Shown one piece after another: positions 1 through 64,000 of a stretch of DNA of 64,000 nt. Every line of letters starts with the position of its first letter. The stretch's first letter is position 1. The notes beneath the pieces are model-generated. The model made no database searches and had not been told where the DNA came from. It saw only the letters and a list, made by a program, of their open reading frames with translations. The translations under genes and the position numbers were made by a program. This DNA is from Fusobacterium ulcerans ATCC 49185 (GTDB lineage: Bacteria; Fusobacteriota; Fusobacteriia; Fusobacteriales; Fusobacteriaceae): the NCBI RefSeq assembly GCF_900683735.1, contig NZ_LR215979.1, positions 2,542,001-2,606,000 of the forward strand, given 5' to 3'.

Positions 1-910
1 ATTCTCTTCTTGCAATAACTTTTTTCCATTCCTCTGGTATATTTTCATATCCATAAAATAACCCTGCTAACCCTCCAACTACTGCTCCAGTAGTATCTGT
101 ATCCTCACCAAGATTAACTCCTTTCAATACTGCTTCTTTATATGATGAGGTATTTAAAATACACCATATAGATGCTTCAAGAGTATCAACTACATAGCCT
201 GAACTTTTTATTTCATTTTCAGTAAGATTTTTAAAATTATTATCAAATATTCTAGAATAATATTTTAATTCTTCTACATATTCCATTTTTTCTTCATAAA
301 ATTTTTTAGCTTTACTAATCCCCTTATTAACAGCATCTATTAATAATCTTTCTCCTAAAAATATTTCATGAGCAATAGAAATATAAATTCCACATGCTAT
401 CATACTTCTCTTGTGTTTATGAGTAAGTGAAGAAATATTATGTATAATATCCATAGCTTCCTCACTAAAAGTTATCTCTTTATATTTGTCACATAAATAA
501 AATAATATTGGCAATATTCTCATTAATGATCCATTTCCATTATCAAATTCACTATCTCCACCACATTCTAGAGGATCTATTCCATCCCAATATCTGTAAA
601 TAGCTTTTCTTGTTCCAATCCCTATATCAAAGCATTCTCCATATGGTGCATATTTTCCTTTTTCAAACCACTCTGCAAATTTTTCCATAATGTCTCTATA
701 ATTTAAACCATTTTTTAAACTATCCAATAACGCTAATGCCATACTTGAATCATCTGACCAACTTCCTGCTGGAAGATTGTAAGTTCCATCACTTCTCATA
801 TCTATCACAGGATTTCTTTTTAACTCTTCTCTTTTCATAAATTCTACTGGAACTCCCAATGCATCTCCAACACATAAGCCCATGATTCCATCTAAAACTT
901 TATTTTTCAT
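1..910 (-). CDS. ADP-ribosylglycohydrolase family protein (partial, C-terminus beyond window)
   Basis: The reading frame starts at 910 with ATG behind an AGGGGAA ribosome binding site and runs off the left edge after about 303 codons, so the C-terminus is missing. The protein opens with a glycine-rich GLCVGDALGVPVEF segment, then has SWSDDSSMALALLDS near residue 50 and GEDTDTTGAVVGGLAG near residue 280. These acidic clusters are the binuclear magnesium site of the DraG/ADP-ribosylglycohydrolase family. Family members remove ADP-ribose from proteins or hydrolyse related ADP-ribosyl compounds in the cytoplasm; the substrate here cannot be told. It has no signal peptide. It is separated from the defence operon on its right by a hairpin at 1009-1041, so it is probably its own unit. 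Confidence 0.85.
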   Translation of the reverse strand, partial: MKNKVLDGIMGLCVGDALGVPVEFMKREELKRNPVIDMRSDGTYNLPAGSWSDDSSMALALLDSLKNGLNYRDIMEKFAEWFEKGKYAPYGECFDIGIGTRKAIYRYWDGIDPLECGGDSEFDNGNGSLMRILPILFYLCDKYKEITFSEEAMDIIHNISSLTHKHKRSMIACGIYISIAHEIFLGERLLIDAVNKGISKAKKFYEEKMEYVEELKYYSRIFDNNFKNLTENEIKSSGYVVDTLEASIWCILNTSSYKEAVLKGVNLGEDTDTTGAVVGGLAGLFYGYENIPEEWKKVIARRE

Positions 911-1008
911 AAATCTATTCCCCTTTTTTCTTTTTATTCTATAAATAGTTATTTTATTTAAAAATTTGTATAATTTTAAATATATAAATTTTTAAATTCC
1001 TTAATATA

Positions 1009-1041
1009 AAACTGAGAAACCTTGTCTTAGTTTCTCAGTTT
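1009..1041 (-). terminator. Perfect 12-bp hairpin terminator after the defence operon
   Basis: AAACTGAGAAAC (1009-1020) is the exact reverse complement of GTTTCTCAGTTT (1030-1041), with a 9-base loop. It lies 17 bp past the stop of the DUF262 gene. T-rich sequence follows on either strand, though the minus-strand T run is short. Confidence 0.7.
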
Positions 1042-1058
1042 TTAACTTTATTTTATAG

Positions 1059-2900
1059 TTATAAATTATTTGTATCCCATATTTTTTCAGCTAACTTACA
1101 ATATAATTCAGTTCTTTCTTTCACTTCTCTTTTATTAAAATCTTCTACTGAATGAAAATTAAAATTATTATCTTTTACAAAATTTGTAAAATTAGGATTT
1201 GAAATATATGTTTCTTCACACAAAGATTGAAGTAACAAATTTTCACCTTTGTATCTTATTTTTTTCTCTCTAAAATGTTTATCCCCTAAACTTTGATTTG
1301 TTCCATTTTGTAGTAATACTAAATTTCCTATTGAACTTCTTGTTACTTGAAAATCTTCCTCTGAATCAAAAGAACTTGAATAATCTTTAAAATTACTAGC
1401 TATTATATGTTCAAGTTCATAATCTTTCCCTTTTGCTTTATTCAAATATGAATCAATTCTTGAAGAATGCCCGCTTGCTTCTTCCACATAAGATGTTATT
1501 CTCGCTAGAAAATAATGTATTCTTCTTCTATTTTGCTTATTTAAATGATATTCCATTAGTCCTTCAAATTTATCTGATAAATTGTCTAAAAGATCTTTCA
1601 AACATTCTCTTAAAGTATTTAAATCTTTTGAATTTTCACGAATTTTTTTGACATAATTAAAAATTCTATATACTACTCCTGAATACCCTAAAAGCTTGTA
1701 GTTCACAATACTTCTTACAATAAAGATATCTATGAAAGTAGAAACCATCTTTATTTTTTTATCAACAATCTCATTAGAATCTGACAATTCAATTGCTGAT
1801 AAAATAAGCATAGATTGAAGTGTAAAATCCTGATTTGCATTACAATAAACTTCTTTAAAGTCTAAATCCAATTTTGTTTCTAATTCTTTTATTCTTAAAT
1901 ATACATCACTATATTTTTTTAAGTTCATCTCTATAAAGTTTTCAAAATCTTCTTTGTCCCTTAGTCCCACTTTATTTCTATTTTCTTTAATCCATTTATG
2001 GTAGGCATTTCCAACTCTTTCAAAATCTTCAGAAGTATACCCTCCATTTGCTTTTTTTGTTCTAGAACTATTTGCATATTTTGCTCTTATCCAGTTTTTA
2101 AAAAATATACTGTCTTCTTCTTTTCCTATACTTTTTAGTTTTATAATGATATCTTTCCAAATCTCATTTAGCCTACTTCTATTATTTTCAGAAACATTAG
2201 CAATAAGATATCCTTTTAGCATTTCTGTACTATCAAGGCTAAGTCCTCTATCATTCATAGTTTCAAATATAGTATAAGCCTCATCATCAGATGAAGTAGT
2301 TATACTGACTAAAAATACATTATCCTTTAACCAATAAGAAAAATGTAATATATTCTCTGGTGACAATCCAATATCCTGAAAAAATTCTTCTATATCTCCA
2401 TATCTTTCCAAAAGATTAAAGCTAGAAGTATTTTCAGAAGCATTTGTAAATTCTTTATATTGATTATTAAATAATGCTTCCATACATTTTTCTCTATCAG
2501 GAACTTGAATATTAAAAGTTTTTTTACCATAACTCAAAGAATAAATCAATTGTCCAAAATCATCTATTTCTTCCAGCAATCCCCATTCTTTTAAGTGAAT
2601 ATATAGATATATTATAATCAATGATAAAGATGTGAGCCTTTGCTGTCCATCAACTAAATAAGAATTATTATCTTTTTCGCTGATTAAAATAGAACCTAAA
2701 AAATATGAATTATAAGTTTTTACTATTTCAACTCTGTCTCCAACCATAAAACTGTCATTAAATTTACTCCATAAATCATTTAATAAATCATCTATATTCC
2801 TTTTTCCCCATCTATACTCTCTTTGATAATCATCTACAAAATATTTCTTCTTATTTAAAATATCATTAATACTATATTCTTTAGCTAAAATTTTATTCAT
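1059..2900 (-). CDS. GmrSD-like DUF262/DUF1524 protein (putative modification-dependent nuclease)
   Basis: This 613-residue protein has the N-terminal DUF262 signature: YQREYRW at 25-31 and VDGQQRLTSL at 83-92, the ParB-like NTP-binding motif. At the C-terminus it has the DUF1524 His-Asn-type nuclease pattern: LEHIIA at 496-501, GNLVLL at 525-530 and a following N..LG.K.F..KK block. This is the single-chain layout of GmrSD-type type IV restriction enzymes, which attack modified (for example glucosylated) phage DNA. The gene starts 39 bp after hsdS, behind an AGGGGAA site, and is the last gene of the hsdR-hsdM-hsdS operon, which supports a defence role. The canonical Pro after the EH pair is replaced (EHIIAS), so catalytic activity is likely but not certain. 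The modified base recognised is unknown. Confidence 0.82.
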   Translation of the reverse strand: MNKILAKEYSINDILNKKKYFVDDYQREYRWGKRNIDDLLNDLWSKFNDSFMVGDRVEIVKTYNSYFLGSILISEKDNNSYLVDGQQRLTSLSLIIIYLYIHLKEWGLLEEIDDFGQLIYSLSYGKKTFNIQVPDREKCMEALFNNQYKEFTNASENTSSFNLLERYGDIEEFFQDIGLSPENILHFSYWLKDNVFLVSITTSSDDEAYTIFETMNDRGLSLDSTEMLKGYLIANVSENNRSRLNEIWKDIIIKLKSIGKEEDSIFFKNWIRAKYANSSRTKKANGGYTSEDFERVGNAYHKWIKENRNKVGLRDKEDFENFIEMNLKKYSDVYLRIKELETKLDLDFKEVYCNANQDFTLQSMLILSAIELSDSNEIVDKKIKMVSTFIDIFIVRSIVNYKLLGYSGVVYRIFNYVKKIRENSKDLNTLRECLKDLLDNLSDKFEGLMEYHLNKQNRRRIHYFLARITSYVEEASGHSSRIDSYLNKAKGKDYELEHIIASNFKDYSSSFDSEEDFQVTRSSIGNLVLLQNGTNQSLGDKHFREKKIRYKGENLLLQSLCEETYISNPNFTNFVKDNNFNFHSVEDFNKREVKERTELYCKLAEKIWDTNNL

Positions 2901-2939
2901 ATATTTTTCCCCTATTATCTTTATATTTTTTATTTTAAA

Positions 2940-4469
2940 TTATAATATTTTTTTCAAAAGTTCTATTGCAGGTTCATCCTCTTTATTTTGAGTTCCTAAT
3001 TCACCTCTAAAAGCTTTATCTAAAATAGATTTTTCAAGTAATTCAATTGCTTCTTCTAATTCTATAAGCTCTTTTATTTTACTTTCTTTCTCTAGTATTT
3101 CATCTAATATTCTTACAATTTCTTCTTGTTCTTTTAATGGAGGAAGAGGAATAGGCTGTTTTTTTATATCACTAATATGATAATTTTTTATTACTCCTCC
3201 TTTTATATCACTAGCAATATTTATTTTATTCATATAATCATTTGTATTATATAATAAATACTTGCTTAAAATAATATTCTTGTAATTTTTTATTAATGCA
3301 ACACTAACAAAAAGGCTAAATTCAAATTCTTCTTTTACTTCTGCAGTTCTACCAATTGTACCAGATTTAGTTATTAAAATATCTCCCTTCTCTGGATTAC
3401 ATCTTTTATATAATTCTTTATGCTCTTCTTGTGAAATATATTTTATATCATCAAAATATATTTTATTATTTTTTATATTTTTCACTGAAATAAAGGGAAC
3501 TCCATCATCTATATAAGTAGGCGTTTTATGAGTCCCATCTGTTATTTTGGAAGTTACATTTTCTAATCTCACCCATTTCCAATTCTTAGGTATCTCATAT
3601 GGTTCTTCTTCTTTAGAAATTATAATATTTTCTATCTCTTCAATTTTAGGTTTGCTTGGCTTTTTCTTTCCACTTTTTTCAGCTTCAATACATGCTTGTT
3701 CCCAATTTTTTATTTTCTCTTCATTAATACTTTTTAAAAGTTCTATTGCATCTTCAGTTTGATTATTTTTTCTCCATTCAGCAGTTAATTCTCCCCTAAA
3801 TGCCTTATTTAAAATAGATTCTTTCCTATTTTCAATATTTTCTTTTACCTCTTGTATCAGCTCTTTTGCTTTATTTATTTTTTCAAACATAGAATCTAAT
3901 TTTTCTACTATTCTTTTTTGTTCTTCTAAAGGAGGTAAGGGAAATATATATCTTTTTAAAAATTCTACTGGAACTCTCCTAAATCCAACACTTCCAGTCA
4001 TATTATATTTTGCCTCTTGCCGAAACCTTTCTTGTCTCAAAAAATTATATAGAAATTTATTATTTAAAGCATAAGTTGTTCTTAAAACATGAAATTCTGT
4101 AGTTCCATATCCTATTCCATTTTTTAAATTCTTAGCTATAGCACATTTTCCATTTTCCATGCAAGGGGTTATTTTAGCAAAAAGAATATCATTCTCTAAA
4201 AATTGTGTATATCCTTTTTTTAATTTAGAATAACTTTCATACTCAATATTTAATATTCTTCCCGTTACATCTGAAATTGATTTCATTGGTAAAAATGATA
4301 TTTTTTCATTTTCATCAATATTTAATACTTTTTTCTTAGGATTTATTTCACTAACATTTCCTAACTTTACCCACTCCCAGCTCTCAGGTATCTCATATGG
4401 CAGTTCCTCTTTGGGAATGAGAGCTTCTCTGAGCTTTTCTTCAAGAGTTAATTCTTTGTTTTTAGCCAT
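2940..4469 (-). CDS. hsdS: Type I restriction-modification specificity subunit HsdS
   Basis: The protein of about 509 residues has the two-fold HsdS build: a target recognition domain, a coiled-coil spacer with PPLEEQKRIVEKLDSMFEKI, a second recognition domain, and a second spacer with PPLKEQEEIVRILDEILEKE. Each spacer ends in a matching L.KAFRGEL element. Each recognition domain is introduced by PYEIP..W.WV.L.NV. It sets the DNA target of the HsdM methylase and HsdR nuclease; the target cannot be read from sequence. I take the ATG at 4469, preceded by GAGGTGG, rather than the in-frame GTG at 4484. This start overlaps the hsdM stop by 8 bp (ATGGCTAA), suggesting translational coupling. Confidence 0.93.
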   Translation of the reverse strand: MAKNKELTLEEKLREALIPKEELPYEIPESWEWVKLGNVSEINPKKKVLNIDENEKISFLPMKSISDVTGRILNIEYESYSKLKKGYTQFLENDILFAKITPCMENGKCAIAKNLKNGIGYGTTEFHVLRTTYALNNKFLYNFLRQERFRQEAKYNMTGSVGFRRVPVEFLKRYIFPLPPLEEQKRIVEKLDSMFEKINKAKELIQEVKENIENRKESILNKAFRGELTAEWRKNNQTEDAIELLKSINEEKIKNWEQACIEAEKSGKKKPSKPKIEEIENIIISKEEEPYEIPKNWKWVRLENVTSKITDGTHKTPTYIDDGVPFISVKNIKNNKIYFDDIKYISQEEHKELYKRCNPEKGDILITKSGTIGRTAEVKEEFEFSLFVSVALIKNYKNIILSKYLLYNTNDYMNKINIASDIKGGVIKNYHISDIKKQPIPLPPLKEQEEIVRILDEILEKESKIKELIELEEAIELLEKSILDKAFRGELGTQNKEDEPAIELLKKIL

Positions 4470-5901
4470 TGTTTTCCACCTCACAAAGATTTAACTCCTT
4501 TATCACACTCTTAAGCAAATCTATTGCTTCTTCTAATTTATCTATAGATTCTTGAGCACTTTCAATAGGATCAGGCAGATCATCAGAATCAATCATTGAG
4601 TCATCTCTTATTAGACCTAAATCCAATGAATAATCTTTTTTTACAATATCTTCAAGAGTTATTAAATTCCATCTCTCTAATTTTTCTTTCTCTTCTACTG
4701 AATCAAATGTTTTTTCAAACTCTTCAAAATGACTTCTTGTAAGAGGAGTATTCTTTCCAAAATTTGGCATATTAGTTCTTAAATCATAGTACCAGATTTC
4801 TTTTGTATTATTTACATCAGTTCTTCCTCTTTCAAAAAATAATACATTTGTTTTTACTCCCTGAGCATAAAATATTCCAGTTGGTAATCTTAATACAGTA
4901 TGAAGATTACACTTATTTAATAAATCTATTCTTATATCTTTTCCAACTCCACCTTCAAACAATACATTATCAGGAATAATTACAGCTGCTCTAGCTTTTC
5001 CTGTTGTTTTCAGAGATCTATAAATAATCTGTAAAAAGTTTAACTGTTTATTTGAAGTTTCATGAACCAAGTCATCTCTTGTTACTCTTTCTCCACCTTT
5101 TTTAGTTCCAAATGGTGGATTTGAAAGGATAAGATCAAAGTTTCTAAGCTGTTTACCTGTTTCAGACAAAGAATCTCCTTGGATAAAGTTTCCATTTATT
5201 CCATGAAGCAATGCATTCATTATTCCTAATCTATGTGTATCTGGCACAAGTTCACAGGCAGAAAAAGCTTCCCTTGCTTGAAATTCTCTCTCTTCATCTG
5301 TTACTGGTCTTTCTTTAGTACCAAAATAGTCATCATATTTTCCTCTCAAATATTTATCTGCTTCTATTATAAACCCAAATGTTCCTGCTGCTGGGTCGCA
5401 TATTCTTTCCCCTAATTCTGGTTTTATAATTCTAACAATTGAATCAATAAGAACTCTAGGAGTAAAATATTGCCCTGCTCCTGATTTTTTTTCAGAAGCA
5501 TTTTTCTCTAAAAGTCCTTCATATAGATCTCCTAAATCTTCTTTATCTACAGAATACCAATCAATTTTATTAATTTCATTAAAAATCTTTTTTAAATTTG
5601 CTGGTTCCTCAATTTTCGTTTGAGCATTTCTGTAGATAATTCCAAGCTTCCCATCAATTTGTCCCAAATCTAATAAACATTTTTGATAATTATTTTTTAA
5701 TTCTATTCCCTCTAACTTTGCCAATTCTTTCCATCTATACTTTAATGGAATCCCTATTTTTTCTTCATTTTCTAGTTCTGAAGACATCTTCAAAAACAAT
5801 ATATATGTTAATTCAGTTACATATTCATGATATGTAATTCCATCATCCCTTAAAACATTACATAAGTTCCATAATTTTTGTACTACTTCGTTACTTGTCA
5901 T
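4462..5901 (-). CDS. hsdM: Type I restriction-modification methyltransferase subunit HsdM
   Basis: The 479-residue protein is an N6-adenine methyltransferase. The N-terminal HsdM helical domain (about 1-120) is followed by GQYFTPR at 143-149, the SAM-binding motif DPAAGTFGF at 169-177 and the catalytic NPPF at 261-264. With HsdS it methylates the host target site, and with HsdR it forms the restriction complex. It starts 13 bp after hsdR and overlaps hsdS, so the three subunits are one transcript. All key motifs are intact and no frameshift is seen, so the system looks functional. Confidence 0.96.
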   Translation of the reverse strand: MTSNEVVQKLWNLCNVLRDDGITYHEYVTELTYILFLKMSSELENEEKIGIPLKYRWKELAKLEGIELKNNYQKCLLDLGQIDGKLGIIYRNAQTKIEEPANLKKIFNEINKIDWYSVDKEDLGDLYEGLLEKNASEKKSGAGQYFTPRVLIDSIVRIIKPELGERICDPAAGTFGFIIEADKYLRGKYDDYFGTKERPVTDEEREFQAREAFSACELVPDTHRLGIMNALLHGINGNFIQGDSLSETGKQLRNFDLILSNPPFGTKKGGERVTRDDLVHETSNKQLNFLQIIYRSLKTTGKARAAVIIPDNVLFEGGVGKDIRIDLLNKCNLHTVLRLPTGIFYAQGVKTNVLFFERGRTDVNNTKEIWYYDLRTNMPNFGKNTPLTRSHFEEFEKTFDSVEEKEKLERWNLITLEDIVKKDYSLDLGLIRDDSMIDSDDLPDPIESAQESIDKLEEAIDLLKSVIKELNLCEVENNG

Positions 5902-5914
5902 TTTTATCTCCCTG

Positions 5915-8900
5915 CTAGTTTAATATTATTTCCTTGCTAATTACATTTAAAATTTCATCTAACATGCCTTCTAAATTCTTATCAACTTTTGAATATCCTC
6001 CATATGTTTCTTTTAATATTCCAGCTTCAAAGTCTTCCTTAGTTAAATATCCATCACTTCTTAACAGACTTTCTATTCTTTCAAGAATAATTTTTTGTTT
6101 TGGAGACCAATTTTTTAGTCTTTTTATTTTAATCATAACATCATTTATTTTTTTTTCTCTATCTACTATAGGAGATCCATATATTGCATTTTTAATAAAA
6201 GTCAGCATATCTGCTAAAATATCCTCATTTCTAACTTGTTTATATGCAGCATTTAAACTTGCTTTATTATATCCTTCTATATCCAGAACTTTTATAATTT
6301 CTTCTAAATCTGTTTTTTTAAAATCTTGAGGTGATTTTTTCAATATCTTAATTGCTTCTATTTTGTCAGAAGAATTTAAAACATATTCTCTAAAACCTTC
6401 CAAATAGTCTTCTGGTCTCTCAGCTTTTCCAAAATCTTGTCTAATATATTTTATTTCATCTGCATGTTCAGAAATTACTTTTTCTTTTTCTGCTATTTTT
6501 AGTTCATCTAAATGTAAAAGAAATTTTTGTTCTTTCATCAATGTTTCATAGATTTTTTCTTTTGGAGTATTTTTCAGATAATCTACATATTCATCAATAT
6601 CAGAAACTTCTTCTCCTCTTATATAGTTAGAAAAAACTTTTAAATGATCTGAACCAGCTTTTTTTATTCTATTCTTCTTTCTTTGAATTCTTCCAACTAC
6701 TTCATCTAAAAGATACTCCATATTTTTATCATTTCCATCAATTTTATCCAAATCTCCAAGGAGTTTTTTCAAATTTATTTTAGGATTTGCTACAACTGGT
6801 TTCATATCTGTATAGTCTTTTAAATCTGGATAGATATCAACTGCGTCATAAATTTTAAAATATTCTTTATTTATCTCTTCGCATAATCTTGTAGCTCTTC
6901 CTATCATTTGTTCATAAAGAATTCTACTTTTTACCTTTCTTAAAAATACAAGATTACAAATTTTAGGAACATCTATTCCTGTAGTTAAAAGATCTACTGT
7001 AATTGCTATTGTTGGATAATTTTCATTTTTAAATTTTTTTATAAGCTTATCTACATCTTTTACTGACCCTGTAATTTTTTCTATCATATCATTATTCATA
7101 GAATACATCTCAAGTTTATCGAATTCTTCCCTCAATATTCTAACTAACATATCTGCATGTTCATCAGTAGCTGCGAAAATAAGAGTTTTTTCAGGGCCTT
7201 CTGGATTTATATAATTTGCCAATGCAGAACAAACAGCTCTATTAAATCCTTCTGTTATAACTTTAGTATTAAATTTGTCTACATCAAAATCCAATTCATC
7301 TTCTAAATCTTTTATAACTTTTATCTCTTGTGTTTCTGAGTCAAAAACTTTTACTTCAGCTCCTTTTTCAAAATGTATTCCATCACTAGATAACTTTGTT
7401 ATAATTCTGTAAGGTGGTTCAAAATCAACAAGATGTCCATCTAAAACAGCCTGTCTATATGAATATTGATATACAGGTTCACCAAATATTTCATAAGTAT
7501 GAACTGCTGGAGTAGCTGTTAGAGCTATTTTATCAGCCTCAAAATAATCTACCACACTACGATATTTACTCTGATATTCTTTTTCATCATTAAAAACCGC
7601 TTCTTCTTCAGTCGGAATTCTATCTAAAATATATCCTCTATGAGCTTCATCTATTACAATACAATCATATTGTCCTACTGTAACTGTATCATCATTTGAG
7701 TATAGTACTCTTTTCATAAGTCCTTGAACAGTAGCTACATGTATTTTTGTAGTATCTTCTGGCTTTTTATCTTTTAATCCTTTAATATCATAAATTTCAG
7801 AAATTTTTAATTGTTGATCTACTTTGACATTATCAAAAGTATCTTTTGCTTGTTCACCTAAACTTGCTCTATCTACTACAAATAATATTCTATTGTATTT
7901 TTTACTTTTCAGTAACCTATACAAGATAGCCAGAGCAGTTCTTGTTTTTCCAGTTCCAGTAGCCATAGTCAAAAGAACTTTATTCTGTCCTCTTATCAAA
8001 GCTTCTTCCACAGCTTTTACTGCTTCAATCTGATAATTTCTAAGACCTAATCCACTTTTAGATTTTAGATATTCCATAGGTTCTTCCTGCAAAATTTTAT
8101 TTGCTAACATCTCATCTTTAGCTAATAATTCTTTAAGATCTCTTGGAGAATAAAATCCTTTTAAAGCTTTAGGAGAATTTTTCTGTCTTCTTCCATCTAA
8201 AAACCATATTCCTGATTTATCAATTAATTCCTTATTATAAGCTCGTCCATTACTTGAAAACATAAATGGAGCTTTATATTCATCTAAAAAAGGAGCTCCT
8301 TCGCAAAGTTTAATTCCATCTAATATCATCACTCCTTTGGAATACATTCTACTTTCTCTTCTTAAAGCATTGCCTATATCAACTTTTTTTCTTTTAGCTT
8401 CTAAAGTTCCATATAGAGTATTTCCATAAAAAAGAGCATAATCTACATATCCATTTTTCCCATCTTCTTTTATACATGGCCATTCTGCAATTGCCATAAA
8501 TCTACCTTTTTCAGGCATAGTTTTATTTGATTTATAATTAAACTTTATTGTATCTGCTTCCCATCCAGCATCTCTTAATTGCTGGTCAATTAGAGCTCTT
8601 GTTTCAGCTTCAGTTAATTCAACACTTTTTTTATTTTTTATCAATTGAATTCTTTCTTCAGGTGTTCTAAAAGAAAGTTTTTCAGGTACTAATTTTTCAA
8701 ATTTATTCTTTTCCTCTTCTTCTTGTACTTTTGATAAAAGCTTTTCATAAGCTTCTTTATAATCAACTCTCTCTGGCTTTTTGTATTGAACTAATTCTGA
8801 ATTGAAAGAGTAATCACTTCCATAAATTTCATTAAACCAACTACAAAGTTTTACTACTAATGACAAAAGAGTCTCTGCTTCACTTTCATTTCCAGACATA

Positions 8901-9187
8901 TCATGCACAGCTGTATTCCCTTTTTTCCTAATAAGCTGTAATATATTTTCTATATCCTCTGGAATTAGATCATAAGTTTTTAAAATTTTTATTCTATCTA
9001 ATTGACTCCCACTTTCTGGTTCAGCTAATCTTTCAACTTTCAGCATAGACTTTGCTATATATTCTCCCAATTGTCTTATTTTTATAATTGCAGTATTAGG
9101 GTCTTTATGAAGAGTGTACTCTGCCATTTCTCCAATTTTAGCTAAAATATCCCAATCTTTTTTTAAAAATTGAAAATTTGTATACAT
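5915..9187 (-). CDS. hsdR: Type I restriction endonuclease subunit HsdR
   Basis: This subunit of about 1,090 residues is the ATP-driven translocase and nuclease. The numbers here count from the upstream ATG at 9202. An N-terminal DUF4145-like region (about 10-130) leads to the PD-(D/E)xK nuclease core, with D254 and E268-A-K270. Next come Walker A ATGTGKT (414-420), DEAH (518-521) and motif III TATPA (562-566). A second RecA lobe follows with the GRATR-type motif VI, then an EcoEI-type C-terminal domain. I prefer the ATG at 9187 because GGAGGGG sits 6 bases upstream, inside the longer version. It is the first gene of the operon; about 290 bp of AT-rich sequence upstream must hold the promoter, but no clear consensus was seen. 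Confidence 0.95.
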   Translation of the reverse strand: MYTNFQFLKKDWDILAKIGEMAEYTLHKDPNTAIIKIRQLGEYIAKSMLKVERLAEPESGSQLDRIKILKTYDLIPEDIENILQLIRKKGNTAVHDMSGNESEAETLLSLVVKLCSWFNEIYGSDYSFNSELVQYKKPERVDYKEAYEKLLSKVQEEEEKNKFEKLVPEKLSFRTPEERIQLIKNKKSVELTEAETRALIDQQLRDAGWEADTIKFNYKSNKTMPEKGRFMAIAEWPCIKEDGKNGYVDYALFYGNTLYGTLEAKRKKVDIGNALRRESRMYSKGVMILDGIKLCEGAPFLDEYKAPFMFSSNGRAYNKELIDKSGIWFLDGRRQKNSPKALKGFYSPRDLKELLAKDEMLANKILQEEPMEYLKSKSGLGLRNYQIEAVKAVEEALIRGQNKVLLTMATGTGKTRTALAILYRLLKSKKYNRILFVVDRASLGEQAKDTFDNVKVDQQLKISEIYDIKGLKDKKPEDTTKIHVATVQGLMKRVLYSNDDTVTVGQYDCIVIDEAHRGYILDRIPTEEEAVFNDEKEYQSKYRSVVDYFEADKIALTATPAVHTYEIFGEPVYQYSYRQAVLDGHLVDFEPPYRIITKLSSDGIHFEKGAEVKVFDSETQEIKVIKDLEDELDFDVDKFNTKVITEGFNRAVCSALANYINPEGPEKTLIFAATDEHADMLVRILREEFDKLEMYSMNNDMIEKITGSVKDVDKLIKKFKNENYPTIAITVDLLTTGIDVPKICNLVFLRKVKSRILYEQMIGRATRLCEEINKEYFKIYDAVDIYPDLKDYTDMKPVVANPKINLKKLLGDLDKIDGNDKNMEYLLDEVVGRIQRKKNRIKKAGSDHLKVFSNYIRGEEVSDIDEYVDYLKNTPKEKIYETLMKEQKFLLHLDELKIAEKEKVISEHADEIKYIRQDFGKAERPEDYLEGFREYVLNSSDKIEAIKILKKSPQDFKKTDLEEIIKVLDIEGYNKASLNAAYKQVRNEDILADMLTFIKNAIYGSPIVDREKKINDVMIKIKRLKNWSPKQKIILERIESLLRSDGYLTKEDFEAGILKETYGGYSKVDKNLEGMLDEILNVISKEIILN

Positions 9188-9423
9188 TCTTTTCCCCTCC
9201 ATATTTTAGAACTTATATTTAAATATTTTTGATATTAATTTTTTTCCTTATTTTTAATTGTATCATTTTTTAAAGGAGATTAATAGTTCTTCCTTCTACT
9301 GATTTCATAAATTAGCACATTTTTATATACCACTATAGATTTTTTCTAATATTTTCTAAATAATAATTTTTTATGATAAAATATTTGTTTATAAGTGGTT
9401 GATAAAGTTTTTTTCTGATAAAT

Positions 9424-9459
9424 AAAAAAAGCTACAGACAAATCAAATTATCTATAGCC
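9424..9459 (-). terminator. Rho-independent terminator of the PTS-sulfatase operon
   Basis: On the minus strand GGCTATAGA pairs with TCTGTAGCT (two G-T pairs) across a 12-base loop and is followed by seven T residues. It lies about 20 bp after the sulfatase stop codon. Confidence 0.85.
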
Positions 9460-9478
9460 TTTCAAATTTTTTTATTTT

Positions 9479-10843
9479 TTAATTATATGAAATATAGTCA
9501 TCTTTATTTTTACTTGAAGCTGTTTCACACTCTACTTTATTTACTTTATATCCTTTTTTTATTTCAAGTGCTCCTTTTAAAATAGGGTCATCAGTTTTCA
9601 CCTGTTTTTCAAGCAATACTTTTCTTAACTTTTCTAAAACTTCTTTATATTTAGAGTCTTCTACAAGATTATTTCTTTCTGTTGGATCATAATAGAGGTC
9701 AAAAAGCCCTTCTCTATATTTAACTTTTTCTTTTAGTCCATTATTCATAAGAAAATCTTTTGGTACAGACTCATCCATATTTGAAAGATTAACTTTATTC
9801 CAAGTTTCATCATAGTATTTTATATATTTGTAATGTTTTGTTCTTACACATCTTACAGGTTCATATGATGTATGAAAATTGACTTCAGCAAATATGTATT
9901 CATCAAGAACAGCTTTATTATCAACAAAAGCTTCTGCAAAAGACTTTCCTTCCAGATAATCAGGTTTATTTAAATTAAGAAGTTCACACAATGTAGGAAA
10001 TACATCTATTTGTGAAACCAGACTATCCACAACTTTTCCATTAGAATCTGCATTAGGAACTTTTATTATCAATGAAACTCCTATTCCAGTATCTGTAAGA
10101 TTGCATTTATTAAATGGAAGTGCCAATCCATGATCTGTAGTAAAAATTATAATAGAATTTTCATAAAGATTATTTCTCTTTAAAGCATCTACTATCATTT
10201 TTATATTTTCATCTGCATAATGAGCTGTTGTCATATACTGAGCATGATCATGTCTGTTTTCTTCATTATTAGTAATTGGATAAGGAGGAACTACATATCT
10301 TTCATCTATAAACTCAGCTACTTCTACTGGGTAAGGTCTGTGTGTGCTGTGCATCCCAAAAGATAATAAAAATGGTTTTTCTTCATTATAGTTATCAAGC
10401 CATTTAACTACTTCTACAGCATTATTTCTATCCCATAAATGAAGCTCTTCTTTTTTAAATGATTTAGAATCCGTTGTAAGAATTTCATTATATCCCAAAT
10501 TATGCAGCCCATTTTTTTCTAAATCTAGATACCATCCATATTCATGCTGTATTCCACATAAACAAGTATTATATCCATTATTCTTTAAAAAATTAGCTAA
10601 ATGTTTTTCAGGATTGTAAAGAGAAAATCCTCTTTGAGCTAACCCAAGCATCCCATTCTGATGTGGAAAAGTTCCTGTTAAAAGAGCAGCTCTGCTTGGA
10701 GAACAAGTCGGCCCTGCACAAAAAGCATTTGTAAAGACCACAGAGTCTTCTGCCAGTTTTTTTAGATTTTCAGTTGGAATATCATATCCATAAGGGCTCA
10801 ACATTCTTCCACTGTCATGTGTATTTATATATATAACATTCAT
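9479..10843 (-). CDS. Cytoplasmic type I sulfatase
   Basis: The 454-residue protein has the formylglycine-type sulfatase signature CSPSRAALLTG with the modifiable Cys at residue 47. An N-terminal metal segment NTHDSGR follows the first strand, and a second metal segment FTTDHGLALPF lies near residue 225. The first aspartate of the usual DD pair is His (H9-D10). There is no signal peptide, so it should act in the cytoplasm, unlike most glycan sulfatases. The nearest named relatives are probably heparan N-sulfatase-like enzymes. Activity needs an anaerobic sulfatase-maturating enzyme (or an FGE), which is not in this window. It is the last gene of a PTS/NanE-like/PHP operon, 19 bp after its neighbour, which suggests that it desulfates a PTS-imported sugar phosphate or its product. 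The exact substrate is unknown. Confidence 0.88.
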   Translation of the reverse strand: MNVIYINTHDSGRMLSPYGYDIPTENLKKLAEDSVVFTNAFCAGPTCSPSRAALLTGTFPHQNGMLGLAQRGFSLYNPEKHLANFLKNNGYNTCLCGIQHEYGWYLDLEKNGLHNLGYNEILTTDSKSFKKEELHLWDRNNAVEVVKWLDNYNEEKPFLLSFGMHSTHRPYPVEVAEFIDERYVVPPYPITNNEENRHDHAQYMTTAHYADENIKMIVDALKRNNLYENSIIIFTTDHGLALPFNKCNLTDTGIGVSLIIKVPNADSNGKVVDSLVSQIDVFPTLCELLNLNKPDYLEGKSFAEAFVDNKAVLDEYIFAEVNFHTSYEPVRCVRTKHYKYIKYYDETWNKVNLSNMDESVPKDFLMNNGLKEKVKYREGLFDLYYDPTERNNLVEDSKYKEVLEKLRKVLLEKQVKTDDPILKGALEIKKGYKVNKVECETASSKNKDDYISYN

Positions 10844-10862
10844 CTTTGACTGATAGCCTCCT

Positions 10863-12395
10863 TTATTTTACAAATATAGGTGAACTCCATGCAGCTCCAC
10901 CATCTTTCTGCCATATTCTTACTCTAACATTTGAAACATTAGTAGTATCTATAGTTCTTTCTATTCTTCTTGTATATCCTGAAACAGGAACAGCTTTAGA
11001 AATTTTTATCTTATATGCATTGTGCCACCAAGGATCAGTTCTATAGTACTCAGTAAAGTTAAAGTTTTCTTTTAAAAGTTCTTCTGCTTCTTCCAATAAT
11101 GGTATCAATCTGGAAGATTCAAACAATTCTTTTACCTCAAACTTATATTCTTTTCCATCAACTGTAAGAACAATAAAACTATCAATAGGAGCTGATATTT
11201 CAAATATAAATCCTTCTGTAGTTACAGCACTAGGCCCCATCCATTTTCCTGTAGCTGTTGTTTTATATGAAGTTAAATCAAACTTACAGCTGCTGTCTGT
11301 AACATCATATAGACGTTGCCCAAAATTGCTCCAGCATTTCTCAATAGATAAAATTTTTCCTTCTGTTGAAAGTGATCCACTCCAGTTTCTTGATTTTATA
11401 TCAGGAAATATTCTTCTGTCTGGTCCCCATCCAAATTCTGCTTTAAATTTAAATTGAACATTTTTTCCAAGAGATTCCTTTTCCCATGTTGAAGTATGGG
11501 GAATCATTTCAGTCGTTATGTTGTCTTCTATAATTTCTATTCTATCTATTGCATTTGAAGCTTCTACATTCAGTACAAGTTTAGAATCTTTTTTCGGAGA
11601 TACACTCCCCCCCATAACAGTATCATCTATTAAAAAATCTACTTTTATTCTATCTTTGCTTACTCCATAGACTCTTTTATTTATAAAGGCATCCCAGATA
11701 CTTTCTTTTGTATTATCCTCAGCCAATACAGCAATATACCCAAATCCATAAACTCCAGGAACAGAATGATTATCTCCTGAAGCTATAACTCCAAATTGAT
11801 GTCCTTTCTCCCATCCCTTTTCTACAGCTGTCACTCCTGTTCTAGGTCCCATATGAATATGTCTGTCCATTGTAAATTGACTTTCGTCATTTTCACTAGA
11901 ACCATGTGATGAATAAATTTCTGCAAATGGTGAAAATTTATCATTATGTGTTTCCCAGTTTTTTCCTCTATGACCAAGTTCATAAGCCAAATGATGAGGA
12001 ATAGCTATACAATCAGCCTCTCTAAAGTTTTTTTCAAGCTCTGAATATCTAAGAGGAAAATATGGATTTTGATCATTTTTTAAAAAGAAAACATTATGAT
12101 CTCCATCTTTTCCTGCTCCCTGCCATTCATACCCCATGAACATAGGAAATCCTTCTTTATTAACTTTCTCAGTAAATTCTCTTACATATTCCCAGTCAGC
12201 CTGTACTTTATCTATAGGGTAGATATCCTCTACTCCCAGTCCACACTCATCTTTTCTCATATAATATGGATAATATGCAAACGGCCAAAAATCAAAAATA
12301 TCTTTTACCTGTTCAAACCATGAAGGCAGTTCATCTATGCTTTCATGATGTAGATTACTATGCATATCACTCCATAATATTTTATATTTGTTCAT
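10863..12395 (-). CDS. PHP-domain (DUF3604-like) metal-dependent protein of unknown substrate
   Basis: The 510-residue protein starts with ILWSDMHSNLHHE, a PHP-type first metal motif. It continues with IPHHLAYELGH near residue 135, EIYSSHGSSE near 160 and ASGDNHSVPG near 210, the later histidine motifs of PHP/DUF3604 hydrolases. The second half looks like a beta-rich domain with no motif I can name. PHP proteins are phosphoesterases or related hydrolases; this branch has no firmly known reaction. No signal peptide is visible, so it is cytoplasmic. It lies between a NanE-like epimerase and a sulfatase, 18 and 19 bp away, so it probably acts on the same imported sugar. A phosphatase or another C-O/P-O hydrolase would both fit. 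Confidence 0.75.
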   Translation of the reverse strand: MNKYKILWSDMHSNLHHESIDELPSWFEQVKDIFDFWPFAYYPYYMRKDECGLGVEDIYPIDKVQADWEYVREFTEKVNKEGFPMFMGYEWQGAGKDGDHNVFFLKNDQNPYFPLRYSELEKNFREADCIAIPHHLAYELGHRGKNWETHNDKFSPFAEIYSSHGSSENDESQFTMDRHIHMGPRTGVTAVEKGWEKGHQFGVIASGDNHSVPGVYGFGYIAVLAEDNTKESIWDAFINKRVYGVSKDRIKVDFLIDDTVMGGSVSPKKDSKLVLNVEASNAIDRIEIIEDNITTEMIPHTSTWEKESLGKNVQFKFKAEFGWGPDRRIFPDIKSRNWSGSLSTEGKILSIEKCWSNFGQRLYDVTDSSCKFDLTSYKTTATGKWMGPSAVTTEGFIFEISAPIDSFIVLTVDGKEYKFEVKELFESSRLIPLLEEAEELLKENFNFTEYYRTDPWWHNAYKIKISKAVPVSGYTRRIERTIDTTNVSNVRVRIWQKDGGAAWSSPIFVK

Positions 12396-12413
12396 AACTT
12401 TTCACCAGCCTAT

Positions 12414-13142
12414 CTAATATTTTAATGGAATTTTTCTTTTATACTTATTCATAACACTTGTAAATCTCAATGTTGTCAGATGAGGTCTTGTGATTGCACT
12501 TCCAATTACAACAGCATGAGCTCCAAGATAAAGACTCTGAACAGCCTCTTCAGGAGAAGCTATTTTTCCTTCCATAATTACAAGTCCCAATCCTTCACAA
12601 GCTTCTACAATTCTTGCTAACTCTTCAAAATCAGGAGAATCTGTAAATTTTGGATTATCATTAAATCTATATAGTGTGGGAGCAACCATATGTGCTCCCA
12701 TTTTTAAAGCTTCTTTTGCCTCTTGAGCATTTCTAATATCAGCAAGTATTAATAAATCTGGATATTTTTCTTTTATTTCTGAAATAAGTTCATAAGCTTT
12801 TCTGCCATAACTATTTATTCTGTTTGTAGCATCAACTGCTACAATATCAGCTCCAGCTTTTACTATTTCATCTACCTCTTTCATGCTTGGAGTGATAAAA
12901 ACATCTTCTGTATCAATATTTATCTTCCATAAACCTATTATAGGTTTATTAGTAACTTTTCTTATTCTAGCTATGTTTTCAGGGGTATCTATTCTATATC
13001 CACAGGCATCTCCCCATTCACCACATGCCACTAGTTTTTCTATTATCTCAGGAAGATAAAGAGGATCTGTTTTTTTTACTTGGCATGATAGTATCAAACC
13101 ATTTTTTATATCTTCTATTATTTTCTTGTTCTTATCATTCAT
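12414..13142 (-). CDS. NanE-like N-acylmannosamine-6-phosphate 2-epimerase family protein
   Basis: The 242-residue TIM-barrel protein matches NanE in order: LILSCQV near residue 17, a GACGYR-like segment (here GDACGYR), KPIIGLWK near 69, ITPSMKEVDEIVKAGADIVAVDAT near 83-106 and LADIRNAQEA near 133. NanE converts ManNAc-6-phosphate to GlcNAc-6-phosphate. The late loops differ: where NanE usually has a TTLSGYT-type segment, this protein has APTLYRFND. The preferred sugar phosphate may therefore differ from ManNAc-6-P. It lies directly after the PTS gene (29 bp) and before the PHP protein, with no nanA or nanK nearby, so ordinary sialate catabolism is not indicated. Confidence 0.8.
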   Translation of the reverse strand: MNDKNKKIIEDIKNGLILSCQVKKTDPLYLPEIIEKLVACGEWGDACGYRIDTPENIARIRKVTNKPIIGLWKINIDTEDVFITPSMKEVDEIVKAGADIVAVDATNRINSYGRKAYELISEIKEKYPDLLILADIRNAQEAKEALKMGAHMVAPTLYRFNDNPKFTDSPDFEELARIVEACEGLGLVIMEGKIASPEEAVQSLYLGAHAVVIGSAITRPHLTTLRFTSVMNKYKRKIPLKY

Positions 13143-13171
13143 AAAATCACTATCCTTATATTTATTATATT

Positions 13172-14746
13172 CTATAGTGTAGCAACATATTCATCAATTT
13201 CTGTTTTGATAAGATTTACTGTTGGCCCATAAATTATTTGAAGATTTTTTCCTCTAGTAACAACATTATGTGCTCCTGTTTGTTTTAATAAATCAATATT
13301 TACAACATCTAATTTTTTTACTGTAACTCTTAATCTTGTTGCACAGTTATCAATGTCAGAAATATTTCCCATTCCTCCCAAAGCTTCTATTATTGTTTTA
13401 GCTTCTCCAGAAGTATATTTTCCTTTCAGCCCTTTTTCTTGTTCCTCATCATCTTCTCTTCCAGGTGTTTTAGCATTCAATTTTTCTATTAAGAATTTAA
13501 ATAACAGATAATTTACTATAAAGATTGGAATTCCAAGAATAAGTATCCAGATATAATTAGTTTTAGAATTTCCTTGGAATACTCCAAATAGTAGAAATTC
13601 GACTAATCCAGCTGAGAAAGTAGATCCTATTGTAATTTTAGCTATTGCTGCAATAACAAAAGATATTGCAAAAGAAACTGCTTCTGCCACAAAAAGTAAA
13701 GGTGAAGCAAATAGTAAAGCAAATGATATTGGCTCAGTAACTCCAGTTAAGAAGCTTGTAAGTCCTATTGAAAGTAAAAATCCAAATGTTGCTTTTCTTT
13801 TCGGCCCTTTTGGAATAGCTGTATACATAGCTAAACATATAGCAGGCATTGTAAATATCATATGGAAATATCTTCCACTGTTGTAAAGAGCTATATTTGA
13901 AAAATAATGTACTGTATTGTGATCAGCTAATTGTGCAAGGAATATATTTTGCCATCCTTCAATAACTTTTCCCCCAACTTCTAAAGTTCCTCCAGCAGCT
14001 GTAGTCCAGAATGGAAGATAGAATACATGGTGAAGACCTAAAACATAGAATCCTCTAAGAACAAGCCCATACATAAATGCTCCAAATATTCCTAACCCTT
14101 GAGTTAAAACTCCAAAATAAGCAATCATAGCTGCTATTGCTGGCCAAACAAAAACCATGATTAAAGATACAAACATAAATACAACAGTATTAACTATTGG
14201 AACAAATCTTGCTCCCCCAAAGAAAGCTAATACATCTGGAAGTTTAGTTTTATAGTATTTATTATGAACAACACCAGTTACAATACCAGCTAAAACTCCT
14301 CCAAAGACATTCATATTAAGAGTTTTTATCCCAAACTGCACAGCCTGTCCATAAAGACGAATATCTGCACCTGCAGGAGCTTCTTTTCCAAAAATACTTA
14401 TAAATGCCCCTGTTCCTGTTAAAAGAACAAAATACCCAACAACTGCTGAAAGACCAGCAGATCCTTTTTCATTTTTTGCTAATCCAGCAGCTATACCAAC
14501 AGCAAAAATTAATGGCAGTGCAGCAAAAACCCCATTTCCTACAGCATTCATTAATTTAAGCAATCCTTGTAAAACAGCATTATCTAAGATAGAATAAGCT
14601 TTTATTACTGCTCCTGATGATAATGCAGCAGAAATACCAAGTAAAAGCCCTGCTACTGGCAAAATAGAAATAGGCATCATAATAGCTTTACCTAACTGTT
14701 GTCCTAAGCTAAAAAGATTGTCTTTTAAACTAACTTTCCCTTCCAT
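13172..14746 (-). CDS. PTS glucose/N-acetylglucosamine-type transporter, EIICB
   Basis: The protein of about 524 residues has an N-terminal EIIC membrane domain with roughly ten hydrophobic segments and the motif GVTEPISFALLF. A linker follows, then a C-terminal EIIB domain with the phosphorylated Cys in DNCATRLRV (about residue 468). It imports and phosphorylates a sugar of the glucose/GlcNAc class. No EIIA is fused or adjacent, so a shared EIIA is needed. I take the ATG at 14746, where GGAGG lies 7 bases upstream; the longer ATG at 14761 would place that site inside the gene. The gene heads the operon and is read from a near-perfect promoter at 14806-14834. The companion genes suggest that the sugar is an amino sugar that may be sulfated. 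Confidence 0.92.
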   Translation of the reverse strand: MEGKVSLKDNLFSLGQQLGKAIMMPISILPVAGLLLGISAALSSGAVIKAYSILDNAVLQGLLKLMNAVGNGVFAALPLIFAVGIAAGLAKNEKGSAGLSAVVGYFVLLTGTGAFISIFGKEAPAGADIRLYGQAVQFGIKTLNMNVFGGVLAGIVTGVVHNKYYKTKLPDVLAFFGGARFVPIVNTVVFMFVSLIMVFVWPAIAAMIAYFGVLTQGLGIFGAFMYGLVLRGFYVLGLHHVFYLPFWTTAAGGTLEVGGKVIEGWQNIFLAQLADHNTVHYFSNIALYNSGRYFHMIFTMPAICLAMYTAIPKGPKRKATFGFLLSIGLTSFLTGVTEPISFALLFASPLLFVAEAVSFAISFVIAAIAKITIGSTFSAGLVEFLLFGVFQGNSKTNYIWILILGIPIFIVNYLLFKFLIEKLNAKTPGREDDEEQEKGLKGKYTSGEAKTIIEALGGMGNISDIDNCATRLRVTVKKLDVVNIDLLKQTGAHNVVTRGKNLQIIYGPTVNLIKTEIDEYVATL

Positions 14747-14805
14747 AATCAACCTCCACATTTTATTTATGTACTTTATTTTATTAAGATACTTTAATTA
14801 AATTG

Positions 14806-14834
14806 ATTATAATTCATAAAAAATAACTTGTCAA
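14806..14834 (-). promoter_or_regulatory. Consensus sigma-70 promoter of the PTS operon
   Basis: On the minus strand TTGACA (plus 14829-14834) is followed after exactly 17 bases by TATAAT (plus 14806-14811), a full consensus match. Its -35 box shares bases with the -35 box of the divergent promoter. Confidence 0.85.
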
Positions 14835-14856
14835 TACAAATTATATGTTGTATTAT
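14828..14856 (+). promoter_or_regulatory. Promoter of the GntR regulator with embedded operator-like repeat
   Basis: TTGTCA (14828-14833) and TATTAT (14851-14856) are 17 bp apart. Between and over them lies the inverted repeat ATACAA-N8-TTGTAT (14834-14853), with GTATTATAC at 14850-14858. A further TTGTAT lies at 14871. HutC-type regulators often bind GT-rich/AC-rich palindromes, so this is a probable GntR operator. Binding is inferred. Confidence 0.65.
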
Positions 14857-14918
14857 ACATTATATAAAACTTGTATTATTTTTTTTAAAGTTGTAAATAT
14901 AAATAAGGAGAGTATATT

Positions 14919-15638
14919 ATGGAAGATAAAAAAGTTTCAAAATATCAATTGATAGAAAGTTACATAGTTGAAGGAATACAAAGTAATCATTATAAAGTTA
15001 ATGATATTCTTCCAACAGAAGCAGAACTATCTGAAAAATTTAACTGCTCCAGAGTTACTGTTCGTCAAGCACTAAGTAATCTGGCATATAAAGGTATCAT
15101 ATACAGAATACAGGGAAAGGGATCTTTTGTATCAAAAGAAAATACTTTAAAGCGTTCTCCTCTCCTTAAAAGTTTTACTGAAGATATTCTTGATATGGGA
15201 AAAAAACCATGGTCAATAGTAGAAACTTTTTATATAACAAAAGTTGGAGAACATATTGGAAGGATAATGGGACTAAAACCTAATGAAAAGATTTATTATA
15301 TTGAAAGAATTAGATTTGCTGACAATGATCCTATTCTTTTTGAAAAAACATATATGGAAATATCTAAACATCCTGAGATATCTGTAAAAATATTGGAAGG
15401 TTCTAAGTATGAATATGCTAAAAAGCAAGGAATGGAAATTTCTATTTCTTATCAAAATATAACTCCTGTGTTTCCTCCTGAAAATATAGCTGAAAAATTA
15501 AAAATTTCTTCTAAGACACCTATTTTAAAATTATCAAATGTTACATACTTATCAAATGGAGAACTTTTTGACTATAATGAGCTATATATGAATACAGAAT
15601 TATACCAATTAAACATAGTAAAGAAAGTTGAAAAATAA
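14919..15638 (+). CDS. GntR family (HutC/UTRA) transcriptional regulator
   Basis: The 239-residue protein has the N-terminal GntR winged helix (about 8-75) with the typical ILPTEAELSEKFNCSRVTVR segment and GKGSFVS at its end. A UTRA effector domain (about 90-235) follows. UTRA regulators bind sugar phosphates or similar ligands and usually repress nearby uptake genes. It is divergent from the PTS/NanE-like/PHP/sulfatase operon, shares its 170-bp control region and probably represses it and itself until a sugar phosphate is present. The start ATG follows AAGGAGAG at a good distance. A bidirectional terminator follows at 15665. Confidence 0.92.
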   Translation: MEDKKVSKYQLIESYIVEGIQSNHYKVNDILPTEAELSEKFNCSRVTVRQALSNLAYKGIIYRIQGKGSFVSKENTLKRSPLLKSFTEDILDMGKKPWSIVETFYITKVGEHIGRIMGLKPNEKIYYIERIRFADNDPILFEKTYMEISKHPEISVKILEGSKYEYAKKQGMEISISYQNITPVFPPENIAEKLKISSKTPILKLSNVTYLSNGELFDYNELYMNTELYQLNIVKKVEK

Positions 15639-15664
15639 TTCTATTATATTAAAATATATTATCA

Positions 15665-15713
15665 AAGAACCCATAGATTTTTAAATAATCATTTTTTAAA
15701 TCTATGGGTTCTT
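15665..15713. terminator. Strong bidirectional terminator between GntR and LysR genes
   Basis: A 16-bp perfect stem is formed by 15665-15680 and 15698-15713 (core CCCATAGATTT / AAATCTATGGG) and is followed by T-rich sequence on both strands. It serves the convergent genes on both sides. Confidence 0.85.
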
Positions 15714-15778
15714 ATTTTATTTTTGATAATATACATATAAAATTTTGATACTATTTGCTTTTTAAATATTTAATTTTT

Positions 15779-16654
15779 TTATATTTCCATCTCTAATCTT
15801 TCTAAAAATTTTTTAGCTGCCTTAGAAAATATTTGAGATTTTTTCCATACAATATTTAGACCAACTTCTAATTTTGGTTCTAATGGTTTAAAACATAAAG
15901 CACTATTTCCTGTAGTATTTACTAATTTATCAAGACTCAATGCATATCCAATACCTTCTTCTACCATAAGAGAAGCATTGTAAACTAAATTATATGTAGT
16001 TACAATATTCAGTTTATCATAATCTAAACCTATCCACTCTGAAATTTCTTTTCCAACCATTGATTGTCTGGAACATAAAAGTGGAATATTCCATAAGTCT
16101 TCTGGCTTTATTGTATCACACAATGCTAATGGACTATCTTTTCTCATTAATAATCCCCATATATCCGTTGCGGGAAGTTTTATATATTCATATTTTCCTA
16201 TATCAGCTGGTTCGATTAATATTCCAAAATCCAATAATCCCTTATCCAACCGTTCTGTAACATCATCTGCATTTCCACTAAATATATGATATCTTATATT
16301 AGGATATTCCTTTTGTAATTTTTTTGCTGTTTGAGCAATTATTCTCATAGCATCTGTTTCTCCTCCACCTATATAAATATCTCCATTTATAATCTCATCA
16401 GAGGTTATAATTTCTGTTTCTGTTTTTTCTACTAGTTCAATTATTTCCTCTGCTCTTTTTCTTAGAAGGACTCCTTCATCTGTTAAAGTAAGTTTTCTGC
16501 TTCCTCTAATAAATAATTTTTTTCCTAATTCTTCTTCTAATTCCATAAGTTGTCTAGAAAGAGTAGGTTGTGTTACATGTAAAGATTCTGCTGCACCTGT
16601 AATGCTTTCTTCCCTAGCTACAGCAACAAAATAACGTAAAACCCTTAGTTCCAT
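15779..16654 (-). CDS. LysR family transcriptional regulator
   Basis: The protein of about 291 residues begins MELRVLRYFVAVAREESI and has the LysR helix-turn-helix GAAESLHVTQPTLSRQL at about 20-36, then a periplasmic-binding-like effector domain. The ATG at 16654 is chosen because GGAGGG lies 7 bases upstream; the longer frame would start at TTG 16669. It is divergent from a gene for an exported cyclophilin-fold protein. The space between them contains a clean T-N11-A palindrome at 16705-16719 that fits LysR binding. The inducer is unknown. Confidence 0.92.
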   Translation of the reverse strand: MELRVLRYFVAVAREESITGAAESLHVTQPTLSRQLMELEEELGKKLFIRGSRKLTLTDEGVLLRKRAEEIIELVEKTETEIITSDEIINGDIYIGGGETDAMRIIAQTAKKLQKEYPNIRYHIFSGNADDVTERLDKGLLDFGILIEPADIGKYEYIKLPATDIWGLLMRKDSPLALCDTIKPEDLWNIPLLCSRQSMVGKEISEWIGLDYDKLNIVTTYNLVYNASLMVEEGIGYALSLDKLVNTTGNSALCFKPLEPKLEVGLNIVWKKSQIFSKAAKKFLERLEMEI

Positions 16655-16704
16655 ATTCAATCCCTCCAAATAATTTTATTTTTAAAATTATACCTTTTTT
16701 TAAT

Positions 16705-16719
16705 ATGCTTATCAAGCAT
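16705..16719. promoter_or_regulatory. LysR-type palindrome ATGCTT-ATC-AAGCAT
   Basis: The perfect palindrome contains the T-N11-A LysR core and lies 50 bp upstream of the LysR start. A second palindrome, GATATTAAAATATC, is at 16745-16758, and TATAAT at 16766-16771 could be a -10 box for the rightward gene. Confidence 0.55.
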
Positions 16720-16892
16720 AGTTTTATATTTAATATAGGTATTTGATATTAAAATATCTATACTCTATAATATAAATAAAGGATTTAAAATGAATATGTA
16801 TAATAATCTTACTAAATTTTACAGCTTTATAAAATAAAAATTCTAAATTTAATTATAGTACACAATATTTAATTTTTTTAAAGGAGGACTAG

Positions 16893-17351
16893 ATGAAAAA
16901 ATTCTCTATTTATTTTTATACATTCTTTATAATTTTATTTTTTAAAAATTATGAAAGTTATAGTAATTTAAATGATGATAATTTAAAAAAAGAAGTTATA
17001 AAAACTATAAATATGCAAATAGGTAATAAAAATTTTACGATAAAATTATTTGATAATAATGCTGCTCAAAATTTAATTACCCAGCTTCCTTTGACATTAG
17101 ATATGAAAGAATTAAATGGAAATGAAAAGTATTCCTATCTCCCTAAAAAATTACCTGCTGATTCTCAAAATATTAGCGAAATTAAAGCAGGAGATTTGAT
17201 GTTATTTGGTTCTGATTGTTTAGTACTGTTTTATAAAAACTTTCATACCTCCTACAGCTATACAAAGATTGGATATATTGAAAATATAGACGAACTCACA
17301 GCTGCTTTAGGAAATAGAAATATAAAAGTAAAATTAAATATTTTGTATTGA
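16893..17351 (+). CDS. Exported cyclophilin-like fold protein
   Basis: The 152-residue protein has a signal peptide of about 24 residues (basic start MKK, hydrophobic core YFYTFFIILFF) and no lipobox Cys. The mature part matches the small cyclophilin-like family (PF18050 type): LPLTLDMKELNGNEKY near 66-81, LPKKLPADSQN near 84-94, GDLMLFGSDCLVLFYK near 102-117 and a final LTAALG. This family has a cyclophilin fold but no established peptidyl-prolyl isomerase activity. It is often seen beside LysR regulators and reductases, as here. AAAGGAGG lies 6 bases before the start. Its role in the periplasm is unknown. Confidence 0.75.
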   Translation: MKKFSIYFYTFFIILFFKNYESYSNLNDDNLKKEVIKTINMQIGNKNFTIKLFDNNAAQNLITQLPLTLDMKELNGNEKYSYLPKKLPADSQNISEIKAGDLMLFGSDCLVLFYKNFHTSYSYTKIGYIENIDELTAALGNRNIKVKLNILY

Positions 17352-17391
17352 CATTATTCTTAAAAATAAAAGTATATATTTTATTAATTTG

Positions 17392-17458
17392 AAATAGAGT
17401 AATTGAAAAGTAGTTAAATTTAAAAAAATTTCTACTGAGTAGATTACCCTATTTTTTT
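17392..17458 (+). terminator. Long hairpin terminator after the cyclophilin-like gene
   Basis: Outer arms AAATAGAGTAAT and ATTACCCTATTT (one mismatch) and inner arms built on GTAG..AAATTT and AAATTTCTAC enclose an AT-rich loop. The second outer arm ends in seven T residues. Confidence 0.65.
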
Positions 17459-17666
17459 ATAAAAATATTTTCTTAAACTGTTAAAATCTCTTTTTAATAA
17501 TAACTTCAAAACTCTTCTCTAGACATCTAAAGTACTTCTTTTTTAATTTTTCAAATATTTAATTTTTTATATAATATTTTTAAAATCAAATACATCTTTG
17601 AATATATTTCATAGTTAATTTATTTTTTATTTTGTTTTACAAATATTATTTAAAGCAAAATATTTG

Positions 17667-17842
17667 TTGACAAAATAAAATAAAAATATTATTATAAAAA
17701 AGATGATTTCATTTTATATTGATTTAGTTTGATTTACTAAACTATAGTTAAAATGATAACTGAGGGGAATTCAGCCTTACTTTTATTTAAAGTAAGAGTG
17801 TACAACAATTATAAATTTCTATGGAAAGATAAGGAGAAACAA
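17667..17842 (+). promoter_or_regulatory. Promoter and structured leader of the TonB receptor gene
   Basis: TTGACA (17667-17672) and TATTAT (17690-17695) are 17 bp apart, giving a leader of about 140 nt. The leader contains the repeat TAGTTT-N8-AAACTA (17725-17744), the palindrome AACTATAGTT (17740-17749) and a perfect 8-bp hairpin CTTACTTT/AAAGTAAG (17776-17796). No Fur box or known riboswitch was recognised. Together with the terminator, this accounts for the roughly 490-bp gene-free stretch from 17352. Confidence 0.6.
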
Positions 17843-19912
17843 ATGAATTTTAAAAAATTAGCTTTACATTCATTATTAATTTCAACTACAATTTTTGCTA
17901 ATTCAAGTTCTGAAAATACAGAAGGAATAAATCTAGGAAACACTGTTATTTATTCCAGCACAGGTTTTGAAACTACTGTAAGGGATGGAGCAAGCAATCC
18001 TACTATTGTTGTCAGTGAAACAATTGAAGAAAAACATTATCCTTCAATTGAAGACGCCTTGAAAGATGTTCCAGCTGTTAATGTACAGTACCAAATGGGA
18101 ATGCCTGTCATTGATATGAGAGGACAAGGAATGGCAAAGGCTATGACTAATGTTCAACTTCTTGTTGATGGTATTCGTGCTAATGCTTCAGATACTTCTC
18201 ATGTAGGCACTCCTGTAAATACAGTGTCTATCAGCCAGATAGAAAGAATAGAAATAATTCCTGGTGGGGGAGCAGTTCTCTATGGAAGTGGAACTTCTGG
18301 GGGAGTAGTAAATGTTATCACTAAAAAACAAACTGGCCCTAGAGCTACTGCTGGATACAGTTATGGAAACTATAGAGGAAATACCTATGAAGTATCTGCT
18401 GGACATACAGTTGGAAAACTTGATATAGATTTAGCCTATACAAGAAATGAAGTAAATGGATACAGAAAATATAATGAAGAAGATGCAAATCATTTCAGCA
18501 CTAAATTGAGATATGATATATCTGATGACCATAGCATTACTTTTAGATATTCAAAATATGACAGTGAGTCTGAAATTCCTAATTCATTAACTAAAGCACA
18601 GGTTGACAATGATAGAAAACAAAGTGGAAAAAATCCCAGCGATATTGATAAATGGGATAGAGATAAAAATGAATTCTCATTGGAATATGCAGGAAAAATA
18701 AGTGAAAATATGGAATTAAATTTAATAGGTTATTTCCAAAATACTGATATGCACTATAAAATGGTTACTGCTGCAAGTGGTATGAATATGAAAGCTGCTT
18801 TTGATGATGAGAAAAAAGGTGCAACAGCAAAATTAAAATATAAATATGGAAATGACAGCAATATTATTTTTGGTATAGAATATTTAGATAATGAACTGCA
18901 CAGAAAACAAAATATGTATATGGAAAGAATGGGTGCTACAATACCAATGACTAACATTGATTTAAAAGCTACTAAAGAATCTATCAGCGGTTTTGTATTA
19001 AATACATATAAATATGAAAATTTTGAATTTATTCAAGGATTTAGATATGAAAAAGCTGACTATGATATGAAAAGAAAAAGTTTTGGAAATAAATTAGATC
19101 TTGGTGGAAATACAAAAGATGCAGATAATTTTGCTGTTGAATTAGCAGTAAATTATCTTTATTCTGACACTGGGAATGTTTATTTAAAGTATGAAAGAGG
19201 ATTCACATTTCCTGCTCCTGCTTTAATCACTAACAGATATTCTGCTTCACATCCAGACCCAAGTAAAGCTGGTCTATATTATTTCAATGATCTTGATTCT
19301 GAAACTTATAACACTTTTGAGTTAGGATTTAGGGATACATTTGGAATTTCAGAATTAAATGGAGCTGTCTTTTATACTTTGACAAATGATGAAATTAGAA
19401 GTTCAGGTCATGCCTCTAATACACAGCATTCAATAGAAAATATAAATCTGGATAAAACAGAAAGATACGGACTTGAACTTGCAGCTAAACAAGATATAGG
19501 TAAATTTACTTTTAGTGAGAGTTATAATTATGTACATGCTAAAGTAAAAAAAGCTAATGATAATGGAGAAAAATTAGATGGAAAAAGAATAGCTTATGTT
19601 CCTAATCATAAATTATCTTTAGGTGTATTATATTCATTTAATGAAAGATTTAATATTGGTGGAGATGTTGTTTATAAAAGTGCAACTTACCTTACAAACA
19701 ATAATGAAGGCGGAAAGAAAAATGCACATGCTGTAGCTAATATCAGAGCTAACTTTAAAGCTACTGAAAGTCTTAATTTATATGCCGGAGTAAACAATGT
19801 CTTTGATAAAAAATACTATGACTACGTTTCATACAGTTCTTCTACTAATGAATTTTTATATGACCCTGCATATGAAAGAAATTACTATGTAGGATTCAAA
19901 TTCCAGTTTTAA
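17843..19912 (+). CDS. TonB-dependent outer-membrane receptor
   Basis: The 689-residue protein has a signal peptide (MNFKKLALHSLLISTTIFA). A plug domain follows with SIEDALKDVPAVNVQ, DMRGQGMAKAM, the LLVDGIRAN strand and IERIEIIPGGGAVLYGSGTS. A beta-barrel with repeated amphipathic strands ends in NYYVGFKFQF, with the terminal Phe needed for outer-membrane insertion. The start at 17843 is set by AAGGAG seven bases upstream. A TonB box was not clearly identified. Such receptors import iron chelates, heme, cobalamin or similar ligands with TonB-ExbBD energy; no TonB, ExbB, ExbD or iron ABC genes are in the window, so the ligand is unknown. It is probably transcribed alone. Confidence 0.93.
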   Translation: MNFKKLALHSLLISTTIFANSSSENTEGINLGNTVIYSSTGFETTVRDGASNPTIVVSETIEEKHYPSIEDALKDVPAVNVQYQMGMPVIDMRGQGMAKAMTNVQLLVDGIRANASDTSHVGTPVNTVSISQIERIEIIPGGGAVLYGSGTSGGVVNVITKKQTGPRATAGYSYGNYRGNTYEVSAGHTVGKLDIDLAYTRNEVNGYRKYNEEDANHFSTKLRYDISDDHSITFRYSKYDSESEIPNSLTKAQVDNDRKQSGKNPSDIDKWDRDKNEFSLEYAGKISENMELNLIGYFQNTDMHYKMVTAASGMNMKAAFDDEKKGATAKLKYKYGNDSNIIFGIEYLDNELHRKQNMYMERMGATIPMTNIDLKATKESISGFVLNTYKYENFEFIQGFRYEKADYDMKRKSFGNKLDLGGNTKDADNFAVELAVNYLYSDTGNVYLKYERGFTFPAPALITNRYSASHPDPSKAGLYYFNDLDSETYNTFELGFRDTFGISELNGAVFYTLTNDEIRSSGHASNTQHSIENINLDKTERYGLELAAKQDIGKFTFSESYNYVHAKVKKANDNGEKLDGKRIAYVPNHKLSLGVLYSFNERFNIGGDVVYKSATYLTNNNEGGKKNAHAVANIRANFKATESLNLYAGVNNVFDKKYYDYVSYSSSTNEFLYDPAYERNYYVGFKFQF

Positions 19913-20107
19913 TAATAAATTTTCCCTTTAAACTATAAAATTAACTTATAAAAAAATTACTTGTTAATATTTTAACTCTATTTTTTATATATCAAATTTC
20001 TATAAAAATTCTATTAATAAATGATTTGATAAGTCAAGTGTAAAAAATACCATTTCATCTCTATAACATTAATTTTCTTTATCATCATTTGTCTATTTTA
20101 AAATAAA

Positions 20108-20139
20108 AGTGTATAATAAATTAAAATTATTTTTACACT
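20108..20139 (+). promoter_or_regulatory. Inverted repeat upstream of the MerR gene
   Basis: AGTGTA (20108-20113) and TACACT (20134-20139) flank partly complementary AT-rich sequence. A TATAAT lies at 20146-20151. It may be an operator for the MerR protein, but it does not show the usual 19-bp-spacer layout clearly. Confidence 0.35.
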
Positions 20140-20193
20140 ATAAAATATAATACTTTTATTTTTTAACAAAGATATCTAAAAGGGGAGAAAGAG

Positions 20194-21000
20194 ATGAAAG
20201 AACTGTATTCAATAGGTGAAGTAGCTGAAATAATGGGAGTCTCTGTACAAACATTAAGGCATTATAATAATATTAATTTACTTGCTCCAAAGTACATTAA
20301 TCCTTCTACAGGATATCGTTATTACTCTGTTGATCAGTTTCATCTTATTGATAGAATAAAATATCTTCAAAAATTCAATTTAAGTCTTGAAGAAATAAGA
20401 GAAATTCTAGCTGAAAACAATATCAATACTCTTGTTCAATATTTAGACAAATGTAAAAAATCTCTTGAGGAAGAAATCAGTAAATTAAAAGACACCATTG
20501 ATGATATTCAATGGTATAAAGACTATTTTACTTATATAGGTGAAGGAAGTATAGATGACCATTCTTATAGTCTTCATCTTGAGAAAAGATATATGGTTGC
20601 TGCAAAAGTTATAAAAAATGAGCCAAAAGAAGATTTTCACATCAGGCTTAATGAAATAAGAAATAGTAATGAATGTAAACATCTTAAATACATGAGACAA
20701 TTTTCATATATTCTTGATTATGATGCCTTAATAAATGGTGAATTAAAACCACATTATCTTGGAATGTTTATCAAAGAAGCTCCAAATATTAAATCAGAAA
20801 ATATTATTGAAATTCCAGAAGGAAACTATTTATGTTTTAAGGCAAGAATTTTGAGTGATGGATGGAATCCATATTTTACAAAACTATTTTTTCAAGGAAA
20901 AAAGAAGCCATCAATAGTTCTTGCAAATGAATATGAGAATAGCCTTTATGAATATTCTAGATCTGTTTATGAAGTTCAAATTTTAATCCCACAAGAATAA
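20194..21000 (+). CDS. MerR family transcriptional regulator
   Basis: The 268-residue protein has the MerR winged-helix domain at 1-72 (YSIGEVAEIMGVSVQTLRHY, then GYRYYSVDQFHLIDRI), a coiled-coil dimer helix at about 75-115 and a C-terminal effector domain of about 150 residues. This is the BmrR/BltR-like layout, in which the C-domain binds hydrophobic or cationic ligands. No metal-binding Cys pattern typical of MerR/CueR is seen. It lies between the TonB receptor and a convergent EamA exporter; the exporter could be a target, but nothing in the sequence proves it. The start is preceded by AGGGGAGAAAG. Confidence 0.9.
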   Translation: MKELYSIGEVAEIMGVSVQTLRHYNNINLLAPKYINPSTGYRYYSVDQFHLIDRIKYLQKFNLSLEEIREILAENNINTLVQYLDKCKKSLEEEISKLKDTIDDIQWYKDYFTYIGEGSIDDHSYSLHLEKRYMVAAKVIKNEPKEDFHIRLNEIRNSNECKHLKYMRQFSYILDYDALINGELKPHYLGMFIKEAPNIKSENIIEIPEGNYLCFKARILSDGWNPYFTKLFFQGKKKPSIVLANEYENSLYEYSRSVYEVQILIPQE

Positions 21001-21080
21001 TAAGTTTATCTGTTTTAAATAATAATTTATGTAATATAAAAGCTTAAAATTTTGAAAAATATACAAATTAAATTTTATAT

Positions 21081-21127
21081 AAAAAAGCAGAAGTATAATT
21101 TACAAATAAAAATTACTCTGCTTTTTT
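21081..21127. terminator. Bidirectional terminator between MerR and EamA genes
   Basis: AAAAAAGCAGA and TCTGCTTTTTT form a stem with A- and T-runs on either side, plus extra AGTA/TACT pairing inside. It ends both convergent genes. Confidence 0.8.
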
Positions 21128-21208
21128 AATTAATTTTTTATTTTTTTCTCTGCTCCTTAATTTTTCTGCAATTTTATTACTTACTAAATTAAGAAAGTAA
21201 AATCAATT

Positions 21209-22093
21209 TTATTTTTTCTCAAAACTCTCACTTAAATTTATCATACATACAGCCGCGATTACTAAGAATATTCCAAATAACTTTAATATCCCTGCTCCTT
21301 CTGAAAAAATAACTATTCCTATTAATGCTGCTACAACAGGTTCTATATTGGCAAGTATAGAAGCCTTACTTGCTTCTATTCCTGAAAGACCTTTGGTATA
21401 TAATATATATGGAACTGCTGCTGAAAAAGCAGCAAATACTGTAACAAAAATCCAAGAGCTTGTACTATTTATTTTTTCAATTATCACAAATGGAGATCCT
21501 AAAATACTAAATAAAAGACCAGACATTAAAAATGTATAAAACACTACTGTAACTGGAGAGTACTTTCTAAGAGCATATTTTCCAAAAATACTGTAAAGCC
21601 CATATCCTATACCTGAAAGTATTCCATAAATAAATCCTCTGACAGAGATTATATTTCCTCCCTCAAATATTCCTGTAACCATCATGCACCCTAAAAATGT
21701 TATTATAAGAGCTACAAGTTTAACTTTTGTAATTTTTTCATTAAAAAGTATTGCTGAAAGTATCATTATAATGGATGGAGCTGTATATAAAAGAATAGCA
21801 GCAACCCCCATTGATGTTTCCTTTATTGCTGCAATATAACTCCAATTATACAAGGAAAAACTTATTATTCCTGTCCCTATGAAATATTTTAAGTCTTTTA
21901 TACTTTTGAGTTTAAAAATACTTCTATCTTTTATAAAAAAGAAAATGCCAAGAATAATTACTGAAAATACAGAACGTATAAAGCATATATCAATAGATGT
22001 AAATCCCATATTTCCTGCTGTTTTTGAAAAAAGTCCTATTCCTCCCCATAGAAATGCAGCAAAAATAACTAATAAATATGATATTTTTTTCAT
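21209..22093 (-). CDS. EamA family (DMT) transporter
   Basis: The protein of about 294 residues has ten predicted hydrophobic helices in two EamA repeats, with AAFLWGGIGLFSK at the start of the first and a GIGYGLYSIFGKYA segment at the start of the second. Such proteins export amino acids, purines or other metabolites across the inner membrane; the substrate cannot be told. I take the ATG at 22093, preceded by GAGGG; a GTG at 22105 is the alternative. It follows the B3/B4 protein by 23 bp on the same strand and is probably co-transcribed with it. Confidence 0.88.
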   Translation of the reverse strand: MKKISYLLVIFAAFLWGGIGLFSKTAGNMGFTSIDICFIRSVFSVIILGIFFFIKDRSIFKLKSIKDLKYFIGTGIISFSLYNWSYIAAIKETSMGVAAILLYTAPSIIMILSAILFNEKITKVKLVALIITFLGCMMVTGIFEGGNIISVRGFIYGILSGIGYGLYSIFGKYALRKYSPVTVVFYTFLMSGLLFSILGSPFVIIEKINSTSSWIFVTVFAAFSAAVPYILYTKGLSGIEASKASILANIEPVVAALIGIVIFSEGAGILKLFGIFLVIAAVCMINLSESFEKK

Positions 22094-22116
22094 TTTTTCC
22101 CTCACTAGAATATATT

Positions 22117-22779
22117 TTATTCAACTATAAATTTCTCTATATTTTCTGCTCCTGCATATTTTTCTAAATATTTAAAAGATTTTTCTAAAATTTCTTCCAA
22201 GTTTTCATTTTTTGAAAAGCAATATATTAATGTCAATATTTTTACTGATTCTAATGTAACCATAGCTTTTATTGAATCACTTGTAGGACTTCCAAAAGCT
22301 CCTTCACTATCAGCAAGAACAGGAAGGTTCTCTATATTTATATCATCTTTCCCTATTCCTTTATATATTTCTCCATTTCTTCCTTTTCTAAGCAGAATAT
22401 CTCCTTTTATATTTTTTAAATCATAAGAACCTACAGAAAATCCTGTTTCTAAAGATATTAAATTATTGGTATCTACAACTGTATTTATTTGATATAGTCC
22501 TTTTCCCTGCTTAATTCTTCTATAAAGGGCTTCTGAAGACACTCTATAACGATTAGGATCTTTTCCTAAAGATTTATATGCTTTTTTTGATAAAAAGATA
22601 TTTTCTATATCATTTATTCCTTTTACTTCCATAAGAGAAATTAATGCTGGAAATATTTCTTTATCAAGCTTTTCCCATAATTCTTCGTTCTTCTCTTTAA
22701 CCTTAACATCATAAATAAGGCATCCAAGTCTTATACTCTCCACTTCTTTTTTAAGCATACTATCAATTTTTATCTTCAT
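22117..22779 (-). CDS. B3/B4 domain-containing protein
   Basis: The 220-residue protein resembles the free-standing B3/B4 (tRNA-binding) domain of phenylalanyl-tRNA synthetase beta chains. The key segments are KDPNRYRVSSEALYRRI near 73-89, VVDTNNLISLETGFSVG near 100-116 and LADSEGAFGSPTSDS near 155-169. Free-standing versions may edit misacylated tRNA or D-aminoacyl substrates, but most are uncharacterised. It is cytoplasmic and probably co-transcribed with the EamA transporter, which could suggest a link to an exported amino acid. That link is a guess. Confidence 0.8.
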   Translation of the reverse strand: MKIKIDSMLKKEVESIRLGCLIYDVKVKEKNEELWEKLDKEIFPALISLMEVKGINDIENIFLSKKAYKSLGKDPNRYRVSSEALYRRIKQGKGLYQINTVVDTNNLISLETGFSVGSYDLKNIKGDILLRKGRNGEIYKGIGKDDINIENLPVLADSEGAFGSPTSDSIKAMVTLESVKILTLIYCFSKNENLEEILEKSFKYLEKYAGAENIEKFIVE

Positions 22780-22802
22780 ATTCCCTCCATAATTATTATA
22801 AG

Positions 22803-22828
22803 AAAAGGGTGCCTCTAGACACCCCTTT
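22803..22828 (-). terminator. Terminator after the first trans-sulfuration-type gene
   Basis: On the minus strand AAAGGGGTG pairs with CACCCTTTT (one G-T pair) across an 8-base loop. The T run is built into the second arm. It lies 26 bp after the stop codon at 22854. Confidence 0.65.
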
Positions 22829-22853
22829 GCTTCTCAGTGATTTCTATATCAAA

Positions 22854-24044
22854 CTATTCTCCAAATACTTCAAGGGCTTGATTAAAGTCTGCAATCAAAT
22901 CATCTACATCTTCTATTCCTACAGAAAGTCTGAATAAACCTGGAGTAATTCCCATAGCTCTTCTTGCTTCATCTGGCATATGACTATGAGAACTTGTTAC
23001 TGGATGAACAAGAGTAGTACGTATTCCTCCTAAAGTCATTGCATAATGGGCAAAATTTAGTTTTAACATAAATTCATCTATTTTTTCTGGGTTTTCTGGA
23101 ACAATAAAGCTTATCATTCCACTCATTGTTTCGTCTGAACCAAATAAATCTAGAGCTAGTTTGTGATGTTTAAAACTTTCAAGGCTTGGGTGATTTACTT
23201 TAGATATATATTTATTCTCTTCTAATGCTTTTGCTAATTTAGATGCACTTGCCATTTGTTTTTTTATACGAAGGTCCATTGTTGCAAAACTTTTCATCAT
23301 TGCATGTGCTGCATGAGGATCACCAGGTGTTCCACAAAGCATTCTCACTGGATGAATTGCATCTATAATTTCTTCTGTTGAAGTGATTGAACCAGCAATA
23401 GCATCACTATGTCCATTCATAAACTTTGTCATACTATTGATAACTATATCTGCACCAAATTTAATAGGTTTTATTGCTATTGGAGATGAAAATGTATTGT
23501 CAATCATCAATAATGCTCCATTTTTATGTGCTATTTCTGCTAAAACTGGAATATCTGCTATATTTAATGTAGGATTAGCAAAAACTTCTGAATATATTAA
23601 TTTTGTTTCAGGTTTTACAGCCTTTATACAGTTTTCTACATCATCAAAATCGACTAAATCTGCATTAATTCCAAATTTAGGCATTAATTTTGTAAAGACA
23701 TCAAATGTTTCTCCATATATATTTCTATTACATATTACATGATCACCTGGTTTTAATATTGTCATTAAAGTAGTAGTGATTGCTCCCATTCCTGATGAAA
23801 ATATTAATGATTTTTCTCCAGCTTCAAGAAATGTTACCATATCAGCAAGAGCATCTCTATTAGGATTACATGTTCTTATATATGTATATCTTTTTTCATA
23901 TGCCTCTTTTACTTCTGTCAAACTGTTCATTGTAAATGCTGTTGTTGTAAATAATGGAAATGCCTCTGGTTTATTAAAATCCATCCCTTTTACTTTTCTT
24001 CCTCTGTAAAGTAATTCTGTAGCTTCTGAACATTTTCTCTTCAT
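22854..24044 (-). CDS. Trans-sulfuration family PLP enzyme (methionine gamma-lyase / cystathionine lyase type)
   Basis: The 396-residue protein belongs to the Cys/Met metabolism PLP-dependent family. The Schiff-base lysine is K207 in SMTKFMNGH, and a phosphate-binding SSGMGA is at 83-88. MIDNTF at 180-185 holds the PLP-ring Asp, and the C-terminal substrate-binding arginine lies in LFRLSVGIE. Members split methionine, homocysteine, cystathionine or cysteine, releasing thiols, ammonia and a keto acid. The residue after the active-site Tyr-Gly is Glu (YGET, E112), where methionine gamma-lyases usually have Cys and cystathionine gamma-lyases Gly, so substrate choice is open. It is divergent from a paralogue and has its own terminator. 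Confidence 0.85.
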   Translation of the reverse strand: MKRKCSEATELLYRGRKVKGMDFNKPEAFPLFTTTAFTMNSLTEVKEAYEKRYTYIRTCNPNRDALADMVTFLEAGEKSLIFSSGMGAITTTLMTILKPGDHVICNRNIYGETFDVFTKLMPKFGINADLVDFDDVENCIKAVKPETKLIYSEVFANPTLNIADIPVLAEIAHKNGALLMIDNTFSSPIAIKPIKFGADIVINSMTKFMNGHSDAIAGSITSTEEIIDAIHPVRMLCGTPGDPHAAHAMMKSFATMDLRIKKQMASASKLAKALEENKYISKVNHPSLESFKHHKLALDLFGSDETMSGMISFIVPENPEKIDEFMLKLNFAHYAMTLGGIRTTLVHPVTSSHSHMPDEARRAMGITPGLFRLSVGIEDVDDLIADFNQALEVFGE

Positions 24045-24119
24045 AATTATAATCCTCCTTAAAAGTTATTTCAAATTTTATTTAATTTCTCTTATATTGT
24101 CAGTGTATTATATGTTGTA

Positions 24120-24180
24120 ACAATAGAGTCAACAGACAAAATAAAATAAATTTTTTTAAATTATTTATTGACTCTATTGT
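24120..24180. promoter_or_regulatory. Perfect 13-bp inverted repeat between the two PLP enzyme genes
   Basis: ACAATAGAGTCAA (24120-24132) and TTGACTCTATTGT (24168-24180) are exact reverse complements, 35 bp apart. Each arm contains an outward-pointing TTGACT that could serve as a -35 box for its gene. On the right TTATAC follows 18 bp away, and on the left TAATAC follows 16 bp away. A common regulator is likely but not identified. Confidence 0.7.
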
Positions 24181-24291
24181 AAATATAGGTTTTATACTTT
24201 GATTATAGATATTTTAAGAAAATTTTGTTTTTATTGAAGACATTTTTATTTTTTTTTAAAACAAAAATATAATTTTTTAGGAGGATTACAT

Positions 24292-25494
24292 ATGTTTAAG
24301 GAATTTGATGAATCTTTATCTTTTGAAACTAATATTCTGGAAGCTGGTGCATATTTTAGACTGTCTACTTCAAACCCTGAAGCCCTTCCAATACATCTCT
24401 CTACTGCACATAATGTTGAAGATCTAGCTGATCTGCAAAAAAGATATGATGAAAAAGGATTTTGCTACAACAGAAATAGAAATCCAAATAGAACAGCTCT
24501 TATTGAACTAATGAACTATGTTGAAGGAGGAGAAGATTCTCTTGGCTGTTCTTCAGGAATGGCTGCTATTTCTTCTACTGTAATAGCTCACACTAAAGCA
24601 GGAGATCATATCTTATCTGATAAAACTCTTTATGGTGAAACTTTAGAAATATTTACAAAAATATTAAAAAAATATGGTGTTGAAACTACATTTGTAGATT
24701 TTACAGATTTAGAAGAAGTAAAAGCTAATATAAAGCCAACAACTGTTATACTCTACACTGAAACTGTTTCAAATCCATTAATTGGAGTTCCAAATCTAAA
24801 AATATTAGCTGATATTGCCCATTCAAATAATGCTCTATTAGTTGTAGACAATACATTTATGACAGGAGCTTTAATAAAACCTTTAAAATTTGGAGCAGAT
24901 CTTGTTGTAAATTCTCTTACTAAATTTGCAAATGGACATAGCGATGCTGTATGTGGAGCTGTTACTGGTAAATCTGAACTTATAAAAAAAATATATGAAT
25001 TGCAAGTTCTCCTTGGAACTCAAGCAGATCCTTTCTCAAGCTGGCTTATAATGCGTGGAATGAGAACTCTTGAATTAAGAATAAAAAAACAATGTGAAAA
25101 TGCTTCTGCTCTTGCAGCCGCTCTTGAAAAATCACCTTATATTCTTAAAGTAAATCATCCAAGTCTTGAGAGTAATCCTCAACATCTTTTAGCTCATGAA
25201 CAATTTGGAGATTACTATGGAGGTATGTTGAGTATTGAACTTCCTGAAGATTTAGAAAAAATGAATAAATTTATGAGAACTTTAAAACTTGCTCATTATG
25301 CTATGACACTTGGAGGATATAGATCATCGCTTGCTTATCCTGTTATGAGTTCTCATAGTGATATGACTAGAGAGGAAAGACTTGCTATTGGAATTACTGA
25401 TGGTCTGCTAAGAATATCAGTAGGAATAGAAAATACACAAGATTTAATTAATGATTTTACAAATGCTCTTGAAACAGCTTATGGAAATAAATAA
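24292..25494 (+). CDS. Trans-sulfuration family PLP enzyme, paralogue of the divergent gene
   Basis: The 400-residue protein has the same fold family as its divergent neighbour: SSGMAA at 88-93, VVDNTF at 184-189 and the PLP lysine K211 in SLTKFANGH. The active-site segment is LYGETLEIF, again with Glu (E116) where methionine gamma-lyases have Cys. It is clearly diverged from the neighbour but shares its C-terminal LKLAHYAMTLGG block. The likely role is C-S lyase or gamma-lyase activity on sulfur amino acids, which in fusobacteria yields H2S or methanethiol. GGAGG lies 8 bases before the ATG. An AGCS amino-acid symporter follows on the same strand. Confidence 0.85.
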   Translation: MFKEFDESLSFETNILEAGAYFRLSTSNPEALPIHLSTAHNVEDLADLQKRYDEKGFCYNRNRNPNRTALIELMNYVEGGEDSLGCSSGMAAISSTVIAHTKAGDHILSDKTLYGETLEIFTKILKKYGVETTFVDFTDLEEVKANIKPTTVILYTETVSNPLIGVPNLKILADIAHSNNALLVVDNTFMTGALIKPLKFGADLVVNSLTKFANGHSDAVCGAVTGKSELIKKIYELQVLLGTQADPFSSWLIMRGMRTLELRIKKQCENASALAAALEKSPYILKVNHPSLESNPQHLLAHEQFGDYYGGMLSIELPEDLEKMNKFMRTLKLAHYAMTLGGYRSSLAYPVMSSHSDMTREERLAIGITDGLLRISVGIENTQDLINDFTNALETAYGNK

Positions 25495-25631
25495 TTAAAA
25501 GTTTTATACGCGTATATTATTATTTTACTAGCTCTGCAGGCTATATAAATTTAACTGGATATCCACTCAAACTTTGAAATATAAAAATACTTTATCATTT
25601 TTGGTTAAAGTTTATGAGGAGGAAAGTAGGT

Positions 25632-27167
25632 ATGTTTGCAAGTATTTTAAATGAAATAAATGATTTTTTATGGGGAAAACCATTTACTTATTTTGTACTA
25701 TTTATAGGTCTTTATTTTACTATTAGATCTGGATTTTTTTCAATCTTTCATTTTAAACATATATTGAAAAATACTTTTGGAAGTATGTTTAGTGAAGAAG
25801 CCAACCAGAAGAAAAAAGGTTCTGTTACTCCTTTTGAAGCTGTTTGTGTTGCAATTGGTGGCTGTGTAGGATGTGGTAATATTGGCGGAGTTGCCAGTGC
25901 TGTTGCTGTTGGAGGACCTGGTGCTGTTTTCTGGATGTGGGTATGGGCATTCTTTGGAATGACTGTAAAATGTGTTGAAACTACTCTAGGTTGTCATTAT
26001 CGTTCAAAAGATGAGACTGGAAGATTCTTTGGTGGTTCTACTTATTTTATGGAAAAAGGGATTTCTAGACAAATGGGATTTACTAAATTTGGTATAGGTT
26101 TGGCTGTTGCATTTGGAATTGGATTTCTTGCTCAATTTTTAGGAGGCTCTCAAGCTTATACTATAGCAGAAGTTTTAAATCAATCATTTGGATTTGATAT
26201 GATAATAGTGACTATTGTTTATTCTCTTATTCTTTTCTATGTTATTTGGAAAGGAACTCCAAGAGTTGCTGCATTTGCTGCAAAAGCAGTTCCATTTATG
26301 TGTAGTATATTTATCTTAGGTGGTCTTGTTCTTGTTATAGCAAACTATCAAAATGTTCCTCATGCTTTTGCTATGATTTTTCATGATGCTTTTACTGGTA
26401 CAGCAGCTGTTGGAGGTTTTATTGGTTCAACTGTTTCTCAAGTAATTTCAACTGGAGTTGCTCGTTCTATTAATTCAAATGAGGCTGGACAAGGATCTTC
26501 TCCTTTGATTCATGGTTCTGCAAATACTATTCACCCTTTCCGTCAAGGTATATGGGGATCATTTGAAGTATTTATAGATACTCTTGTTGTTTGCTCTATA
26601 ACTGCTCTTGCTGTTCTTTGTTCAGGTGTATGGAATGATGGTTATACTGGTGCCACTCTTACGATTAAGGCTTACGAAAGTGTATTTGGACATTTTGGTT
26701 CTATATATATCGGAATTATGTGTGCTCTATTTGGTCTTACTACAACAGCTGGTTGGTATACATATTATATTGCTGTTATGAGACATGGTTTGAGATACAA
26801 TCCTCTATTAGGAGATAGATTAGAGTTACTATTTAAATTTATATTTCCTTTACCAAATATTATAATTGTATCTTCTATTGTTTTAACAGGTAATGGTCCT
26901 GATTTATTCTGGACAATAGTTAATATCAGTCTTGTTGCTCCAGTATTTACTAATCTTTTAGGACTATTTATGCTTAGAGAAAAATTCTTTGCACTTCTTA
27001 AAGATTATAAAGCCCGTTACATGGGTATTGGTAAAGTAGATCCAAATTTTTATATTTTTTATGAAGATGATCCTGTTATAGCTGAAGAAGAAGAAATTAT
27101 CAGAAAGAAAATTAAAGCAGTTAGGGACGCTGCATATCAATCTAAAAATATGGTTTTAGATGAATAA
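25632..27167 (+). CDS. Sodium:alanine symporter (AGCS) family protein
   Basis: The protein of about 511 residues has around eleven membrane helices and the AGCS motifs GGCVGCGNIGGVASAVAVGG, FWMWVWAFFGMTVKCVE and SNEAGQGSSP. It takes up alanine, glycine or a related small amino acid with Na+. The ATG at 25632 has AGGAGG nine bases upstream, inside the longer version starting at 25614. It follows the second PLP enzyme by 137 bp. That gap holds a perfect 12-bp palindrome, TATACGCGTATA (25505-25516), and no clear terminator, so co-expression is possible. A hydrophilic C-terminal tail of about 50 residues is acidic. Confidence 0.93.
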   Translation: MFASILNEINDFLWGKPFTYFVLFIGLYFTIRSGFFSIFHFKHILKNTFGSMFSEEANQKKKGSVTPFEAVCVAIGGCVGCGNIGGVASAVAVGGPGAVFWMWVWAFFGMTVKCVETTLGCHYRSKDETGRFFGGSTYFMEKGISRQMGFTKFGIGLAVAFGIGFLAQFLGGSQAYTIAEVLNQSFGFDMIIVTIVYSLILFYVIWKGTPRVAAFAAKAVPFMCSIFILGGLVLVIANYQNVPHAFAMIFHDAFTGTAAVGGFIGSTVSQVISTGVARSINSNEAGQGSSPLIHGSANTIHPFRQGIWGSFEVFIDTLVVCSITALAVLCSGVWNDGYTGATLTIKAYESVFGHFGSIYIGIMCALFGLTTTAGWYTYYIAVMRHGLRYNPLLGDRLELLFKFIFPLPNIIIVSSIVLTGNGPDLFWTIVNISLVAPVFTNLLGLFMLREKFFALLKDYKARYMGIGKVDPNFYIFYEDDPVIAEEEEIIRKKIKAVRDAAYQSKNMVLDE

Positions 27168-27209
27168 AATATTTAATAAAAATATAAAATAAAAAACCTA
27201 AAAAATAAA

Positions 27210-27252
27210 GTGACTGTTGCAAATAATTCTTACTTATAAATGCAGCAGTCAC
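27210..27252. terminator. Bidirectional terminator between AGCS and APC permease genes
   Basis: GTGACTGTTGCA (27210-27221) pairs with TGCAGCAGTCAC (27241-27252) with one G-T pair. The stem is flanked by A-rich and T-rich sequence. Confidence 0.8.
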
Positions 27253-27276
27253 TTCTTTCAATGGTTTAACAAATTA

Positions 27277-28599
27277 TTATTCATCAATTTCATCAAATAC
27301 TGATTTTCCTGTTTCATTCTTTTTAAAGAATAGATAGTATATTACTACACCAATTACAGAATTTTTAGGATCTTCATATAGAGTAGCTATCAATACAACA
27401 AGTGATAAAACTATTGTTATTATTGGTAAGAATGGATATCCTATTACTTTATATGGTCTTGGAAGATTAGGATATTTTTTTCTCAAAACAAATACTGATG
27501 AAACTCCCATTGTATAGAATATCCAAGCACAAAATGCAACAAGAGCTGTTAGCTGCTCAAAAGTACCAAATAAAATTAATAAACTTGAAATTATTGCTGT
27601 TGCAATCTGAGCATTGATAGGTGTTCCTGTTTTAGGGTTAATTTTAGCAAATACTGAAAAGAATCTCTTATCTCTAGCCATTGCATAATATTCTCTGGGA
27701 TAAGCCAGTATACATCCATTACATGAACCAAATATTGCTAAAAGAGCTCCTATTGTTACAAGAAGTCCTCCTGATTTTCCAATTAAATTTGTAGCTGCCA
27801 GTGCTGCTGGTGCATCATTAGATGCAATATCTACAACAGGAAGTGTCTTCAAAAGAGCAAGATTAAATAGTATGTATATTAAAGTTACTCCTATAACTCC
27901 TATTGTTACTGCTTTTGGAAGATCTTTCTTAGGATTTTTCAATTCTTCTGATACTATATATACAGAACTCCATCCATCAAATGCCCAAAGAGCAGCAACT
28001 ATTGAAAGAGCAAAAGCTGTGACTATACTTTTTCCCTCGCCTGGTACCATTGTCATAGGATTATTAACATCTCCCATTGCAAGTCCGAGAATTATTATTA
28101 ATACAATAGGTACAAGCTTAGCCACCATAAAAATTCCCTGCACATTTCCACCCTTTTTTATTCCCAACATATTAATTCCTGAAAGCACAAGTATCATAAC
28201 AATTGCCATTATTTTTATTTGGATATCTGTAAGTCCAACTATAGTACTGAAATATGTAGCAAATCCCACTGCCAAAGCACTAATTGATCCTGATTGTGAT
28301 ATAAAGAAATCTGTAAGTCCCATTGCAAAACCAGCTGCTGGACTGAATGCTTCTGATATATATGTGTATGTTCCTCCTGATTTAGGAATAGACGTTCCAA
28401 GTTCAGCATAACATAAAGCGGCCATTAAAGACATTAATCCTGCTATTAACCACGCTAAAATAGCAAATCCTGGTGACATTCCTGATCTTTGTAGAACGAA
28501 TGTACTTACATAAAATATTCCTGACCCTATCATTATTCCCCCAACTATTGAAACCGCATGAAACAACCCTAGTTCTTTTTTTAATCCTTTTTCTTCCAT
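27277..28599 (-). CDS. APC family amino acid permease
   Basis: The 440-residue protein has about twelve membrane helices and the APC start GLFHAVSIVGGIMIGSGIFY, followed by AALCYAELGTSIPKSGGTY and AFDGWSSVYIVSEELKNPKKDLP. It imports an amino acid or related compound, possibly in exchange for a product. Its start lies inside the 3' end of the BTAD regulator gene (19-bp overlap) with GGGGAGG upstream, so the two are translationally coupled. As the last gene of the amidohydrolase operon, it may import the N-acyl or amide substrate of those enzymes or export the product. Confidence 0.92.
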   Translation of the reverse strand: MEEKGLKKELGLFHAVSIVGGIMIGSGIFYVSTFVLQRSGMSPGFAILAWLIAGLMSLMAALCYAELGTSIPKSGGTYTYISEAFSPAAGFAMGLTDFFISQSGSISALAVGFATYFSTIVGLTDIQIKIMAIVMILVLSGINMLGIKKGGNVQGIFMVAKLVPIVLIIILGLAMGDVNNPMTMVPGEGKSIVTAFALSIVAALWAFDGWSSVYIVSEELKNPKKDLPKAVTIGVIGVTLIYILFNLALLKTLPVVDIASNDAPAALAATNLIGKSGGLLVTIGALLAIFGSCNGCILAYPREYYAMARDKRFFSVFAKINPKTGTPINAQIATAIISSLLILFGTFEQLTALVAFCAWIFYTMGVSSVFVLRKKYPNLPRPYKVIGYPFLPIITIVLSLVVLIATLYEDPKNSVIGVVIYYLFFKKNETGKSVFDEIDE

Positions 28600-29903
28600 A
28601 ACAATTCCTCCCCTATTCTGCTTTCTATTGTACTTATAATTTTTTCTACTTCCCTACTTTTTTTATAAGTTCCTGTTATTACTAACTTTTCATTTTTCAC
28701 ATTTTGAAAAAGATAATAAAAAAGCTTTCTGCTCTTTTCATCTAATTCAATAAAATTTCTAAAAACAGCTATTATATTCTTTTTCTCTGCTGCTTTCTCC
28801 AAAAATTTTCTTATTACATAAAAAAGTTTTATTTCACTGCTTTCTTCTTTCATCTTTTGGGAATTGCTCAATTCTGGAAATAACATTGCCAGTTCTTCCT
28901 TTGAATTTTTATAGTGATACTCCTTTATAAAAACAATTTTCTCTAGAAGATTATATATTCCTTCCCCTTCTAACATCTGAAAAATATGATTTCCAGTATG
29001 CAAGAATATATATTCATCTTTTTGTTTTTTCAAAAATGTTTTAATAGTCTCTATTTCCTCTTCAAAAATATAGTTATTAAAAAATTTTATTTCTTTGGCT
29101 AAAGATTTTTTTGGCAGAATTTCTTGAAAAATTTGTTCTCTATTTTTTATATTGACAATTTTTTCATAAATTTCTTTCAATTTCTGTGAAGGGCTTATAT
29201 TTAATTCCTTTCTCAAAATTTCTGCACAGATATTATACTGTTGAACAGCTTTATGCCTTTCATTATTTTTCAAATAAAGTTCCATCAGTTTCAAATGAGT
29301 TTCCTCTGTGAGATTATTTATTTTTAAAAGTTTTTTTAATAAATTTTCTCCTTTTTCTATCTCTCCCTGTTTTTCATATATCTCTGCAGCCATATATATC
29401 CCATCTTGAAGAAGCCTTGATATATGTTCTCTTTCAAACATTATCCATTCATCAAGAACAGCACTTCCTTTTATAAAAAATCCTTCAAAAAATCCCTGTT
29501 CATATAAATCAGAAGCTTCTTTCAGAAGAGCTGCATCTGAATTTTTTATTCCATTATCTATATTTTTATAAAACTCTTTTACATCAACCCAAAGTTCAAA
29601 TTCTTCATTTATGAAACACTTTCCTTTTTCTGAAATAATCATAGGACTTAATACTCCATTTTTTTCTAATACTTTTTTTATATTAAAAAGTACCTGTCTA
29701 AGATTTGAACTTGATTTTTCTGCTGAAGATTCAGGCCAGAAAATTTCTGCTAGAATATTTTTAAAAAATTTTTTTTTACTGTTCATACACAAATAAAAAA
29801 TAAGACCTGCTCCTTTACTGCTTATCTCCTGAAATATTTCCCTACCATTTATCTCTATTCTTGGAGTACTTAAAAGATATATAGTTATTTTTGTTTTATC
29901 CAT
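28581..29903 (-). CDS. BTAD-domain transcriptional regulator with degenerate ATPase-like C-terminus
   Basis: The 440-residue protein has an OmpR-type winged helix at about 1-95 (with GAGLIFYLCMNSKKK and SSSNLRQVLFNIKK), then a bacterial transcriptional activation domain of TPR-like helices (about 100-250), as in SARP/AfsR regulators. Residues 270-440 resemble a STAND/AAA ATPase, but Walker A is missing (HTGNHIFQMLEGEG, no GKT/S) and the Walker B region reads IIAVFRNFIELDEKS with no Asp pair. It probably binds DNA without ATP-driven switching. Its start overlaps the third amidohydrolase by 8 bp (ATGGATAA), and its end overlaps the permease by 19 bp. It likely controls this operon. Confidence 0.8.
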   Translation of the reverse strand: MDKTKITIYLLSTPRIEINGREIFQEISSKGAGLIFYLCMNSKKKFFKNILAEIFWPESSAEKSSSNLRQVLFNIKKVLEKNGVLSPMIISEKGKCFINEEFELWVDVKEFYKNIDNGIKNSDAALLKEASDLYEQGFFEGFFIKGSAVLDEWIMFEREHISRLLQDGIYMAAEIYEKQGEIEKGENLLKKLLKINNLTEETHLKLMELYLKNNERHKAVQQYNICAEILRKELNISPSQKLKEIYEKIVNIKNREQIFQEILPKKSLAKEIKFFNNYIFEEEIETIKTFLKKQKDEYIFLHTGNHIFQMLEGEGIYNLLEKIVFIKEYHYKNSKEELAMLFPELSNSQKMKEESSEIKLFYVIRKFLEKAAEKKNIIAVFRNFIELDEKSRKLFYYLFQNVKNEKLVITGTYKKSREVEKIISTIESRIGEELLWKKKD

Positions 29904-31446
29904 ATACTAGTTCACCATATTTTATAGTTTTTAATATCTTTACATCTTTTATCTGCTCTTTTTTTATAGTAAAAATATCTCTGTCTAAAACGACTAAATC
30001 TGCATCAAATCCCCTTTCTATTTTTCCTTTCCTCTTCTCTTCAAAATTGGCATAAGCAGCATTTACAGTGTATATCTTAATAGCCTCATCTATATTTATT
30101 CTATTTTCCTCTTCAGTATGATTTATAGCACTATAAATTCCATAAATAGGTGAAAGAGGTGTTATATTACTTTCTGATCCCCCTACTACAACTCCCCCAA
30201 ATTTGATAATTTTTCCAATTGGATTAGCCCTTTTATATCTTTCACCTATATTTTTGATATATTTTCCATTTTTTCCTCCCCACTTGTTATCATAACCTGG
30301 CTGCATAGAAAAAATTAACCCTAACTGTACTGCCCTTTTTATCTGTTCATCATTTGGAAGAACAAAATGTTCCAACCTATGTCTATGATTTTTTCTTCCA
30401 TAAATTTTAATCGCATTTTCATAAGCCTCTAAAGCTTGATCTATTGCTCTTTCTCCTATACAGGAAAGAGCTATTTGCATATTTTTTTTATGTGCATCTA
30501 ATACAAATCTATTTAATTCTTCTTGAGTAAAATAGAGAATACCATAATTTCCCAACTCATTTTCATAAGGTTCATAGAGAGCTGCTGTCTTAGAAGAAAT
30601 AGTTCCATCCAAATAAAAATTTCCTCCTATTTTTTCCAAGCCAAATTCTACAGCTTTCTCTATATCTGTATTTTGAGCATATATAGATAAATCTATCTTG
30701 TTTTTTTTCTCATATCTTTGTACTATGTCTATATCTTCATCATCAAAAAAAGCTCCCCCCTCCATAGCATTCATAGTGGTAACTCCATTTCTCAATGCCT
30801 CTTCCACTGTCATTTTCATAGCTTGCTCTTTCATTTTATAATTTATAAAAAGTTTCTGGATTTTTTTTCTGGCAAAACCACTGGCCTCACCAAAAAGATA
30901 TCCTGTTGGCATTCCTTTCTCATCTTTCTCTACTCCATTAAGAGTAGATGGAATCGCCAGTAAATTATAGGCATAAGTATTAACAATAGTAGAGTGTATC
31001 TCATCCTTACTTACAACAATAGGATGTAGAGAAGAAATCTTATCTAAATCCCAACGATTTAATCTTTCTTTCTCTTCCCAATTAAATCCTATACACCATA
31101 TGAGCTGATTCCTTTTATATTCCTTCACAGTTTTTTGTAGCCTTTTTAAAAATTCCTCTCTTTTTTTTGTTTCAATTTTTATACAGTAATGCCCAATTCC
31201 ATTTTGTACAGCATGAACATTACAGTCATAAAATCCTGGAAGAACTGTTTTCCCTTCTAAATTTATAATATTTACCCCAAAGCCTAGTTTATCATCTAGT
31301 AAATTACTCTTTGAAACCTCTATAATCTTTCCATCTTTAATTCCTATTAATGAATAAATATCCCCTCTTTCATTCATTGATACAAATCTTCCATTATAAA
31401 TTATAGTATCTGGCAACATACCATCTTTATTCTGCCTCAAAAACAA
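29896..31446 (-). CDS. YtcJ-like amidohydrolase family protein with altered metal site (possible pseudoenzyme)
   Basis: The protein of about 516 residues aligns along its whole length with its two upstream neighbours (Amidohydro_3/YtcJ type), including GFYD.NVH, LDGTISSKTAAL and the C-terminal GKIERGFDADLVVLD. The metal motifs are changed: the first HxH is NVH (76-78), the usual HAIGDRA is SCIGERA (328-334) and SDSPVE is SESNIT. It may therefore be inactive, use another site or have a regulatory role. The start is uncertain: TTG at 31446 or 31440 fits an AGGAGG site, while ATG at 31419 fits the alignment with the paralogues. It overlaps the gene before it by up to 20 bp and the BTAD gene by 8 bp. 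Confidence 0.8.
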   Translation of the reverse strand: MFLRQNKDGMLPDTIIYNGRFVSMNERGDIYSLIGIKDGKIIEVSKSNLLDDKLGFGVNIINLEGKTVLPGFYDCNVHAVQNGIGHYCIKIETKKREEFLKRLQKTVKEYKRNQLIWCIGFNWEEKERLNRWDLDKISSLHPIVVSKDEIHSTIVNTYAYNLLAIPSTLNGVEKDEKGMPTGYLFGEASGFARKKIQKLFINYKMKEQAMKMTVEEALRNGVTTMNAMEGGAFFDDEDIDIVQRYEKKNKIDLSIYAQNTDIEKAVEFGLEKIGGNFYLDGTISSKTAALYEPYENELGNYGILYFTQEELNRFVLDAHKKNMQIALSCIGERAIDQALEAYENAIKIYGRKNHRHRLEHFVLPNDEQIKRAVQLGLIFSMQPGYDNKWGGKNGKYIKNIGERYKRANPIGKIIKFGGVVVGGSESNITPLSPIYGIYSAINHTEEENRINIDEAIKIYTVNAAYANFEEKRKGKIERGFDADLVVLDRDIFTIKKEQIKDVKILKTIKYGELVYG

Positions 31447-33064
31447 TTTTTCCTCCTATGATAGTTTTTAGTATTTTTACATCTTTAATATGATCAGGTT
31501 CTGTTTCATATAAATCTTCATCTAAAATAACTATATCTGCATATTTTCCAACCTCTATACTTCCTTTTTTATTTTCTTCAAATGTTGCATAAGCTGGTCC
31601 TGTTGTAAAAGCTCTAATCCCCTGTTCTATACTTATTTTCTGTTCTGGATTATAGCCCCCTTCTGGAAGATGGCTATATGTTTTTCTTGTCACTGCGGCA
31701 TATATTCCATGAAGAGGATTATATTCTTCCACAGGACTATCTGAACCAGCAGCTACTACGCAACCTAAATCATAAAACTTTTTAAAGTTATATGATTTAT
31801 TTCCTCTTTTTTCTCCTACTCTGTCTTCCAGCATATCAATATCTGAAGATAAAAATATAAATTCCAGTCCTCCTATAATATTATATTTTGCAAAGTCTTC
31901 TATTATACCTTCAGTTGTTATCTGACAATGATCTATTCCAAAACGAAGATCTTTTCCTTTATTTTTTTCTAATATTTCTATATATATATCTAAAATAGTT
32001 CTCATTGCTCTGTCACCAATTGCATCTGATACTAATTGAAAATCATTTTCAAAAGCATAATTATGAAGCTCTCTCAATTCATTACTTGTAAGGTACATCT
32101 CTCCTACATTATTTTTTCTATCTTCAGGGTTATCTGAATAAGGTTCTCTCAATGCTGCTGTTCTTCCCCCCAATGAACCATCTATTATAGTTTTAAAAGG
32201 TCCTATTTTAAAATATGGGCTTCCATCTCCACTTTTTAATCCTAGTGTAATAAAATCTTTTATCTCTTCTAACGTAGCCAGATGTAACATAAGATTTACA
32301 CGAATTGGAAGTTTATTTTCTCTGTCTAATTTAAAATAAACTTTTAATATATCTCTAAATGTTCCTGCTCTCAAAAGTTCAAAATCATCTGTCTGAACAG
32401 AGGTAATTCCTGAACTTACATATCTGTTTGAAGCTTTTAAAATAGCTCTTTCTATTTGTTCAGCTGTTAATTTAGGAATTATTTTATATACTATTTCTGT
32501 AGCTAGTCCAGTAAGAATTCCTGTAGCATTTCCATTATAATCTGTTTCAATAGTCCCACCTTCTATCTGAACAGGATGTTTGTATATACCAGCCAATTTT
32601 AATACTTTTGTATTTACTACAGAAATTTGAGCACAAGTTCGAGTTAGTACAATATAAAATTCTTTAAATTCTTCATCAAAATCCACTGCTAAAGGCATTT
32701 TTTTATCTAGGAATAAATTATTATCCCATCCTCTTCCCTCTATCCATTGACCTTTCTCAATTTTATTTTCAGCTATATATTTTCTTATCCTTGATTTCAT
32801 TTCGCTTATACTTTTACAACTATTAAGGTCCACCATCTCCAAACTATATCCATAGCTTAAAAGATGCATATGACTGTCATTAAAACCTGGAAGTATCATT
32901 TTTCCTTGAGCATCTACCAATTTTGTTTTTGAAGTTTTTTCTCTTAAAATATCTTCATTACTTCCAATAGAATAAATCAATCCATCTTTTATACTTACAG
33001 CAGCAAATCTAGAATTATTGTTGTCCATAGTATAGCCTTTGCCATTAAAAATTATCATATCCAT
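31427..33064 (-). CDS. YtcJ-like amidohydrolase family protein
   Basis: The 545-residue Amidohydro_3 protein has GFNDSHMH with HMH at 65-67, IDGSLGGRTAAL near 294-305, DHCQ near 379 and AAGSDSPVEEYNPLHGI. The central motif that normally reads HAIGDRA is SDAIGDRA (346-353), so one expected metal-binding His is missing. Relatives such as N-substituted formamide deformylase split C-N bonds in amides. It has no signal peptide. GGGGGAGG lies 8 bases before the ATG. It starts 24 bp after the first paralogue and runs into the third, within one transcript. Confidence 0.87.
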   Translation of the reverse strand: MDMIIFNGKGYTMDNNNSRFAAVSIKDGLIYSIGSNEDILREKTSKTKLVDAQGKMILPGFNDSHMHLLSYGYSLEMVDLNSCKSISEMKSRIRKYIAENKIEKGQWIEGRGWDNNLFLDKKMPLAVDFDEEFKEFYIVLTRTCAQISVVNTKVLKLAGIYKHPVQIEGGTIETDYNGNATGILTGLATEIVYKIIPKLTAEQIERAILKASNRYVSSGITSVQTDDFELLRAGTFRDILKVYFKLDRENKLPIRVNLMLHLATLEEIKDFITLGLKSGDGSPYFKIGPFKTIIDGSLGGRTAALREPYSDNPEDRKNNVGEMYLTSNELRELHNYAFENDFQLVSDAIGDRAMRTILDIYIEILEKNKGKDLRFGIDHCQITTEGIIEDFAKYNIIGGLEFIFLSSDIDMLEDRVGEKRGNKSYNFKKFYDLGCVVAAGSDSPVEEYNPLHGIYAAVTRKTYSHLPEGGYNPEQKISIEQGIRAFTTGPAYATFEENKKGSIEVGKYADIVILDEDLYETEPDHIKDVKILKTIIGGKIVFEAE

Positions 33065-33088
33065 ATAACATTCCTCCCCCTTTTTTTA

Positions 33089-34684
33089 TTATTTTCCATT
33101 TACTAATACTTTTTCAATATTTATTCTATCTATATTTTTTGCTCTATATATATCCTCATTAAGTACAACTATATCAGCATAATATTCTTCTTTTATTTTT
33201 CCCATTATATTTTCCATTCCTATTGAATAAGCAGAACCTGTGGTATATAATTCCAATGCTTCTTTCAAAGTAAGCTTTTCAAAGGGTCTCCATCCTCCAA
33301 AAGGTTTACCATCTGCTGTAGTTCGTTCAACAGCTGCTCTTATTCCATGAAGTGGTGCAAAATCTTCCACTGGACTATCAGAGCTTCCAGATAAAGAGAT
33401 CCCATTTTTTAATAATACTTTCCATGCATAAATATTATCTCTATATTTTTTATCAATTCTTTTTTCTGCTAGTTCGTAATCTGATACTGTAAACATTGGC
33501 TGAATATCTACAATAATTTCTAATTCCTTTATTTTTTTTATTTGTCCATAACTGGGAAGTTGGCAGTGTACAATTCTTGGTCTTAAATTTATATTATTAT
33601 ATTTTTCTTTTATCTTTTCTATAATATTTAAAATTTGATCTATTGCTCTGTCGCCAATAGCATGGCAAGCTATTTGTATTTTCTGTGAATAACAGTAATC
33701 ACATATTTTATAAAGTTCTTCATCACTGAAGTTTAATATCCCAATTTTATCAGGAGCATCAGCATAAGTATGATTCAAAGCTGCTGTCCATCCTCCAAGT
33801 GAACCATCTAATAAAACCTTTACAGTTTTTATAGTGAAATATTCATTTTCTTTAAGTTCTTCTCTTTTTTTCATAAGAAGTTGCAAAGTTGAAAACTCAC
33901 TTATTTGTAACTGTTCAAATATTCTTATTGAAAGCTTTCCTTTGTTATAAAGATTTTGAAAAGCCTGTAATATATTTAATCTGTCTATATCTCTTGAAAA
34001 AAAATTCATATCATCTGTCTGTATTGTTGTAAGCCCTTTTACTATTATCAACTTCAAAGTTTTATCTATTATATTTTCAAGTTCTTCAATAGTATAGGAA
34101 AATCTCTTTCCCCAAAATTCATTAATTTTCTCTTCATATATTAGCCCATTAGGTTTACTATCTTTATCTTTCCCTATATTTTTATTTTCCAACTGTATTT
34201 TTTCATCATTTAGACAAAGCTCCAAGACTTTACTATTAACACTAGCTATATGAATACAGATCCTTTTCAAAAAAATATAATGTTCTGTAGATATTTTATC
34301 CAAATCATTTCGATCTGGCATTCTTTTCTCTTTCAACTTCTCATGATTCCAATTAAATCCTAATACCCAACTTCCAGCAGGGATATTATTTTTTTCAATA
34401 TGTTCTTTTGTGAACTTTATTATATCATCAATTGATCCTGCATTTTTAAGATCTACCGCCTCTATAAGATTTATTCCTGTATTCAACATATGCATATGAC
34501 TATCATGAAACCCAGGCAATAGACATTTTCCCTCCATATCAATAATTTTTGTTCCTTCTGGTACTTCATTAACATTTATATCTATTTTTTTTATTTTTCC
34601 ATTTTCTATATAGATATTTTCAGCTTGTGGTTTTTCATCATCCATTGTATAAATTACTGCATTTTTCAGGAATAATTTTTCCAT
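33089..34684 (-). CDS. YtcJ-like amidohydrolase family protein (intact metal motifs)
   Basis: The protein of about 531 residues has all Amidohydro_3 landmarks: GFHDSHMH (HMH at 63-65), LLDGSLGGWTAAL, CHAIGDRA (His at 341), VHCQ (373-375) and SGSSDSPVEDFAPLHGIRAA. Family members hydrolyse N-acyl or amide bonds using one or two zinc or similar ions; the substrate is unknown. The ATG at 34684 is preferred because GAGGGG lies 8 bases away; the ATG at 34690 would be only 2 bases from it. It is the first gene of the five-gene operon. The roughly 290 bp upstream carry two TTCTAGAA palindromes, with no clear consensus promoter. Confidence 0.9.
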   Translation of the reverse strand: MEKLFLKNAVIYTMDDEKPQAENIYIENGKIKKIDINVNEVPEGTKIIDMEGKCLLPGFHDSHMHMLNTGINLIEAVDLKNAGSIDDIIKFTKEHIEKNNIPAGSWVLGFNWNHEKLKEKRMPDRNDLDKISTEHYIFLKRICIHIASVNSKVLELCLNDEKIQLENKNIGKDKDSKPNGLIYEEKINEFWGKRFSYTIEELENIIDKTLKLIIVKGLTTIQTDDMNFFSRDIDRLNILQAFQNLYNKGKLSIRIFEQLQISEFSTLQLLMKKREELKENEYFTIKTVKVLLDGSLGGWTAALNHTYADAPDKIGILNFSDEELYKICDYCYSQKIQIACHAIGDRAIDQILNIIEKIKEKYNNINLRPRIVHCQLPSYGQIKKIKELEIIVDIQPMFTVSDYELAEKRIDKKYRDNIYAWKVLLKNGISLSGSSDSPVEDFAPLHGIRAAVERTTADGKPFGGWRPFEKLTLKEALELYTTGSAYSIGMENIMGKIKEEYYADIVVLNEDIYRAKNIDRINIEKVLVNGK

Positions 34685-34824
34685 ATTCATTTCCCCTCTG
34701 TCTTTTTTTTATTATTATACAAGAATCTTGTAATTTATTTGTTTTTTTTCTGTTATTAATTTGTCAATATTTATTTTTTTTATAAAAAGAACTTGTAATA
34801 AATATTTTTTATCAATAAAAACAT

Positions 34825-34858
34825 TTCTAGAATTTTACTGTTTTTTTAATTTCTAGAA
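34825..34858. promoter_or_regulatory. Two TTCTAGAA palindromes upstream of the amidohydrolase operon
   Basis: The motif ATTTCTAGAA occurs twice, with the TTCTAGAA cores at 34825-34832 and 34851-34858, 26 bp apart. They lie about 140-170 bp upstream of the first amidohydrolase. They may be operator sites, for example for the BTAD protein; this is inferred. Confidence 0.4.
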
Positions 34859-34919
34859 ACTTTAATTTATTTGTAACTGTAACAACTTTCAGTATATTTA
34901 AAAAGTCAATATATTAACA

Positions 34920-34952
34920 ATAAAAAAATACCACAGATTTCTCTGTGGTATT
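34920..34952 (-). terminator. Terminator of rplM-rpsI
   Basis: AATACCACAGA (34927-34937) and TCTGTGGTATT (34942-34952) form a perfect 11-bp stem with a 4-base loop. On the minus strand a run of seven T follows. Confidence 0.92.
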
Positions 34953-34981
34953 GATAACCAAGTTTTGGTAAATCCAACCAA

Positions 34982-35386
34982 TTATCTTTTTGAGAATTGA
35001 GGACTTCTTCTTGCTTTTTTCTTTCCGTATTTCTTTCTTTCTACCATTCTTGAGTCTCTAGTTAGGAATCCAGCTTCTCTTAAAGCTGCTTTTAAAGTTT
35101 CATCAGAAAGTAGTAAAGCTCTTGCTACACCATGTCTAATAGCTCCAGCTTGTCCAGAGTTTCCTCCTCCAACTACATTAACTCTTACTTCAAATTTATC
35201 TAAAGTTTCAGTTAATACCAATGGTTGCTCTACTATTCTAGAAAGAATTTGTCTTCCTCCAAAATATTCAGCCATTGATTTTCCATTTATTTCAATTCCT
35301 TTTCCTCCAGGAATTAGTCTTACTCTTGCTACAGAAGTTTTTCTTCTACCAGTTCCTCTATATTGAATCATTTCAGCCACTGTCAT
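34982..35386 (-). CDS. rpsI: 30S ribosomal protein S9
   Basis: The 134-residue protein has [18 protein letters not shown] at the start, [19 protein letters not shown] in the middle and the invariant C-terminal SPQFSKR, whose last basic residues reach the ribosomal P site. Its length is normal for S9. It starts 10 bp after rplM, as in nearly all bacteria. The exact start (ATG 35386 or GTG 35380) is uncertain because the AGGGGG site is only a few bases from the ATG. Confidence 0.98.
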
Positions 35387-35396
35387 TTACCCCCTA

Positions 35397-35831
35397 TTAA
35401 AATTCTACCTTTACTGGTTTTTGTGCTGTATGTGCATGTTCTGCACCTGCAAACACTCTTAATCTTGTTAGTTGTTCTCTTCCTAATTTATTTTTTGGAA
35501 GCATTCTTTTAACAGCTAGCATTAATAGTTCTTCTGGTTTTTTATCTAAGATTTCTCCTAGTTTTCTTTCTCTTAATCCACCTGGGAATCCAGAGTGATT
35601 GTAATATGTCTTATCAGTTAACTTATTTCCAGTAACCATTATTTTAGCTACATTAGTAACCACTACAAAATCTCCTCCATCAATATGTGGAGTGAAAGTT
35701 AATTTTTCTTTACCCATTAATTTTTTAGCAACTTCAACTGCTAATCTACCTAATATTTGTCCTTCTGCGTCGTAATGATGCCATTCTCTAACAACATCTT
35801 CTTTTCTTTGCATAAAAGTATACTTTTTCAC
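35397..35831 (-). CDS. rplM: 50S ribosomal protein L13
   Basis: The 144-residue protein has the L13 segments HHYDAEGQILGRLAVEVAKKL, the NVAKIMVTGNKLTDKTYYNH region and MLPKNKLGREQLTRLRVFAG. It binds 23S rRNA early in 50S assembly and is also known as a regulator of its own operon in E. coli. The start is a GTG at 35831, ten bases after AGGAGG. The operon is read from a full-consensus promoter at 35914-35942 through a leader of about 75 nt with two hairpins. Confidence 0.98.
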   Translation of the reverse strand: MKKYTFMQRKEDVVREWHHYDAEGQILGRLAVEVAKKLMGKEKLTFTPHIDGGDFVVVTNVAKIMVTGNKLTDKTYYNHSGFPGGLRERKLGEILDKKPEELLMLAVKRMLPKNKLGREQLTRLRVFAGAEHAHTAQKPVKVEF

Positions 35832-35852
35832 TTTAATTTTTCCTCCTCAAAT

Positions 35853-35942
35853 GTTATATCTTCATAATATAACGCAACGGTCCTTTTGTGGGAAAGGTTT
35901 AATATACCTAACTATTATATTCATTTTCCCTTATTATGTCAA
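35853..35942 (-). promoter_or_regulatory. rplM-rpsI promoter and structured leader
   Basis: On the minus strand TTGACA (plus 35937-35942) and TATAAT (plus 35914-35919) are 17 bp apart, a perfect consensus. The leader then forms CCTTT/AAAGG (35882-35897) and GTTATAT/ATATAAC (35853-35873) hairpins, the latter just before the AGGAGG site. This fits a ribosomal-protein autoregulatory leader, which is inferred. Confidence 0.75.
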
Positions 35943-35951
35943 GCTTTTTCT

Positions 35952-36665
35952 TTATTTTTCCTCAGTTTTTTCAACATTTTCTTCTTCTTTTTTTTCTGGA
36001 TCAGTTTCAGGCTGTTTAGGAATAGGATTTCCAAACATCCATTCAATTTGTCTTCTTATTCCTGTAAGATCAAATATTCTATCTCCAACAGTTATTCTAT
36101 CATTTTCTGGTATAGCAATATGCCCTTCTTCTAATGGAATATTTTTATCAAGACTTATTTGAATTTTTACAGGCTCTGCATCTTCAACTGGCTTAAATTC
36201 TGTCTTAACAGTTTTTATTACTCCTTCAGCTGCTAATATATGAGCTATCTCTTCATCAGAAAATCTTCTTTGAGGTGGATAATCAGCTATAAATAAGTCT
36301 GCTGTCTGAATAAATTTCACTTTATCCTCTGCTATTTTTTCAAATATATCTATTGTATATTTTCCTCTTTCAGTTATCAAGAATTTTTCTAAATCAAGTA
36401 TCTTTTTCCCTACTCCAAATGGATCTAAATATACCCCAAATTCTCCTTTTGTAATTAGTGTATCATCAGGTGCATTTAATCTTACTTCAAACATTGTTGG
36501 TCTTTCTAAATCAGAAAAAGTCAAAACCACTGACAAATTTGCCATTGGAAATGGAAATATAGGTTGAATTAAGTTATCAAAAGCACCAAATATATCAACC
36601 ATTCCTGATACTTGTGGATTTACCTGTGCTTTGTATGCTGTTACAATACTTTTCAATTTCGCCAT
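35952..36665 (-). CDS. Conserved protein of unknown function next to rplM
   Basis: I do not recognise this 237-residue protein with certainty. It has no signal peptide or membrane segment. The N-terminal half (about 1-130) looks like a compact alpha/beta domain with IFGAFDNLIQPIFPFPMANL and FEVRLNAPDDTLI. A middle part contains ISLDKNIPLEEGHIAIPEND, and the last 25 residues are a charged low-complexity tail rich in Glu and Lys. The N-terminal pattern recalls small uncharacterised proteins such as the DUF6941 type, but I hold this loosely. It lies upstream of the rplM promoter on the same strand, separated by about 120 bp, and is probably a separate unit. Confidence 0.6.
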   Translation of the reverse strand: MAKLKSIVTAYKAQVNPQVSGMVDIFGAFDNLIQPIFPFPMANLSVVLTFSDLERPTMFEVRLNAPDDTLITKGEFGVYLDPFGVGKKILDLEKFLITERGKYTIDIFEKIAEDKVKFIQTADLFIADYPPQRRFSDEEIAHILAAEGVIKTVKTEFKPVEDAEPVKIQISLDKNIPLEEGHIAIPENDRITVGDRIFDLTGIRRQIEWMFGNPIPKQPETDPEKKEEENVEKTEEK

Positions 36666-36776
36666 TACTCTTACCCCTTTTTTTGTTTTTTATTTTACAC
36701 TTAGCTTTAATATACCATATTTTTATTTATTTTGTAAATAGTTACAACCATATTTTAAAATATTACTGAAATAAAA

Positions 36777-36843
36777 AATGAGAATAACCATTAAGCTAAA
36801 CTATATCATTAAAATTTAGTCCTGCTTTTTGATTACTCTCATT
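36777..36843 (-). terminator. Hairpin after the flavin reductase gene
   Basis: On the minus strand AATGAGAGTAA pairs with TTATTCTCATT (one G-T pair) and encloses a CTAAA/TTTAG inner stem. A T-rich run follows. Confidence 0.6.
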
Positions 36844-36855
36844 CAATTTTATTTT

Positions 36856-38598
36856 TTATTTTTCTTTAGCTGCATTTTCTCCAGCTATTCTACCAAATAC
36901 AGTTATATCTGTTAAAGCATTTCCTCCAAGTCTATTAGTACCATGAATTCCACCAGTAACTTCTCCAGCTGCATACAATCCAGGAATTGGATTCCCTTTA
37001 GTATTTATTACCTGAGCTTTCTCATTGATTTCTACTCCACCCATAGTATGGTGTACAGTAGGAATACGTGGTCCTGCATAGTAAGGTGCTTTATCAAATT
37101 TTATACCAAAAAGTTTTCTTCCAAATGGATCTTTTTTAGCATCTACACTTTTATTATAGTCTGCAATAGTCTTTTTAAGAGTATCAGCAGGAACTCCTAT
37201 TTTTTCAGCAAGTTCATCTAGTGTATCTGCTTTTACAGCTCTTCCAGCTTTTATTAAATCTCCAATAGGTTCATTAAAGTTATTTTTAGTTTCTAATGTA
37301 GGATAAACTTTTGAATCTACTATTACCCACATATATGCATCTTTTTGCTTGAAAAGAGCATTTGTCATAACATCTCTTCTCTCATCTTCTGCCACAAAAC
37401 GTCTTCCATCTTTATTTACAAATATTCTATCTTCAACAGTAGTTTCAATATTTCCACTTAAACTTCCAGTTACAGGATCTCCCATAGGCAGAAGCTGAAT
37501 ATCTTCCATTCCTATCAATTTAGCTCCTATTTTTTCAGCCATTTTTATCCCTGCTCCATCTCCACCTGGATGATTAGTAGTAAGAATATTTTCTGTTAAA
37601 TTAGAATTGAATTTCTGTCTATACTCAACATCTCCTGCAAATCCACCAGTAGCAAGAATTACAGCTTTTTTAGCATTGAATACAATTTTATTTTTTGCAT
37701 CTTCAGCTTTTACTCCAGCTACTTTTCCATCTTTCACAATAAAATCTTTTGCTTCTGTTTCATAGAAAATCATTATTCCATTTTTTTCAGCAAAATCTTT
37801 GTGTGCAAGAATCATTCCAGTTCCTACTGGTGTAGTTGGCTTATGACTTCTTGGATAAAGAGCACCCAATACTGTAAATACTTCATCTTTGAAAGTCATT
37901 CCTAAACTTTCTAACCACTCTAATGCTGGATAAGCATTTTCAACAAGTATTCTTATCAGTTTTGGATTTCCTTTCTTATCTCCACCTTCATATGTATGTT
38001 GATAATGAAGTTCTATTGAATCTTCTATTCCTTGAGGTACCTGTCTTTTAGGGTCAACAGCATTATATGCTCCCCCTGCTAATACAGTATTTCCTCCTAA
38101 TCTAGGCATTTTTTCTATAAGAATAACACTTGCTCCATTTTGTTTGGCTGAAGTAGCAGCTGCAAGACCTGCGCCTCCACCTCCAATAACTACAACATCT
38201 GCAATATATTCTTTATTTCCTTTTTTTATCTCTGGAGCTGGAACTCTTTTTCTAAGCTCTCTTACATCTCCTCCTGCTTCTTTAACTGCATTAGTTATTG
38301 CAGTGAGAACCCCTCTGCTGCTCACTGTTGCTCCTGCTACTGTATCTATACCAAGACTTTGTTTTTCAAGTACCATTGCTGGTATTCTTTCAATTGCTAA
38401 ACTTGATATAAATGGTGTTTCTTTATTAGGAAGAACTTTTATATTTTCTATCCTTTCTTTTGATACAGTTACTTCTACCTCTATTTTTCCTCCATAACCA
38501 ACAGCTTCACCTTTATAGCTTCCTGGCTCATAAGAAAATGAAAAGGCAGAAAGAAACATCATAAATGTAACTAATAAAATACTTCTTATCTTTCCCAT
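36856..38598 (-). CDS. Exported FMN/FAD-dependent reductase (fumarate/urocanate reductase-like)
   Basis: The protein of about 580 residues has a signal peptide (KIRSILLVTFMMFLSAFSFS), then an FMN-binding domain (about 30-115) with a GATVSS flavinylation-like motif at 89-94, then a flavocytochrome-c-type FAD domain starting VVVIGGGGAGLAAATSAKQN. The C-terminal part keeps HTMGGVEIN and the GLYAAGEVTGGIHGTNRLGG active-site region. There is no CxxCH heme motif, so electrons probably enter through the bound FMN. Relatives reduce fumarate, urocanate, methacrylate or cinnamate-like acids in the periplasm as terminal acceptors. ATG 38598 follows AGGAGGG. It lies 86 bp after phoR on the same strand; no functional link to phosphate is clear. 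Confidence 0.88.
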   Translation of the reverse strand: MGKIRSILLVTFMMFLSAFSFSYEPGSYKGEAVGYGGKIEVEVTVSKERIENIKVLPNKETPFISSLAIERIPAMVLEKQSLGIDTVAGATVSSRGVLTAITNAVKEAGGDVRELRKRVPAPEIKKGNKEYIADVVVIGGGGAGLAAATSAKQNGASVILIEKMPRLGGNTVLAGGAYNAVDPKRQVPQGIEDSIELHYQHTYEGGDKKGNPKLIRILVENAYPALEWLESLGMTFKDEVFTVLGALYPRSHKPTTPVGTGMILAHKDFAEKNGIMIFYETEAKDFIVKDGKVAGVKAEDAKNKIVFNAKKAVILATGGFAGDVEYRQKFNSNLTENILTTNHPGGDGAGIKMAEKIGAKLIGMEDIQLLPMGDPVTGSLSGNIETTVEDRIFVNKDGRRFVAEDERRDVMTNALFKQKDAYMWVIVDSKVYPTLETKNNFNEPIGDLIKAGRAVKADTLDELAEKIGVPADTLKKTIADYNKSVDAKKDPFGRKLFGIKFDKAPYYAGPRIPTVHHTMGGVEINEKAQVINTKGNPIPGLYAAGEVTGGIHGTNRLGGNALTDITVFGRIAGENAAKEK

Positions 38599-38684
38599 AT
38601 TCCCTCCTGATATTTTAATATACTCTTCTAATATTATATTAGGTTTAAAATATTTGGTCAAGGATTATTATTGCCCCTCTTTCA

Positions 38685-40409
38685 TTATTTGGAAATGTAA
38701 AATTCAAATGTTGTTCCTTTTCCTTCCTCTGAAATAACAGCTATCTTTCCACCATATTTCTCTATAAGGCTTTTTACAATTGCAAGTCCTAATCCTGTTC
38801 CACCAAGATTACTTGTTCTTGCTCTATCCACTCTATAAAATCTTTCAAAAACTTTGTACTGTTCATCAGCTGGTATACCTATTCCATTATCTGAAACTGA
38901 AAAATTATATCTTTCCTGTTCCTCTGTTATTTTTACTTTTATCTCAGGCCTTTCTGATTTATTATATATAATTCCATTTTCAATAAGATTTTTCAATATC
39001 ATTGTTATTTTATCAAAATCAACCCTGATATAATTATTTTCATCTGATACTTCTATTTGATACTTAATTGAAGCATTTTTATTTTTAAGGAGCATTTCCA
39101 TAGTTGATTGAATATTACTTTTTATTTTTTCAATACTTACTTGTGTTACATTTAGTATATTAGAATTTTCTATTTTTGATATATTCAAAAAATCCAGAAC
39201 TATATTTTCCAGTTTTTCCACATTATTTTTTATTACATTTAAAAACTTTTCTCTCATAGGATCAGGAGCATCTTCAAGAGCTATCAAATACCCTTTTATA
39301 TTAGTGAGAGGTGTTTTCAACTCATGACTTACATTACTGATAAAATTCTTCTGTACTTCAACCGCTTTTCTTGTGCTTGTGATATCTTTTATAGTAATAA
39401 GCACCTGATTGCTGAATTCCAGCTGTTTCAATGTAACAATAAAATATCTTTTTAATCCCTGTACATAGATTTCTTCCTTTACATTTGTTTTTTCATTGAC
39501 ACCTTTTTTTATTATATCAATTATTTCTATGTATTTAATACATTCCAAATACTTTTCTCTAGTTGAATCTACAAGATAACTAAGTACATTATTTTTTACA
39601 ACAAACTTTCCTTCATTGTTTAGTAATCCGATAAAAATATCAACTGATGATACTACTAAAGAAAGTGTTTTTCTTTCTCTCTCGAGCCTTTCAATATTTT
39701 TCAGATTTCTTCCCTGCCATTCTTTTAAAATATCCCAAAATTCAAAAAACCATTTTTCCTCTTTAAGATAATTTATTTTCTCCTTTTCTCCAACTTCAAG
39801 AAATCTTTTCATTTTTTTAATTTTATTATAGAAATCTCTTTTGATATAGTTTTTATAGAAAAAATGAATAGCAAAATTCAGGGCAAGAAAAAACATTATC
39901 TGAACTAATAAAAATTCTCTTATCTGCCTGATTTCCTTTGAGTAATCACTAGAAGTTCTTATTATATATTTTTCTCCAAAATCATTTGTAAAACTTGTTG
40001 TATAATAAGCAAGCTGATATCCAAAAGTTTTGCTTTTTCTGATAGCAAATCCTTCTTCTCCATTGATAGCTTCCTGTACTTCTTCTCTCTTTAAATGATT
40101 ATCCATATGTTCTTCTCTATCTACATTTTTAGAATCAAATACAACGTTGCCATTATAATCTATCAATGTAAATCTAAGATCGCTTTCTGAAAATACATCT
40201 TTGTATTTATCATGTCTATAATCTTCTGCCAGCCTCTTGATTAAAATATTATCCTGTTTCAAATTCTGTTTTACCCTTTGTTGATAAAGATTTGAAAGAA
40301 TAGTTGAATTAAGGCTGATAAATATCCCTTCTATAATCAATATCATTATCAAAGTGATTATTTCTTTTCTTCTAATTTGTATCCCACTCCTTTCACAGTC
40401 TTTATACAT
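38685..40409 (-). CDS. phoR: Phosphate regulon sensor histidine kinase PhoR
   Basis: The protein of up to 574 residues has two membrane helices (about 17-36 and 165-186) flanking an extracytoplasmic sensor domain with TLIDYNGNVVFDS and MDNHLKREEV, as in the PhoR family. A PAS-like region follows, then the HisKA motif FISNVSHELKTPL with H362. The ATPase core has the N-box NLIENGIIYNK, the G1-box DNGIGIP and GTGLGLAIVKSLIEKYGGK. It phosphorylates PhoB when phosphate is low. The start is unclear: ATG 40409 overlaps phoB by 52 bp and has a weak ribosome site, while ATG 40346 would begin almost inside the first membrane helix. The gene is coupled to phoB and near pst genes. Confidence 0.92.
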   Translation of the reverse strand: MYKDCERSGIQIRRKEIITLIMILIIEGIFISLNSTILSNLYQQRVKQNLKQDNILIKRLAEDYRHDKYKDVFSESDLRFTLIDYNGNVVFDSKNVDREEHMDNHLKREEVQEAINGEEGFAIRKSKTFGYQLAYYTTSFTNDFGEKYIIRTSSDYSKEIRQIREFLLVQIMFFLALNFAIHFFYKNYIKRDFYNKIKKMKRFLEVGEKEKINYLKEEKWFFEFWDILKEWQGRNLKNIERLERERKTLSLVVSSVDIFIGLLNNEGKFVVKNNVLSYLVDSTREKYLECIKYIEIIDIIKKGVNEKTNVKEEIYVQGLKRYFIVTLKQLEFSNQVLITIKDITSTRKAVEVQKNFISNVSHELKTPLTNIKGYLIALEDAPDPMREKFLNVIKNNVEKLENIVLDFLNISKIENSNILNVTQVSIEKIKSNIQSTMEMLLKNKNASIKYQIEVSDENNYIRVDFDKITMILKNLIENGIIYNKSERPEIKVKITEEQERYNFSVSDNGIGIPADEQYKVFERFYRVDRARTSNLGGTGLGLAIVKSLIEKYGGKIAVISEEGKGTTFEFYISK

Positions 40410-41038
40410 CCAGATAATTCAGGAATCTTATCCCTCAGCTTTGATATGTACACATCTACAGTTCTGTCTCCTGTGTAATAGTTACTATTCCAAACCTTGT
40501 CTAATATTCTCTCTCTTGTAATAACCAAATCCCTGTTTTTAATAAGCAGAAGCAATAAATCATACTCTTTTTTTGAAAGCTCTACCTCTTCTCCATTGGC
40601 TGTTACCATATGTCTGCTTTCATCAACTTCTATATCCTTAAATCTATATTTCTCATTTTTAATCTCTCTGTCTGTTATTTTAAGAAATTTTTTTATTCTT
40701 AAAACAAGTTCTCTAGGATCAAAAGGTTTTTTCATATAGTCATCTGCTCCTATTTCCAGTCCATCTAATACATCTTCTATCTCTGTTTTAGCAGTGAGCA
40801 TTATTATTACTGGCTCTCCATATTCAGAAGATATATCTCTTACTATCTTTGTAAAGTTCTTTCCATCTAAATTTGGCAGCATCAAATCCAGAATAACTAA
40901 ATCATTTTTATTTTCTTTTAAAAGTTTTAATCCCTCTAATCCATCAGAGGCTCTATCTACTTCATATCCTTCTTTTGTTAAAAAATATGTTATCAATTCC
41001 TGTATCTCTTTGTCGTCTTCTACAACCAGAATTCTCAT
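40358..41038 (-). CDS. phoB: Phosphate regulon response regulator PhoB (PhoP type)
   Basis: The 226-residue OmpR-family protein has a receiver domain with the acidic pair EDD at 7-9, the phosphorylated D51 in VILDLMLP and K104 region KKPFDPREL. A winged-helix DNA-binding domain (about 130-225) has DRTVDVYISKLRDKI and GVGYKLE. With PhoR it activates phosphate uptake genes. The pstS/pstC divergent region next to it carries TTNACA-like repeats with 11-bp period on both sides, the expected binding sites for PhoB/PhoP. Its identity is inferred from the neighbouring phoR-pst genes as well as from sequence. Confidence 0.93.
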   Translation of the reverse strand: MRILVVEDDKEIQELITYFLTKEGYEVDRASDGLEGLKLLKENKNDLVILDLMLPNLDGKNFTKIVRDISSEYGEPVIIMLTAKTEIEDVLDGLEIGADDYMKKPFDPRELVLRIKKFLKITDREIKNEKYRFKDIEVDESRHMVTANGEEVELSKKEYDLLLLLIKNRDLVITRERILDKVWNSNYYTGDRTVDVYISKLRDKIPELSGCIKTVKGVGYKLEEKK

Positions 41039-41084
41039 CTGAGTCCCCCTGTTTTATTTTTTATTTCTCTATTTAATTATATCA

Positions 41085-41121
41085 TAAAAAAGCCCACTTA
41101 AAAATCTCCTTTAAGTGAGCT
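41085..41121 (-). terminator. Terminator after pstS
   Basis: On the minus strand AGCTCACTTAAA pairs with TTTAAGTGGGCT and is followed by TTTTTT. Some read-through into phoB-phoR is possible because they are on the same strand 47 bp further on. Confidence 0.88.
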
Positions 41122-41150
41122 TTGATAATAATCTCATTTTTCAGTCAATG

Positions 41151-42002
41151 CTATTTTACAGGTACAAATCCTTCATTTTTGATTATTTCTTGTCCTTTTG
41201 GAGATACTGCATAATCAACTAAATCTTTAACAACACCTTCTCTGGCATTATCAGCATACCAGAAAACTTCTCTAGCTATTGGATATGATTTATTTAATAC
41301 ATTCTCAGGAGTAGCTGCTATACCATCTACTGTTACAGCTTCTACTGATGAATCCATATATCCCATACCAATATATCCAATGGCATATTTATTTGCTTTT
41401 ATTTCCTGTTTTATAGCCTCATTAGATGGCATATATAGAGTTTTAGCACCATATTCTTGAGTTCCTTTAGAATTTCCTTCTCTGATTATGTGTTCTTTAA
41501 AGAATTCATGTGTTCCTGATGAAGAATCTCTTGATAAAACAACTATTTCTGCATCATCTCCACCTAATTCCTTCCAGTTAGTAATTTCTCCTCTGAATAC
41601 TTTACCTAGAGTTTTATCATCAATATCTTTTATTGGATTAGATTTATTAGCTATTATTGTAATTCCATCAAATCCAACTACAATTTCATCTACATTTATT
41701 CCTTTAGCTTTAGCTTGTTCAATTTCTTTAGCTTTAATATTTCTTGATGCCATTGCTATATCAGTAGTTTTGTTTATCAAGGCTGATATTCCCACTCCTG
41801 ATCCTCCACCAGTTACTGCTATTCTTGCCCCTTTGTTTTCACTCATAAATTTTTCTGCTATAGCCTGAGAAGCATTTAATATAGTATCAGACCCTTTTAC
41901 TTGTACAACGCTTGATCTTGCTTCAACCTTTTGTCCTAATCCTATACCTCCCATAACTATTAAAGCTGCTATTAATCCTTTTTTTAAAAAACTTTTTTTC
42001 AT
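41151..42002 (-). CDS. pstS: Phosphate ABC transporter substrate-binding protein PstS
   Basis: The 283-residue protein has a signal peptide ending near KVEA and no lipobox Cys, so it is a free periplasmic protein as in Gram-negative bacteria. The mature part starts with VQVKGSDTI and has TGGGSGVGISAL and LSRDSSSGTHEFF, the phosphate-contact loops of PstS. It hands phosphate to PstCAB. It is divergent from pstC, unlike the usual pstS-first operon, and has its own Pho-box array and terminator. This lets it be made in excess over the membrane parts. Confidence 0.97.
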   Translation of the reverse strand: MKKSFLKKGLIAALIVMGGIGLGQKVEARSSVVQVKGSDTILNASQAIAEKFMSENKGARIAVTGGGSGVGISALINKTTDIAMASRNIKAKEIEQAKAKGINVDEIVVGFDGITIIANKSNPIKDIDDKTLGKVFRGEITNWKELGGDDAEIVVLSRDSSSGTHEFFKEHIIREGNSKGTQEYGAKTLYMPSNEAIKQEIKANKYAIGYIGMGYMDSSVEAVTVDGIAATPENVLNKSYPIAREVFWYADNAREGVVKDLVDYAVSPKGQEIIKNEGFVPVK

Positions 42003-42057
42003 AATCTTTACCTCCTTAATATATCTTAAATTAAATTTTCTTCATCTTTACAACATC

Positions 42058-42171
42058 ACTATATCTCTCTACTGTTAATCAATTATTAAATTACTGTAAA
42101 ATTAGCGTAAATTTTTTTTTACACCATTTTTACATTGGATTAATATCCATTTTACATAGTGGCTTTAAGAT
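42058..42171. promoter_or_regulatory. Mirror-image Pho-box arrays between pstS and pstC
   Basis: On the plus strand hexamers TTTACA, TTTACA, TTAATA and TTTACA begin at 42118, 42129, 42140 and 42151. On the minus strand TTTACG, TTTACA, TTAATA and TTAACA end at 42106, 42095, 42084 and 42073. All are exactly 11 bp apart, the spacing known for PhoP boxes. Each array is followed after 9 bp by a -10-like hexamer: TAAGAT at 42166 (plus) and TATAGT at 42058-42063 (minus). Confidence 0.85.
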
Positions 42172-42236
42172 TATTTTAAATGAACAATGTTAAATACATA
42201 AATGTATGTAAATTCTTTATTTATATAGGAGGTATT

Positions 42237-43112
42237 ATGTTTTCCATAAGAAAGGTCAAAGATTCAAGTATGAAACATGCTTTATTTGGTATTGGAGTTT
42301 CAAATATTGTAATCATATTCCTTATTTTTCTTTTCATATTTTTAAACGGAATAAAGTTTTTTAAACATTATCCTTTATCAGAGTTTCTCTTTGGTACAAG
42401 ATGGATATCACTTTCAGAATTTTATGGATTGCTTCCATTACTGGCAGGATCTTTCTGGGTAACACTTGTAGCATTACTGATTTCTATTCCAGTAGGTATC
42501 TCTACAGCAGTTTATATATCAGAATATGCCTCTCCTAAAGCAAGAAGTATATTGAAAGTTACCATTGAAACAATGTCAGCAATCCCATCAGTTGTTCTTG
42601 GTTTTATAGGCTTATATGTTCTTTCTGGACCTATAAAGAATCTTTTTAATCTAAACAGTGGACTGACAGCTCTAACAGGAGGAATAATGCTGGCATTTAT
42701 GGCAATTCCCACTATAGTAAGTATTGCAGATGATTCATTAAATGCACTTGATAAATCATATAAAGAAGCATCTCTTGCTCTTGGAGCAAATAAAATTGAA
42801 ACTATATTTAATATTCTTCTTCCAGCTGCTTTTCCTGGTATATTTGCTGGAATAATGTTAGGATTTGGAAGAATAATTGGGGAAACTCTCACAGTTTTAA
42901 TGATTACTGGAAATTCTCCAATACTTGCACTTTCTCCACTTTCTCCAGTAAGAACTCTTACAGCTACTATTGCAGCAGAAATGGGAGAAGTAGTTCAAGG
43001 AAGTACACATTACTATGCCTTATTTGCAATAGGTATCATCTTATTTCTTATAAGTTTCATTACTAACAGTGTTGCAGATAATTTTATACAAAAATCTAGA
43101 AAAATGAATTAA
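42237..43112 (+). CDS. pstC: Phosphate ABC transporter permease PstC
   Basis: The protein of about 291 residues has six membrane helices and a BPD_transp_1 domain with the EAA-type loop EASLALGANKIETIFNILLP. It forms the inner-membrane channel with PstA. The ATG at 42237 is supported by AGGAGG; the longer frame from 42180 would start almost at the promoter -10 region. It is the first gene of pstC-pstA-pstB-phoU and lies under the right-hand Pho-box array. Confidence 0.96.
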   Translation: MFSIRKVKDSSMKHALFGIGVSNIVIIFLIFLFIFLNGIKFFKHYPLSEFLFGTRWISLSEFYGLLPLLAGSFWVTLVALLISIPVGISTAVYISEYASPKARSILKVTIETMSAIPSVVLGFIGLYVLSGPIKNLFNLNSGLTALTGGIMLAFMAIPTIVSIADDSLNALDKSYKEASLALGANKIETIFNILLPAAFPGIFAGIMLGFGRIIGETLTVLMITGNSPILALSPLSPVRTLTATIAAEMGEVVQGSTHYYALFAIGIILFLISFITNSVADNFIQKSRKMN

Positions 43113-43129
43113 TAACAGAGGAGAAAATC

Positions 43130-43972
43130 ATGCTCATAATAAAAAAAAGAGGAGAAAAAATATTTGAAAATGTAATAAAAGCTATTGGAATAATTTCTAT
43201 ACTCCCTGTATTCTTAATCATTGGATACATTGTGTATAAAGGTCTTCCTGCTATTTCATGGGAATTTCTTACTGAAATGCCTAAAAATGGAATGAGAGAA
43301 GGTGGAATATTTCCTGCTATTATAGGTACAATCTATTTAACTATTGGTACTATCGTTGTATCTGTTCCCTTTGGAATATTTACTGGAATATATCTGGTAG
43401 AGTACGCAAAAGATAATCTTCTCACAAGAATAATAAATCTTACTATTATTAATCTTGCTGGAATACCTAGTATAATATATGGACTTTTCGGAATGGCTCT
43501 TTTCGTAATATTTCTAGGACTTGATGTTTCAATTATATCTGGTTCTCTTACCTTGGGAATCATGTGTCTTCCAGTAATTATTACTTCTACTAGAGAATCA
43601 TTACTGGCTATACCTAATCATTTGAGAGAAGCCTCTCTAGCCCTTGGTGCTACAAAATGGGAAACTATCACTAAAGTAGTTCTTCCTGCTGCACTTCCAG
43701 GAATTCTTACTGGAGTTATCTTAAGTATATCAAGAGCTGCTGGTGAAACAGCTCCTATAATGTTTACTGCAGTAGCATTTTATCTTCCATTCCTTCCAGA
43801 AACTCCTTGGGATCAGGTAATGGCTCTGCCTTATCACTTATATGTAATATCTACACAAGTTCCTAATATGCCAGCAAGTTATATGAACGGTACTCTTTTT
43901 GTTCTTGTGGCAATAACTATCAGCTTTAATTTAATTGGAGCTGTAATCAGACAAAGATTTAATAATAAATAA
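43130..43972 (+). CDS. pstA: Phosphate ABC transporter permease PstA
   Basis: The 280-residue membrane protein has the PstA start with a basic N-terminus, six helices and the coupling loop EASLALGATKWETITKVVLP. The PSIIYGLFGMALF segment is typical of PstA. It starts 17 bp after pstC behind AGAGGAG and pairs with PstC. Nothing is unusual in length or motifs. Confidence 0.96.
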   Translation: MLIIKKRGEKIFENVIKAIGIISILPVFLIIGYIVYKGLPAISWEFLTEMPKNGMREGGIFPAIIGTIYLTIGTIVVSVPFGIFTGIYLVEYAKDNLLTRIINLTIINLAGIPSIIYGLFGMALFVIFLGLDVSIISGSLTLGIMCLPVIITSTRESLLAIPNHLREASLALGATKWETITKVVLPAALPGILTGVILSISRAAGETAPIMFTAVAFYLPFLPETPWDQVMALPYHLYVISTQVPNMPASYMNGTLFVLVAITISFNLIGAVIRQRFNNK

Positions 43973-44010
43973 CTTTATGTAATTCATAAAACTAGGAGGA
44001 AAAATATAAT

Positions 44011-44775
44011 ATGAGTAATGAAGATATCAGAATACTGGTAAAAGATTTCAATTTCTATTATGGCAGTTTTCAGGCTCTGAAAAATATAAATATGGAAATC
44101 AAAAGAAATAAAGTAACTGCTCTTATAGGACCATCAGGATGTGGTAAGTCAACTTTTTTAAGATCAATAAACAGAATGAACGACCTTATCACTGGAACAA
44201 AATATGAAGGTGAAATACTATTTGATGGAAAAAATATTTTTGATAAAGACTATGATATAGTTGAACTTAGAAAAAAAATTGGAATGGTTTTTCAAAAACC
44301 AAATCCTTTCCCTAAAACAATATATGAAAATCTTGTATATGCTCCTAAACTTCATGGAGAAAAGGATAAAGATAAACTTGAAGAAATAGTTGAAAGTTCT
44401 TTAAAGTCTGTTGCCTTATGGAACGAGGTAAAGGATAAACTTCATCAGTCATCTCTTGGACTTTCTGGAGGACAGCAGCAGAGGTTATGTATAGCCAGGG
44501 CTATATCAGTAAGTCCTGAAATACTTTTGATGGATGAGCCTACATCAGCTCTCGACCCAATTTCAACAGCTAAAATAGAAGAGCTTATTAGACAGCTTGA
44601 AAAGCAATACAGCATAATTATTGTTACACACAATATGCAGCAGGCTTCCAGAATATCTGAGTATACAGGATTCTTTTATCAGGGAGTATTAGAAGAATTT
44701 GATAATACAGAAATAATATTTACAGCTCCAAATAATAAAAAAACAGAAGATTATATTACAGGAAAATTTGGATAA
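44011..44775 (+). CDS. pstB: Phosphate ABC transporter ATP-binding protein PstB
   Basis: The 254-residue ATPase has Walker [10 protein letters not shown] at 40-48, the ABC signature LSGGQQQR at 151-158, Walker B ILLMDEP at 171-177 with SALDP, and the switch His in [23 protein letters not shown] near the Q-loop is diagnostic for PstB. It drives phosphate import and takes part in PhoR signalling with PhoU. It is 38 bp after pstA and follows AGGAGG. Confidence 0.98.
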
Positions 44776-44835
44776 GATATTTTCTGATTTCAAATTTACA
44801 TTTTCTTTATCACAAATCCAAACAGGAGGAATAAA

Positions 44836-45528
44836 ATGAAAAATCTGCAAGAAAGTCTTGAAGGACTTAACCAGCATTATTTAGAACTTTTAAAAAATCT
44901 CAATAGAGTATTAGATGTGAATATTGAGATGCTGTATAACCAAAAATTAGATTCTGCTCTATATGGTGAATGTGTAGTTGTAGAAGATGTTATAAATGCT
45001 TTTGAAGTAAAACTGAAAGAGGACTCTATTATATCAATAGCCAGATTCCAGCCAGCAGCAGGAAATTTAAGACTGCTTATTATGCTTATTAACAGTGCAC
45101 GTCTTTTAGAGAGAATGGGAGATCTTCTTAAAGCTAATTTTAAGATAATAAAAGATATTGAAAAAACTTCTCCTCAGATATCAAAATACCTGAAAGAAAC
45201 TCTTTACCCTATGGTATTAAAAATAAAAGCTATCTATGAAACTTATATTTCTGCTTTTATAAACAGTGATGAAAAAGCTCTCTATCTACTTCTTACACAA
45301 GATGAAGAGATAGATGAAATGGCTGAAAAAAATATGAAAACTCTTATTGATTTGATGAAAACATCTCCTGACAATGTTGAAGGAGGAACTTATTTAGTTC
45401 TTTTAAACAAAAAATATGAAAGATTCTCAGATCATGTTATGCATCTGGCTGTTGACCTAGTATATATTTTAAAAGGAGAAAACCTCAGAAAGCTGGAACT
45501 TCTAGAAGAAAAGAAAATAAAAAAATAA
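44836..45528 (+). CDS. phoU: Phosphate signalling protein PhoU
   Basis: The 230-residue all-helical protein has two PhoU repeats of three helices. The repeats carry metal-binding acidic clusters in the region ISIARFQPAAGNLRLL, NSARLLERMGDLLK and, in the second half, KKYERFSDHVMHLA. It links PstB activity to PhoR kinase state and lowers the Pho response when phosphate is enough. It closes the pst operon, 60 bp after pstB. No terminator lies directly behind it; the first is at 45788. Confidence 0.95.
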   Translation: MKNLQESLEGLNQHYLELLKNLNRVLDVNIEMLYNQKLDSALYGECVVVEDVINAFEVKLKEDSIISIARFQPAAGNLRLLIMLINSARLLERMGDLLKANFKIIKDIEKTSPQISKYLKETLYPMVLKIKAIYETYISAFINSDEKALYLLLTQDEEIDEMAEKNMKTLIDLMKTSPDNVEGGTYLVLLNKKYERFSDHVMHLAVDLVYILKGENLRKLELLEEKKIKK

Positions 45529-45535
45529 AAAATTA

Positions 45536-45564
45536 TTGACAATTATATTTACATATGATATACC
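45536..45564 (+). promoter_or_regulatory. Promoter of the leader-ORF / M20 unit
   Basis: TTGACA (45536-45541) and TATACC (45559-45564) are 17 bp apart. Transcription would start near 45571, about 31 nt before the leader ORF. Confidence 0.7.
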
Positions 45565-45601
45565 TAAAACAATAAGAAATTAAAAAAGGGGGAAGTTCAG
45601 A

Positions 45602-45679
45602 ATGTTATTTAACAAACTAAGGATAAGGAACAGGAAAAACAATAAAAATATTGAATACCTTATCTCTTTTGTCTGCTAA
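45602..45679 (+). CDS. Small ORF, candidate leader peptide (25 residues)
   Basis: The ATG at 45602 has GGGGG nine bases upstream and opens a 25-codon frame ending in TAA. The peptide is basic in its first half, with three alternate Arg codons, all AGG (residues 7, 9 and 11), then Asn/Lys-rich, then ISFVC. It has its own promoter and is followed by a terminator hairpin and then by an M20 amidohydrolase gene. A leader peptide that controls read-through is the leading idea. A stand-alone small protein is the alternative. I know no named homologue. Confidence 0.5.
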   Translation: MLFNKLRIRNRKNNKNIEYLISFVC

Positions 45680-45798
45680 ACGACATTATGGCTTTTTGAT
45701 GAATAAATTTTAGATCATATCTTAATTATTTTTGAAGATTTGGGCTTATATTTTTTATATAACCCATGATCATATTTTTAAATCAATGTCAGTGTAGC
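45675..45798 (+). promoter_or_regulatory. Candidate antiterminator pairing that overlaps the leader stop codon
   Basis: GCTAAACGACATTAT (45675-45689) can pair with ATCAATGTCAGTGTAGC (45782-45798) in blocks of 4, 2, 6 and 2 base pairs, with one mismatch and two single-base bulges. The second strand is most of the left arm of the terminator, so the two structures exclude each other. A GGG-TTATA/TATAA-CCC hairpin (45741-45765) lies in the loop. Formation in the cell is inferred. Confidence 0.45.
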
Positions 45799-45822
45799 AC
45801 TCGAATGTTATACTGACTTTTT
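45788..45822 (+). terminator. Terminator between the leader ORF and the M20 gene
   Basis: GTCAGTGTAGCAC pairs with the downstream GTTATACTGAC arm (two G-T pairs), and TTTTT follows. It may end the pst operon, act as an attenuator for the downstream genes, or both. The rest of the roughly 340-bp gene-free stretch after phoU is covered by the preceding entries. Confidence 0.8.
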
Positions 45823-45868
45823 ATTTTACAAAAAATTATATAAATATAAAATATCAATGGAGGGAAAA

Positions 45869-47047
45869 ATGGAAAACATGACAGTAAAACTTTCAGAACT
45901 TTTTTCAAAATATGCAGAGGAATTTAAAGAATTAAATGAGTATCTATACAACAATCCTGAGTTAGGATTACAGGAATTCAAAGCTTGTGCAGCTCATACT
46001 GAAATGTTAAAAAAACATGGTTTTACAGTTGAAACAAACTTTGCAGGACTTCCTACTTCTTTTATTGGAAAGTACAGTACTGGAAAACCTGGTCCTAAAG
46101 TAGCTATTCTTGCTGAATATGATGCTCTTCCTGGAATAGGACATGGATGTGGACATAATATATTTGGTGTTACAAGCGTAGCAGCTGGTATTCTTACTAA
46201 AGAAATCATGGGAGATGTTGCTGGGGAAATAATGGTAATTGGTACTCCTGCTGAGGAAACAAATGGAGCTAAAGTTCATATGGCTTCTTTAGGAGTTTTT
46301 GATGATATTGATGTGGCTATGGCTGCTCATCCTACTGGTGAAGCTCATCACAGAAGCGGTACTTCTCAAGCTATGGAAGCTATCCAGTTTACATTCAAAG
46401 GTAAAACTGCTCATGCTGCGGGAGCTCCTCATGAAGGTATAAATGCTCTTGATGGTGTATTAATACTTTTCAATTCTATCAATGCTCTTAGACAGCAGAC
46501 TTTAGAAACTGCCAGAATACATGGAATCATCTCTAATGGAGGAAAAGCAGCTAATATAATACCTGACTTAGCAGTAGCCAACTTCTATGTAAGAGCTAAA
46601 ACATTAGATTATTTAAAAGGGCTTGTAGAAAGAGTTAAAAATTGTGCTAAGGGAGCTGCTCTTGCCAGTGGAACTACTTTAGAAATAACAAACTATGAAA
46701 CTAGCTTTGCTGATCTTGTTACTAATGAAAAACTTTCAGCAGCTTATGAAAAAAATCTAAAATCTTTAGGTGTTACTGATATCAGAAGCAAAGAATCAGG
46801 AGGTTCTACAGATATGGGAGATGTAAGCCACTGCTGTCCAGCTATACATCCATATTTCCCACTTACAACAGCACATCTAACAGGTCACAGTGTAGAATTT
46901 GCAAGTGCATCTATAGCTCCTGAAGCTTATAAGGGAATGAAAGAATCTGCTGTATCAATGGCTCTTACAGCTATGGACATTTTCACTAATGCTGAATTAT
47001 TAAAAGAAATAAAAGATGAATTTAACAAAAATGTTAAAAAAATGTAG
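45869..47047 (+). CDS. M20 family metallo-amidohydrolase/peptidase
   Basis: The protein of about 392 residues has the M20 metal motifs: ILAEYDALPGIGHGCGHN near 80-98, TPAEETNGAK near 127-136, and HPTGEAHH near 152-159. A dimerisation domain starts at about 170 with GKTAHAAGAPHEGINALDG. The last metal His is in LTGHSVEFA. It resembles AbgB/amidohydrolase enzymes that split N-acyl amino acids or dipeptide-like amides. The ATG at 45869 is chosen since GGAGGG lies five bases upstream, inside the longer form. No signal peptide is present, so it is cytoplasmic. Two periplasmic amino-acid-type binding proteins follow, suggesting that uptake and cleavage of an acylated or conjugated amino acid are linked. 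Confidence 0.9.
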   Translation: MENMTVKLSELFSKYAEEFKELNEYLYNNPELGLQEFKACAAHTEMLKKHGFTVETNFAGLPTSFIGKYSTGKPGPKVAILAEYDALPGIGHGCGHNIFGVTSVAAGILTKEIMGDVAGEIMVIGTPAEETNGAKVHMASLGVFDDIDVAMAAHPTGEAHHRSGTSQAMEAIQFTFKGKTAHAAGAPHEGINALDGVLILFNSINALRQQTLETARIHGIISNGGKAANIIPDLAVANFYVRAKTLDYLKGLVERVKNCAKGAALASGTTLEITNYETSFADLVTNEKLSAAYEKNLKSLGVTDIRSKESGGSTDMGDVSHCCPAIHPYFPLTTAHLTGHSVEFASASIAPEAYKGMKESAVSMALTAMDIFTNAELLKEIKDEFNKNVKKM

Positions 47048-47087
47048 AGAATAACATTTAAACTATAAAACCTTGGGAGGAAAATTT

Positions 47088-47837
47088 ATGAAAAAACTTA
47101 TTATATTATTTATGATGATTATATCAACACTTTCTTTTGCAGGTAAAAAACTTTATGTTGGAACTAATGCTGAATTTAAGCCTTATGAATATCTTGAAGG
47201 AGATAAAATAACTGGATTTGATATTGATTTTATGGATGCCATTGGAAAAGAGATTGGATATGAAGTTCATTGGGTAAACATGGGCTTTGACGGACTGCTT
47301 CCTGCCCTTCAAATGAAAAAAGTAGATGCTGTTATCGCTGGGATGTCTCAAACTCCTGAAAGACAAAAAGCTGTTGATTTCTCAATGCCATATATGTTCA
47401 CAAAATCTGAGCATTATGTTATAGTTAATGAAAACAGTACTATTGTAAAAAAAGAGGAGCTAAAAGATAAAAAAGTCGGAGTTCAGATTGGAACTATTCA
47501 GGAAGAATTTACTATTGCATTAGGTGGAATACCTCAAATATATAATGCATGGACTGGAGCTTTGATGGATCTTCAACAAGATAAAATCTCTGCTGTTATC
47601 ATTGCAGATGTATCTGGAAATGCTTATCTTGAAAATATGAAAGGTCTAAAAAAAGTTGACATTGTTGTAGACAGTCAGCCTGGTGCTTCTATAGCATTTA
47701 GAAAAGGAGAAACTGACCTTGTAAAAGCTGTAAATGAAGCTATTTTAAAGTTAAGAGATGATGGGACTTATCTTCAATTATTGGAAAAATACTTTCCTGA
47801 AAGAGCTGAAGAATTTAAAGAAGCATTTAAAAAATAG
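47088..47837 (+). CDS. Amino-acid-type ABC transporter substrate-binding protein 1
   Basis: The 249-residue protein has a signal peptide (MKKLIILFMMIISTLSFA) without a lipobox and a family-3 solute-binding domain with LYVGTNAEFKPYEYLEGD, ITGFDIDFMDAIG and DAVIAGMSQTPERQKAVDFS. The ligand is probably an amino acid or derivative. ATG 47088 follows GGGAGG; TTG 47073 is an unlikely alternative. It is 40 bp after the M20 gene and 11 bp before a close paralogue. No permease or ATPase gene is nearby, so partners must lie elsewhere. Confidence 0.92.
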   Translation: MKKLIILFMMIISTLSFAGKKLYVGTNAEFKPYEYLEGDKITGFDIDFMDAIGKEIGYEVHWVNMGFDGLLPALQMKKVDAVIAGMSQTPERQKAVDFSMPYMFTKSEHYVIVNENSTIVKKEELKDKKVGVQIGTIQEEFTIALGGIPQIYNAWTGALMDLQQDKISAVIIADVSGNAYLENMKGLKKVDIVVDSQPGASIAFRKGETDLVKAVNEAILKLRDDGTYLQLLEKYFPERAEEFKEAFKK

Positions 47838-47848
47838 GGGGATAATAA

Positions 47849-48601
47849 ATGAAAAAACTTGTACTTATATTTACACTACTTTTATCAACACTTTCTTTTG
47901 CAGCTAAAAAACTTTATGTTGGAACTAACGCTGAGTTCAAACCTTATGAATATCTTGAAGATGGTAAAATGGTTGGATTTGATATTGGGGTAATGGATGA
48001 ACTTGGAAAAAAATTAGGTTATGAAATAGAATGGGTAAATATGTCTTTTGATGGACTGCTTCCTGCTCTTCAAATGAAAAAAATAGATGCTGTTATTGCT
48101 GGGATGTCTCAGACTCCTGAAAGACAAAAAGCTGTGTCTTTCTCTATACCATATATTTTCTTTACTTCTGAACACTATGTTATAGTTAATGAAAACAGTA
48201 CTTTTAAAACAAAAGAAGATTTACAAGGAAAGACTGCTGGAGTTCAAATGGGAAGTATGCAGGAGCAATTTGCTATAAATAATGGAAGTGTTCCTAAACT
48301 ATATAATACTTTCACTAATGCTTTAATGGATCTTCAAAATGGAAAGGTTGACTGTGTAATTATTGCAGACAATTCTGGAAAAGAATATCTTAACACTATG
48401 GATAGAATTAAAAAAATAGATTCTATTATTGATCCTAAGCCAGGTGCTTCTATCGCTTTTAGAAAATCTGATAAAGAACTTGCAGAAAAATTTAGTGATG
48501 CTATAGTTGAATTAAAGACTACTAAGGAGTATTCTGATCTTGTAGAAAAATATTTTCCTGAAAGATTTGAAGATTTTAAAGCGCAAAATTTGACAAAATA
48601 G
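47849..48601 (+). CDS. Amino-acid-type ABC transporter substrate-binding protein 2 (tandem copy)
   Basis: The 250-residue protein is a near copy of the one before it, sharing LSFA.KKLYVGTNAEFKPY, WVNM.FDGLLPALQMKK and AGMSQTPERQKAV. The middle and C-terminal parts differ more, for example YIFFTSEHYVIV and NTMDRIKKIDSIID. DNA identity is also high around the signal peptide, pointing to a recent tandem duplication or gene conversion. The changed ligand-side residues could give a different specificity for the same transporter. It is probably the last gene of the M20 operon; a bidirectional terminator follows at 48651. Confidence 0.92.
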   Translation: MKKLVLIFTLLLSTLSFAAKKLYVGTNAEFKPYEYLEDGKMVGFDIGVMDELGKKLGYEIEWVNMSFDGLLPALQMKKIDAVIAGMSQTPERQKAVSFSIPYIFFTSEHYVIVNENSTFKTKEDLQGKTAGVQMGSMQEQFAINNGSVPKLYNTFTNALMDLQNGKVDCVIIADNSGKEYLNTMDRIKKIDSIIDPKPGASIAFRKSDKELAEKFSDAIVELKTTKEYSDLVEKYFPERFEDFKAQNLTK

Positions 48602-48650
48602 GTTATAATATAATTACTGATACGCCTATTCTAATTTTTGCTATCATATA

Positions 48651-48683
48651 AAAAATCCCTCAGCCCTAACTGAGGGGTTTTTT
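48651..48683. terminator. Bidirectional terminator between the binding protein and aldo/keto reductase
   Basis: CCCTCAG (48657-48663) and CTGAGGG (48670-48676) form a stem with AAAAA before it and GTTTTTT after it, so it works for both convergent genes. Confidence 0.92.
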
Positions 48684-48685
48684 AT

Positions 48686-49540
48686 TTATTCTATATCCAA
48701 TGGAGTTTTTCTGTTAGGAGCAGGAAATTCAGCGTTTAAAAGTTTTATATCCTCTTCATCTAACATTATATCCAGACATTGAATATTTTCTTTCATATGT
48801 TTTAACTTTGACGTTTTAGGTATTGATATCATATTTTCCTGACTTAACGTGAAGCAAAGAAGCACCTGAATAGGAGATATTCCATATTTCTCACTTATTT
48901 TTGCAACAGATTTTGATCTTAAAAGTTTATCTTTTAGTCTTCCTCCCTGCGCCAGAGGACAATATGCCATTGTTGGAATATTCCTTGAATCGGTAAAAGG
49001 CTTTAAAGAATATTCTATTCCTCGAGAACCTAAGTGGTACAATACCTGATTCACCTGGCATTGATCTCCTTTTGCTGCATGAGTTATTTCAAACATATCA
49101 TCTATATCCATATTTGATACTCCCCAACGCTTAATCTTTCCAGAAGCTTTCAATTCTTCCATACACTCAATAGTTTCATCTAAAGGTACAATTCCTCTCC
49201 AATGAAGAAGATACATATCTAAATAGTTAGTTCCCAGTCTTTTAAGAGTATTCTCACATGACTTAAATATTCTGTTTCTCCCTGCATTGCTTGGAAGAAC
49301 TTTTGATACTATAAACAAAGATTCTCTTTCATATCCTCTTATGGCTTCTCCTATTAAAGATTCACTATTTCCATTTCCATACATTTCTGCTGTATCTATC
49401 AGATTTATCCCATTATCAAGTGCATATCTTATACATTCTATTTCTTCATTTCGAGTAGATAGTAAATCTCCCATATACCAAGTTCCTATTCCCATATTTC
49501 CTATTACTGTTCCATCTGGCAGCAATATCTTTTTTCTCAT
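48686..49540 (-). CDS. Aldo/keto reductase
   Basis: The 284-residue TIM-barrel protein has the AKR catalytic residues in LIDTAEMYGNG (Asp49, Tyr54 region), VSKVLP (Lys) and MYLLHWRG (His). The NADPH-binding end has IPKTSKLKHMKENI. It reduces aldehydes or ketones; the substrate is unknown. AGGAGG lies before the ATG. It follows the aldarate operon on the same strand but is separated by a terminator at 49577, so a direct role in aldarate breakdown is not indicated. Confidence 0.93.
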   Translation of the reverse strand: MRKKILLPDGTVIGNMGIGTWYMGDLLSTRNEEIECIRYALDNGINLIDTAEMYGNGNSESLIGEAIRGYERESLFIVSKVLPSNAGRNRIFKSCENTLKRLGTNYLDMYLLHWRGIVPLDETIECMEELKASGKIKRWGVSNMDIDDMFEITHAAKGDQCQVNQVLYHLGSRGIEYSLKPFTDSRNIPTMAYCPLAQGGRLKDKLLRSKSVAKISEKYGISPIQVLLCFTLSQENMISIPKTSKLKHMKENIQCLDIMLDEEDIKLLNAEFPAPNRKTPLDIE

Positions 49541-49576
49541 ATAGTTCCTCCTAAATTATTTTAAAATAATAAAAAG

Positions 49577-49613
49577 AGAGTGACTTATAAGTAAAATACT
49601 CTTTAGTCACTCT
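49577..49613 (-). terminator. Terminator of the garR-gudD-aldolase-garK operon
   Basis: On the minus strand AGAGTGACT pairs with AGTCACTCT across a 19-base loop, with C and TTTTT after it. It lies 9 bp past the garK stop. Confidence 0.8.
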
Positions 49614-49621
49614 TATTTTAT

Positions 49622-50770
49622 TTAATGATCTCCTCTCAAGAAAAATGCTCTCATAGCCTTTTCTCCTGCAAATTCCAATAACTCTTTTACATCACGAATA
49701 GCTCTTTCAAGATTCATAGGTTCATTGATTATATCCATTACTAAATCTATTCCATTAGCATAAATATCATCTAGATTTCTAGCAGAACTTCCAACTACTG
49801 CTATAACAGGAATATTATATTTTTTAGCAGTCTTAGCAATCCCTACTGGTGCTTTTCCATTGACAGATTGGTTATCGATTCTTCCTTCACCAGTTATTAC
49901 AAGATCTGCATCTTTTATTAAATTTTCAAGTTCTATAAGTTCCATTATTTTAACAATACCTTCTTTGAACTCTGCTCCACATATACTTAATAGTGCATAT
50001 CCAAGTCCACCAGCAGCACCACTTCCTGGCTCTTCAGAAAAATTTTTTCCAACAGCATTATCAATAATATTTCCATAATTTTCAAGAATTTTATCAAGAA
50101 TTTTTACATCTTCAGATGTTGCTCCTTTTTGAGGTCCATATATATATGATGCTCCATTTATTCCACAAAGACTATTGCAGACATCTGACAGAACTGTTAT
50201 ATTTGCCTCTGATATTCTTGGGTCTAAGGATGAAATATCTACTTTAGCTATGTTCTTTAATTCTTCTGGTGTATAGCCTATTCTTTCCCCTTTTATATTA
50301 TAGAATTTTACTCCTAATGAAGCAAGCATTCCTGCTCCACCATCATTAGTTGCACTTCCTCCTAATCCTATATAGATATCTCTTATTCCCATATCTAATA
50401 TAGCCTTAAGCATCTCTCCTACTCCATATGTATTTGCTTTATATGGATTTAGATTTTCATGTTTTACCAGATTCAATCCAGAAGATTCAGCCATTTCAAG
50501 AACAGCAGTATTTCCTCGTATCACTCCAAACCTTGCTTTAACTTTATCTCCCAAAGGTCCAGGTACTTCTAAAAATTTGTATTCTCCATTGACAGCTTCA
50601 ATGATGGCTTCTACTGTTCCTTCTCCACCATCAGCAATTGAAACTTTTTTTATAATAATATTATTTCTGCCTAATTTCTTTATACCCTTTTCAATACTTT
50701 CTGCAACTTCTCTTGAAGATGCACTTCCCTTAAAAGAATCAACTGCTATAATGACTTTTATCTCTTTCAT
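49622..50770 (-). CDS. garK: Glycerate 2-kinase (GarK type)
   Basis: The 382-residue protein starts IIAVDSFKGSASS and has VSIADGGEGTVEAI, MGIRDIYIGLGGSATNDGGAGM and DLVITGEGRIDNQSVNGKAP, the full set for the GarK/GlxK glycerate kinase family. It makes 2-phosphoglycerate from D-glycerate, the last step of aldarate breakdown. Its start lies 3 bp after the aldolase gene behind AGAGGT. It is the last gene of the operon; a terminator follows. Confidence 0.95.
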   Translation of the reverse strand: MKEIKVIIAVDSFKGSASSREVAESIEKGIKKLGRNNIIIKKVSIADGGEGTVEAIIEAVNGEYKFLEVPGPLGDKVKARFGVIRGNTAVLEMAESSGLNLVKHENLNPYKANTYGVGEMLKAILDMGIRDIYIGLGGSATNDGGAGMLASLGVKFYNIKGERIGYTPEELKNIAKVDISSLDPRISEANITVLSDVCNSLCGINGASYIYGPQKGATSEDVKILDKILENYGNIIDNAVGKNFSEEPGSGAAGGLGYALLSICGAEFKEGIVKIMELIELENLIKDADLVITGEGRIDNQSVNGKAPVGIAKTAKKYNIPVIAVVGSSARNLDDIYANGIDLVMDIINEPMNLERAIRDVKELLEFAGEKAMRAFFLRGDH

Positions 50771-50773
50771 AAG

Positions 50774-51673
50774 TTACCTCTTTATTTGACCAGCTTCTGC
50801 CATCTTTTCTGCCATAAAATCCACAACAGTTTTATTAGATGGAAGACTTGGTTTTATAGGTTCCCCTACATTCATTTTATTGATATTTGCCATATCTTTT
50901 GTAGCTACAGGGAAACTTGCTTTATCCATAGATAGTCTGACAGGATTAAGTTTAAACTGAAGTTCCAATGATTCTTTAAGATCTCCTTCTTTATATTTAT
51001 TATATATAGATGTAACAAGCTCTGGGAATATATTAGCTGCAGTACATACTCCTCCAACTGCTCCTACTGTAAGTGAAGAAAATAATAAAGTATCTTTTCC
51101 TCCAAATATTTTAAATTCTATATCTCTTGTTCTTCTTATAAACTCAAGTAATTGATTAATGTCTCCGCTAGAATCTTTAATTCCAACAATATTTTTTACA
51201 TTTCTTGCCAGTTTTTCTACTAAATCAGCAGATAATGTATATCCTATTCTAGGATTATTATATATCAAAAGTGGAAGTTCTTCAATAGATTCTGCAACTG
51301 TTTTATAATGAAGATAAAGTTCTTCTTCTGTAGGTTTTAAAAACATAGGCTGTAAAAGAGCAACTCCATCTACACCTATTCTTTTTCCCAGTTGAGCCAA
51401 TTTTACACATTTAGATGTTCTTATAGCTCCTATTCCCATTATTACAGGAACTCTTCCTTTTACTTCTTCAATTATAGTTTTTACTATGAGTTCATAGTCT
51501 TCATCATCAAACATATAGAACTCACTATTACTTCCATGAGCCAATATTCCGCTGACTCCTCCATCTATTACAAAATTTACCTGCTTCCTTAATTTTTCTA
51601 TATCTACATTCTCATTCTCATCCATTGGAGTAAGAATTGGAACATATATCCCTTTTAATAAATTTAAATCCAT
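50774..51673 (-). CDS. DapA-family lyase, probable 5-dehydro-4-deoxyglucarate aldolase
   Basis: The 299-residue TIM-barrel protein is a class I (Schiff-base) lyase of the DapA/NanA superfamily: GIYVPILTPMDENENVD at the start, GSNSEFYMF in place of the GTTGE loop, the catalytic Tyr in LLIYNNPRIGY and the Schiff-base Lys in VGIKDSSGD. The operon also makes glucarate dehydratase, tartronate semialdehyde reductase and glycerate kinase but has no GarL. This lyase therefore probably splits 5-dehydro-4-deoxyglucarate into pyruvate and tartronate semialdehyde. A KdgD-type dehydratase is the main alternative, but the 2-oxoglutarate semialdehyde dehydrogenase it would need is not here. It lies 13 bp after gudD. 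Confidence 0.82.
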   Translation of the reverse strand: MDLNLLKGIYVPILTPMDENENVDIEKLRKQVNFVIDGGVSGILAHGSNSEFYMFDDEDYELIVKTIIEEVKGRVPVIMGIGAIRTSKCVKLAQLGKRIGVDGVALLQPMFLKPTEEELYLHYKTVAESIEELPLLIYNNPRIGYTLSADLVEKLARNVKNIVGIKDSSGDINQLLEFIRRTRDIEFKIFGGKDTLLFSSLTVGAVGGVCTAANIFPELVTSIYNKYKEGDLKESLELQFKLNPVRLSMDKASFPVATKDMANINKMNVGEPIKPSLPSNKTVVDFMAEKMAEAGQIKR

Positions 51674-51686
51674 ATTGTATTTCCCC

Positions 51687-53015
51687 CTAATCCCTATCTA
51701 AACAAGGTCTTTTATTATCAAATTTCCAGTCTTTTATTAAATACTGCATAGCCACAGAATCATCTCTTGCTCCTAAATTTTTCTCTACATATAATTTATG
51801 GGCCGCCATTATTTTATCCATATCTATTTCAATTCCAAGACCTGGAACATCTTTAGGGACTGTTATTTCTCCACCAACTATTTTATGGGCATTTTTAGTT
51901 AAGTCCTGTCCATCCTGCCATATCCAGTGAGTATCTATAGCTGTAATATTTCCTGGAGCTGCTGCTGCAACATGGCTGAACATTGCTAGAGAGATGTCAA
52001 AGTGATTGTTTGAGTGAGAACCCCAAGTCAATCCAAATTCATTACACATTTGTGCAACTCTTACTGATCCTTCCATAGTCCAGAAATGAGGATCTGCAAG
52101 AGGAATGGAAACACTATTCAGAGCTATTGAATGCTGCATTTGTCTCCAGTCAGTAGCTATCATATTTGTTGCTGTAGGAAGACCTGTTGCCTTTCTGAAT
52201 TCAGCCATAACTTCCCTTCCAGAGAATCCATTTTCTGCACCACATGGATCTTCAGCATAAGCAAGTATTCCATGCATATCTTTACATAAAGATATTGCTT
52301 CCTTTAGAGACCAAGCTCCATTTGGATCAAGTGTTATTCTTGCTTCTGGGAATGCTTCATGAAGAGCTTTTATAGCTTTAATTTCCTCTGCTCCCTTCAG
52401 CACTCCTCCTTTTAATTTAAAGTCTTCAAATCCATATCTCTTATGAGCTGCTTTTGCTAACTCAACAACAGCTTCAGGTGTCATTGCTTCTTTTCTTCTA
52501 ACTTTTCCCCAATCATCTGAATTATCATCATTATCTAAATAAGGAAGATCAGTTTTATCTTTATCTCCTATGTAGAATAGATACCCTAGTACTTTTATTT
52601 TTTCTCTTTGTTGCCCTTCTCCCAATAATGCTGCTACTGGTACATTTAAAAATTTTCCTAAAAGATCCAATAGAGGAGCTTCAACTGCTGTCATTACATG
52701 AACTGTAGTCCTAAGATCAAATGTTTGATTTCCTCTTCCAGAAGCATCTCTATCTTTAAATGTATCATAAATATTTTTAACTATATTTTTATATTCTCCA
52801 ATACTTTTTCCTACCACTAATTCTTTAGCATCTTCCAAAGTTTTTCTTATTTTTTCCCCACCTGGAACTTCTCCCACTCCGATAGCTCCATTATCTGCTT
52901 TTAAAATAACTATATTTCTTGTGAAATAAGGTCCATGAGCTCCACTTAGATTAAGCAGCATGCTGTCATATCCAGCTACTGGAATTACATTCATTTCTAC
53001 AATTTTAGGTATCAT
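51687..53015 (-). CDS. gudD: Glucarate dehydratase
   Basis: The protein of about 442 residues is an enolase-superfamily enzyme. It begins [20 protein letters not shown], has the K-x-K base in FKLKGG, metal ligands in [11 protein letters not shown] and [10 protein letters not shown], and the catalytic His in [18 protein letters not shown], all diagnostic for GudD. It dehydrates D-glucarate (and L-idarate) to 5-dehydro-4-deoxyglucarate. ATG 53015 follows GGGAGAG; the longer frame from TTG 53051 would overlap garR. It lies 19 bp after garR. Confidence 0.96.
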
Positions 53016-53034
53016 ATGTATTCTCTCCCTTTTA

Positions 53035-53925
53035 TTATTTTTTTTCTCCAACTGTTACATTGTTTATTTTTTCATAGTAATTTAAAATAGCTGAGTGATC
53101 TTTTTTCTCTCTTCCATCTATTTTTAAAGCCTGCATCATTTCCATTACTTGAGCTGTCAAAGGTAAAGAAGCATTTATTGAATGAGAAGTATCCAGTGCA
53201 TTTTGAAGATCTTTTATATGTAATTCAATTCTGAATCCTGGTTCAAAGTTTCTTGATATCATCATAGGAGCTTTTGCATTCATTACAGTACTTCCTGCAA
53301 GTCCTCCTTTTATTGCATCAAATACTAATTGAGGGTCTACTCCTGCCTTTTCACAAAGAACAAAAGCTTCACTTAATGCTGCAATATTAAGAGCAACTAT
53401 CATCTGATTTGCTAATTTTGTAGTATTTCCTGCTCCTACATCTCCTACTCTTACTACTGATCCAGACATAGTTTTCATAAGATCATAGTATTTGTTGAAT
53501 ATTTCTTCCTTTCCTCCAACCATAACAGATATAGTTCCATCTATTGCTTTTGGTTCTCCACCTGAAACTGGTGCATCTAAAAGTTCCACTCCTGTTTCAG
53601 CTAATTTTGCTGCTATACTTTGGCTTTCTACTGGATTGATAGAACTCATATCTATAACAGTAGTTCCTGCTTTTAACCCTTCAGCTGCTCCATTTTCATC
53701 AAAAAGAACTGCTTTTACATGAGGAGAATTTGGAAGCATTGTTATCAATACATCGCAGTTTGCTCCAACCTCTTTAGCTGACCCAGCTGCTTTTGCTCCT
53801 GCTGCTGCCACATCATCCAGAGCTGCTTTATTCATATCAAATGCTACTACTTCATAACCTGCTTTTAATACATTTTTACACATTGGTCTTCCCATGATAC
53901 CTAATCCAATAAATCCTACTTTCAT
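53035..53925 (-). CDS. garR: 2-hydroxy-3-oxopropionate (tartronate semialdehyde) reductase
   Basis: The 296-residue beta-hydroxyacid dehydrogenase has [20 protein letters not shown] as the NAD(P) site, [11 protein letters not shown] as the substrate motif and the catalytic Lys in [15 protein letters not shown]. It reduces tartronate semialdehyde to D-glycerate. It is the first gene of the garR-gudD-aldolase-garK operon, with GGAGG before the ATG. A candidate promoter upstream (TTGTTT-N17-TAAAAT on the minus strand) fits this. Confidence 0.95.
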
Positions 53926-54043
53926 TTTTTACCTCCATTTTTATATTTTTAATGTTATTCTTTTTTATATTCTCTATAATATATTTTAGAATTATTTCCA
54001 CTGTTAAACAATGTTATGTATGCTAAATTTCCAGCTTATTAAT

Positions 54044-54058
54044 TGTTATACAAAACAT
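54044..54058. promoter_or_regulatory. Candidate aldarate operator upstream of garR
   Basis: TGTTATACAAAACAT matches TGTTACAGAAAACAT (55539-55553, upstream of gntP) at 13 of 15 positions. A related TGTTAAACA lies at 54002-54010. The factor could be the CdaR-like protein. Confidence 0.4.
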
Positions 54059-54069
54059 CTGTCTGCTTA

Positions 54070-55467
54070 TTATTTTATAAATATACTTGCTATAAGAACT
54101 ACTGCCAATGCTGCTCCTGATCCAACAAATGAAATCATCGTTTTAGCCCAGAATTGATCTTTAATATCTTCCAAACCATACAACCCATTGAATACCCAGA
54201 ATCCACTGTCATTAAAATAACTAAATGCTACTCCTCCAGCACATGTAGACATTGCTGCAAGTACAGGACTGATTCCCAATTGTGCTAACAATGGAGCTGT
54301 TAAAGTGGCTGCTGTAGTTAGTGCTACTGTTGCTGACCCTAACGCTATTCTCATCAAAGCTGCAATTATAAATGGAATCAGTAGCCCAGGTATACCTATG
54401 TATATTACTGCATTTCCTAATGCATTTCCTATTCCTGATTCTCTTACTACAAATCCTAAAGATCCTCCAGCTCCAGTTATAAGCATTATCATTCCTGTAG
54501 ATTGAATAGCTTCTGCCATAGCATCATGGACTTCTTTTTTAGACATTTTAGCTCCAAGACCATAAATAGAAATTAATGTTCCTATTATTAAAGCAGTTAT
54601 TGGACTTCCAAATAATTCAACTGCTGTCATATAACTTCCTTTTAATCCTGCAAATTTAGTTATTGTATTTATAAAAATCAGTATTAATGGAACTACAACT
54701 GGTGCAAAAGATAATCCTACTGATGGTAGATTTTTAGCTTTATGAAGTTCTTCAATATTTTCTATCGATTTTAAATATTCTTTCTTAAAATCCATTCTTG
54801 TAAATTCATTTTCCCCACAAGCTGGATCATCTGATGGTACTTGATATATCTTAGTTCCCAACCATTTACAGTAAAGCATAGAAACTACATATACTGGAAT
54901 TGTACAAAGTATTCCTGCCATTATCATGACTCCAACATCTATTCCTAAAATACCTGCTACTGTTAGAGGTCCTGGTGTAGGTGGAACAAATACATGTGTC
55001 AGTTGTAATCCAGTTGCAAGTGCCAATCCTAATCCAACCACTGATTTTCCACTAAGTTTTGATAATGCTTTTGCTATTGGAGTTAAAATAACTAAAGCTG
55101 AATCTGAGAATACTGGTATAGATACTATATAACCTGTAAGACCTAATGCCCACTCCTCTTTATTTTTTCCAATCATCTTGATTACAGTAAATGCCATCTG
55201 CTCTGCTGCTCCTGATTTTTCAAGGATAATTCCCATCATAACCCCAAGTCCAATAATTATTCCTGTACTTCCCAATGTATTTCCAAAACCTGTAGTTATA
55301 CTTTTCATAACTACTGTAACTTCCATTCCTCCAATTAATCCTGTTACAATAGTTGCTATTATTAGTGCTATAAATGTATGTACTTTTGTTTTTAGTGATA
55401 GTGCTATCAATATACCTATTCCTATTGCTAGTCCAACAAGCATTTGTGTACTGCTTACTGCTTCCAT
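54070..55467 (-). CDS. GntP family permease, probable aldarate/gluconate-type transporter
   Basis: The protein of about 465 residues has around twelve membrane helices and GntP family motifs: GFGNTLGSTGIIIGLGVMMG, LEKSGAAEQMA, GYIVSIPVFSDSALVIL and THVFVPPTPGPLTVAGILG. GntP members import gluconate, glycerate or related acids with protons. Here the gene lies between the garR operon and a CdaR-like regulator, so the cargo is probably glucarate, galactarate or glycerate. ATG 55467 follows AGGAGGAAGG. It is 144 bp upstream of garR and may be partly co-transcribed. Confidence 0.9.
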   Translation of the reverse strand: MEAVSSTQMLVGLAIGIGILIALSLKTKVHTFIALIIATIVTGLIGGMEVTVVMKSITTGFGNTLGSTGIIIGLGVMMGIILEKSGAAEQMAFTVIKMIGKNKEEWALGLTGYIVSIPVFSDSALVILTPIAKALSKLSGKSVVGLGLALATGLQLTHVFVPPTPGPLTVAGILGIDVGVMIMAGILCTIPVYVVSMLYCKWLGTKIYQVPSDDPACGENEFTRMDFKKEYLKSIENIEELHKAKNLPSVGLSFAPVVVPLILIFINTITKFAGLKGSYMTAVELFGSPITALIIGTLISIYGLGAKMSKKEVHDAMAEAIQSTGMIMLITGAGGSLGFVVRESGIGNALGNAVIYIGIPGLLIPFIIAALMRIALGSATVALTTAATLTAPLLAQLGISPVLAAMSTCAGGVAFSYFNDSGFWVFNGLYGLEDIKDQFWAKTMISFVGSGAALAVVLIASIFIK

Positions 55468-55537
55468 CAACCTTCCTCCTTACAGTTTGTTTTATTTTTG
55501 ATTGATATAATGATACCATTTCTTTTTTTAATATTCT

Positions 55538-55553
55538 ATGTTACAGAAAACAT
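55538..55553. promoter_or_regulatory. Candidate operator ATGTT-N6-AACAT between gntP and cdaR-like genes
   Basis: ATGTTACAGAAAACAT has 5-bp inverted arms and nearly matches the site at 54044. It lies between the divergent gntP and regulator genes, where a shared activator would bind. Confidence 0.4.
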
Positions 55554-55667
55554 TATTTTAATATTTTTTTCATTATTTTTTGTTCTTTGTAATAAAAATA
55601 ATTTCTAATTATTCTCTTTTAATGATATAATTGAATATAAAATATGATTTATGAAAGGAGAAGAGAA

Positions 55668-56759
55668 ATGAATATATCAGTAAGTCTGGCAACTAATATT
55701 TTAAATAAAATGAAAGAAATAATACATCAGGATTTGAATTATATAGACAAGAGCGGTATTATTATTGCTAGTACAGACCCAAACAGAACTGGTACTTTTC
55801 ATGCTGCTGCTCTAAAATGTATAAAAGAAAAAGCTCCTATTATTATCAGCAGTGATGATGAATTTCAAGGAAGCAGAAAAGGAATAAATATGCCTATTTA
55901 TTTTAACAATGCTATCATAGGAGTTATTGGGATAACTGGAGATAAAAATGAGGTTGAAAAATATGGTGAAATTATAAGAATGATGACAGAAATTCTTATA
56001 AAAGAAGCTTGGATAAAAGATTCAGATATAAGAACAAAGGAAATTAATAGAACTTTTATTGAGCGTATTGTTTTAGGGTATGACTATGATTTTTTTCCTA
56101 CAGCAGATTTTACATTTCCATATGTTGTAATAGTTGGAAAACTTAATAAAAATAATAGTTTCTTAATGAATGATAAAATATATGATATTTTAAAAAATTC
56201 TCTTTCATACAACAAAAACAATGTTTATACTATATCAAGAAATGAAATTATCATTTTATATCATTTTCATAAAGATGAAGATATATCTAAAACAATATTC
56301 CAGCTTCAAGAAAAACTTTTGGAAAAAACAAAGCTGGATTTTAGATTTGGAATAGGAACAAAAGCTCTTGAATACAATGCTTTAAAAGATTCATATAAAG
56401 CTGCAAAAGAAATTTTAAATTTTATGATAAAATTTTCTTTAAAAAAACCAGTATCTGAATATGAAAAAATGGACCTTGAATTCATATTTTTAAATTTAAA
56501 AAAGTCAGATATTGATAATTTTACAAGTAAGATTCTAAAAAATTTCACTCCAAAAGAGATAGATGAATTTTCTATTCTAATGAATTCTTATGAAGAAAAT
56601 AATGGAAGCATACTTCACACTTCTGAAGATCTTTTTATGCATAAAAATACTCTTCAATATAAATTGAATAAAATAAAGCAGTTAAGTGGATATGATCCAA
56701 GACAGCTTAGAGATTTTATTGTTTTAAGTTTGGCCTTTAAACTTCAAAGAACTATTTAA
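55668..56759 (+). CDS. CdaR-like sugar diacid regulator
   Basis: The protein of about 363 residues has an N-terminal diacid-recognition domain (about 5-130) with LDY-type DLNYIDKSGIIIASTDP and PIYFNNAIIGVIGITGD, and a C-terminal PucR-type helix-turn-helix (LHTSEDLFMHKNTLQYKLNK, then GYDPRQLRDFIVLSLA). CdaR proteins activate glucarate, galactarate and glycerate genes when sugar diacids are present, matching the neighbours on both sides. ATG 55668 has AAAGGAG upstream inside the longer form. It is divergent from gntP and its end overlaps the next LysR gene by 8 bp in convergent orientation. Confidence 0.92.
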   Translation: MNISVSLATNILNKMKEIIHQDLNYIDKSGIIIASTDPNRTGTFHAAALKCIKEKAPIIISSDDEFQGSRKGINMPIYFNNAIIGVIGITGDKNEVEKYGEIIRMMTEILIKEAWIKDSDIRTKEINRTFIERIVLGYDYDFFPTADFTFPYVVIVGKLNKNNSFLMNDKIYDILKNSLSYNKNNVYTISRNEIIILYHFHKDEDISKTIFQLQEKLLEKTKLDFRFGIGTKALEYNALKDSYKAAKEILNFMIKFSLKKPVSEYEKMDLEFIFLNLKKSDIDNFTSKILKNFTPKEIDEFSILMNSYEENNGSILHTSEDLFMHKNTLQYKLNKIKQLSGYDPRQLRDFIVLSLAFKLQRTI

Positions 56760-57660
56760 TTTTATTTTTCCAATAGTCTTCTGCTAGTTTTATAAAGTTT
56801 TTTGCTGCCTTACTTAGATATGCTCCCTTTCTGTAAACAGTACATAGCTCCCATGAAGGAGATTCTGGAAGAGAGAAATAAACTATCCTGTCATTTATTT
56901 CTGCATATGTTTCAGAAATAAATGTACATGCTAAATGACTTGAAGCCATTTGATACAGAGTCCTGCTGCTCTTTGTTTCAAATAATATATTTGGAACAAA
57001 TCCAGCCTTTTCAAAAAGTGGGTCTATTATTTCTCTCATTGTTGTATTTTTAGACAGCAAAACAAAAGTATCGTTTTTAAATAATTTTAGATCTATTCTC
57101 TGAATATTTTTTCCTCTAATCGATTTAGCCAATGGATGAATAGATGGAACAGCCATTATTATATTTTCTTCAAGGATAGGAATGTATGTATTATTTCCTG
57201 TCCTTTGTTCTTCTGACAAAGTCATAAATCCAATATCCAACTGCCCATTCTCTATCATTTTCTCCTGCATTTTTACATTCATCTCTACAGGTTCTACAGA
57301 TATATTTGGGAACATCTCGTAAAATCTAGGATATACAGAAGCAAACATTGATATTCCTCTTTCAGGAGTAAGTCCTATTCTCAAATTTCCTTTATGTTTT
57401 TCCAATAAATCATTTATTTGATTGTAAGTTTCTTTTTTTATATTTAATATCTTTTCAGCATTTTGAATATATATTTCTCCTATTTCAGTAAGTTTCCAAT
57501 TAGTTCGAGAGCGATAAAACAACTGACTCCCAATCTCTTTTTCTAACTTTAAAAGCTGCTGATTTAATGCTGATTGAGTAATATACATTTTCTCCGCTGC
57601 CTTTGTTATATTTCGTTCCTCAGCTATTTTTACTATATATTCCAATTGTTTTAGTTCCAT
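56752..57660 (-). CDS. LysR family transcriptional regulator next to garD
   Basis: The 302-residue protein starts MELKQLEYIVKIAEERNI with the helix-turn-helix AAEKMYITQSALNQQLLKLE at about 21-40 and a LysR substrate-binding domain. It is divergent from garD, so garD and itself are likely targets. GGAGG precedes the ATG. A CTCTTAA/TTAAGAG inverted repeat lies 14-32 bp upstream of its start. Having both a CdaR-like and a LysR regulator on one aldarate cluster suggests two inputs. Confidence 0.92.
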   Translation of the reverse strand: MELKQLEYIVKIAEERNITKAAEKMYITQSALNQQLLKLEKEIGSQLFYRSRTNWKLTEIGEIYIQNAEKILNIKKETYNQINDLLEKHKGNLRIGLTPERGISMFASVYPRFYEMFPNISVEPVEMNVKMQEKMIENGQLDIGFMTLSEEQRTGNNTYIPILEENIIMAVPSIHPLAKSIRGKNIQRIDLKLFKNDTFVLLSKNTTMREIIDPLFEKAGFVPNILFETKSSRTLYQMASSHLACTFISETYAEINDRIVYFSLPESPSWELCTVYRKGAYLSKAAKNFIKLAEDYWKNKIK

Positions 57661-57673
57661 CTTTCCTCCACTA

Positions 57674-57740
57674 CTCTTAAAAAAATTAAGAGAAATCTAA
57701 TTATAATGAATTTGACTTATTTGTAATTATTTTATACACT
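57674..57740. promoter_or_regulatory. garD promoter and palindrome in the LysR/garD divergent region
   Basis: TTGACT (57712-57717) and TACACT (57735-57740) are 17 bp apart and point to garD. The perfect repeat CTCTTAA-N5-TTAAGAG (57674-57692) sits near the LysR start and may be an autoregulatory site or a leader hairpin. Confidence 0.55.
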
Positions 57741-57786
57741 AAAATCAATAAGAATACAAGTAATAATTAAAAAAGGAGTTGTTTTC

Positions 57787-59304
57787 ATGGGTAAAAATTT
57801 ATACATTAAAGTCAATGAAAAAGATAATGTAGCAATTGCAGTTGATAAAATATCAGCTGGTACGGAAATCATGAATGGAATATTTACAGCAGAAGAAATT
57901 CCACAAGGACATAAAATAGCCCTATGTGATATTCCAAAAGATTCTCCTGTTATCCGTTATGGTGTAGAATTGGGATATGCCATCATCAATATAAAAAAAG
58001 GAGCTTGGATTAATGAACATATGCTGAAACTTCCTATCCCTCCAGCTTTAAATGAAATGAAGTTTGGAACAAATATTGTAACTTCTCTTCCTAAAGCTCC
58101 TATAAGAACTTTTGAAGGATATCGTAATCCTAATGGAGGATATGCTGGTACTAGAAATATTTTAGGAATAAGTACAACTGTTCAATGTGTCACTGGAGTA
58201 TTAAATGTTGCTGTAAAAAAAATTAAAGATGAACTTTTACCAAAATATCCTAATGTAGATGATGTAATCCCTATCAACCATGCTTATGGCTGTGGAGTTG
58301 CTATTAATGCTCCTGAGGCTGTTATCCCTATCCGTGCACTGCGTAACCTTGCTAAACATCCAAACTTTGGTGGTGAACTTATGGTTATAGCTCTAGGATG
58401 TGAAAAATTAACAGTTGAAATGCTGATTGATGAAGCTGATATTTCTCCTGAAAATGTAATCACACTTCAAGAAATTAAAGGTTTTAATGCAATGATAGAT
58501 GCTATTATGAATATGGCAGATAAAAAGTTGGCTCATTTAAATGCAAGAAAAAGAGAAACTCTTCCTTTGTCTGAGCTCCTTGTTGGAATGCAGTGTGGTG
58601 GAAGTGACGCCTTTTCTGGAGTAACTGCTAACCCAAGTGCTGGATATGCTGCCGACATGTTAGTTGAAGGTGGAGCTACTGTTATGTTTTCAGAGGTAAC
58701 AGAAGTCCGTGATGGAGTACATATGATTGCAGAACGTTGTATCAATGAAGATGTAATGAAAAAATTAGCTTCTGAAATGAAATGGTATGATAGTTATCTT
58801 GAAAATGGACAAGTGGACAGAAGTGCCAACCCTACTCCTGGAAATAAGAAGGGAGGGCTTTCAAATATAGTTGAAAAAGCTATGGGTTCTATTGCAAAGT
58901 CTGGTAGCTCTCCAATAGTTGAAGTATTATCTCCTGCTGAAACTCCTACTAAAAAAGGATTGATATATGCTGCCACTCCTGCAAGTGATATTGTATGCGG
59001 ACCTTGTCAGCTGGCTTCTGGAATTGGACTTCAGGTATTTATGACAGGAAGAGGTACTCCATATGGACTGGCTCTTGCACCTGTTATCAAAGTGTGTTCA
59101 AGAAATGATATGAAAGATATGTGGAGTGATCTGATAGATGTAAGTGCAGGACCTATTGCTGCTGGAGATGTCACTATTAAAGATATAGGTACAGATATTT
59201 TTAATATGATAATTGATGTTGCAAGTGGTAGAAAACAACCTTGGGCTGAGAAATACAAACTTCATAATGACTTCTGTATTTTCAATCCAGCACCAATCAC
59301 ATAA
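57787..59304 (+). CDS. garD: Galactarate dehydratase (UxaA family)
   Basis: The 505-residue protein has an N-terminal SAF-like domain (about 1-90) and the UxaA/GarD core: FEGYRNPNGGYAGTRNILG near 110-130, then INHAYGCGVAINAP, VIALGCEKL, LLVGMQCGGSDAFSGVTANP and a C-terminal VCGPCQLASGIGLQVFMTGRG. The length is close to E. coli GarD. It dehydrates galactarate to 5-dehydro-4-deoxyglucarate, using iron or calcium, and feeds the same intermediate as GudD. An altronate dehydratase role is possible, but no uxa genes are nearby. AAAGGAG lies before the ATG. Confidence 0.9.
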   Translation: MGKNLYIKVNEKDNVAIAVDKISAGTEIMNGIFTAEEIPQGHKIALCDIPKDSPVIRYGVELGYAIINIKKGAWINEHMLKLPIPPALNEMKFGTNIVTSLPKAPIRTFEGYRNPNGGYAGTRNILGISTTVQCVTGVLNVAVKKIKDELLPKYPNVDDVIPINHAYGCGVAINAPEAVIPIRALRNLAKHPNFGGELMVIALGCEKLTVEMLIDEADISPENVITLQEIKGFNAMIDAIMNMADKKLAHLNARKRETLPLSELLVGMQCGGSDAFSGVTANPSAGYAADMLVEGGATVMFSEVTEVRDGVHMIAERCINEDVMKKLASEMKWYDSYLENGQVDRSANPTPGNKKGGLSNIVEKAMGSIAKSGSSPIVEVLSPAETPTKKGLIYAATPASDIVCGPCQLASGIGLQVFMTGRGTPYGLALAPVIKVCSRNDMKDMWSDLIDVSAGPIAAGDVTIKDIGTDIFNMIIDVASGRKQPWAEKYKLHNDFCIFNPAPIT

Positions 59305-59404
59305 TTTTATATGATAACAAAAAAGAAGTTGATTTATTAAATTGAAATACAGTCTTTGAAATTTTCCAGTAGAAATATTTATTATTAATTTTGCTCATAA
59401 AACT

Positions 59405-59445
59405 AAAAATGGTGAACTCGTTTCACTCAGACAGCACCATTTTTT
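59405..59445. terminator. Bidirectional terminator between garD and ispA
   Basis: AAAAATGGTG (59405-59414) pairs perfectly with CACCATTTTT (59435-59444) across a 20-base loop, with T and A runs built into the arms. Confidence 0.85.
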
Positions 59446-59536
59446 AAGTTTTACTTGCTTCATCAATTACATAAATTCTTCTAATTTCCAAATTTCAAAA
59501 ACTTATTTACTTTTAATCAACTTCTTTTTATTTTAA

Positions 59537-60424
59537 TTATTTATTTCTATTTCCAATATAATCAGCTAACTCTAAAAGAATATTGCTTTTTTCTACACCA
59601 AACTTTTCTGCAACAATTATCTTAGCCTCAGCTATTGTTTCTTTTAAAAGAGCTTTGCTTTCTGCCATTCCTATCAATGCAGGATATGTTGATTTTCCAA
59701 GCTCAATATCGCTGCCTACTGGCTTTCCAAGAGTAGAGAAATCTCCTTCAATATCAAGAATATCATCTTTTATTTGAAATGCAAGCCCTATAAGATCAGC
59801 AAATTTTATAAGAACTTCTCTTTCTTCCTCATCTGCATCTCCTATTATGCAAGCTAATTCTACAGGAAGTTTAATTAATTTCCCTGTTTTATTAGAGTGC
59901 ATATACTTAAGAGTCTCTAAATCTATTTTTTTACCTTCACTTGCTATATCTACTATCTGTCCACCAATCATACCATTTATACCTGCATAGCTTGATGTCA
60001 ATCTAACTATTTCAACTATTTTTTCAGCTGGAAGATGTTTATTTTTTTCTGTAAGTATATAAAAGGCATGTGTTAAAAGAGCATCTCCTATTAATATTCC
60101 CTCTGCCTCTCCAAATTTCTTATGAGTAGTAAGTTTTCCTCTTCTGTAGTCATCATTATCAAGAGCTGGAAGGTCATCATGTACCAATGAATATGAATGT
60201 ATCATTTCAATAGCAGCAGCTGAAGCTGTTCCCATTCCTTTTTCACATTCAAGTATATCCAGTATCATAAAAAGTAAGATAGGTCTTAATCTTTTTCCAC
60301 CATTTAAAACTGCATATTTCATTCCTTCAGCTATAACTTCTGGATAGTTAAGCTCTCCTAGATATGTGTCCATACTTGATTCTATTAATTTTTTATTACT
60401 GTCTAAATAATTCTTAAAAAACAT
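59537..60424 (-). CDS. ispA: Polyprenyl (farnesyl/geranylgeranyl) diphosphate synthase
   Basis: The 295-residue protein has the first Asp-rich motif in LVHDDLPALDNDDYRRG, the second in QIKDDILDIEGD, and NGGKRLRPILLFMI near the start. It makes short-chain prenyl diphosphates for quinones, undecaprenol or other isoprenoids. AGGAGG overlaps the end of xseB, and its ATG is 1 bp after the xseB stop. It is the last gene of the prfA-ispA cluster; pairing with xseB is common in bacteria. Confidence 0.94.
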   Translation of the reverse strand: MFFKNYLDSNKKLIESSMDTYLGELNYPEVIAEGMKYAVLNGGKRLRPILLFMILDILECEKGMGTASAAAIEMIHSYSLVHDDLPALDNDDYRRGKLTTHKKFGEAEGILIGDALLTHAFYILTEKNKHLPAEKIVEIVRLTSSYAGINGMIGGQIVDIASEGKKIDLETLKYMHSNKTGKLIKLPVELACIIGDADEEEREVLIKFADLIGLAFQIKDDILDIEGDFSTLGKPVGSDIELGKSTYPALIGMAESKALLKETIAEAKIIVAEKFGVEKSNILLELADYIGNRNK

Positions 60425-60425
60425 C

Positions 60426-60644
60426 TTAGACCTCCTCAGTTAGAATATTACCACTATCTTCTGTTACTTTTAAAATCTTTCCTTCTGCTTTATTTAATAA
60501 ATCTGAGGATTTTTTTAAAAGCTTCATAGCATTTTCATATTCTTTTATAGACTCAGTCAGTGTAAGTTCTCCATTTTCCAGCTTTTCTATTATTTCATCT
60601 ACTTCCAAAAGATTATCTTCAAAACTTCCACTTCTCTTTACCAT
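60426..60644 (-). CDS. xseB: Exodeoxyribonuclease VII small subunit
   Basis: The 72-residue helical protein has the XseB pattern FEDNLLEVDEIIEKLENGEL followed by TLTESIKEYENAMKLLKKSS. It joins XseA in the exonuclease VII complex that degrades single-stranded DNA. The length is normal. xseA is not in the window. It is 30 bp after rsmD and nearly abuts ispA. Confidence 0.93.
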   Translation of the reverse strand: MVKRSGSFEDNLLEVDEIIEKLENGELTLTESIKEYENAMKLLKKSSDLLNKAEGKILKVTEDSGNILTEEV

Positions 60645-60674
60645 CTTATCACCCCAGAAATTTTATAATTAAAA

Positions 60675-61223
60675 CTATCTTGTATAAAAAGTTATACATT
60701 TTTTACCATATTTTCTTTCATCTGCTTTTTTGAACTCTCCAATTTCATCTTCCAGTTCTTCAAAAACATGATGTTCACTGATAATAAGTCCACCATCTGC
60801 AAGTATCCTATTTTTTTCTATTGCTTTTATTACTCTAGTACATATTTCTTCTTTGTAAGGAGGATCCATGAATATTATATCAAATTTTTCCCCTTTTCTC
60901 CCTAAGATTTCAATAGCTCTCAAAGCATCATTTTTATATGCTCTGCATCTATCTTCATATCCCAAAGTATTAACATTTTCTATTATATATTTTAAAGCTT
61001 CGGTGTCCTTCTCTATCATTACTGCTCTTTTTGCCCCTCTGCTCAAAGCCTCAAGAGATATGCTCCCACTTCCACTGAAAAGATCTAAAAATACACTGTC
61101 AGGTACATATGGCGCTATGATAGAAAAAAGAGATTCTTTCATGCTTCCTAAAGTAGGTCTTGTATCTGTTCCTTTCCTGCTCTTTATTCTCTTGTTTTTT
61201 GCATCTCCTGCAATTATTTTCAT
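60675..61223 (-). CDS. rsmD: 16S rRNA (guanine(966)-N(2))-methyltransferase RsmD
   Basis: The 182-residue Rossmann methyltransferase starts MKIIAGDAKNKRIKSRKG and has RPTLGSMKESLFSI, the SAM motif FLDLFSGSGSISLEALSRGA and the catalytic DPPY in FDIIFMDPPYKEE. It methylates G966 of 16S rRNA. It is 12 bp after queA in the same transcript. Confidence 0.95.
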   Translation of the reverse strand: MKIIAGDAKNKRIKSRKGTDTRPTLGSMKESLFSIIAPYVPDSVFLDLFSGSGSISLEALSRGAKRAVMIEKDTEALKYIIENVNTLGYEDRCRAYKNDALRAIEILGRKGEKFDIIFMDPPYKEEICTRVIKAIEKNRILADGGLIISEHHVFEELEDEIGEFKKADERKYGKKCITFYTR

Positions 61224-61235
61224 CTATATCAACTC

Positions 61236-62267
61236 CTAATAGATAAACATAGCATCTCCAAAACTAAAGAAATGATATTCCTCTTTTACAGCTATATCAT
61301 ATACTTTCAGCATAAATTCTCTTGATGAAAGTGCTGAAACAAGCATAAGAAGCGTCGACTTAGGAAGATGGAAATTAGTAATAAGTGCATCTATCACTTT
61401 AAATTCAAAACCAGGATAAATGAATATTTCTGTACTTCCTTTCAGTGCCTTTACTAATCCATTTTCATCTACAGCAGATTCCAAAGCTCTTGTACTGGTA
61501 GTTCCTACTGAGATTATTCTTTTCCCATTTTTCTTTCCTTCATTGATTATGTCAGCTGCTTCCTGAGGTATTTCATATACTTCTTCATGCATCTTATGTT
61601 CCAATACATTTTCAGTTTGTACAGGTCTGAATGTTCCTAACCCTACCTCTAAAAATATATCTACTATCTTTATCCCTTTTTTTTCTATTTTTTCTAAAAG
61701 CTCTTTTGTAAAATGAAGTCCAGCAGTAGGTGCTGCAACAGATTCTCCTTTGATAGCATAAACAGTCTGATATCTGTCTTTCTCTTTCAAAGCTTCCACA
61801 ATATATGGAGGAAGAGGCATTTTTCCCAATCTATCCAAAACTTCTTCAAAAGCTCCCTCATATGTAAATTTTATAATTCTGTTTCCATCATCTTTTATTT
61901 CTAAAAGCTCTCCTATCAGCTCATTTCCATGACCAATAAAAAGCTTCTGTCCTACTTTTAACTTTTTAGCTGGCTTTAAAAGACATTCCCAAGTATCAAG
62001 ATCTATTCTTTTAATAAGAAGTATCTCCAATACCCCTCCTGTTTCTTTATTTCCAAAAAGTCTTGCTGGGATAACTTTTGTAGAATTTCTTACTAATATA
62101 TCCCCTTCATTCAGATAATCTATTATATCATAAAATCTTTTATGTTCTATACTCTCATTTTTTCTATTTACCAGCATAAGTCTTGCATGATCTCTAGGTT
62201 CTCTAGGCTGCTGACCAATCAATTTCTCTGGCAGATGATAATCATAATCACTTAATAATGTAGACAC
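61236..62267 (-). CDS. queA: S-adenosylmethionine:tRNA ribosyltransferase-isomerase QueA
   Basis: The 343-residue protein has [20 protein letters not shown] at the start, [25 protein letters not shown] and [17 protein letters not shown], all QueA landmarks. It builds epoxyqueuosine on tRNA using the ribosyl group of SAM. The start is a GTG that shares one base with the prmC stop (TAGTG), giving tight coupling. Confidence 0.97.
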
Positions 62268-63385
62268 TATTTGTCACCACTCTTCTTTCCAATCACTACT
62301 CTATCTATTCCTCCATAGTCTTTCACTATAGAAAGAATATCAAATCCATTTTCTTCCATTAATTCCTTAACAACTTCAGCTTGATTGTATCCAACTTCAA
62401 AAGCTAAAAATCCACCCTTATTCAAATAGTCAGAAGCCTCTTTTGAGATTTTAGAATAAAAATAATATCCATTTCCATTATCTGTGAGAGCTGATGAAGG
62501 TTCATAATTCAGCACTTCTGGCATTAATTCATTATATTCTTCCAAAGGTATATAAGGAGGATTTGAAACTATAAGATCAAATTTCATATCTTTAAAAGAT
62601 GAAAATACATCTGATTTTACAAATTTCACATTCTCAGCTTTATTCAATTCTCCATTTGCTTTAGCTACTTCTAAAGCCCCCTCACTTATATCAGCTCCAG
62701 TTATATCACTATGGACACATTCTTTTCCAAGGGATATTGCTATTGCTCCACTTCCAGTACCTATGTCAAGAACCTTAGGGGCTTCTAGCTCATTTAAAAT
62801 AAACTTACATTGTTCCACTAATATTTCTGTATCACTTCTAGGTATCAAAACTCTTTCATCTACTTTAAATGGATATCCATAAAACTCCCATTCTCCCAAA
62901 AGATATTGAAGAGGTTTTCTGTTTTTACCTCTAAGTTTTAAATACTCTCTTATTTTCTCTTTGTTTTCTTCTTCTATTTTTTTGTTAAAATTTAAAGTTA
63001 ATGTCAGCCTGTTTACCCCTAATATATGAGCAAATATATATTCTGCATCCAGCTTTGGGCTAGCTACCCCATATTTTTTTAGATATTCTGCTGATTTATT
63101 AAGAAGCTCTAAATTTTCATCTCTGTAACTTACAGTTTCAACTTTGATATCTTTACTTTTTAAAAGTTCATCAAATCCTATTCTTTTTCTAGCCATTTCT
63201 TTAAGATATGTTTTTACTTTTTCTTTCTGCTCAGAAGAAAGCTCCATATCAAAATAAGCATACAGTGTTATCCTATCCAGCTTTAAAACATTAGATATAA
63301 CCTTTTCACTTTCCAGACGCGGTTTTGAAAAAGAGTATTTTTGCAAATACTCTTTTGAAAAATTCAATATCTCAAGTAAATTCAT
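62267..63385 (-). CDS. prmC: Release factor glutamine methyltransferase PrmC with duplicated N-terminal domain
   Basis: The 372-residue protein ends in a normal PrmC catalytic domain: [12 protein letters not shown], the SAM motif [16 protein letters not shown] and the catalytic VSNPPYIP. It is about 90 residues longer than usual PrmC because the helical N-terminal domain occurs twice. Residues about 2-68 ([20 protein letters not shown]) and about 92-160 ([20 protein letters not shown]) align, each with a following L.R.TL and a similar helix. PrmC methylates the Gln of the GGQ motif of release factors. It starts 2 bp after prfA, its substrate gene. Confidence 0.95.
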
Positions 63386-63387
63386 AA

Positions 63388-64000
63388 TTACTCTTCTGAA
63401 ACACTTGAAAGCATTTCTGCTTGGCTGAATGTGATTAATGCATCAATCATTTCATCAAGGTCTCCATCTAAGTATGCTTCAAGCTGATATACTGTAAATT
63501 TTATTCTGTGGTCTGTGATTCTTCCTTGTGGATAGTTATATGTTCTGATTTTTTCAGATCTGTCTCCAGTTCCTACTTGAAGTCTTCTTTCACTTTCTAC
63601 TTCACTTCTTTGTTTTTCACATTCCATTTCAAAAAGCTTTGAAGCCAAATGTTTCATTGCTTTTTCTCTGTTTTTAAGCTGTGATCTTTCATCTTGACAT
63701 TGAACTATAATTCCAGTAGGAAGGTGAGTAATTCTAACTGCTGAGTCAGTCATATTTACATGCTGTCCACCAGCTCCTCCTGATCTATATGTATCTATCT
63801 TAAGATCTCTTGGATCAATTTTTACTTCTTTTACATCTTCTACTTCTGGAAGTACTGCTACTGTAGCAGTAGAAGTATGTACTCTACCTGCTGATTCAGT
63901 TTCAGGAACTCTTTGCACTCTATGTACTCCTGATTCAAATTTTAATCTAGAATAAGCTCCAAATCCACTTATGCTAAAGACTGCTTCTTTTATTCCACCA
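63388..64000 (-). CDS. prfA: Peptide chain release factor 1 (partial, N-terminus beyond window)
   Basis: The frame is open from the right edge at 64000 to its stop at 63388, giving about 204 C-terminal residues. It begins [20 protein letters not shown], then [20 protein letters not shown] and the peptidyl-transferase motif [11 protein letters not shown], with the C-terminal domain ending in [16 protein letters not shown] and the absence of RF2 features mark it as RF1. It ends translation at UAA and UAG and is methylated by PrmC, encoded directly downstream. Confidence 0.95.

Follow-up and report, generated by a model that had tools for sequence, protein, structure and literature searches.

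An arginine-codon leader before an M20 dipeptidase operon in Fusobacterium ulcerans: a probable attenuator and its relatives at other arginine genes of Fusobacteria

What controls the M20/binding-protein operon that follows phoU in Fusobacterium ulcerans, and does the sequence in front of it belong to this operon or to pst? In the window, which here means the whole 64-kb stretch of DNA analysed, the first structural gene of the operon (45869–47047, plus strand) encodes an M20 amidohydrolase/dipeptidase that scores over the TIGR01891 cut-off, with ATG at 45869 as its most likely start codon. HmrA and Xaa-Arg dipeptidase are its best solved homologues, and the related PDB entries are 3ram (2.3e-79) and 8xzc (1.5e-63). 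Two Lys/Arg/Orn-like amino-acid solute-binding proteins follow on the same strand (47088–47837 and 47849–48601), both with PF00497 and with TIGR01096, below cut-off, as the best NCBIfam match. The enzyme and the two binding proteins fit arginine salvage, with a substrate specificity that is predicted from homology. We consider it very likely that the region upstream acts as a trp/his-type transcription attenuator that is ribosome-mediated and arginine-specific, and that it is one member of a regulon.

The original prediction had described a promoter, a ribosome site, a 25-codon ORF with AGG at codons 7, 9 and 11, and a terminator before the M20 gene, and a re-reading of the sequence found each of them where it had been placed, all on the plus strand. 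The promoter TTGACA-N17-TATACC (45536–45564) consists of the -35 element TTGACA (45536–45541), the N17 spacer and TATACC (45559–45564). The ribosome-binding site GGGGGAAG (45588–45595), likewise read directly from the sequence and matched by an SD-like site in orthologous leaders, precedes the leader peptide ORF MLFNKLRIRNRKNNKNIEYLISFVC* of 25 codons (45602–45679), in which the putative regulatory codons AGG-ATA-AGG-AAC-AGG occupy 45620–45634. A short, putatively translated ORF with its own ribosome site is thus situated between the promoter and the first gene. The intrinsic terminator (45788–45822) comprises GTCAGTGTAGCACTCGAATGTTATACTGAC (45788–45817) and a U-tract to 45822.

The terminator left arm (segment 3, 45785–45799) can also pair with the region of the leader stop codon (segment 2, about 45674–45687), as had been proposed earlier. 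This duplex exists, with a calculated energy of -12.3 kcal/mol; taken in the window alone, it is no stronger than chance, as shuffled arms do as well in 15–19% of cases (p 0.15–0.19). Since this single-sequence evidence is weak, the question was settled by comparison. The window further contains the full set of 1:2, 2:3 and 3:4 helices, which was absent from the original prediction, because segment 1, the ORF start, pairs with segment 2 too. The resulting long hairpin (45590–45697; minimum free energy, shuffle z-scores and pair counts) encloses the ORF, with an inner helix between AAGGATAAGG (45619–45628) and CCTTATC (45658–45664). Since the ORF start and the terminator left arm are similar in sequence, they compete for the stop-codon region, and the three helices are predicted to be mutually exclusive.

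From this arrangement we infer leader translation, stalling, termination and a response to arginine in the following way. Transcription would start at about 45571, and a ribosome would then begin the leader peptide. With plentiful charged tRNA-Arg for AGG, it would reach the stop codon and cover segment 2 (about 45673–45688), so that the terminator would form and the M20/binding-protein operon would be off. When charged tRNA-Arg is scarce, the ribosome would stall at AGG codons 7–11 and mask segment 1, so that segment 2 could pair with segment 3 and the polymerase would read through. If the leader is not translated, the 1:2 hairpin would form and the terminator would stay on. The net logic would be antitermination at low arginine and termination at high arginine. 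Assuming that a ribosome covers about 15 nt 3' of its A site, one waiting at codons 7–11 is reckoned to cover the RNA to about 45635–45647, and one at the stop codon to about 45692.

The original prediction had named conservation in relatives as a check. Of the 96 genomes searched in the order, 45 gave M20 matches, and the sequences preceding the 30 best matches were compared. In 19 of these 30 (the window and 18 others), from several genera of Fusobacteriaceae, M20 is preceded by a short ORF that has an SD-like site and AGG codons in frame, and all 19 leaders carry a T-tailed hairpin, an intrinsic terminator, immediately 5' of the M20 gene, constant in position and widely different in sequence. 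By DNA search, close copies of the leader were found in three genomes of the same genus and diverged copies in others. The automatic ORF scan returned no leader at seven M20 orthologs from other genera, and no M20 relatives were found in viral contigs.

Because the leader of the window lies directly after phoU, a pst-operon terminator accompanied by a chance ORF had earlier been offered as the simple alternative. The TTGACA and a TATA-like -10 are kept upstream of M20 orthologs both with and without phoU upstream, and phoU is not upstream of the leader and M20 at eight loci, one of them in F. gastrosuis. Even next to an unrelated upstream gene, M20 keeps its leader, promoter and terminator, which assigns the element to M20 rather than to pst. 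This alternative, which also leaves aside the leaders found at other arginine genes (see below), is contradicted by the comparison with relatives, and we rejected it as having a negligible chance of being correct.

Comparison also bears on the helices of the attenuator. In nearly all 19 M20 leaders, the ORF start region pairs with the stop-codon region, including an inner helix such as AAGGATAAGG:CCTTATC. The z-scores of this leader hairpin against dinucleotide shuffles mostly lie between -2 and -6.7 across the 19 orthologs; the exception is L045, which has an ORF of only 13 codons and an insignificant z of -0.5. Standard pairs fill 88% of the cells in alignment A5 compared with about 50% for slid partners, and double-change cells number 12 compared with 4.4 in shuffles. 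RNAalifold reported no structure on a single 16-sequence alignment that mixed three leader subtypes, a null result that was overcome by aligning each leader subtype separately. For the 2:3 pairing, partners were swapped between species. In 14 M20 leaders, the own pairs averaged -9.5 kcal/mol, compared with -7.4 kcal/mol for permuted pairs (s.d. 0.5, p<5e-5), and for 36 leaders drawn from all gene classes the observed mean was not matched in any of 50000 permutations. By class, the test gave p=0.0002 for M20, p=0.003 for permease and p=0.004 for argC leaders; the four binding-protein leaders alone gave p=0.37, which is not significant. In one M20 leader (L052), the 2:3 pairing persists despite extra sequence between leader and terminator. 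On the other side, base changes within the ORF give only a faint sign of coding (excess at third positions, p=0.025; 160 non-synonymous compared with 40 synonymous codon changes), where the RNA helices likewise constrain the sequence. Combined, relatives keep the promoter, the ORF with its AGG codons, the leader hairpin, the antiterminator and the position of the terminator, with compensatory changes, and the comparison strongly supports the attenuator reading.

To look beyond M20, a covariance model built from seven M20 leaders (R1) was run over the 96 genomes. Outside M20, it matched leaders in three further settings: before an operon for an amino-acid ABC permease, before a gene for a Lys/Arg/Orn-type binding protein and before argC. 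A second model (R2), for which only permease and argC leaders were used, recovered the M20 leader of the window at E 1e-4 together with M20 leaders of relatives; since it was trained without M20 sequences, this cross-check is independent of the M20 leaders. The regions upstream of argC (TIGR01850) contain the AGG leader, with the core AGG-ATA-AGG, and terminators. The leader stands before most argC genes of a second large, Leptotrichiaceae-type family (f4) and before several of the window's own family. An intrinsic terminator precedes the first structural gene in 32 of the 34 other leaders examined. One R1 match (G002:441472) was rejected.

Four such leaders are known in the genome of the window, its own and three more. 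The first (G000:C1:2160845) precedes an Arg/Lys-type binding-protein gene and then argG, the second (G000:C1:1317313) precedes the permease, ATPase and binding-protein genes of an amino-acid ABC operon, and the third (G000:C1:706391, minus strand; L258) precedes an NhaC-like transporter gene and then argH. Both argG and argH of this genome score over the NCBIfam cut-offs. Searching this genome with a DNA pattern for the AGGATAAGG core gave no leader besides that of the window, whereas the covariance models did find others; two weak R2 matches inside genes (188565 and 1994158) were rejected. The comparison shows an AGG-containing ORF, a 1:2 hairpin, a 2:3 pairing, a terminator and the occurrence of this type of leader at several arginine genes, and it supports a regulon that extends over the order.

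Several side observations were made on these leaders. In L258, the leader MLLRHERHGISNL has histidine codons beside the AGG codons, and its counterpart in L252 reads MLLRRESQGISNL. At L345 (G015:C7), an AGG leader is followed by permease, ATPase and argH-like genes that seem to form a single operon. Two terminators in tandem are frequent ahead of the first gene in permease and argC leaders, as at six of the loci. The M20 leader L052 and the permease leader L351, both of genome G019, contain repeat-like copies with GACGGCCGTATGAGTTCTACGAGCTCAATG-like sequence between leader and gene; the copies are in opposite orientation and possibly represent a small mobile repeat.

The original prediction had suggested arginine as the signal, and this is borne out by argG, argH, argC and Arg/Lys-type transport genes bearing the same leader. 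Codon usage agrees with the amino acid of the operon: arginine makes up 11.9% of leader codons compared with 3.4% in the ORFs of the window. AGG accounts for 77% of the Arg codons in 53 leaders compared with about 10% in ORFs, an enrichment that the helix itself demands in part and to which related species do not contribute as independent samples. Among the tRNA genes read in the genome, those for tRNA-Arg comprise one CCU, two UCU, one ACG and one UCG. Work on the his leader indicates slow translation of AGG, and in the Salmonella his leader assay no other single sense codon had as strong an effect (PMC4046918), which would also suit a general sensor of slow translation, responding to antibiotics or to any shortage. 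The genes served are arginine-specific (argC, argG, argH) or of Arg/Lys-type transport, and we regard such a general sensor as very improbable.

Known arginine and tRNA-dependent regulators were also considered. TIGR01529, the ArgR model, was over its cut-off in none of the 96 genomes compared with 7 of 14 controls, and an ArgR regulon was rejected on this ground; the genes are probably on only when arginine is low, with the leader in place of ArgR. No Rfam family reached its gathering threshold in the window. Among 12 related leader loci, Rfam gave two weak unrelated matches only, and no T-box was among the matches with E<=0.5; a T-box riboswitch was therefore rejected as well.

Many of the leaders possess a further hairpin between ORF and terminator, which the original prediction did not contain. 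Its class consensus is GAAAAGAUU-stem-AUGAGYAUA, where the two loop strands, GAAAAGAUU and AUGAGYAUA, form an invariant, purine-rich 9x9 internal loop. The window carries a variant of the class, GAAGAUU-stem-AUGAUCAUA (45734–45774, plus strand), identified by pattern search, context and covariation, and in L041 GAG:CUC replaces the GGG:CCC of its stem. A pattern that was derived from some of these same leaders gave 22 matches in the 96 genomes compared with two for the reversed control, and 18 of the 22 sit behind AGG leaders of this kind. Three matches in coding regions and one without a leader were dropped. Five of the six stem pairs covary, and 98% of cells are paired. In the genomes searched, the members, namely the window and 16 further loci, stand mainly behind AGG leaders. 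The hairpin is not in Rfam.

This hairpin may act by holding segments 2 and 3 close to each other or by binding a partner. That the 9x9-loop hairpin is itself a sensor or docking site, for arginine, tRNA, a protein or RNA polymerase, is doubtful; if so, these leaders would join two devices, an attenuator that reads codons and a further regulatory RNA domain that is so far undescribed. Another reading would let a trans-acting factor or small molecule control the terminator through the hairpin and would give the ORF a minor role. The invariant loop strands, the strongly covarying stem and the recurrence of the hairpin at several arginine operons would agree with this reading. However, the f4 argC leaders keep the AGG ORF and terminators without the hairpin pattern, and the choice of AGG codons and the 2:3 coevolution would be left unexplained, which makes control by such a factor decidedly improbable.

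The leader peptide could alternatively be a nascent-chain sensor, in which free arginine, ornithine or a dipeptide would arrest the ribosome and induce the operon, modelled on ornithine with speF leaders and tryptophan with TnaC. The peptides form a family with one invariant Arg, a conserved core (L[RK][IL]R, RRQ) and mostly in-frame length changes, and the M20 enzyme and the binding proteins could be catabolic. Nevertheless, the AGG codons lie at codons 4–11, where the nascent chain is still short for an effect in the exit tunnel, and both the downstream residues and the ORF length vary. Moreover, the leader also fronts the biosynthetic genes argC, argG and argH, which are expected to rise on shortage and not on excess. 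Peptide sensing is accordingly an unlikely explanation, and we retain attenuation by codon reading.

The proposed attenuator shares with the trp and his attenuators a short leader ORF with codons for the controlled amino acid, three alternating helices and a terminator before the first gene. In contrast to these, the Fusobacteria leader would be arginine-specific, its segment 1 includes the leader start region, so that the entire ORF lies within the 1:2 hairpin, and many members have the extra conserved hairpin between segments 2 and 3. In the Salmonella orf34-speF leader (PMC6386406), Arg codons (AGG, CGG) of the leader ORF likewise sense arginine and a ribosome at the stop codon alters downstream folding; that system differs in using Rho, ribosome-site masking and RNase G without an intrinsic terminator, and in serving polyamine synthesis. 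By the definition of that class (PMC6386406), the window's leader falls outside it, since an intrinsic terminator is present and the downstream gene is not an ornithine decarboxylase. No sequence relation between the two leaders was seen. In S. aureus rbfL (PMC13009471), rare AGG/AGA codons in a leader peptide also sense arginine shortage, but the uORF has 8 residues and pausing blocks the ribosome site of the next gene, acting on translation and lowering expression. ArgR/AhrC regulons similarly control arginine biosynthesis and uptake genes as one regulon, with a DNA-binding protein as the regulator. T-box riboswitches also sense tRNA charging and control a terminator, whereas the sensor in the Fusobacteria leader would be a translated ORF.

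In a 2010 survey, leader-peptide attenuators had been known only from Proteobacteria and Actinobacteria, and the survey added Firmicutes (PMC2965389). We found no earlier report of an arginine attenuator in Fusobacteria among the open-access papers searched. The present reading would extend leader-peptide attenuation to Fusobacteria and to an arginine regulon, and the choice of AGG codons would become a test of the tRNA-charging theory of Elf and colleagues (PMC1183508). It would also bring to light a conserved RNA hairpin that Rfam does not contain. Amino acids and peptides sustain Fusobacteria in the mouth and gut, so the supply of arginine likely matters to their physiology. How an ArgR-less bacterial order could control arginine synthesis and uptake would have a possible answer in a single kind of arginine-codon leader that stands before argC, argG, argH, transporter genes and a dipeptidase gene.
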